A DNA stretch of 35,449 nucleotides, taken from assembly GCA_004213215.1 (NCBI GenBank), contig SHAO01000006.1, positions 1-35,449 of the forward strand, in the 5' to 3' direction. Positions within the stretch are counted from its first letter, which is position 1; the number at the start of each line of letters is the position of its first letter. Both the position numbers and the translations under genes were made by a program. Below the pieces are notes generated by a model. It was given only the letters and a program-made list of their open reading frames with translations, had not been told where the DNA came from and did not search any database. The stretch is from Candidatus Pelagibacterales bacterium (GTDB lineage: Bacteria > Pseudomonadota > Alphaproteobacteria > Pelagibacterales > Pelagibacteraceae). Below are positions 1 to 35,449 of the stretch, piece after piece.

Positions 1-1
1 G

Positions 2-430
2 AAAGGTTATTTAACAAAAGAAGGTATTAAAGCTCCAAAAAGTATAGACGGCTATTACGATACAGGAGATATTGGAGATTATAAAGATGGATTGCTTTTT
101 ATAAAAGGAAGAAAACGTGATGTGATAAAGAAAGGTGGAGAATTAATATCACTTGCTTTAATTGAAAACACAGCTTTAAAAAATGAGAGTGTTTTAGAAG
201 CGGCTGCTATCGGAAAAAAAGATACATTATCAGGAGAAGATCTTTATTTAATACTTACCATTAAAGGAAAATTTTCTTTAGATAAAAAAATTAAGGAAAT
301 AAGAAGTTTTCTATCTAATAAGTTGAGGCCTATAGAAATGCCAAAAAAAATTATCTTAACCTCGAAGATGCCCAAAACAAACAGTGGAAAAATTCTAAAG
401 AACTCTTTATTAAAGCTATTTGAACTTTAA
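2..430 (+). CDS. C-terminal part of an AMP-dependent acyl-CoA/acyl-ACP synthetase (truncated by window start)
   Basis: Frame is open from position 2 (KGYLTKEGIK...GYYDTGDIGDYKDGLLFIKGRKRDVIKKGGE). Contains the YDTGD and GRKRDVIKKGGE motifs and a C-terminal PKTNSGKILKN lysine motif of ANL enzymes. Confidence 0.85.
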   Translation, partial: KGYLTKEGIKAPKSIDGYYDTGDIGDYKDGLLFIKGRKRDVIKKGGELISLALIENTALKNESVLEAAAIGKKDTLSGEDLYLILTIKGKFSLDKKIKEIRSFLSNKLRPIEMPKKIILTSKMPKTNSGKILKNSLLKLFEL

Positions 431-432
431 AA

Positions 433-1242
433 TTACTTATAGGGAATTCTGTTTTTCTTAAAGTTTGAAATTTTAAAAAAAGCAAATTGATCTTTTTCAA
501 GAAATCTTAAAGCGGAATTAAAATATTCTTTAGCACTAAAAAGATAAATTTTTGAAGAACCTAGGTTTTCTGATTTTATTAATTTTTTTTTTATTAATAC
601 TTTTTCTAATTTTTTTAAATTTTTCAGTTTAGGCTTAATATCTAAATCTAAATATCTGACTGATGTAGAAAAATATTTATTAATTTTTTTGTTATTTTTA
701 TAATAATTAACGTTTGTAAGTTTATTATAATAATATGGCACACCACTTAAATATTCTGCCAGATGTAGAAATGGATTACACCAAGCGTCTAAACCTAGAT
801 TTAACACCTTACCATCTAATTCTATAAATCTGTGGTAAGGAGAGTTATATCCATAATTATGATGTGAATTATTTGCGCACAAATATTTCTTGTGCCTGCC
901 TAAAGCTGTAACTGAAAAAACAGGATGTTGACTTCTTAGAGATTCTTTTCTTCTCCTTATATAATCAGAAAATTCACCACTGGTACTTTTTGTTTTCTCA
1001 TAAATGAATTTTTTTCCGTGTCTTAATGTCTGAAAAGTATAAGTGTTAGTTGCTATCGTTCCATTTTTTCCAATAGTTTCATAAATAGAATCAAAAAAGA
1101 TTTTAAAGTATTGATTTCTATCTTTAGCCTCACAAAGATCGCCAAGCTTAAATAATTTATGGTTAAGGTAAACTGTCTGACCTTTCTTAAGACCAATTTT
1201 TTTTAAAGCACGCAATATGTCAATTTTTTTAAACTTTTTCAC
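433..1242 (-). CDS. AAC(3)-family N-acetyltransferase-like protein
   Basis: 269 aa; ALKKIGLKKGQTVYLNHKLFKLG start, TIATNTYTF, SGEFSDYIRRRKESLRSQHPVFSVTALG and LNLGLD...HLAEYLSGVPY blocks resemble the AAC(3)/FrbF-type acetyltransferase fold. Confidence 0.7.
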   Translation of the reverse strand: MKKFKKIDILRALKKIGLKKGQTVYLNHKLFKLGDLCEAKDRNQYFKIFFDSIYETIGKNGTIATNTYTFQTLRHGKKFIYEKTKSTSGEFSDYIRRRKESLRSQHPVFSVTALGRHKKYLCANNSHHNYGYNSPYHRFIELDGKVLNLGLDAWCNPFLHLAEYLSGVPYYYNKLTNVNYYKNNKKINKYFSTSVRYLDLDIKPKLKNLKKLEKVLIKKKLIKSENLGSSKIYLFSAKEYFNSALRFLEKDQFAFFKISNFKKNRIPYK

Positions 1243-1250
1243 GTTAAAAT

Positions 1251-1490
1251 TTAGTGTAACAATTTAGCTATATTTTCAATTGAAGAAAATGAAACATTAT
1301 GAACATTTTTTGGATCAATTTTTCGTTTATTAATTTTATCAATTTCATGAATAATTCTAATTATGTCAAAAGAATCTATTATTCCATCATTAATTAAGTT
1401 TATTTTATTATTATTTAAGGAAGATTTTATCTCAGGCTTAATTTCAATTAAAATTTTTTTAACAATTTCTTTTTTATTAATTTTGGTCAT
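1251..1490 (-). CDS. Acyl carrier protein
   Basis: About 79 aa with LINDGIIDSFDIIRIIHEIDK, the D-S-(F/L) phosphopantetheine attachment motif. ATG at 1490 preferred over the upstream start at 1502. Confidence 0.75.
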   Translation of the reverse strand: MTKINKKEIVKKILIEIKPEIKSSLNNNKINLINDGIIDSFDIIRIIHEIDKINKRKIDPKNVHNVSFSSIENIAKLLH

Positions 1491-1516
1491 TTGTAGTATC
1501 AAAAATATTATAATTA

Positions 1517-1939
1517 TTAGACATCAGTTCCTGTCTTAGCTATCTTTTTATTTAAAATTTTTAATAAACTTGATCCAGTTGCAACAATCTGGTTTGCTGC
1601 TGTTAGTTCACAGGTTAAAAAAATCATTGATTTTGTCCTTTTTTGTATTTTGGCTTTCCCAAACAATTCTTCTCCCAATTTAACAGCTGCAATAAACTTT
1701 ATTTCTAGTGATATAGTGGCACACGAACTATTACCAGACGCTTTATATGCAACAGCGCTAAGACCAGTATCTACAATAGCAGATATGAATCCTCCATGAG
1801 TTATCCCAGCGGCATTAAGATGGTTTTCTTTTATAGTAGTTTTAAATTCAGATTCGTTCTCAGAAATTGTTCTAAATAAAAGACCCCCATTATGCTTCAT
1901 GAAAGGTTCAAAATTTATTTGCTCAAAATCTTTACTCAT
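1517..1939 (-). CDS. PaaI-type hotdog-fold thioesterase
   Basis: 140 aa; HLNAAGITHGGFISAIVDTGLSAVAYKAS...TISLEIKFIAAVKLGEELFGKAKIQKRTKSMIFLTCEL is typical of the PaaI/4HBT family. Confidence 0.85.
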   Translation of the reverse strand: MSKDFEQINFEPFMKHNGGLLFRTISENESEFKTTIKENHLNAAGITHGGFISAIVDTGLSAVAYKASGNSSCATISLEIKFIAAVKLGEELFGKAKIQKRTKSMIFLTCELTAANQIVATGSSLLKILNKKIAKTGTDV

Positions 1940-1967
1940 AATAATTTTTGAATTTCCAAAAGTATTT

Positions 1968-3629
1968 TTATAAGCTTATTTCAATTTGTCTACTGATAGA
2001 ATCTTTTTTAGGTGAATTTATAGCATGATTAGATTTATTATAAACTATACCATCAATACTATTTAACTGAATTACATCCAATTTTAATCCATTATTCATT
2101 ATAAGTTTATCTACAATTTCCTTCAAAGTTATCTCTCCCTCTCCAATTACACAAATATCTACATTTTTATCTTTTAGAACTTCTTCATAACTAGTAGTTG
2201 GATGAGGTCCTCCTGCTATTATTGTTTTTTGATAACCTTTTTCACGAATACTTTTAACAATATTCTTAAAAAAATCTTTGTGAAAAGTCATTACACTTGC
2301 GCCTATTACATCAGGATCAAATTTTTTTATTATATCATCCAACTCATCATAAGAATCAAAATCAACACTAGATTTGATTATTTTTCCTTTTATTTTTTCT
2401 CCAAACTCTCGATTTAAATAAGTCTGAAGAGCTATTAAACCTAATGGTGGCTCCAAAACATCATATTCGCTAATACCTCTATCACTTGCGAAAGGCGTGG
2501 AAACATTAATTAACAAAATTTTAAAAGCATCAGAATTATCTTTCTTTTTTGGGAATTTTGACAATATTTTATTATTTAGATCTTTTATCTCTATAGCTTC
2601 ATTTTTTAAACAGTCAATTTTAAGTTCATTTTCTTTTATTCCAGCTAATTTTAAAACATCCTTTACACCTTTTACTTTGTATGGAAAGTAAGATGAGTAT
2701 CTTTGGTCTAACTCTTCTTGAGTAAAATGTTTCATCTGAAATGGTAAAACTTTAAGTAGTCTTTCTTTATTTAAAATATACTCCGTCAAGAACCTCACTC
2801 TATACATAACGGTGAATTCTTTCTTAAATGGTAAAGTTGGAGTAACTTGGTGATAAGATCTATCTATAGACTCATTAATTGCCTTTCTTGCAACACCATG
2901 GTTTAAAGCAAATTTTTCTAAGTCCGTACCTGGAAATATTCGCACAATGTGTGAATAAGGAAAATGTATCCATTTCAATGATAAAATAAAATTCAAAGTC
3001 ATCATTGCCTCTTCTTCGGTCTCTGTAGGAAATCCATGCATAGTATTTAAACCCGTTACGGCTTCAGGGTATTTTTTACATATATATTCCATATTATCTT
3101 TAAATTTTTGAATATTTAAATTTTTTCTCATCACTTTTTGCATTCTGGGCGAAGCTGATTCCAAAGAAACATTTATTCCGACAGCTCCTCCTTCCATCAT
3201 AGCATCTATGGACTCTTTATCTAACAAATCACCTTTTAAAGCTGTTGGAAAAAAGAAACTAACACCCAATTTATCTCTAGAAACTCTTTTAAAAAATTCT
3301 ACAAAATCTTTTTTCTTTACATTAAATATATCGTCAATAAATTCAATTCGTTTTACTCCCATATCTGCAATCATTTTTACTTCTTCATATATGGAGTCAA
3401 CTGATCTTCTAAAATGATGCACTGTAGTTTTATACACATCGCAATAAAAGCATCTGTAAGGGCAACCTCTGGTAGCTTGTATTGCCATCGATTCCTTAAC
3501 ACCAGCATGACCAACTTGTTTGTTATATTTTTTATAATTGACCAAAGACCTGTCAAAGGTAGGTAAAATATCTAGATTATTTATTTGTTTTCTAGTTTTT
3601 GTTTTTACAAACTGATTATTCATCGTCAT
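1968..3629 (-). CDS. Radical SAM protein with C-terminal B12-binding-like domain (atypical, apparently permuted order)
   Basis: 553 aa; N-terminal linker-like NNLDILPTFDRSL then RGCPYRCFYC (CxxxCxxC), GINVSLESAS and GFPTETEEE. The C-terminal KILLINVS...PPLGLIALQTYL...PDVIGASVMTF...IIAGGPHPTTSYEEVL...DICVIGEGEITLKEIV...DGIVYNK block is B12-binding-like. Confidence 0.9.
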   Translation of the reverse strand: MTMNNQFVKTKTRKQINNLDILPTFDRSLVNYKKYNKQVGHAGVKESMAIQATRGCPYRCFYCDVYKTTVHHFRRSVDSIYEEVKMIADMGVKRIEFIDDIFNVKKKDFVEFFKRVSRDKLGVSFFFPTALKGDLLDKESIDAMMEGGAVGINVSLESASPRMQKVMRKNLNIQKFKDNMEYICKKYPEAVTGLNTMHGFPTETEEEAMMTLNFILSLKWIHFPYSHIVRIFPGTDLEKFALNHGVARKAINESIDRSYHQVTPTLPFKKEFTVMYRVRFLTEYILNKERLLKVLPFQMKHFTQEELDQRYSSYFPYKVKGVKDVLKLAGIKENELKIDCLKNEAIEIKDLNNKILSKFPKKKDNSDAFKILLINVSTPFASDRGISEYDVLEPPLGLIALQTYLNREFGEKIKGKIIKSSVDFDSYDELDDIIKKFDPDVIGASVMTFHKDFFKNIVKSIREKGYQKTIIAGGPHPTTSYEEVLKDKNVDICVIGEGEITLKEIVDKLIMNNGLKLDVIQLNSIDGIVYNKSNHAINSPKKDSISRQIEISL

Positions 3630-3703
3630 TTAAATTATTTGAACTTTAACAATATAATTACATCAAGTCACTATAAAAATAAGATTGATTAAGATTTGGG
3701 CTG

Positions 3704-3886
3704 CTATTTCCTAATTAGTTTGTTTATTAACTGTTCAATTTTTATCTTTTTTGTCACACTATTATCTTCATTATAAAGCAGCTTAAACTTGATAGAATCG
3801 TTTATTCTAATAACTACAGATTTTATATTTCTTACTTCTATATTGTCGGCAACAACACTAACGGGTCTTTTCGTAACATTTAAATT
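3704..3886 (-). pseudogene. Orphan 3' fragment of NAD kinase (nadK remnant)
   Basis: Reverse strand reads KNLNVTKRPVSVVADNIEVRNIKSVVIRINDSIKFKLLYNEDNSVTKKIKIEQLINKLIRK*. It aligns to the intact NadK C-terminus (KNLNVPKRPISVVADNIEVRNMKSVVIKVNNSIKFKLLYDRDNSLIKKIKVEQLKKEIN), 43/59 identical by hand count. No start codon, and a stop lies upstream in frame. Confidence 0.92.
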
Positions 3887-3887
3887 T

Positions 3888-4898
3888 TTATTTTAATAAT
3901 TCATTTATATTTTTATCTAGCTCTAATTCAAAACCCTTATCATAGCCTGGATTAGCAGCACAATGCCCAAAGGGAGAATTGTAAGGTCTAATGGAAACAT
4001 TAGGAATATATTCAGCCTCAAACAAATTGTCATCAGTTCGAAAATATAAATCCTGGTCACATGGCATTAAGATTGTGCGTGCACAAATTGATTTTAATGC
4101 TTTTTTAAAATCACTTTTATAAAGTGGTCCAGCACTAATATCTGAAGTTTGCCAAGTTTTAATTTTTGCTAACAAATTATTAGCATCCCAATTCTTGGCA
4201 TGATCGTTTTCCCAATCTACAAGTAAATCTTCGACTCTTTTAAAACCAATTGTTTTGTACAATTCCTTTCTAAAAAATTCTTGAGAAAATGCCCAGCCTG
4301 CATAAACTCTTCCAAAAGCTTTTAAACCAGATATGGGTGGAGATTTGTAATTACCTTTATTCCAATTTTTATCTGCAATTAACGATGCTTTTACACCTTC
4401 TAAAAAAACATGATTATGTATTGATGTTTTTGCTGAAGCACAGAATGGAAGAATAGATTTTACCATTTTAGGAAACTGAGCTCCCCATTGATAAGCTTGA
4501 CAACCAGCCATTGACCATCCAGTAACCAAAGCTACTTTTTTAATCTTTAATTTTTCTGTTAATAATTTTTGCTGGCAATTGATATTATCCCATAATGTTA
4601 TATTAGGAAAACGAGGACCATCTTGTGGATTTAGGCTGTTGCTAGGTGAAGATGATAATCCATTTCCAAACATATTAATGGAAATAATAAAATATTTATT
4701 TGGATCAATAGCTCTACCAGATCCAAAAAAACCTTCGTTTCTTTTATGAGTTCCTGTATAAAATGTAGGTAAAACTATAACGTTATCTGATTTTTTATTT
4801 AAAACCCCGTAGGTTTTGTAAGTAATTTTTGCTGACTTTAAAATTTTTCCTGAAAGAAGTTTAACATCTCCTAATTTGAAAGTTTCATAATCTTTCAT
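3888..4898 (-). CDS. Alpha/beta-hydrolase, homoserine O-acetyltransferase (MetX)-like
   Basis: 336 aa; NVIVLPTFYTGTH, nucleophile elbow GWSMAGCQAYQWGAQFP, C-terminal SPFGHCAANPG with the catalytic His position. Confidence 0.8.
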   Translation of the reverse strand: MKDYETFKLGDVKLLSGKILKSAKITYKTYGVLNKKSDNVIVLPTFYTGTHKRNEGFFGSGRAIDPNKYFIISINMFGNGLSSSPSNSLNPQDGPRFPNITLWDNINCQQKLLTEKLKIKKVALVTGWSMAGCQAYQWGAQFPKMVKSILPFCASAKTSIHNHVFLEGVKASLIADKNWNKGNYKSPPISGLKAFGRVYAGWAFSQEFFRKELYKTIGFKRVEDLLVDWENDHAKNWDANNLLAKIKTWQTSDISAGPLYKSDFKKALKSICARTILMPCDQDLYFRTDDNLFEAEYIPNVSIRPYNSPFGHCAANPGYDKGFELELDKNINELLK

Positions 4899-6325
4899 TA
4901 ATACAATCTAAGATATTCCTTTACTTCCCAATCAGTAACAGCTTGATGATAACGTTCCCACTCATCATTTTTATAAGAGAGAAATGATTTTTTCATAGCT
5001 TGACCCAAAACTTCTTCTGCTAGCTTATCAATTTTAAGAGATTCAATAGCTTGTAGTAAATTTTTAGGAAGACGTCTAATTCCTAATTTCTTAAATTCAT
5101 CTTCTGTCATTTGATATAAATCACGATCTGTTGCTTTACCTGGTTCAATCTTATTTTTAATTCCCTCTAATGCAGCTGAAGAAGTCATGGCAAGAGCTAA
5201 ATAAACGTTCATTGTCATATCTGCAGCTCTATTTTCTATACAGTACCTATTTTGTGGTAAGCGAAATTGTGCTGATCTATTATTGTGACCATAGGTAATA
5301 TTAGTAGGTGCCCAAGTTACTGTTCCTCCTTCAAACCCCCCTACTCTTGGAACTAATCCATTATATGAGTTAACTGTTGAACAAGTGATAGCAGTCAAGG
5401 CTTCTGCATGTTTCATTAATCCTCCAACAGCATACTGAGATTCTTTAGACCAAGATTTGCCGTCAGTAAAAATATTTTTGCCAGGCTTATTAACATCCTC
5501 CATTGAAAAATTTATATGCGCTCCTGATCTCCAGTCACCTATTGTAGGTTTTGGCATGAATGTAATGAACATATTATTTTTCTTAGCAACTTCTTTTAAA
5601 AGAATTCTAAGAAACACTAATCTATCAGCCATTTCTAAAAGGTTTGTATAATGAAAATCTAATTCAAACTGTGAGTAGGCTCCTTCTGCTACAACATCAT
5701 GTAGATTCCAACCTAAGTCTTCAAGAATATCTATCAGTTCTTTAAAAAAATGCATTGAGTCTAATGAATGTTCAACATCATATCCAAAAGCTTGTCGCCT
5801 TGGTCTTAACCCTTTTATAGGGTCGTTATCTATAGCTTTGATAGGTTTTCCATCTTCATCATATTTCATTGCAATAAATTCTGGCTCAATACCACACATT
5901 CCCTTATATCCAGCATCTTTAATTTTTTGCATAGCTCGTTTTAATGCTTGTCTAGGGCAAACGTTATATGGTTTACCTTCCCAAAAAAGATCAGCAAAAA
6001 TAATAGCTGTAGATTTATCCCATGGACAAATATAAACAGAATCTAAGTCTGGTAACATTATCTGATCTGAATCTGCGGGAGTAAGCTCTGGAACAAAAGA
6101 AATTGAATGAACAGCAAATTGAGGTCCTTTACCTAAACACAAAGGTTCAAAATCACTCATTGGAACAGGTTTAGTTTTTGGAATTCCATGAAGATCTATC
6201 CAGCTTGATAATATATATTTTACACCTGCACTTTTTAATTTTTTGTGTAAATCAGGTATTTTTTTTCTATTACGCTCAATAGCTTCTTCGAAAGATTCAT
6301 AATAAATTTTATTATTTTTAGTCAT
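4898..6325 (-). CDS. Glutamine synthetase-like gamma-glutamyl ligase (GlnT/type III, GMAS/PuuA-like)
   Basis: 475 aa; YILSSWIDLHGIPKTKPVP, GMCGIEPEFI, GAYSQFELDF, TFMPKPTIGDWRSGAHINFS, NRSAQFRLP...ENRAADMTMNVYLALA. GS beta-grasp and catalytic motifs are evident. Confidence 0.9.
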   Translation of the reverse strand: MTKNNKIYYESFEEAIERNRKKIPDLHKKLKSAGVKYILSSWIDLHGIPKTKPVPMSDFEPLCLGKGPQFAVHSISFVPELTPADSDQIMLPDLDSVYICPWDKSTAIIFADLFWEGKPYNVCPRQALKRAMQKIKDAGYKGMCGIEPEFIAMKYDEDGKPIKAIDNDPIKGLRPRRQAFGYDVEHSLDSMHFFKELIDILEDLGWNLHDVVAEGAYSQFELDFHYTNLLEMADRLVFLRILLKEVAKKNNMFITFMPKPTIGDWRSGAHINFSMEDVNKPGKNIFTDGKSWSKESQYAVGGLMKHAEALTAITCSTVNSYNGLVPRVGGFEGGTVTWAPTNITYGHNNRSAQFRLPQNRYCIENRAADMTMNVYLALAMTSSAALEGIKNKIEPGKATDRDLYQMTEDEFKKLGIRRLPKNLLQAIESLKIDKLAEEVLGQAMKKSFLSYKNDEWERYHQAVTDWEVKEYLRLY

Positions 6326-6327
6326 AA

Positions 6328-6732
6328 TTATTTTTTTACTGGGGGCATATCCTCAGGATCAATCCCTGGAACAAAAGTAATGCCTGCTTTTTGTTTCCAA
6401 TCATGTGGATAAGCTGCATAAAATATTACGCATTTTTCATCACATTCATAAGCTATGTGGTTATCTTTTGGAACATAAAGAACATCTCCTGGATTACAAA
6501 CGAAAGACTCACCATTGCAAGTCAGACGAAAAGTTCCTTCCATACAATAGATAATCTCATCACAAGTCAGGTCCCATGGTACAGAAACTTTATTTAAAAA
6601 ATTTAGGCCTCCGCACATTGTATTGCTAACTTTACTAGTTACAAATGGTTTAATATAACTCTTGCCAGGTTCCAATGTATGAAGTCTATTTTCGATATCT
6701 TTAAATTTATATAATTGTGGTTTTTTTGACAT
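6328..6732 (-). CDS. Cupin-domain protein (EutQ-like)
   Basis: 134 aa; DEIIYCMEGTFRLTCNGESFVCNPGDVLYVPKDNHIAYECDEKCVIFYAAYP, a cupin motif pattern. Confidence 0.8.
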   Translation of the reverse strand: MSKKPQLYKFKDIENRLHTLEPGKSYIKPFVTSKVSNTMCGGLNFLNKVSVPWDLTCDEIIYCMEGTFRLTCNGESFVCNPGDVLYVPKDNHIAYECDEKCVIFYAAYPHDWKQKAGITFVPGIDPEDMPPVKK

Positions 6733-6749
6733 AATTATTTCCTTTCAAT

Positions 6750-7169
6750 TTATACTTTTACTGGTTCATTTAATTCTACTTTATATCCGTCTGGATCTTC
6801 ACAAAAAGCAATGACTCTAGTTCCATGTTTCATTGGACCAGGCGCTCGCGTAATTTTTACACCTAATTTAGTAAGATCATCACAAGCTTTATAAACATCT
6901 CGTGTTTCTATACATATATGACCCCAACCGTTACCTTTATCGTAATTTTCTTTTTGTTCCCAATTGTGAGTAAGTTCTAAACAAGGAGATTCTGTTTCAA
7001 GACCATATCCAATAAACGCATTAGTAAATTTACCATCTGGGTAATCTGTTTTTCTTAAAATTTTCATTCCTAAAGTTTTACAATAAAAATTGAAAGAGGC
7101 TTCTAAATCTCTAACTCTAATCATTGTGTGTGCCAATCTGTAACCATCACTATTTACTTCTTTAGACAT
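6750..7169 (-). CDS. Glyoxalase/VOC-family protein (lactoylglutathione lyase-like)
   Basis: 139 aa; LAHTMIRVRDLEASFNFYCKTLGMKILRKTDYPDGKF...LELTHN...GWGHICIETRDVY...FCEDPDGYKVELNE. Confidence 0.88.
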   Translation of the reverse strand: MSKEVNSDGYRLAHTMIRVRDLEASFNFYCKTLGMKILRKTDYPDGKFTNAFIGYGLETESPCLELTHNWEQKENYDKGNGWGHICIETRDVYKACDDLTKLGVKITRAPGPMKHGTRVIAFCEDPDGYKVELNEPVKV

Positions 7170-8244
7170 TTTTTTTTCCTTTCATAGTTGCTCTTATTAT
7201 AAGTTTTTGAAATGCTCTAACACTTGTTTCCCAGTGGGGAGACAAAAGTCCACCATGCACAGAAGCAGGAGATGAACGCCCTTCTTGCAATCGTTCACAT
7301 ATCTCGTGATCTTCTTTGTGAACGCTCCACCAAATTTTTTTTTGTAAATCAATTTCTTGTTTTGTCATATCTTTACCTTCAGTAGTATAAATTATTCTTT
7401 TTTGAGTAGTCAATCCCGGAGTTATAGGAATATTTAAATAAACTCCAATTTGATTAGGAACGTAAGTTCCAATGATAAAATTTGGAAATAAAGATAGATA
7501 TCGAGAACTTACGGATAAAGTGTTACTCTCTTTATTCTCTTCTTTAACATCTACACCACTACCCAAACACACGCCATCTACAATTGTATAATGATCTTTT
7601 AATGGTTGTTTTGTTGTTGTTTTATGAACAAATTGAACGTGGTATGGTTCAATAAAATTTTCTATAAGAAATTTCCAATTTGTATTAATTTTACCAAAAT
7701 CTAATGTAGCAACTTTTTTTATTTTTTTAAGATTAATATCTTTAAATTTATTAATAAGTGGTTTTGCATATTCATCAAATTTTTTTGCTTTACCGCTCAA
7801 ATTTATAAAAATCCAATCATACCAAATATGAATACGAATTGGCTTAAGTCCATGATCTGAATTATTAAATCCTTGTGGTCTATGATTGTTTGTTCCTCCA
7901 AAATGAGGAGAAGCTTTTAAATTTCCATCCAAATCGTAAGTCCATGAATGATAAGGGCATTGAATAATTTTTCCTACATTTTTTTTTTCATTTACTAGTT
8001 TGAGACACCTATGACTACAAACATTATGGAATGCTTTAATTTCATTTTTGTTATTTTTTATAAGCAGTATAGGTTTGTCAGCAATTAAAATTGGATAAGC
8101 ATCACCACTCTTTAAGAATTCATGAACAAATCCAATAAATAACCATCCATTAGATAAAACAGTATTACACTCATTTTTCCAAAATTGCTGATCGGTATAA
8201 GATTTCGCTGGTAGACCATGTATTGACTTACCGTTTTTGACCAT
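7162..8244 (-). CDS. Rieske non-heme iron oxygenase alpha subunit (GbcA/CntA/ring-hydroxylating type)
   Basis: CSHRC...CPYHSW Rieske motif; ENFIEPYHVQFVH catalytic His pair; EDHEICERLQEG. ATG at 8244 (MVKNGKSIHG) chosen over the ORF start at 8298. Confidence 0.88.
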   Translation of the reverse strand: MVKNGKSIHGLPAKSYTDQQFWKNECNTVLSNGWLFIGFVHEFLKSGDAYPILIADKPILLIKNNKNEIKAFHNVCSHRCLKLVNEKKNVGKIIQCPYHSWTYDLDGNLKASPHFGGTNNHRPQGFNNSDHGLKPIRIHIWYDWIFINLSGKAKKFDEYAKPLINKFKDINLKKIKKVATLDFGKINTNWKFLIENFIEPYHVQFVHKTTTKQPLKDHYTIVDGVCLGSGVDVKEENKESNTLSVSSRYLSLFPNFIIGTYVPNQIGVYLNIPITPGLTTQKRIIYTTEGKDMTKQEIDLQKKIWWSVHKEDHEICERLQEGRSSPASVHGGLLSPHWETSVRAFQKLIIRATMKGKKNV

Positions 8245-8311
8245 TTTACATCCTCTAAAAATTAATCCAAATCTAATTGCGATTTTTAGATTAATCAATA
8301 ATAATAAAGTA
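8245..8311. promoter_or_regulatory. Divergent promoter/operator region between the two Rieske oxygenase genes
   Basis: 67-bp gap between divergent ATGs. Contains AATCTAA (8270-8276) and TTAGATT (8286-8292) as an inverted repeat, plus ATTAATC (8261-8267) / GATTAAT (8289-8295). Confidence 0.45.
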
Positions 8312-9643
8312 ATGAAAAATTTTAGAGGCTATAAACAATCAAAAATGCCTGAAAGTGATAAAACAATATCACAAACTGACCCTGGAACTTCTTGTGGCGA
8401 GTACCTTCGACGTTATTGGCATCCTGTAGCTCTTACTTCTCAAGTAAGTACTACTCCACTACAAATACGTATTCTTGGTGAAGATTTAGTTATTTTTAAA
8501 ACTACAAAAAATAAAATTGGTTTAGTCCATAAGAATTGTCCTCACAGAAGGGCATCTTTAGTTTACGGTAAATGTGAAAAGAGAGGTATTCGATGTTGTT
8601 ATCATGGATGGTTATTTTCACCAGATGGTGAGATTCTTGAAACTCCTGGTGAGGATTCTAATTCAAAACAAGCAGCTAAATTAAGAAAAACATTTAAACT
8701 TGGATCTTACCCGGTTATAGAATTTAAAGGTTTGGTATTTGCCTATATGGGGCCGGAAAAATGTTTGCCTGAATTTCCTCACTACGATGCATTTGATACC
8801 CCAGAAATAACAAGAAGACCTTATCGAATAGAATATAACTGCAATTGGATACAAGTACTTGATGCAATTATGGATCCTGTTCATACTTCATTTTTACATG
8901 GACAAAGTTCAGGCATACAATTTTCTAAAGGTTTTACAGAAATTGGTGAGTTGGAGTTTTTTGAAAGAGGAATTCAATATCTTGGATGTAATACTCGTCG
9001 CGTAGATGACTATGTTTGGATAAGAGTTAATGAATTAATATTACCTAATTTTACTCAAGCAGGTTCTGCTTTTGCAGCAGATGGAACAAAGACTCGTTAT
9101 TTTGGTCGCAGTTCATTTACTCGTTGGGTGGTTCCCGTAGATGATGAACATTGTATTGCTTTGGCGTGGGGTAATTTTGGTAAAAGAGGTGATCCATTAG
9201 AATATAATACTAAAGAAGGTTGTGAAAGGATTGAAGCTGGAGAAGTTATGGATCGAACTTGGGAAGAAAAGCAAAAAAAACCTGGTGATGCTGAAGCAGT
9301 AGAAGGAATGGGATCTATTAGCGCTCATAGAGGTGAACATTTAATGCCAACTGATTATGGAGTAATGATTTATAGGCGTCGTATTAGAAAATTAACTAAA
9401 GATTTAGAAAAAGGTAAAGAACCCCCTCAACCTCAACAAAGAAAAGGTGATATAATAAAAACTAATGGACAAGATACAATTCTAAGAATTCCTAAAAGAA
9501 ATATTGATGATCGTAACTTTATAAAGTCAGTTGGTTCAACTGTAATGAAATTACAATTCGATGCTGAAAAAATGTCTCTTAAAGAACGTGACAATCATAT
9601 TATCAGCAAGTTGTCTAACATGGAAAAAAGTGGTGCTTTTTGA
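8312..9643 (+). CDS. Rieske non-heme iron oxygenase, phthalate 4,5-dioxygenase alpha-like
   Basis: LRRYWHPVALTSQV; Rieske motif CPHRRA...CCYHGW; MDPVHTSFLHG metal-binding motif. ATG at 8312 (MKNFRGYKQSKMPESD) preferred over 8237, which would overlap the divergent gene. Confidence 0.88.
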   Translation: MKNFRGYKQSKMPESDKTISQTDPGTSCGEYLRRYWHPVALTSQVSTTPLQIRILGEDLVIFKTTKNKIGLVHKNCPHRRASLVYGKCEKRGIRCCYHGWLFSPDGEILETPGEDSNSKQAAKLRKTFKLGSYPVIEFKGLVFAYMGPEKCLPEFPHYDAFDTPEITRRPYRIEYNCNWIQVLDAIMDPVHTSFLHGQSSGIQFSKGFTEIGELEFFERGIQYLGCNTRRVDDYVWIRVNELILPNFTQAGSAFAADGTKTRYFGRSSFTRWVVPVDDEHCIALAWGNFGKRGDPLEYNTKEGCERIEAGEVMDRTWEEKQKKPGDAEAVEGMGSISAHRGEHLMPTDYGVMIYRRRIRKLTKDLEKGKEPPQPQQRKGDIIKTNGQDTILRIPKRNIDDRNFIKSVGSTVMKLQFDAEKMSLKERDNHIISKLSNMEKSGAF

Positions 9644-10665
9644 ATAGTAAAAAAATTAAAGTACATGTTAAAAATAATCATTGGGCACCCGGATCATTCC
9701 CAAGTGATGCAGAAGGTGAAAAAAACTTTACAATAACTAAAAAACATATAGATCAAGCTTTAGAAGGTTTTCCAGAAATTAAAGAAAAAGTTGAATTTTT
9801 TATTGATTGGGATGAAGATAATTTTAAAACCTCAATGTCTAATTCTGATATTTTATTAGCTTGGAACTTTTCTACAACCAATCTTAAAAATGTTGCCCCG
9901 AATTTAAAATGGATACACCTTATTTCTGCAGGTGTAGAACATTTGTTACCTCTGGATTGGATGTTTGATGGTTTAGTTTTAACTAATAGCAGTGGAGTAC
10001 ATTCTAAAAAAGCTGGAGAATACGGTTTAATGAGTATTTTGATGCTTCAAAATCATATGACTAAAATTATAACAAATCAAAAAAATAAAAAATTTATTTC
10101 ATTATTTAGTAATCCTATTAAAGGAAAAACTGTCTTATTAGTTGGAACAGGTTCTCTTGGTTCATCTATGGCCAAACATGTATCTTTACTAGGTGCAAAT
10201 GTAATTGGAGTTAACAAGCAAGGACGTTCGGTTGAAGGATGCTCAAAAATTATCACTATCGATAAAATTGATAGTGTTTTACCTCATGCAGATTTTTTAT
10301 ATTTAGCAGTTCCTGGTACACCCGAAACTAAAAATTTAATAAATCGCAAAAGACTTAATATGCTTAAACCTTCTTGTGGAGTTATAAATATAGGAAGACA
10401 ATCTGTTATGGATTACGATGTATTATGTGAAAAGCTCAAAAAGTTTGAAATTGCTGGTGCCATACTTGATGTTTTTTCACCTGAACCAATAGAAAAAAAT
10501 TCTAAACTTTGGGATACACCAAATTTAATTATTACACCTCATGTATCTTCTGATGATCATGGAACATATGTGCGATCTACACTTGAATTATTTGTTAAAA
10601 ATTTAAAACTTTTTATTTTAAATAAAGAACTTTTTAACAAAATTGATAAAGATTTAGGTTATTAA
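9640..10665 (+). CDS. D-isomer-specific 2-hydroxyacid dehydrogenase
   Basis: 341 aa; KTVLLVGTGSLGSSMAKHVSLLGANVIG (Rossmann), LAVPGTPETKNLINRKRLNMLKPSCGVINIGR, GAILDVFSPEP, LIITPHVSS. TTG start overlaps the preceding stop. Confidence 0.87.
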   Translation: MNSKKIKVHVKNNHWAPGSFPSDAEGEKNFTITKKHIDQALEGFPEIKEKVEFFIDWDEDNFKTSMSNSDILLAWNFSTTNLKNVAPNLKWIHLISAGVEHLLPLDWMFDGLVLTNSSGVHSKKAGEYGLMSILMLQNHMTKIITNQKNKKFISLFSNPIKGKTVLLVGTGSLGSSMAKHVSLLGANVIGVNKQGRSVEGCSKIITIDKIDSVLPHADFLYLAVPGTPETKNLINRKRLNMLKPSCGVINIGRQSVMDYDVLCEKLKKFEIAGAILDVFSPEPIEKNSKLWDTPNLIITPHVSSDDHGTYVRSTLELFVKNLKLFILNKELFNKIDKDLGY

Positions 10666-10668
10666 TTT

Positions 10669-11445
10669 TTAATTAATCTCTTTTTTTAGTTGCTCAACTT
10701 TTATCTTTTTTATTAAACTATTATCTCTGTCATAAAGTAATTTAAACTTTATAGAATTATTTACTTTTATAACAACAGATTTCATGTTTCTCACTTCTAT
10801 ATTATCAGCAACAACGCTTATTGGTCTTTTTGGTACATTTAGATTCTTAATTTTAATTAAAGAAGTATCTGATACAATTTTACCCTTCCATCTTCTTGGT
10901 CTAAAGGGGCTTATGGGTGTAACGGCAAGCTTTTTTGAATTCAAAGAAAGGATTGGTCCGTGAACAGATAAATTGTAGGCAGTACTACCAGCTGGAGATG
11001 AAACTAATATTCCGTCACTAATTAATTTTTTAATTAAGATTTTTTTGTTAACTTGAATTTGTAAAGAGGCTGCTTGTCTGCTTTGTCTTAATAAAGAAAT
11101 TTCATTAATAGCAATAGTAGATTTTTTTATATTTTTTGTTGATATAGAGGTCATTTCTAAAGCTGATATAGTAATTAATTTAGATTTTAAGATGCTTTTT
11201 TCAATTTTATTCAATTTAAATTTATTCATTAAAAAACCAAATGTTCCCTTATTCATTCCATAAAAAGGTATATTATATTTATGATATTTTTTTAAAGTTT
11301 CTAACATAAAGCCGTCACCTCCTATCACAACAAATACATTAGAGTTTTTTGGGTGATAATTTATTTTTTTTTTTAAAAAAGAATTTTTAAAAGACTTGTC
11401 TTTTATAGACTCATCAATTATGTAATGAATTTTATTTAATTTCAT
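10669..11445 (-). CDS. nadK: NAD kinase
   Basis: 258 aa; VVIGGDGFMLETL, GTFGFLMN, NEISLLRQ, DGILVSSPAGSTAYNLS. Confidence 0.92.
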   Translation of the reverse strand: MKLNKIHYIIDESIKDKSFKNSFLKKKINYHPKNSNVFVVIGGDGFMLETLKKYHKYNIPFYGMNKGTFGFLMNKFKLNKIEKSILKSKLITISALEMTSISTKNIKKSTIAINEISLLRQSRQAASLQIQVNKKILIKKLISDGILVSSPAGSTAYNLSVHGPILSLNSKKLAVTPISPFRPRRWKGKIVSDTSLIKIKNLNVPKRPISVVADNIEVRNMKSVVIKVNNSIKFKLLYDRDNSLIKKIKVEQLKKEIN

Positions 11446-11450
11446 TTTTT

Positions 11451-11536
11451 TGGTGCCCTCGGCCAGACTCGAACTGGCACTCCCATACGGGCAAGGATTT
11501 TAAGTCCTTTGTGTCTACCAATTTCACCACGAGGGC
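11451..11536 (-). tRNA. tRNA-Leu(UAA), CCA encoded
   Basis: Reverse strand gccctcgtggtgaaattggtagacacaaaggacttaaaatccttgcccgtatgggagtgccagttcgagtctggccgagggcacca. Shows an acceptor stem, long variable arm, TTCGAGT and anticodon TAA. Confidence 0.95.
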
Positions 11537-11613
11537 TCTTCTCTTTATTAACTTTTTAATCATATTTGGTCAATGCACAATTTTAGAATTGAATTGATGC
11601 GAAGTTTAGGAAT

Positions 11614-13140
11614 CTAATTAAGGTTATTTATTTTTTCCATAGGAAGAGATTTTTTTCCTGAATTCTTAGAAAATTTAACCTTTTTTTCTAATCTTGAAAC
11701 GTATTTAAAATAAAAAACTATATAATTTATAATATTCTTCATAATTCCTTTTAGACTGGATTGTCTTAAGGTAACCTCATAGCCATAAAATGCAAAAAAG
11801 ACCCACATATAAAAATAATCTAAGGGTAAAGCAATTAAAAATTTTGTAAAAGGTCTTAAAAAAGGAAATTCAACTATAAGACCCATTAATTTTTGTAAAT
11901 TATTTATTTTACGATTGAGTTTTTTATCACCTAAATCCATTGACGATTTAGATTTGTTTGAAACATTAACTTTTTCGAAATTAGCATCAAAATATCCTCC
12001 ATGTTTTGCCAACTCACCTATTTCTGTTCCAGGATAAGGATATAGAATAGAAGACCATGCAAAATTAGGTTTCAATTTTATATTAAAGTCTAATGTCTCT
12101 AAATCCACTTCTAGTGGATTCTTGATAGGCAAACCAACAATATTTAGAGTTATGATTTTAATCTTATTTCTGTGAAGTATCTCAGTAGCTTCGATAATTT
12201 TTTCATTTTTTGTAGCTCTTTTTAATAATTTGCTAGCTACTTCATTATTGCCACATTCTATCCCCATGTACACATGTGTACAGTTAGATTTTCGAAGCAA
12301 TCTTCCAACTCTTTCACTAACCATGTTTGGTCGAACATTGCAGTGAAGTGGAATACCAATTTCTTTAGGGTATCTTTCTGAAAACTCTTCTAACCACCCT
12401 TTTGGTTTCAACAAAAATATATCATCATCGATTAATACACGATCTATAAAATAATTATCTTTAACTTCTTTAATTTCACAAAGAATACTATCTACAGAAC
12501 GATATCTCATCATATCTCCAGAGCCTTTAGTTAGCTTGTTGTAAGCATGATTAAAACAATAAGTGCATTTATACGGACAACCTCTATTTGACATAAATAG
12601 TTTTGAACCACGCGCACGCAATTTAGGATCTGCTTCATATAGCAATTTTCTATCTGGGAAAGGTATATCATCTAAATTTTCAACCAAAGAACCCATTTTA
12701 TTTTTTACAATGGATCCATCTTTCTTCTTAAACCAAAAATTTGGAGTGTCATAAAAATCCTTACCTTTTTCTAATTTTTCAATTAGTTCTAAAAAATAAA
12801 TTTCACCTTCACCACGACAAATAGCATCAACATAATCATTATCAACCATTTCTGGAGTATAAGTAGGGTGCGGTCCGCCAAAAACAGATAGCGTGTTAGG
12901 ATAATGACTTCTTATCATTCTGTTTAAATCAATATGATAAGTATGTTCTCCAGTCATGATACTGTATGCTAATACTTGTGGGCCAAAACTTTTTACTTTA
13001 TCAATTATTTCTTCCTCACCTAATTCTTCAGTTAAAATTAGATTAACTTGATGATTGTTCTTTTTAAGTATGCTTGAAAGTGTCATTATTCCAAGACGCT
13101 CAAACATTCCTGTGTTCTTTAGTAAAAATTGAACTTTCAT
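11614..13140 (-). CDS. B12-binding domain radical SAM protein (canonical domain order)
   Basis: 508 aa; N-terminal B12-like VLAYSIMTGEHTYH...SVFGGPHPTYTPEMV...ICRGEGEIYFLEL, linker NLDDIPFPDRKLL, then RGCPYKCTYC and MGIECGNNEV. Confidence 0.92.
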   Translation of the reverse strand: MKVQFLLKNTGMFERLGIMTLSSILKKNNHQVNLILTEELGEEEIIDKVKSFGPQVLAYSIMTGEHTYHIDLNRMIRSHYPNTLSVFGGPHPTYTPEMVDNDYVDAICRGEGEIYFLELIEKLEKGKDFYDTPNFWFKKKDGSIVKNKMGSLVENLDDIPFPDRKLLYEADPKLRARGSKLFMSNRGCPYKCTYCFNHAYNKLTKGSGDMMRYRSVDSILCEIKEVKDNYFIDRVLIDDDIFLLKPKGWLEEFSERYPKEIGIPLHCNVRPNMVSERVGRLLRKSNCTHVYMGIECGNNEVASKLLKRATKNEKIIEATEILHRNKIKIITLNIVGLPIKNPLEVDLETLDFNIKLKPNFAWSSILYPYPGTEIGELAKHGGYFDANFEKVNVSNKSKSSMDLGDKKLNRKINNLQKLMGLIVEFPFLRPFTKFLIALPLDYFYMWVFFAFYGYEVTLRQSSLKGIMKNIINYIVFYFKYVSRLEKKVKFSKNSGKKSLPMEKINNLN

Positions 13141-13254
13141 ATCATTAATAGTTTATCAGATACTTGACCTTTTTCATATAATTATACTTAGCAAAGAGAT
13201 TATTTTAATTTATAACATTGTTTATATAAATCAATTGTTTGTACATATTTTGAT

Positions 13255-14250
13255 ATGATAAATCGAGTATTATTTTATAACTCTGGTGGTGGAATTGGTG
13301 ATGCATTACAAATTTTACCTTTAATTAATACAATAAAAAATGAATTTAAAAATGCAGATTTTTATTATATTTGTGCACACGAAAATCATTTTAATTTAAG
13401 TTTAAAAGATCTCAATTTTTCCATAAAAACTTTAAATCTAGATATTAAATATTTTGGATTTAGGTGGTGGCATTTTTTAATACTTAAAAGTAAAATTAAA
13501 AAAAAAAAAATCGAGAAATTTGACTTAATAGTAGATTTGCAATCAAAAATAAGAAATACCCTGATCTTAAAGAGATTGCCCCATAATATTTTTATATCTT
13601 CTTGTTTTAATTTTAAATTTTCTAAACCTAGTGTGATTGTTAAAAAAGTTAGTAAGGTTAATGATAATATTTTGCAGGCAATAAATAATATTTTAAAAAT
13701 TAACTGCAATTTAATTGATTACAATATAAACAATATAGAGAAGAAGTTTTTTTCTGAATCAGAAAGATTGTTACCTAAAAAAAATTATGTTGGCCTTTCT
13801 ATTACCCAAGGCAATGTTTATAGAAAAAAGGAATGGCCATTAAAAAATATTGTTGAATTATGTGATAAACTTAAAAAATATAATAAAATTCCTGTTTTTT
13901 TTATTGAAAAAAATAATAATCAATTAAAGAATAAAATACAAAAATTAGTTCCATACTCTTTTTTTCCTGAACACGAATCAAACTTATCTTCTCCAGCTTT
14001 AGTAGTTTGTCTTGCCAAAAGATTAGACTTTGCAATAACAATTGATAACGGGGTTATGCATATGTTATCTTTAGCTAAAATTCCCTTAATCTCATTATTT
14101 GGTCCAACTGATGCAGAAAAATTTGCTCCTAAATATAAAAAATCAATAATTATAGACAGTAAAAAAATTTATAAAACTGAAAATATTTCTGCTATTACCG
14201 TTGAAGATGTTTTAGAGGCTGCAAAGCAGCATTTAAACTTTTTAGATTAA
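13255..14250 (+). CDS. Glycosyltransferase family 9 (heptosyltransferase-like)
   Basis: 331 aa; GGGIGDALQILPLINTIKNEF start, KEWPLKNIVELCDKLKK, DFAITIDNGVMHMLSLAKIPLISLFGPTDAEKFAP. Confidence 0.85.
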   Translation: MINRVLFYNSGGGIGDALQILPLINTIKNEFKNADFYYICAHENHFNLSLKDLNFSIKTLNLDIKYFGFRWWHFLILKSKIKKKKIEKFDLIVDLQSKIRNTLILKRLPHNIFISSCFNFKFSKPSVIVKKVSKVNDNILQAINNILKINCNLIDYNINNIEKKFFSESERLLPKKNYVGLSITQGNVYRKKEWPLKNIVELCDKLKKYNKIPVFFIEKNNNQLKNKIQKLVPYSFFPEHESNLSSPALVVCLAKRLDFAITIDNGVMHMLSLAKIPLISLFGPTDAEKFAPKYKKSIIIDSKKIYKTENISAITVEDVLEAAKQHLNFLD

Positions 14251-14617
14251 GTTTACAATCTTTATAACCTTGTTTTATTATATTAAGATATCTTGTTGTT
14301 GGTGGAACTAATTTAGTCTTTTTAGGCATAATGTAAGTCATAACTTTTTTGCCTTGGTATTTAAAAAACATTTTTTTATAAAGGGTAGGATACTCTTCAT
14401 AGATATCTAATTTTTTCTCAGCAGATTTAGATATTATATACAATGCGCCATAAACTTTCTTACCATCTTTTTTTTCAATATCAGCAGCACCATACTTGCT
14501 TCGAAATGTAAGATCATAATTATGTAAAATAATTTTTTTAATAAATTGACAATTAGGACATCTTCTTTTCATTTGAAGATGATGTAAATTACTACCGTAG
14601 GCAAAATAGTATATCAT
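14195..14617 (-). CDS. Gamma-glutamylcyclotransferase/AIG2-like protein
   Basis: YYFAYGSNLHHLQMKRRCP signature, DIYEEYPTLYKK. ATG at 14617 preferred. Confidence 0.8.
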   Translation of the reverse strand: MIYYFAYGSNLHHLQMKRRCPNCQFIKKIILHNYDLTFRSKYGAADIEKKDGKKVYGALYIISKSAEKKLDIYEEYPTLYKKMFFKYQGKKVMTYIMPKKTKLVPPTTRYLNIIKQGYKDCKLNLKSLNAALQPLKHLQR

Positions 14618-14618
14618 G

Positions 14619-15374
14619 TTAATTATTAGCAATGATCTTAATTTTTTTCTTTTTTACAAGTCTTATAATATCCTTCGTACATTTTTCAATTAGCTTTGGG
14701 TTTTTCGATCTCATTACTAACGAAACTCCAATTTTACCTTGTTTAAAAAATGGGTAACTACCAATGTCTAAATTTTTAAATTTTTTTTGAACTTTTTCTA
14801 AAGGTATAGAAATTTCACTTTCAACCGTTCTTAAACTTAATGTTTTGCTTAAAATTTTGGTACCGCCAACAATTTTATTATTTAAACCTCCTAACATTGA
14901 TTTAAGTATGGAGGGAACTCCTGGTAGACAATAAACATTTTCTAAAAAAAAACCTGGCGCTGCACTTGAGGGGTTTAAAATTAAAGAAGCATTCTTTGGC
15001 ATCTTTGCCATTTTTTGACGCCCTAAGTTAAATTTACCTTTTTCATAATAATTTTCTAAAATTTTGTATGCTTCAGGATGAAAACAATATTTTACATTAA
15101 AAGCTTTTGCTACACATTTAGCTGTAATATCATCATGTGTAGGTCCTATACCGCCTGTTGTAAAAATATATTTAAATTTCTTTCTAACCTCATTGACTGT
15201 ATCAACAATTATTTTCTCAATGTCAGGTATAACTCTTACTTCAGTAAGTTTGATACCCAAACTGTTCAACCATTTTGAAATACTTAAGACATTAACATCT
15301 TGTGTTCTGCCTGATAAAATTTCGTTACCTACTATAATAATTGCTGCATTTAATTTTTTATTAGCTATTTTCAT
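14619..15374 (-). CDS. CinA-like / molybdopterin-binding domain protein
   Basis: AAIIIVGNEILSGRTQDVNVLSISKWLNSLGIKLTEVRVIPD...FTTGGIGPTHDDITAKCVAKAF...PGVPSILKSML. The ORF extension upstream of 15374 is antisense to sfsA and discarded. Confidence 0.88.
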   Translation of the reverse strand: MKIANKKLNAAIIIVGNEILSGRTQDVNVLSISKWLNSLGIKLTEVRVIPDIEKIIVDTVNEVRKKFKYIFTTGGIGPTHDDITAKCVAKAFNVKYCFHPEAYKILENYYEKGKFNLGRQKMAKMPKNASLILNPSSAAPGFFLENVYCLPGVPSILKSMLGGLNNKIVGGTKILSKTLSLRTVESEISIPLEKVQKKFKNLDIGSYPFFKQGKIGVSLVMRSKNPKLIEKCTKDIIRLVKKKKIKIIANN

Positions 15375-15396
15375 AATCTGATAATATTTATATCTA

Positions 15397-16092
15397 ATGA
15401 AATTTAAAGAAACATTATTACAAGGTAAACTCATTAAAAGATACAAAAGGTTTTTTGTAGACATCAGGTATAAAAATAAGACTATTGTAGCACATTGTCC
15501 TAACACCGGTTCTATGCAAGGCTTACTGAAAGTTAATAATAAAGTATGGTTTTCTAAGTCAGATGATCCAAAAAGAAAATTGAAATATACATTAGAAATT
15601 ATTGAAATTGATAAAAAAAAGGTTGGAATTAATACATTATTAACAAACAAAATAGTCTTAGAAGCTTTAAATAGTAAAAAGATTAAACCACTTATAAAAT
15701 ATGACAAAATCAAAACAGAAGCAAAGTTTTCTGATAAAACTAGATTTGATTTTTTATTAAGTAATAAAAAAACAAAATGTTTTTTAGAAGTTAAAAATGT
15801 TACACTTTTCAGAAATAAAAAAATTGCAGAATTTCCCGATGCTATAACTTCACGTGGAACAAAACATCTTTTTGAACTTATAGAATCTAAAAAAATAGAC
15901 CACGAAAGTTACATTTTATATTTAATTCAAAGAGAAGGCTGTGTTTCTTTTAAAATAGCTGAAGATATTGATAAAAATTATAAGATTGCTTTTAACAAAG
16001 CTTTAAAAGCAGGTGTTAAAATCCTTTGTTACGATTGTAAATTGAATAATGAAGAGATAAAACTTAATAAACAAATTATTTATGAAAAATAG
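15397..16092 (+). CDS. sfsA: Sugar fermentation stimulation protein homolog SfsA
   Basis: 231 aa; LIKRYKRFFVDI, CPNTGSMQGLL, FLEVKNVTL...FPDAITSRGTKHLFEL. Confidence 0.9.
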   Translation: MKFKETLLQGKLIKRYKRFFVDIRYKNKTIVAHCPNTGSMQGLLKVNNKVWFSKSDDPKRKLKYTLEIIEIDKKKVGINTLLTNKIVLEALNSKKIKPLIKYDKIKTEAKFSDKTRFDFLLSNKKTKCFLEVKNVTLFRNKKIAEFPDAITSRGTKHLFELIESKKIDHESYILYLIQREGCVSFKIAEDIDKNYKIAFNKALKAGVKILCYDCKLNNEEIKLNKQIIYEK

Positions 16093-16858
16093 TTACAAAG
16101 AATCTTTTGAGCAAATAAAAATAGCAGGAGCTTTAGCTGCTGATACTCTTGATGAAATAACTTCTTATGTAAAGCCTGGAGTAACAACAAGTTTATTAGA
16201 CAAAATTTGTTATGAATTTATTAGGGATAATGGTGGATTTTCTGCTCCACTTTTTTATAGAGGCTTTCCAAAATCTTGTTGTACATCAACAAATCATGTT
16301 GTCTGTCACGGTATCCCGGCAAATAAGTATTTAAATGATGGGGATATAGTAAATATTGATGTTACAGCTATAAAAAATGGATGGCATGGCGATACAAGCA
16401 GAATGTATTCTGTTGGAGATATATCGGTAAAGAGTAAAAATTTAATTTCAACAACATATAATTCTATGATGAAAGCTATTTCTATAGTTAAAAAAGGAAT
16501 AAACTTGGGAGATATTGGTGAAACTATTCAAACATATGTAGAAGAAAAAGGTTTTTCAGTTGTTCGAGATTATTGTGGCCATAGTATAGGTAAAACTTTT
16601 CATGCGCCTCCAAATATTTTACATTATGGAAAAAAAGGTGAAGGAGATAAATTGAAAGAAGGAATGATATTTACTATTGAGCCAATGATAAATACTGGCT
16701 CATATGATACAAAACTACTCAATGATGGTTGGACTGCTGTTACAAAAGACAAATCATTTTCAGCACAATTTGAACATACTATCGGTGTAACAGAAGATGG
16801 ATTTGAAATTTTTACACAATCAAAAAAGAAATATGAACAGCCACCCTATTTATTATGA
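16082..16858 (+). CDS. map: Type I methionine aminopeptidase
   Basis: 258 aa; CTSTNHVVCHGIP, DGDIVNIDVTAIKNGWHGDTSRMY, YCGHSIGKTFHAPP, GMIFTIEPMI, QFEHTIGVTEDG. Confidence 0.95.
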   Translation: MKNSYKESFEQIKIAGALAADTLDEITSYVKPGVTTSLLDKICYEFIRDNGGFSAPLFYRGFPKSCCTSTNHVVCHGIPANKYLNDGDIVNIDVTAIKNGWHGDTSRMYSVGDISVKSKNLISTTYNSMMKAISIVKKGINLGDIGETIQTYVEEKGFSVVRDYCGHSIGKTFHAPPNILHYGKKGEGDKLKEGMIFTIEPMINTGSYDTKLLNDGWTAVTKDKSFSAQFEHTIGVTEDGFEIFTQSKKKYEQPPYLL

Positions 16859-18147
16859 TTGAAAGATATTCCAGAGAAGAAATTAAAAAAATATGGGGAG
16901 AAAAAAATAAGTATCAAATATGGTTAGATATAGAAATTGCTGCCGCTCAGGCAATGGAGAAGCTAAAAATTATACCTAAAGGTGTATCTTCCAAGACTCG
17001 AAGAAAAGCTAAAATTGATGTAAATAGAATACATGAGATTGAAAAAAAGGTTCATCATGATGTAATCGCCTTTTTAACTTCTATTACTGAAAAAGTTGGC
17101 TCAGAAGGAAAGTTTTTACATAAGGGAATGACCTCTTCTGATGTTCTGGATACCTGTTTTAACATCCAATTAGTGCAGGCTGGAAAAATAATCAACAATG
17201 ACATTAACGAAATCCTGACAGTTTTAAAAAAAAAATCATTAAAATATAAAAATACAATCTGTATAGGCAGAAGTCATGGAATACATGCGGAGCCAACAAC
17301 TTTTGGATTAAAGTTAGCAAGTTTTTATGAAGAATTTAAAAGAAATAAAAATAGACTTAAAAATGCAATTAGTGAAGTTTCTACTTGCGCTATATCAGGT
17401 GCCGTTGGAACTTTTGCAAATGTTGATCCAAAAGTTGAGTCTTATGTTGCAAAGAAATTTAATTTAAGGGTTGAGCCAATATCTACTCAAATTATACCTA
17501 GAGATAGACATGCTTATTATTTTTCTGTTTTAGGTATAATTGCAGGAACCATTGAAAGAATATCTACTGAAATAAGAAATCTTCAAAAAACTGAACTACA
17601 GGAAGTTGAAGAGTTTTTTGATAAAAAACAAAAAGGTTCTTCAGCTATGCCACATAAAAAAAATCCTATTTTAAGTGAAAACTTAACCGGACTAGCTAGA
17701 ATGGTTAGAAGTTACGTTATCCCTTCACTTGAAAATATTTCTCTTTGGCATGAAAGAGATATTTCTCATTCTAGTGTTGAGCGAAATATTGGCCCTGATT
17801 CTACTGTTACGTTAGATTTTGCACTCAATAGATTAAAAAATATTTTAAAAAATATGAATGTTTATCCTAAAAAAATGCTTAAGAATCTTAATATATCTAA
17901 TGGACTAATATTTTCACAAAGAGTTATGCTTGAGCTAACGAAAAATGGTTTTTCTAGAGAAAAAGCATATAAAATAGTACAAAAAAATGCGCAAAATTCT
18001 CATAAAAAAAATATATCTTTTTACGATAGTTTAACGAAAGACTCATTGATTAATAAAAAAATTTCTAATAAAGATTTAAAAAGAATGTTTGATCTAAATT
18101 ATCATACTAAAAAAATTAATATAATTTTTAAAAGGGTTTTTAAATAA
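16855..18147 (+). CDS. purB: Adenylosuccinate lyase
   Basis: 430 aa; [47 protein letters not shown] signature. Confidence 0.95.
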
Positions 18148-18149
18148 AA

Positions 18150-18938
18150 ATGAATAAGGGTAAAAAACTTTACGAAGGGAAAGCAAAAATTATATATGAA
18201 GGGCCGGAAAAAGGCACTGCCATACAACATTTCAAAGACGAAGCTACTGCTTTTAATAATCAAAAAAAATCTACTGTTGAAGGAAAAGGTGTTTTGAATA
18301 ATAGAATTTCAGAACATATATTAAATAACCTCAACCAAATTGGTATACAAACTCATTTGATCAAAAGATTGAATATGCGTGAACAACTAGTGAGTTTAGT
18401 TGAAATTATACCTGTAGAATTCATTGTAAGAAATATTGCTACCGGGTCTCTTACTAAAAGATTAGGAATTCCAGATGGAACTATATTGTCAAAACCATTA
18501 ATTGAATACAGCTACAAGAATGATGAATTAGGAGATCCTCTTGTTGCTAAAGAACATTTAATTGAATTTAAATGGATAAAAAATGATATTGAATTAAATT
18601 TCATAAATAATCTCTGTCTTAGAATAAATGATTTCATGCAAGGTATGTTTAGAGGTGTTGGAATTAAACTTGTTGACTTTAAGCTTGAATTTGGAAAAAA
18701 AAATATTGGTGGAAAAGACACAATTTTATTAGCTGATGAAATTAGTCCTGATACCTGCAGGTTATGGGATGTTTCTAGTGAAAAAAAATTAGATAAAGAC
18801 AGATTTAGAAAAGATTTAGGAAATATTATTCAAGCATATCAAGAAGTTGCCAGAAGACTTGGAATAATACATGAAGAAGCAAATATAAGTGAAGTCAAAT
18901 TTGGTAAACCTAAAGCTGTAAATATAAAGAATAAATAA
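18150..18938 (+). CDS. purC: SAICAR synthetase
   Basis: 262 aa; [49 protein letters not shown]. Confidence 0.96.
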
Positions 18939-18939
18939 A

Positions 18940-19179
18940 TTGAAAATATCAGTGATAGTAACTTTAAAAAAAGAAGTACTTGATCCCCAAGGTAAAGTTG
19001 TGAGTCAAACACTTAAAAATATGGGATATGACAACATAACTAATGTTAGGCAAGGAAAGCATTTTGATATTGAATTAAATGAGACTGATAAAGAAAAAGC
19101 AAAGAAGGCTGTTGAAGAAATTTGTAAAAAGTTATTATCAAATGTTGTTATAGAAGATTACACAATTAATCTGAAATAA
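18940..19179 (+). CDS. purS: FGAM synthase subunit PurS
   Basis: 79 aa between purC and purQ; VTLKKEVLDPQGKVVSQTLKNMGYDNITNVRQGKHFDIEL. TTG start. Confidence 0.93.
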   Translation: MKISVIVTLKKEVLDPQGKVVSQTLKNMGYDNITNVRQGKHFDIELNETDKEKAKKAVEEICKKLLSNVVIEDYTINLK

Positions 19180-19859
19180 TGAAATCTTCAGTTATTGTTT
19201 TTCCTGGTTCAAATTGTGATAGAGATATTGCTGTCGCGTTAGAAAAATTTCAAATAAAAAACCAAATGATCTGGCATAATGATGCAAGTTTACCAAAATC
19301 TGATTTGGTCGTTTTGCCTGGTGGTTTTTCTTACGGTGATTATTTAAGAACCGGTTGTATAGCAAGTAAATCTAAAATTCTAGATGATGTTATAAAACAT
19401 GCAAAGAACGGTGGTTTATTGTTAGGTATTTGCAATGGGTTTCAAATATTGACTGAAACAGGATTGTTGCCCGGTGTATTGTTAAGAAATAAAAAACTTA
19501 GATTTTTATCAAAAAATGTTTTTCTTAAAGTGATAAATTTTAATAATAGATTTTGCCATAATTATAAAAAAAAAGATACTATTGAGTTACCAATAGCACA
19601 TAATGAAGGAAATTATTTTGCCAATGAAAAGGAAATAAAAAAACTTGAAGATAATGATTTAATAGCTTTTAAGTATAGCGATAAAGAAGGTAATATTAAT
19701 GAAAATACCAATCCAAATGGATCTTCGCAAAATATTGCTGGTATATTAAATAATAAAAAAAATATTTTAGGCATGATGCCCCACCCCGAAAGATTAATTG
19801 ATCCTTTGTTATCGGGAGAAGATGGTTCGCTAATGTTTGAAAGTCTAATTAAATCTTAG
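19179..19859 (+). CDS. purQ: FGAM synthase glutaminase subunit PurQ
   Basis: 226 aa; [49 protein letters not shown]. Confidence 0.95.
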
Positions 19860-19864
19860 TTAAA

Positions 19865-22057
19865 ATGGAAATTACTCCTGAAATTATTGATAGACATGGC
19901 ATCAAACCTGAAGAATATAAAAAAATAATAAGTTTAATTGGAAAAAAGCCAAATATGTTAGAGCTTGGGATTTTTTCTGCAATGTGGAATGAACACTGCT
20001 CCTACAAATCTTCAAAAAAATACCTGAAATCTCTTCCAACTAAAAATGAAAAAGTAATTCAGGGTCCTGGTGAAAATGCAGGTGTAATAGACATTGGAGA
20101 TAATGATGCTATAGTATTTAAAATTGAAAGCCATAACCACCCTTCATTTATAGAACCTTACCAAGGTGCAGCGACAGGGGTTGGTGGAATATTAAGAGAT
20201 GTTTTTACAATGGGTGCAAGACCTATTGCTATACTCAATTCAATTCACTTTGGTAGTCATGAACATCCAAAAACAAAAAACCTTTTAAATGGTGTTGTTT
20301 CAGGAATTGGTGGATATGGTAATTGTATAGGCGTTCCTACTGTTGGTGGAGAAGTAAAATTTGATTCATCTTATAATGAAAATATTTTAGTTAACGCTAT
20401 GGCTGTTGGCCTTGTGAAAAAAGACAAAATATTTTACTCAAAAGCAAAAGGTTATAATCAACCAGTAATTTATGTTGGTTCTAAAACTGGAAGAGACGGA
20501 ATACATGGTGCAAGCATGGCTTCTGCTGAATTTGATGAAAATGCAGAATCAAAAAAGCCAACTGTGCAAGTAGGAGATCCTTTTACTGAGAAACTTCTTT
20601 TAGAGGCTTGTTTAGAGCTCATGAAAGATGACTCAATTATATCAATACAAGATATGGGAGCTGCTGGATTAACTTCTTCAAGTATTGAAATGGCCTCAAA
20701 AGGTAATTTGGGAATTGAAATAAACTTAAATAAAATTCCTTGTAGAGAAAAAAAAATGACTCCATACGAAATGATGCTTTCGGAAAGCCAAGAAAGAATG
20801 CTTTTAATAATAAATTCTGAAAAAATAGAAAGTGCAAAAAAAATTTTTGTCAAATGGGGTTTGGATTTCTCTGTAATTGGAAAAACAACTAATACCAAAA
20901 ATCTAATTTTAAATTTTAATGATGAGGAAGTTGCTAAATTACCTTTAAGCGCATTATCAGATGATGTTCCAATATATGATAGAAAATGGGAAAAAAACAA
21001 AGCTCCTTTAAAAAAAAAATTACAAATAGATTATAAATCATTCAAAATACTTGAATCTTTAAAAAAAATATTAATGAGTCCAAATAATGCTGAAAAAAGT
21101 TGGGTTTGGGAACAATATGATCAAACTGTAATGGGAGATACGATTCAAAAATCTGGTGGGGATTCAGCTGTAGTTAGAATTCATGGAAAAAATAAAGGAG
21201 TAGCAATCACAGTTGATTCTTCAGCTCATTATTGTTTAGCAAATCCTATTATTGGAGGTAAACAAATTGTTTCAGAATGTTGGAGAAACCTCATTTCAGT
21301 GGGTGCCTCTCCAATAGCTATCACCAACTGCTTAAATTTTGGAAATCCTGAAAAAGATAAAATAATGGGGCAGTTTGTTGAGTGTGTTGATGGAATCTCT
21401 CAAGCTTGCGTTTATTTAGATTTTCCAGTCGTGTCCGGAAACGTTTCCTTTTATAACGAAACTAAAAATAAAGCTATATCTCCTACTCCTACAATAGGAG
21501 GCGTGGGGTTAATTAAAAATTTGGATACAATGATGACAAATAATATTAAAGAAATTGGTAGCTTTATATTAGTTATTGGTAAAACCTTGGGTCATCTAAA
21601 TCAAAGTGAATTTTTTAGAGAAGTGGTTGGTATTAAAGACGGGCCCCCTCCTGCAGTTAATTTATTTAATGAAAAAAATAACGGTTTATTAGTTCAAAAT
21701 CTTATTTCTAAAAAACTTTTAAATTCCGTTCATGACGTATCTTCTGGTGGAATTCTTTTTGCTTTAACAGAAATGTGTATGTCTGGAAATATTGGTGTAA
21801 AAATTAAAATACCAAATAATAAAATTATGCCACATGAGTACTTATTTGGTGAAGATCAAAGCAGGTATCTCATAGAAGTGAATGAAAAAAATAAAAATGA
21901 AGTGTGTAAAACTTTAGAAAAAAATAGTATATTCTATGAAATGCTTGGAAAAACACAAAAAGATAGTTTGGTTTTGGATAAAGAATTTAATATAAAATTA
22001 AATGATTTAGTTGAAATAAATTCTTCTTGGTTTAAAAGTTACTTTAAGGAAAACTAA
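19865..22057 (+). CDS. purL: FGAM synthase large subunit PurL (small-type, PurS/PurQ-dependent)
   Basis: 730 aa; [54 protein letters not shown]. Confidence 0.96.
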
Positions 22058-22063
22058 TAGTTC

Positions 22064-22294
22064 ATGGGATTAAAATTAGAAGAAATTGAAAGTTTAGTTA
22101 AAAAAGCTTTGCCAGATGCTGAAATAAAAATTGAAGATTTGGCAGGTGATAACAATCATTACTCTGCTACGATTAAATCTAAAATTTTTATAGGTAAGAG
22201 CAAAATAGAACAACATAAACTAGTTTATAAAGCACTAAATGGTAAAATGGGCAACGAGTTACATGCCTTAGCATTAAATACAATTGAGGGATAA
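22064..22294 (+). CDS. bolA: BolA-family protein
   Basis: 76 aa directly before grxD; GKSKIEQHKLVYKALNGKMGNELHALALNT. Confidence 0.88.
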   Translation: MGLKLEEIESLVKKALPDAEIKIEDLAGDNNHYSATIKSKIFIGKSKIEQHKLVYKALNGKMGNELHALALNTIEG

Positions 22295-22297
22295 TTT

Positions 22298-22612
22298 ATG
22301 AATGAAGAAGTTAAAAAAAGAATAGACGCTTTAATTGAAACAAATGAAATCTGTTTGTTTATGAAAGGAACTCCTGATGTTCCTCAATGTGGGTTTTCAT
22401 TAGCAGTATCCAATGTATTAAAGCATTTAAAAGTAAATTTTAAAGGAATAAATGTTCTTGAGGACAATGAAATTAGAGAAGGAATAAAAGAATATAGTGA
22501 TTGGCCTACCATACCACAGTTGTACGTGAAGAAAAATTTTGTGGGTGGTTGCGATATTATTAAAGAGATGTTTGAAAAAGGTGAATTACAAAAAATTTTA
22601 AACGTACAATAA
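22298..22612 (+). CDS. grxD: Monothiol glutaredoxin Grx4-type
   Basis: 104 aa; LFMKGTPDVPQCGFSLAV, YSDWPTIPQLYVKKNFVGGCDI. Confidence 0.95.
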   Translation: MNEEVKKRIDALIETNEICLFMKGTPDVPQCGFSLAVSNVLKHLKVNFKGINVLEDNEIREGIKEYSDWPTIPQLYVKKNFVGGCDIIKEMFEKGELQKILNVQ

Positions 22613-22615
22613 AAA

Positions 22616-23233
22616 TTATCTTGAATAATATTCTATAACTAAATTTGGTTCCATTATTGTTGGATAAGGTACCTCTGAAAATTTAGGAACTCTAATTAAT
22701 TGAGCTTTTTTATTTTTTTCGTCCATCTGTATATAATCAGGAATATCTCTTTCTTTATTAACTAAAGAACCAAGAATCATTGTTAATTCTTTAGATTTAT
22801 CTCTTACTTCTATCGCATCTTCTTCTTTTACTGAGTAACTTGGTATATTAACTTTCTTACCATTAACTCTTATATGTCCATGATTAATTAGTTGCCTAGC
22901 AGAGAAGACAGTAGTAGCAAATTTTGCTCTATATATTACTGTGTCTAATCTTCTTTCTAATAAACCTACTAAATTTTCTGTAGTATTTCCTTTTTTACTT
23001 AATGCTTTACGATAAAGGTTTCTAAATTGTCTTTCATTCATATTTCCATAATAAAATTTCATCTTTTGTTTGGCCTCTAATTGAATGCCGTAATCTGAAG
23101 TTTTTCCTCTTTTTGATTTACCGTGTTGTCCGGGTGGATAATTTCTAGAATTAAATGGGCTTTTAGGTCTTCCCCATAGATTAACCTTTAGTCTTCTATC
23201 TACTTTATGTTTAGACGATAATCTTTTTGTCAT
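22616..23233 (-). CDS. rpsD: 30S ribosomal protein S4
   Basis: 205 aa; MTKRLSSKHKVDRRL, YPPGQHG, S4 domain LERRLDTVIYRAKFATTVFSARQLINHGHIRVNGKKVNIPSY. Confidence 0.97.
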   Translation of the reverse strand: MTKRLSSKHKVDRRLKVNLWGRPKSPFNSRNYPPGQHGKSKRGKTSDYGIQLEAKQKMKFYYGNMNERQFRNLYRKALSKKGNTTENLVGLLERRLDTVIYRAKFATTVFSARQLINHGHIRVNGKKVNIPSYSVKEEDAIEVRDKSKELTMILGSLVNKERDIPDYIQMDEKNKKAQLIRVPKFSEVPYPTIMEPNLVIEYYSR

Positions 23234-23278
23234 ATTTTATACAACGTGATTTATAAACAATGAAAATCTTTTGTCAAT

Positions 23279-24004
23279 TCAGCTTTTTCTATTAAATTCA
23301 TTTAAAGTAGAGAAAATTCCAAGTAAAATACGTATTTCTTGTTCTGATAAATTTATTCTATGAAATATATTATTTATATTTCTTATCATGCTTTTTCTCT
23401 TATGATCAGGTTGTAAAAATCCTTTTTTGTCTAAACCTTTAATTATGAAATTTAAAAAATTATTTACCTCAAGTTTCTTAGCCACTAAGCTTTTATAACC
23501 AGTCTTATACCCAGATGTTTTCTTAGAAAAATTTTTAAAAAGTTCAAAACAAATAATTATTGCACTATGAGATAAATTAAGTGAACTAAATTTTTTATTA
23601 CTAGGAATTTTTACCAAATAATCAGCGCAATTAATTTCATCATTAGATAGGCCTGAAGCTTCAGGCCCAAATAGTATCCCTATTTTTCTTCCTTTCTTAA
23701 TTTTAGTTTTTAAATTTGTGACAGAGATAATTTTTTTATTTACTTTTCTAATCCTTGAGCTGCTTGCAAAAATTACATCCAAATCGCCTATAGATTTTTC
23801 TACAGAGTTGTAAATTTTTGCTAACTTTAAAACATCTTTTGCACCAACTGAAGTAGCTATAGCTTTTTGATTTGGCCAACTACAACTCGGATTGACTATT
23901 CTGAGATATTTAATATTAAAATTTTTTATAGCTCTAGCTACTGAACCTATATTTTCGCCCATTTGTGGTCTTACTAAAATAAAATAAATATTATTTAAGC
24001 TCAT
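23279..24004 (-). CDS. trmJ: tRNA (cytidine/uridine-2'-O-)-methyltransferase TrmJ-like (SpoU family)
   Basis: 241 aa; FILVRPQMGENIGSVARAIKNF, ATSVGAKDVL, ILFGPEASGLSNDEINCADYLVKIP, SLNLSHSAIIICFELF. Confidence 0.88.
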   Translation of the reverse strand: MSLNNIYFILVRPQMGENIGSVARAIKNFNIKYLRIVNPSCSWPNQKAIATSVGAKDVLKLAKIYNSVEKSIGDLDVIFASSSRIRKVNKKIISVTNLKTKIKKGRKIGILFGPEASGLSNDEINCADYLVKIPSNKKFSSLNLSHSAIIICFELFKNFSKKTSGYKTGYKSLVAKKLEVNNFLNFIIKGLDKKGFLQPDHKRKSMIRNINNIFHRINLSEQEIRILLGIFSTLNEFNRKS

Positions 24005-25605
24005 TAATTATTTGCAGGAGCTTTTTCCTTATAAAGTTTATAATCAAGACTATCAATTAACGCCTTAAATGAAGCCTCAATTATATTTGGAGAAACACCA
24101 ATCGTAAACCAACTTTTACCTTCTCTGTCAGTGCTTTCAATTGAAACTCTCGTTGTGGCATTGGTGCCTGTATTTAAAATTCTAACTTTATAATCTACTA
24201 GTTTAAGATCTTTTAAATATTTAGAATATTTCCCAACTTTTTCTACATTAGATCTTATTGCATTGTCTAATGCATTAACTGGACCATTTCCTAATCCTTC
24301 ACAAACAATTTCGTTACCATCTACTACAATGTGAGCTTTTGCAAAAGAAACGATTCTTTCTTTTGAATCTTTTTTAACTGACACATCATATTTTGAAATA
24401 GTTAAATATTTTGGAATTTCACCTAAAAGTCGTCTTGCTAGTAATTCAAATGATGCGTCTGCACCGTCATAACTATAACCAATAAATTCTCTATCTTTTA
24501 CTTCATCTAAAAGTTTTTTAATTTTTGGATCATTTTCTTTAATATCTATCCCAATAGTTTTTAAACGCGATATTATATTTGATTTTCCCGCTTGATCAGA
24601 AACGACAATATTTCTTGTATTTCCTACTTTCTCAGGGTTTATGTGTTCATATGTTTTAGGATCCTTTTGAACAGCTGAAACGTGTAATCCTCCTTTGTGA
24701 GAAAATGCGGCAGCTCCAACATAAGGTAAGTGTTTGTTAGGTTTTCTGTTTAAAATTTCATCTAAAAGTCTTGAACATTGAGTTAAATTTTTAATATTAT
24801 TTGGTTTAATGTTAATTTCAAAATTAGATGAAAAATCTTTTTTTAAAAAAAATGTTGGAATTAATGACATTAAATTTGCGTTTCCGCATCTTTCACCAAG
24901 GCCATTAATTGTACCTTGTACTTGTCTCACGCCTGCTAAAACTGCTGCTAAGGAGTTTGCTACAGCATTTCCAGTGTCGTTATGAGCATGAATTCCTAAA
25001 TTATTTCCTGGTATTTTCTTTGAAACTTCATTAACAATTTTAGTAACCTCATGAGGCAATGTTCCGCCATTAGTATCACATAAAATTATCCATCTAGCCC
25101 CTTCTTCATAAGCAGCTAAAATACAATTTAATGCATATAATGGATTTTGTTTATATCCATCAAAAAAATGTTCAGCATCAAACATAAATTCCTTTTTATT
25201 TTTAATGAATAATTTTGCTGATTCTTTAATATTTTCTAAATTTTCTTCTTTAGATATTCCAAGAGCTACATCAACATGAAAATCCCAAGATTTACCTACT
25301 AAGCAAACTGATGAAGTATTAGAATTCATAAGAGCAGATAAACCCGGATCGTTATCCGCACTACGTCCAGTTCTTTTTGTCATACCGAATGAAGTTAGCT
25401 TAGCATTCTTAAAATTATGTTTTTTTTGAAAAAACTCCGTATCAGTTGGATTGGCTCCTGGCCATCCACCTTCTATATAATCTACACCTAGATTATCCAA
25501 AGCAAATGATATTTTTTGTTTATCGTCCAAAGAAAAATCCACTCCTTGTGTCTGCGCACCATCTCGAAGCGTGGTATCAAATATATATAATTTTTCTTTA
25601 CTCAT
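24004..25605 (-). CDS. cimA: (R)-citramalate synthase
   Basis: 533 aa; FDTTLRDGAQTQGVDFSLDDK, EGGWPGANPTD, CDTNGGTLPHEV, GIHAHNDTGNAVANSLAAV, INGLGERCGNAN, C-terminal LeuA dimerisation-like domain. Confidence 0.9.
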   Translation of the reverse strand: MSKEKLYIFDTTLRDGAQTQGVDFSLDDKQKISFALDNLGVDYIEGGWPGANPTDTEFFQKKHNFKNAKLTSFGMTKRTGRSADNDPGLSALMNSNTSSVCLVGKSWDFHVDVALGISKEENLENIKESAKLFIKNKKEFMFDAEHFFDGYKQNPLYALNCILAAYEEGARWIILCDTNGGTLPHEVTKIVNEVSKKIPGNNLGIHAHNDTGNAVANSLAAVLAGVRQVQGTINGLGERCGNANLMSLIPTFFLKKDFSSNFEINIKPNNIKNLTQCSRLLDEILNRKPNKHLPYVGAAAFSHKGGLHVSAVQKDPKTYEHINPEKVGNTRNIVVSDQAGKSNIISRLKTIGIDIKENDPKIKKLLDEVKDREFIGYSYDGADASFELLARRLLGEIPKYLTISKYDVSVKKDSKERIVSFAKAHIVVDGNEIVCEGLGNGPVNALDNAIRSNVEKVGKYSKYLKDLKLVDYKVRILNTGTNATTRVSIESTDREGKSWFTIGVSPNIIEASFKALIDSLDYKLYKEKAPANN

Positions 25606-26963
25606 TTAATTTTCCATGATGTTTTACCATCTTTATCTTCTATTAAAACTCCTTTATTAAAAAGTTCATCTCTAATTTTATCAGCTTCTTTATAATCCTT
25701 GCTTTTTCTGGCTTTATTTCTTAACTCTATTTTTTTTAGAATATCCTTTTCAGAAATTAAAGATTTTTTCTTTTTAAAATCTAACCACTCTTGTTTTGTT
25801 TCACTAAGAATTCCAATAAAGTTACAAGCAGAAAGAAATATTTTTTTATCATTATCATTACCATTTATAGCCCTATCAAATAATTTATGAAGATTTGCTA
25901 TAAAGCCTGGAGTATTCAAATCATCATATAAAGGTAAAAGTATATCATCTGGAATTTTAGATGAAGTTTTTAAAGGCAAATAAACAGTGTACCATTTTTC
26001 AATTGTATTTTTACAATCATTTAAAAGTTTATCATTCCAATCAAGTGGTTGCTTATAATGAGCACTCATCAAAGCAAGTCTTAAAGTTTGACCATTAATT
26101 TTATCTTTAAAATCTTTTATCTTTAAAATGTTTCCCTGTGATTTAGCCATTTTTTCATTAGACATTGTAATAAAAGCATTATGCACCCAATAATTTGCAA
26201 ATACTTCTGTATCATTTGCACATCTTGATTGAGCAATTTCATTTTCATGATGTGGAAAAAGTAAATCTATCCCTCCTCCATGAATATCAAAGTGTTTACC
26301 TAAAAAAAATCTTGACATGGCGGAACATTCTAAATGCCAACCGGGTCTTCCTTTTCCCCAGGGAGAATTCCAAAAAGGTTCATTTTTAGTTGATGGTTTC
26401 CACAAAACAAAATCTTCTGGATTTCTTTTATTTTCTGAAACTTCCACCCTTGAACCTGCAATCAAATCTTCTAATTTTTTATTAGATAATTTTCCATAAT
26501 CTTTAAATTTATTAACTTGAAAATAAACATGACTATTGCTTTCGTACGCAAAGCCTTTAGTAATAAGTTTAGAAATCATTTTGATCATCAAATCAATATG
26601 ATCAGTTGCTCTTGGTTGTGCAGATGGTGTTTCACAATTCAAAAATTTGCAATCTTCATTAAAGCTTTTAATTATCTTTTTAGTTAAATTCGAAATTAAA
26701 ATTTTTTTTTCTTCTGCCGATTTAATTATTTTATCATCTACGTCAGTAATATTTCGAACATAATTAACTGAACTTTTACCATACTTACATTTTAAAACTT
26801 TAAATAAAATATCAAAGATGACCAATGGTCTTGCATTACCTATATGTGGATCATCATAAACTGTAGGGCCACATACATACATTCCAATTTTATTTTTATT
26901 TATAGGAACAAATTTTTCTTTTTTGTTACTTAAATTATTTGTTAAAAAAATATCTTTATTCAT
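25602..26963 (-). CDS. cysS: Cysteinyl-tRNA synthetase
   Basis: 453 aa; MYVCGPTVYDDPHIGNARP, GWHLECSAMS, DIHGGGIDLLFPHHENEIAQS, KMAKSQGN. Confidence 0.97.
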   Translation of the reverse strand: MNKDIFLTNNLSNKKEKFVPINKNKIGMYVCGPTVYDDPHIGNARPLVIFDILFKVLKCKYGKSSVNYVRNITDVDDKIIKSAEEKKILISNLTKKIIKSFNEDCKFLNCETPSAQPRATDHIDLMIKMISKLITKGFAYESNSHVYFQVNKFKDYGKLSNKKLEDLIAGSRVEVSENKRNPEDFVLWKPSTKNEPFWNSPWGKGRPGWHLECSAMSRFFLGKHFDIHGGGIDLLFPHHENEIAQSRCANDTEVFANYWVHNAFITMSNEKMAKSQGNILKIKDFKDKINGQTLRLALMSAHYKQPLDWNDKLLNDCKNTIEKWYTVYLPLKTSSKIPDDILLPLYDDLNTPGFIANLHKLFDRAINGNDNDKKIFLSACNFIGILSETKQEWLDFKKKKSLISEKDILKKIELRNKARKSKDYKEADKIRDELFNKGVLIEDKDGKTSWKIK

Positions 26964-27008
26964 AATTCTAGAAATATACTTTAATTATAGATTTGTGAAT
27001 CTATTTGA

Positions 27009-27746
27009 TTAATTTGGAATCTTGCATATTGGAATAGGCTCCATTTTATGCAAATTTAATTTTCTTATTTTTTCGTATTTTTCTCGATTTGGTGAATTTG
27101 GATTTTTCATAGCTTCTTCTAACTCAGTATATTTTAATCCTAATTGACCTTCATCGGTTCTGCCATCATCCCATAGACCATCCGTCGGTGCAGCATCTAT
27201 TATTTCCTTTAATATTTTTAATTCTTTTCCTAATTCCCAAATTTCAGTTTTGTTACAATCAGCTATGGGAGATATATCAACTCCACCATCGCCATATTTT
27301 GTATAAAAACCAACACCAAAATCTTCAACTTTATTTCCTGTTCCAACAACAATACCTTTATTAGAAGCTGCCACTTGATAAAGTGTCGTCATTCTAAGCC
27401 TCGCTCTTGAGTTTGCCATGCCATGTTCATCATTAAATTTTGACAAGTTACTTTCAAATGTTTTAAATAATTCATCTAAATTAACTAAATGTGCTTCAAC
27501 GTTTTTAAAATTTTTTACTAACCACTCTTGATGCTTAAGACTTAAATCTTGTTGCGAAGATATTTGTTTAATGGGCATTGATACAACAATGGTCCTTAAG
27601 CCAGTCATGGCACTTAAAGTACTGGAAACAGAAGAATCTATTCCACCGGAAATTCCAATTACTAATGATTGTGCCTTTCTAGGCATATTATTAACGTAAT
27701 TTTTAATCCAGTTGCTTATAAAAATTGTTTTTTCAGAAGGTTTCAT
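27009..27746 (-). CDS. nadE: NAD synthetase (ammonia-dependent size, no glutaminase domain)
   Basis: LVIGISGGIDSSVSS, VVGTGNKVEDFGVGFYTKYGDGGVDISPIADCNKTEI, PTDGLWDDGRTDEGQLG. Confidence 0.93.
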   Translation of the reverse strand: MKPSEKTIFISNWIKNYVNNMPRKAQSLVIGISGGIDSSVSSTLSAMTGLRTIVVSMPIKQISSQQDLSLKHQEWLVKNFKNVEAHLVNLDELFKTFESNLSKFNDEHGMANSRARLRMTTLYQVAASNKGIVVGTGNKVEDFGVGFYTKYGDGGVDISPIADCNKTEIWELGKELKILKEIIDAAPTDGLWDDGRTDEGQLGLKYTELEEAMKNPNSPNREKYEKIRKLNLHKMEPIPICKIPN

Positions 27747-27785
27747 AATTATAAATTTAAACAAAATTGTATTTAATACAATTGT

Positions 27786-29171
27786 TTAAGATGCCGCTTG
27801 AATAATATTCTTTGAATATTGGGAATTTTTCTTAATTTCATCTGAAATTAAAAAAGCTAATTCTAAAGCTTGACTTGCATTAAGTCTAGGATCGCAATGA
27901 GTATGATATCTATGAGACAAATCTTTATCAGATATTTTTTGTGCTCCACCTGTACACTCTGTTACATTTTGCCCAGTCATTTCTATATGAAGGCCTCCAG
28001 CAAAACTACCTTCGGATTGATGGACAGCAAATACGTTTTTAACTTCTCTAACTACATTATTAAAAGGTCTAGTTTTAAATCCGGTTGCTGATTTTATTGT
28101 ATTACCATGCATTGGATCGCACGACCAAACAATGTTTAGTCCTTCTTTTTTAATAGCTCTGATTAATTTTGGCAAAAATTTTCCAACATTATCATGCCCA
28201 AATCTTGAAATTAATACAATTTTACCTTTTTCATTTTTTGGATTTATTACATTGCAAATTTTTACAATTTCATCTGGTTTAGATGTAGGACCACATTTTA
28301 TTCCAATTGGGTTTTCTATACCACGGCAAAACTCAACGTGACCTCCATCAAGTTGTCGTGTTCTATCACCAATCCATACGAAATGAGCAGAAGTATCGTG
28401 ATATTCACCTGTTGTTGAATCTACTCTTGTCATTGTCTGCTCAAAAGGGAGCAGAAGAGCTTCGTGTGAAGTCCAAAAATTTACTGTTTTTAATCTTCTA
28501 TTAAAATCTGAATTAATTCCACATGCATCTATGAAGGCTAACGCATCTGCAATTTTATCTTCGAGTTCTTTAAACTTTTTATCTTGCTGTGTTTTTTTAA
28601 TAAATCCTAAATTCCAAGTATGAACCTTTTTTAAATCTGCAAAACCGCCATGAGAAAATGCTCTTATGAGATTTAAAGTAGAAGCTGACTGTGAATAAGC
28701 TTTAAATAATCTTTTAGGATCAGGTATTCTGGCTTTTTCACTAAACTCAATTCCATTAATATTATCTCCTAGATAAGTTGGTAATTCTTTACCATCTTTA
28801 ACCTCAATAGGTGAGCTTCTTGGTTTTGAAAATTGTCCTGCAATTCTTCCTAGCTTAACAACTGGTAATGATGCCGAGTAAGTAAGAACTAATGACATCT
28901 GTAACATTAGTTTAAAAGTATCTCTAATATTATCAGGATGAAACTCGGCAAAACTTTCAGCACAATCACCTCCTTGAAGTAAAAAAGCCTTTCCATCAAC
29001 AACATTTGCTAGTTGTTGTCTTAAGTGTCTCGTTTCGCCAGCAAAAACTAACGGGGGAAATTTTTTGAGTTTTCCAAGAACCATTTCCAATTCTTTTTTA
29101 TCTGGGTACTCAGGAATATGTTTTACTGGATAGTTTCTCCAGCTATTTAAAGTCCATTTTTTCATTTTCAA
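27786..29171 (-). CDS. 3-deoxy-7-phosphoheptulonate synthase, class II
   Basis: 461 aa; FAGETRHLRQQLANVVDGKAFLLQGGDCAESF, RIAGQFSKPRSSP, HFVWIGDRTRQLDGGHVEF, CDPMHGNT, THCDPRLNASQALELAF. Start may be 29165. Confidence 0.95.
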   Translation of the reverse strand: MKMKKWTLNSWRNYPVKHIPEYPDKKELEMVLGKLKKFPPLVFAGETRHLRQQLANVVDGKAFLLQGGDCAESFAEFHPDNIRDTFKLMLQMSLVLTYSASLPVVKLGRIAGQFSKPRSSPIEVKDGKELPTYLGDNINGIEFSEKARIPDPKRLFKAYSQSASTLNLIRAFSHGGFADLKKVHTWNLGFIKKTQQDKKFKELEDKIADALAFIDACGINSDFNRRLKTVNFWTSHEALLLPFEQTMTRVDSTTGEYHDTSAHFVWIGDRTRQLDGGHVEFCRGIENPIGIKCGPTSKPDEIVKICNVINPKNEKGKIVLISRFGHDNVGKFLPKLIRAIKKEGLNIVWSCDPMHGNTIKSATGFKTRPFNNVVREVKNVFAVHQSEGSFAGGLHIEMTGQNVTECTGGAQKISDKDLSHRYHTHCDPRLNASQALELAFLISDEIKKNSQYSKNIIQAAS

Positions 29172-29243
29172 CCTAAGGTATATATATTCTATACTGGGAT
29201 AAAAACCAAGATTGAATATATTTTTAATTTTTAAGAGTGTTTG

Positions 29244-31061
29244 TTATTCAACAGTTACTGATTTAGCTAAATTTCTAGGCTTATCTACATCATGATTTTT
29301 AAGTGAAGCAACATAATATGCTAACAATTGTAAAGGTATGGTCATAAGAAACGGCATCAAATAATCATCTGTCTGGGGAACCTCAAGTGTAAACCTTATA
29401 TTTTCACTAATAATATTATTATTTTTGTTAGATATTAAGATTACTTTACCACCTCTAGCTATAACCTCTTGCATGTTAGAAATTGTTTTTTCAAAATATC
29501 TGTCATTAGGAGCTAAAATTACAACAGGCAAGCCTTCTTCAATTAAAGCTAATGGTCCATGTTTCATTTCACCTGCAGGATAACCTTCCGCATGTAAATA
29601 AGATAATTCTTTAAGTTTTAATGCCCCTTCTAATGCAATCGGGAATGATAAGCCTCTACCTAAAAAAATTGCTCCTTTTGTTGATAAAAAATCTTTTGCA
29701 ATAATTTGAACCTCATCCTGACATTTTAAAGTTTTTTTAATTAAATCTGGTAGCTTTTTAAGTTTATCAATTTTTTTAATATATGTATTTTCATTTATTT
29801 CTTTTCTAATTTGAGAAATTTTAATTGCTAGTATAAAAAGTACTAACAACTGACCAGTAAAAGCTTTGGTAGAAGCAACTCCAATTTCTGGTCCAGCATG
29901 AATAGGTAAAACAAAATCTGAAAGTCTAGCAATTGAACTTTCTACTGTATTAACTATTGAGCAAGTTTTAACATTATTTTTTTTACACATATCTAGTGCA
30001 GCAAATGTATCTGCTGTCTCACCTGATTGAGATACAAAAATATACAAGTTTTTATTACTAAATTTAATTTTTCTATATCTGAATTCAGAAGCTACATCTG
30101 TTTCAACAGGAATATTTGAAAATTCTTCAAACCAATATTTTGCTGTAAGGCACGAATGATAAGCCGTTCCACAACCTATTAAAATTATTTTTTTTATTTC
30201 TTGCGGCTTAATAGGAAAGTTGTATAAATTAATATCTTTTCTTAGATGATCAATATATTCGTTAATACAATTTTTGGCAGTTTGGCTTTGCTCATTTATC
30301 TCTTTTGACATAAAATCTTTATAAGTTCCTTTGTCAGCAGTATTTTTATCATTTGAAAGTGTTAAAATTTCTTTATTAACTTTTTTATTATTAGAATTAT
30401 AAAATTCTATTTTATTTTGAGTTAATAAGCAGACATCTCCATCATCTAAATAGGTTATTTTATTAGTCATGGATTTTAATGCATAAGAATCTGATCCAAG
30501 ATAATTTTCGTCTGGCCCATATCCAACAGCTAGGGGACTTCCTCTTCTAGCACCTACCACAATATCTTTATATTTTTTAAAAATAATTCCAAGAGCAAAA
30601 CTACCATTTAGCTTTTCCAAAGTTTTATTAACTGCTTTTATTAAATCAAAATTTTTTAATAAATCTGTTAAAAGAAAAGTAATTACTTCAGTATCTGTTT
30701 GTGACTTAAATTTATATCCTTTTTTTTCTAAATCTTTTTTTAGTTCGCTAGAGTTTTCTATAATTCCATTGTGGACCACGGATACTTCTTCTGATGAATG
30801 GGGGTGTGCATTTACTTGACTTGGAACACCATGCGTTGCCCATCTAACGTGTCCGATTCCTAAAAATCCAGCAGATGGATTTTTAAATAATATCTTTTCA
30901 AGGCTATCTACTCTACCTGTGCATTTTTTTTCATCAATAAAACCATCTTTTATTGTGGCAATGCCGGCAGAATCGTAACCTCTATACTCAAGCTTTTTTA
31001 GAGATTGAATAATATTTGAGCTAACAGATTTATTACTAGCTATACCAATTATTCCACACAT
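29244..31061 (-). CDS. glmS: Glucosamine-6-phosphate synthase (isomerizing)
   Basis: 605 aa; MCGIIGIAS, LEYRGYDSAGIA, GHVRWATHG, SQSGETADTFAAL, ending KPRNLAKSVTVE. Confidence 0.97.
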   Translation of the reverse strand: MCGIIGIASNKSVSSNIIQSLKKLEYRGYDSAGIATIKDGFIDEKKCTGRVDSLEKILFKNPSAGFLGIGHVRWATHGVPSQVNAHPHSSEEVSVVHNGIIENSSELKKDLEKKGYKFKSQTDTEVITFLLTDLLKNFDLIKAVNKTLEKLNGSFALGIIFKKYKDIVVGARRGSPLAVGYGPDENYLGSDSYALKSMTNKITYLDDGDVCLLTQNKIEFYNSNNKKVNKEILTLSNDKNTADKGTYKDFMSKEINEQSQTAKNCINEYIDHLRKDINLYNFPIKPQEIKKIILIGCGTAYHSCLTAKYWFEEFSNIPVETDVASEFRYRKIKFSNKNLYIFVSQSGETADTFAALDMCKKNNVKTCSIVNTVESSIARLSDFVLPIHAGPEIGVASTKAFTGQLLVLFILAIKISQIRKEINENTYIKKIDKLKKLPDLIKKTLKCQDEVQIIAKDFLSTKGAIFLGRGLSFPIALEGALKLKELSYLHAEGYPAGEMKHGPLALIEEGLPVVILAPNDRYFEKTISNMQEVIARGGKVILISNKNNNIISENIRFTLEVPQTDDYLMPFLMTIPLQLLAYYVASLKNHDVDKPRNLAKSVTVE

Positions 31062-31699
31062 TATTTTTTCCTATAATTTTTTATTTCTATTTGATTTGAT
31101 CTACTCAAAGATAAAGATTTATCTTTAACATTTTTTGTTAAAGTTGAGCCGGCTCCTATTATTGCGTTCTTTCCGATCTTTATTGGAGCTACTAAAGCAG
31201 TATTAGAACCCACGAATGTGTTATCTAATATATTAGTTTTATTTTTTTTCTTACCATCATAATTACAGGTAATCGTTCCTGCTCCAATGTTAACATTTTT
31301 TCCAATCGAAGCATCGCCTACATAGGATAAATGGTTAATTTTAGAATTTTTTCCTACTTTACTTTTTTTTATCTCTACAAAATTTCCTATTCTAGAACCT
31401 TTAGAAAGAAAAGATCCTGGTCTTATTCTTGAAAAAGGTCCTACAGCAACATTGGATTCCAAAGTAGCATTTTCGATATGAGTGAAGGGCAAAATTTCCA
31501 CATTATCTCCAATTTTTGTTTTTTTTCCAATTACAACAAATTGGTTAATAACAACATTTTTTCCAAATTTTGTATCACTAGACAAAAAAACAGTTTCGGG
31601 TGATTTGATGGTTACTCCTTTACGCATTGCTTTATTACGCAATTTGTCTTGATTATTTTTTTCAATTAAAGCTATTTTCTTTTTGTTTATTGATGTCAT
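31061..31699 (-). CDS. GlmU acetyltransferase (left-handed beta-helix) domain protein lacking the N-terminal uridyltransferase domain
   Basis: 212 aa; RNKAMRKGVTIKSPETVFLSSDTKFGKNVVI is equivalent to the GlmU inter-domain region, followed by hexapeptide repeats and GAGTITCNYDG...FVGSNTALVAPIKIG. Confidence 0.9.
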   Translation of the reverse strand: MTSINKKKIALIEKNNQDKLRNKAMRKGVTIKSPETVFLSSDTKFGKNVVINQFVVIGKKTKIGDNVEILPFTHIENATLESNVAVGPFSRIRPGSFLSKGSRIGNFVEIKKSKVGKNSKINHLSYVGDASIGKNVNIGAGTITCNYDGKKKNKTNILDNTFVGSNTALVAPIKIGKNAIIGAGSTLTKNVKDKSLSLSRSNQIEIKNYRKK

Positions 31700-31770
31700 T
31701 AAGATTTCTCTTTACATTAATATTAACTTTGTAATAACTCACAAAATATTTCTTAATAATACTTATTAAA

Positions 31771-32463
31771 ATGAGTCAAAAATTTACTGTTTTATTTGAT
31801 CTAGATGGGACTTTGGTAGATACAGCACCAGATTTAATGATTGCACATAATTATGTAATGAAAAAATTTGGTTACAAAGAAAGAGAATACTCTGACATAA
31901 AAAAACTTGCTGGTAGAGGTACAAAAGTAATGCTGGAAAAATCAATACATACAATTGCTGAAATGAGTGGAAAGATAAAAAAGGTAGATGAAAAAATAGA
32001 AGAAGAAATGGCAAAAGAGTTTATTAATTTTTACAGTAAGAATATAAATAAAGAAAGCAAATTAATTACAGGAACTTTAGATTTTTTAAATTGGTGTAAA
32101 AATAATTCTATCTCTATGGCAGTTTGCACTAATAAACAAGAACACTTATCAATTGATTTATTAAAAAAAATTAAGATTTACCATTTTTTTGATTATGTTG
32201 CGGGTGGGAATACTTTCGATTTTAATAAACCTAACCCTAAACACTTAACAAATACAATAGAAATTATTGGTGGCGACATTAAAAAAACTATTATGATTGG
32301 TGATAGTGAAACAGATTCTGGGGCTGCTAAAGCAGCACATATACCTTTTGTTTTAATTGAAGGTGGTTATACTGAAAAAAAAGTAAATCAAATTTATCAT
32401 AATCACCTAGTAAAAAATTTTGTAGGATTAGAAAAAATTATAAAAAAATATATTAATGATTGA
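31771..32463 (+). CDS. gph: HAD-superfamily phosphatase, phosphoglycolate phosphatase-like
   Basis: 230 aa; VLFDLDGTLVDTAPDL, CTNKQ, KPNPKHL, MIGDSETDSGAAKAA. Confidence 0.85.
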   Translation: MSQKFTVLFDLDGTLVDTAPDLMIAHNYVMKKFGYKEREYSDIKKLAGRGTKVMLEKSIHTIAEMSGKIKKVDEKIEEEMAKEFINFYSKNINKESKLITGTLDFLNWCKNNSISMAVCTNKQEHLSIDLLKKIKIYHFFDYVAGGNTFDFNKPNPKHLTNTIEIIGGDIKKTIMIGDSETDSGAAKAAHIPFVLIEGGYTEKKVNQIYHNHLVKNFVGLEKIIKKYIND

Positions 32464-33055
32464 GTTTAAACTTTTTTTTGCACTTGTAAGCTATTATTTT
32501 GTAATGTTTGCCACTCCGGGTCCAAACAATGCTATGTTAACAGCTTCTGGTATAAAGTTTGGTTTTAAAAGAACCTTGCCTCATGCGTTTGGTATTCCTT
32601 TTGGACACATTGTCCAAATAACTTTAGTTTGTTTTGGATTAGGTGCTTTATTTCAGAAATATCCATCTATTCAATTTTATCTTAAATGGATTTGTTTTTT
32701 TTATCTAATCTATCTTGGATGGAAAATTTTTGGATCTTTATCAAGCAATGAAAAAGAAACTGGCAGACCATTAAAATTTTATGAAGCTGCATTATTTCAA
32801 TTTATTAATCCCAAAGCCTGGGTTGTTGCGTTAACGGCAGCTACAGCTTTTTTTCCAAATGAGGAAAATTTTATTGTTGCTACAATTTTTGTTGCTGGAA
32901 CCGCGCCATTTGTTTGTTTCCCTTCTATTTGTATATGGGCTCTTTTTGGCTCATCTATTAAATTAATAATAAAAAATGTAAAAGCTAAAAAAATTATAGA
33001 ATATTTATTAGCTATATTATTAGTTATTACTGCTGTTATAATAGTTATTAATTAG
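32456..33055 (+). CDS. LysE/RhtB family amino-acid exporter
   Basis: 199 aa hydrophobic; FATPGPNNAMLTASGIKFGFKRTLPHAFGIPFG, FQFINPKAWVVALTA. Confidence 0.9.
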   Translation: MIEFKLFFALVSYYFVMFATPGPNNAMLTASGIKFGFKRTLPHAFGIPFGHIVQITLVCFGLGALFQKYPSIQFYLKWICFFYLIYLGWKIFGSLSSNEKETGRPLKFYEAALFQFINPKAWVVALTAATAFFPNEENFIVATIFVAGTAPFVCFPSICIWALFGSSIKLIIKNVKAKKIIEYLLAILLVITAVIIVIN

Positions 33056-33065
33056 TTTTTATGTT

Positions 33066-33962
33066 ATGCATTTTACAAAAAAGAAAATATTTGAAAAAAG
33101 GATTGAATTAAAAAATAAATTAAGCAAACAAAAAATTTTACGATTTCCTGGTGCTTACAATCCACTCACAGCAAAATTAATAACAAAAATTGGTTTTGAT
33201 GGTATTTATATTTCGGGAGGAGTTATGTCAAATGATTTAGGTATCCCTGATATTGGTTTAACCACATTAAAAGAAGTTAGTTATAGAGCTAATCAAATAG
33301 CTAGAGTTACAGATTTACCCTCCATTGTTGATGCTGATACTGGTTTTAATAATTGTTCTAAAACAATTGAAAAATTTGAAAGTCTTGGACTATCCGCTTG
33401 TCATATAGAAGATCAAATTGATGAAAAAAGATGTGGTCATCTTGATAATAAAGAAATTGTACCTACAAATGATATGGTTAAAAAAATAAAAACCTGTGTA
33501 AATTCTAGGAAAGATAAAAATTTTTTAATAATAGCAAGAACGGATGCTAATACAGTTGAAGGATTAAATAAAACTATTGAAAGAGTTAAAGCTTATGAAA
33601 ATGCTGGCGCTGACATTATTTTCCCTGAAGCCATGAAAGATGAAAAAGAATTTGAACAAATTAGAAAAAACTCAAGGGTAAGTTTATTAGCTAATATGAC
33701 TGAATTTGGTAAATCAAAAATTTTATCAACGACTCAATTAGAAAATTTAGGTTATAGCATTGTTATATATCCAGTAACTACACAAAGATTAGCAATGAAA
33801 AGTGTTGAGGATGGGTTAAAGGTCATTTTTGAGGATGGACATCAAAATAATATTATCGATAAAATGCAAAGTCGAAAAAAACTTTATGAATTAGTAGAAT
33901 ATGAAAAGTATAACAGACCAGATAAAAAAATTACTGATTTCAAAACTGATGGTCATGAATAA
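33066..33962 (+). CDS. prpB: 2-methylisocitrate lyase
   Basis: 298 aa; RFPGAYNPLTAKLITKIGFDGIYISGGVMS, DADTGFNN, HIEDQIDEKRCGHLDNKEIV, IARTDAN. Confidence 0.92.
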   Translation: MHFTKKKIFEKRIELKNKLSKQKILRFPGAYNPLTAKLITKIGFDGIYISGGVMSNDLGIPDIGLTTLKEVSYRANQIARVTDLPSIVDADTGFNNCSKTIEKFESLGLSACHIEDQIDEKRCGHLDNKEIVPTNDMVKKIKTCVNSRKDKNFLIIARTDANTVEGLNKTIERVKAYENAGADIIFPEAMKDEKEFEQIRKNSRVSLLANMTEFGKSKILSTTQLENLGYSIVIYPVTTQRLAMKSVEDGLKVIFEDGHQNNIIDKMQSRKKLYELVEYEKYNRPDKKITDFKTDGHE

Positions 33963-33965
33963 TTT

Positions 33966-35090
33966 ATGAGCGATGATATAAAAAAAGGACTATTAGGAAT
34001 AGTTGTAGACGAAACGACTATTTCACAAGTAATGCCTGACATAAACTCGCTGACTTATAGAGGGTATGCTGTACAAGAATTGTGTGAAAAGTGTAATTTT
34101 GAAGAGGTTGCTTATCTAATACTAAATAAGGAACTCCCTAACAAAAATAAATTAAAAAAATTTAAAAAAGAATTAGAGCAAAATAGAAATATCACGATAA
34201 ACCTTAAAGAAATTGTAAAACATATGCCTAAAAAAGCACATCCAATGGATGTAGCAAGGACAGCAGTCAGTGTTATGGGGCTTGAAGATAAAGAAGCAAA
34301 TAACAATTCTCAGGCAGCAAATATGAAAAAAGCAGTAAAAATATTTGCAAAAACACCGACTGCGATAGCTGCTTTTTTTAGAGCTAGAAAAGGTAAAAAT
34401 ATAATATCACCAAAAAAAGGTTTAAGTTTTTCAGAAAATTTTTTTTACATGTGTTTTGGAAAAGTGCCTAGTAAAGAAATTATAAAGGCTTTTGATGTTT
34501 CGTTAATTCTCTATGCTGAACATAGTTTTAATGTATCAACTTTTACAGCAAGAACAATTACAAGTAGTTTATCAGATATCTATAGTGCTATTACTGGAGC
34601 CATAGGAAGTTTAAAAGGTCCTTTACATGGAGGAGCTAATGAAGAAGTAATGAACATGATGAACAAAATTAAAAAACCTGAAAATGCTTTAAAATGGATA
34701 AATAAAGCTCTTGATAACAAAGATGTTGTAATGGGCTTTGGTCACAGAGTTTATAAAAAAGGAGACTCTAGAGTTCCAACTATGGAAAAATATTTTAAAA
34801 AAGTTTCAGAAATAAAAAATGATAAGAAGTTTTATAAAATTTATGACACTGTTAAAAATGTAATGATTAATAGAAAGGATATTCATCCTAATGTTGATTA
34901 TCCAACAGGGCCCACATATCATCTTATGGGATTTGATACTGACTTTTTTACACCTATATTTGTTTTATCACGTATAACTGGTTGGTCTGCGCATATTATG
35001 GAACAACATGCGGCTAACAAACTTATTAGACCATTATCTAAATACAGTGGAGAGAAGCACCGTAAAGTAATGCTTCTCAACCAAAGATAA
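33966..35090 (+). CDS. prpC: 2-methylcitrate synthase / citrate synthase family
   Basis: 374 aa; KGLLGIVVDETTISQVMPDINSLTYRGYAVQELC, LYAEHSFNVSTFTAR, GPLHGGANEEVM, GFGHRVYKKGDSRVP. Next to prpB. Confidence 0.92.
   Translation: MSDDIKKGLLGIVVDETTISQVMPDINSLTYRGYAVQELCEKCNFEEVAYLILNKELPNKNKLKKFKKELEQNRNITINLKEIVKHMPKKAHPMDVARTAVSVMGLEDKEANNNSQAANMKKAVKIFAKTPTAIAAFFRARKGKNIISPKKGLSFSENFFYMCFGKVPSKEIIKAFDVSLILYAEHSFNVSTFTARTITSSLSDIYSAITGAIGSLKGPLHGGANEEVMNMMNKIKKPENALKWINKALDNKDVVMGFGHRVYKKGDSRVPTMEKYFKKVSEIKNDKKFYKIYDTVKNVMINRKDIHPNVDYPTGPTYHLMGFDTDFFTPIFVLSRITGWSAHIMEQHAANKLIRPLSKYSGEKHRKVMLLNQR
35052..35078. terminator. Hairpin at the 3' end of prpC, possible (bi-directional) terminator between convergent genes
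   Basis: GAGAAGCA - CCGTAAAGTAA - TGCTTCTC perfect 8-bp inverted repeat. No clear U-tract on either strand. Confidence 0.35.
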
Positions 35091-35094
35091 AAAA

Positions 35095-35418
35095 TTATTT
35101 TCCTGGACCTTTATATGCTGCTGCAATTTTTGCAGCGTTTGCTGCAACTTCATTAATGTTAATTGCTTCACAAACTGCAATATCGCAAAGAGCACCACTA
35201 GCTTCCGTTGCCATTTTAACGCCAGCGCCTTGTGCAAAAGTTCCTTCAAATACTGCTAAGAAATCATAAGGTCCTCTTAAACCAGTATATGAAACTAATT
35301 TAGCTCCAACAGCTTCAGCTGCGGTTCGAGCTGCTTGAGCTCTATCTGATTTTGGATCTTTGCAGAAACCTTGATACCCTTGAGCAGTATATTTACCCAA
35401 TGCATAAAATGTTGCCAT
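35095..35418 (-). CDS. GYD-domain protein
   Basis: MATFYALGKYTAQGYQGFCKDPKSDRAQAARTAAEAVGAKLVSYTGLRGPYDFLAVFEG matches the GYD family pattern. ATG at 35418 is preceded by AAAGGAGGTCTT (strong SD). Confidence 0.85.
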   Translation of the reverse strand: MATFYALGKYTAQGYQGFCKDPKSDRAQAARTAAEAVGAKLVSYTGLRGPYDFLAVFEGTFAQGAGVKMATEASGALCDIAVCEAININEVAANAAKIAAAYKGPGK

Positions 35419-35449
35419 AAGACCTCCTTTCAAGAGATTAGTTTACTAA

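Follow-up and report, generated by a model that had tools for sequence, protein, structure and literature searches.

Cobalamin-dependent radical SAM enzymes of class 1, such as OxsB, TsrM, TokK, CysS and MgmA, have a five-stranded Rossmann-type B12-binding domain (PF02310) located N-terminal to the radical SAM domain (PF04055). In class 2, which comprises Mmp10 and the DUF512 proteins, the cobalamin domain is C-terminal and has a four-stranded CFeSP-like fold, and reviews treat these proteins as the C-terminal-cobalamin class (PMC13331322, PMC11659888). For Mmp10, the C-terminal domain has been described as a different, four-stranded fold (PMC13331322). A second group of described systems are the interrupted adenylation (A) domains of non-ribosomal peptide synthetases (NRPSs), for which MT, Ox, MOx and KR inserts have been reported (PMC11355689, PMC8949500, PMC8097286). 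TioN and MarQ carry S-methyltransferase inserts at the a2/a3 interruption site (PMC11355689, PMC8949500). On balance, we favour the reading that the protein analyzed here is a cobalamin/radical SAM enzyme of the class 1 type in permuted form, which occurs free in SAR11 and within NRPS A domains in other phyla, with C-methylation of carrier-bound groups as the presumed function.

The window, i.e. the whole stretch of 35,449 nucleotides analyzed from a Candidatus Pelagibacterales genome, contains an intact open reading frame at positions 1968–3629 of the minus strand, with an ATG start and a length of 553 amino acids. It encodes a circularly permuted, free-standing radical SAM–B12-binding protein, as assigned from the reading frame, the domain order in Pfam, 29 relatives with the same order and an AF2 model. 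All features of the gene are on the minus strand. The protein begins with a strand (residues 7–9, positions 3603–3611), presumed to be the second strand of the former B12-to-radical-SAM hairpin, based on the DSSP assignment in the AF2 model and a match to 'GIRLTPPRPL' of the canonical-order protein L089 after rotation. Residues 13–35 (positions 3525–3593) form the linker RKQINNLDILPTFDRSLVNYKKY, the counterpart of the canonical B12-to-radical-SAM linker in an alignment of 30 units ('PRPLITDLDTLPPPDHS' in L089). The radical SAM domain spans residues 51–215 (positions 2985–3479; PF04055, E 1e-23) and includes the [4Fe-4S]/SAM motif CPYRCFYC at residues 56–63 (positions 3441–3464), of which the last two cysteines are invariant in 30 of the 30 aligned units and the first is nearly invariant. 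A helical segment at residues ~260–365 (positions 2535–2852), predicted by AF2 and aligned across by the rotated L089, bridges what are the C- and N-termini in canonical proteins. The B12-binding domain, of the five-stranded Rossmann type, follows at residues 394–505 (positions 2115–2450; PF02310, E 3e-17), has a match to TokK (432–548) and contains GGPHPTTSY and GEGE. The C-terminal hairpin strand region is located at residues 526–531 (positions 2037–2054; strand 528–531 in the model), and the permutation point is placed in the turn after it, at the optimum of the L089 rotation. These assignments agree with the first-pass annotation, which had correctly placed the linker, the CxxxCxxC motif, GGPHPTTSY and GEGE and had reported the reversed order. 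It had also used the reading frame at positions 11614–13140 of the window as a control, and Pfam confirmed the usual order there, with the B12 domain first (residues 14–119) and the radical SAM domain second (residues 186–342).

The AF2 model of the window protein, built from a 30-row alignment, had a pLDDT of 87.9 and a pTM of 0.88. In the model, the B12 part consists of five strands in Rossmann order (369–375, 413–420, 441–445, 469–473 and 492–494), and a strand is present at either end of the permuted unit (7–9 and 528–531); hairpin pairing and cofactor placement were read from secondary structure and homology. The tail (residues 538–553, positions 1971–2018) is unstructured (pLDDT <50) and not conserved in other SAR11 copies. 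Its last residues, SRQIEISL, had been thought to resemble the N-terminal linker, and linker-like sequence at both ends had been taken as a trace of tandem duplication. The resemblance was no better than that of the tail's own shuffles (2000 shuffles, p=0.76), which leaves the proposed trace without support. Among the proteins scanned, there was no intermediate with the order B12-radical SAM-B12-radical SAM and none with two radical SAM or two B12 domains. A reading of SRQIEISL as an A-domain strand was dropped for SAR11, as 26 of 300 shuffles scored equally high; the window protein is free-standing, with no flanking A-domain sequence and a tail that is not significantly A-like.

Compared with class 1, the window protein has both domains, namely PF04055 with the CxxxCxxC motif and a five-stranded PF02310 domain, as well as the linker and hairpin motifs. 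However, the B12 domain is not N-terminal to the radical SAM domain. Because the domain order is reversed, we filed the protein as a permuted class 1 variant, which also differs from class 1 in that most permuted members are nested in NRPS A domains. The C-terminal position of the cobalamin domain is shared with class 2. An Mmp10-like identity was ruled out, since the domain matches PF02310 rather than DUF512 and has five strands in the model, in agreement with the first-pass view that the protein is distinct from Mmp10 and ends in a B12-binding-like domain. Most of the best PDB matches obtained with Foldseek were enzymes of the radical SAM or cobalamin type (AprD4, MgmA, MiaB, MetH, TsrM, CysS and TokK). 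None of the NCBIfam equivalogs for B12-radical SAM proteins (PhpK, ladderane, BchE, HpnJ and others) reached its cut-off, the best being PhpK with 109 bits against a cut-off of 600, so no characterized reaction can be transferred to the window protein. Judged from the sequences, the permuted family is descended from within the class 1 cobalamin-dependent radical SAM enzymes.

Phylogenetic analysis of the two halves placed the permuted units in a single clade. Its neighbour in the radical SAM tree was the canonical-order protein L034 (SH-aLRT 97), and L034 was again the neighbour in the separately built tree of the B12 half (SH-aLRT 91). With 45 canonical proteins included, the B12 tree kept L034 and its full-length homologue L089 as the sister (92), and the radical SAM tree placed both in an unresolved group with the permuted family, together with L118. 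L034 is truncated by the end of its contig, and L089 (507 amino acids, B12 domain first) was scored against a model of the permuted units in all rotations. Cuts at residues 145–162 yielded one alignment of 312 bits covering model positions 7–515, as compared to two disjoint matches of 227 and 89 bits for L089 in its native order. The best cut site, IEGLAVRSDKG/IRLTPPRPL, corresponds to the turn of the hairpin that leads from the B12 domain into the linker. In the rotation of 50 canonical proteins, a clear gain was seen for L089 only, most of the others being too distant for their halves to merge; L105, a canonical protein added later, gained 27 bits with the cut at the same hairpin. The 312-bit alignment was obtained with the --max option of HMMER, and without it not even L089 merged, which shows that merging into a single hit depends on how HMMER splits domains. 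The evidence that counts is therefore the rotation result with --max along with the separate matches of the two halves.

Since both halves share the same canonical neighbours and one rotation restores collinearity, we conclude that the window protein is a circular permutation of a canonical B12-radical SAM protein and not a new fusion. The first-pass view of a rearranged form of the common family is borne out by both trees and by the L089 rotation. An independent fusion would require that a stray B12 domain was added behind a radical SAM protein that had lost its own, so that the order is convergent. Domain shuffling is common, and the Mmp10/DUF512 enzymes arrived at this order using a cobalamin fold of unrelated origin (PMC11659888), but we consider this very improbable given the identical neighbours of the two halves and the single rotation that aligns almost all of L089, including the linker and the helical segment. 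The closest known relatives of both halves are L034 and L089, from the Zixibacteria phylum, and the group L117–L127, from the phylum of a Desulfobacteraceae genome discussed below; these proteins are free-standing and have the normal order B12-linker-radical SAM, whereas the order is reversed in the permuted family.

A scan of contigs from one genome per species identified 28 loci with a permuted unit. Full-length, free-standing relatives of about 550 amino acids, 54–71% identical to the window protein, are present in at least seven other Pelagibacteraceae genomes, and among 60 SAR11 relatives searched the carriers were confined to the genus of the window. About 20 further loci, 38–45% identical, belong to Aminicenantes/Acidobacteriota, Bacteroidales, Spirochaetales, Clostridia, SAR324 and others. 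The copies in these groups, including that of the isolate Pseudobacteroides cellulosolvens (Clostridia), lie within reading frames of approximately 950 to 4000 amino acids. The order of radical SAM followed by B12 was conserved in all 30 aligned units, and homologs with the identical order, a check proposed in the first-pass annotation, were thus found in SAR11 and in many other phyla. This also bears on the risk that two genes were fused by an assembly or annotation error. The window is a draft contig, but the same order with full-length similarity in the other SAR11 genomes and in many phyla refutes such an artefact, and its conservation in the isolate excludes a mis-join; we regard the probability of this explanation as negligible.

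The distribution is patchy. Among the genomes sampled, the unit was present in 2 of 289 from the window's class, in 1 of 250 from the phylum to which the Pseudobacteroides genome belongs and in 1 of 247 from that of G060. The unit has likely spread horizontally. G060, an Aminicenantes bin of 10.4 Mb that contains locus L012, has approximately 29 full-length and several partial radical SAM-B12 units in NRPS genes, and G069 and G066 also have many permuted units each. The G060 contigs with units additionally carry several radical SAM proteins of 562–587 amino acids, and the bin may be mixed. Two other units have an altered sequence. In the unit L101 (G441:C26:565-2193), from another family of the window's class, there is one in-frame TAA, indicating either a pseudogene or a sequencing error. 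In L013:4780-11841 (Aminicenantes), the first cluster cysteine is replaced (RGYPYNCAYC), and this unit is therefore probably inactive.

The nesting between A2 and A3 outside SAR11, which was absent from the first-pass annotation, matters most with regard to mechanism as well as evolution. In the NRPS copies, Pfam places a condensation domain first, then an AMP-binding domain that is split by radical SAM and B12, in that order, and a carrier domain last. Motif A2 (LKAGGAYLPID) precedes the unit and motif A3 (LAYVIYTSGSTGKPKG) comes after it. The A motifs are intact on either side of the insert in the NRPS relatives, with A3 and A5 being degenerate in L017. In an AF2 model of the complete A domain of L022 (pLDDT 84, pTM 0.76), the fold of an adenylation domain is retained around the insert, and the best PDB match is GrsA PheA (1amu). 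As in TioN and MarQ, the insertion site is between A2 and A3 and the presumed target of the catalytic insert is the residue that its host A domain has loaded; unlike in TioN and MarQ, the insert is a B12/radical SAM didomain and not a classical methyltransferase. A full-text search of part of the literature, excluding PMC8341866 (a catalogue of such domains from 2020), found no A domain interrupted by a radical SAM domain.

The ten-residue codes of the host A domains were read against GrsA and include DAWTIAAVCK, DAWFLGNVVK, DGFFLGVVYK, DALWLGGTFK, DLTKIGEVGK, DFWNIGMVHK and DVQFIAHVVK, among others. We take these to specify, in the order given, Phe, Leu, Ile, Val, Asn, Thr and Pro. Such widely different specificity codes indicate that the unit is portable. 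The A domains of L021:4216-10641, L025, L026, L016 and L030 are doubly interrupted. In addition to the radical SAM-B12 unit at a2/a3, they contain a QueC-like domain of the ATP-pyrophosphatase type that is inserted between A8 and the AMP_C end, and they have in common the unfamiliar code DP[WF]Y-GT[IV]N. In L017, two adjacent interrupted A domains (5605-8751 and 8720-12076) have odd codes, and their A3 and A5 motifs are degenerate. They are flanked by canonical B12-radical SAM genes; these A domains are possibly dead for adenylation and retained for the insert.

The nesting may explain the permutation. A domain inserted into a loop needs adjacent termini, and a cut in the hairpin turn makes the new ends neighbouring strands. 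The models of both the window protein and the L022 A domain have a strand at either end of the unit, and permutation and nesting may therefore be linked. The break maps to the turn of the B12-to-radical-SAM beta-hairpin, the helical segment connects the old termini, and permutation would unite the two new termini as one hairpin, as required for insertion into a loop. Whether the NRPS copies represent an undescribed module class, in which a permuted B12/radical SAM unit at a2/a3 would perform radical C-methylation in cis at unreactive carbons of many residues, with an excised free form acting in trans in SAR11, is in our judgement an even call.

As for the direction of evolution, we infer an NRPS-embedded ancestry with release in SAR11, so that the free-standing SAR11 copy would probably derive from an NRPS module; this is reasonably likely. 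The opposite direction, in which the free-standing SAR11 form is ancestral and was inserted into A domains later, is possible but the less probable of the two. It is compatible with the concatenated tree, where the SAR11 copies form one well-supported clade (100/100) placed in a polytomy among the NRPS-embedded copies. However, the basal-most free-standing copy in this tree (81/96) is L031, from a Desulfobacteraceae genome, and L031 bears apparent A-domain remnants. Its N-terminal residues 49–87 scored 10.1 bits against an A domain, as compared to a best score of 5.4 in 500 shuffles, and its tail showed a weakly significant resemblance (p 0.02). L031 is located between a free-standing A-like enzyme on one side and a PP-binding protein on the other. 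The embedded forms are also far more diverse, and the SAR11 neighbourhoods are variable, as expected for acquired genes.

In the window, the genes next to the unit encode the C-terminal part of an AMP-forming acyl/aminoacyl ligase that is truncated by the contig end (positions 2–430, plus strand; PF13193, E 3e-12), an AAC(3)-family N-acetyltransferase homologue (433–1242, minus strand; PF02522, E 2e-32), a carrier-protein-like product with the motif GIIDSFD (1251–1502, minus strand) and a PaaI/4HBT-like thioesterase (1517–1939, minus strand; PF03061, E 3e-13). The carrier-like protein, a candidate substrate carrier, has a weak DltC/ACP match (NCBIfam DltC, E 0.004) and no Pfam match. An AAC(3)-family homologue also adjoins the unit in L007 (L007:7651-8454). 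Neighbours of the SAR11 units include carrier-protein-like genes, AMP ligases, LuxE/LuxC-like, FabZ-like and AAC(3)-like acetyltransferase genes and pseudaminic acid genes. This set of neighbours points to an acyl-carrier pathway, located in a region that is variable and surface-related. In line with a supply of B12, L009 encodes a TonB-dependent, BtuB-like B12 receptor (L009:401-2335) immediately upstream of its permuted gene and in the same orientation. BtuB-like receptors were found in 13 of the 23 genomes examined from the genus, and all four carriers of the unit from the search of 60 relatives are among these. Elsewhere in the window, a 222-bp direct repeat of the 3' end of the NAD kinase gene (positions 3678–3897 and 10636–10857, 77% identical) brackets a block of catabolic genes located at 3.9–10.6 kb, with MetX-like, glutamine-synthetase-like, cupin, glyoxalase, two Rieske oxygenase and 2-hydroxyacid dehydrogenase genes, which suggests that the block is an inserted island. 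The permuted unit in L037 likewise adjoins an NAD kinase gene, and the NAD kinase locus may thus be an insertion hotspot.

We infer cobalamin binding, methylation and a carrier-bound substrate, and the most likely function is a cobalamin-dependent radical C-methylation of carrier-bound aminoacyl or acyl groups. The [4Fe-4S] cluster would cleave SAM to yield a 5'-deoxyadenosyl radical, which would abstract a hydrogen from a carbon of the aminoacyl or acyl thioester on a carrier protein, and methylcobalamin on the C-terminal Rossmann domain would donate the methyl group. Chemistry on carrier-bound groups is supported by the relatives TokK and CysS, which have PDB structures with pantetheinylated substrates according to the entry titles, and by the A-like enzyme and the PP-binding protein on either side of L031. 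In cis, the unit would act once the host A domain has loaded its own T domain; in trans, in SAR11, the target would be a discrete carrier protein encoded nearby. Since the unit functions with very different hosts, it probably acts at a common position of the carrier-bound residue, for example the beta carbon. A radical enzyme other than a methyltransferase, such as an epimerase, a dehydrogenase/dehydratase or a ring or C-C bond former that uses cobalamin differently or not at all, is a tentative alternative that we favour less. The closest PDB match of the radical SAM part of the window protein is AprD4, a dehydratase, and the best family matches found for L089, the canonical sister, include ApyD and BchE. 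However, the B12 domain with its GGP and GEGE loops is strongly conserved across the family, and most of the characterized relatives that were matched are methyltransferases (PhpK, Sden_1168, KedN5, MgmA, TokK, TsrM and CysS).

The circular permutation of a complex metalloenzyme can rarely be traced. In the present case, it is possible to name the lineage of the parent, the break point and, with the need for adjacent termini, a plausible reason for selection. Provided that the nested unit functions as proposed, NRPSs would use radical chemistry to add methyl groups to carbon atoms in the course of loading. This would be useful for product prediction in poorly known phyla and for the engineering of A domains. 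SAR11, a group known for its streamlined genomes, would gain an unexpected B12-dependent radical enzyme with an origin in secondary metabolism.
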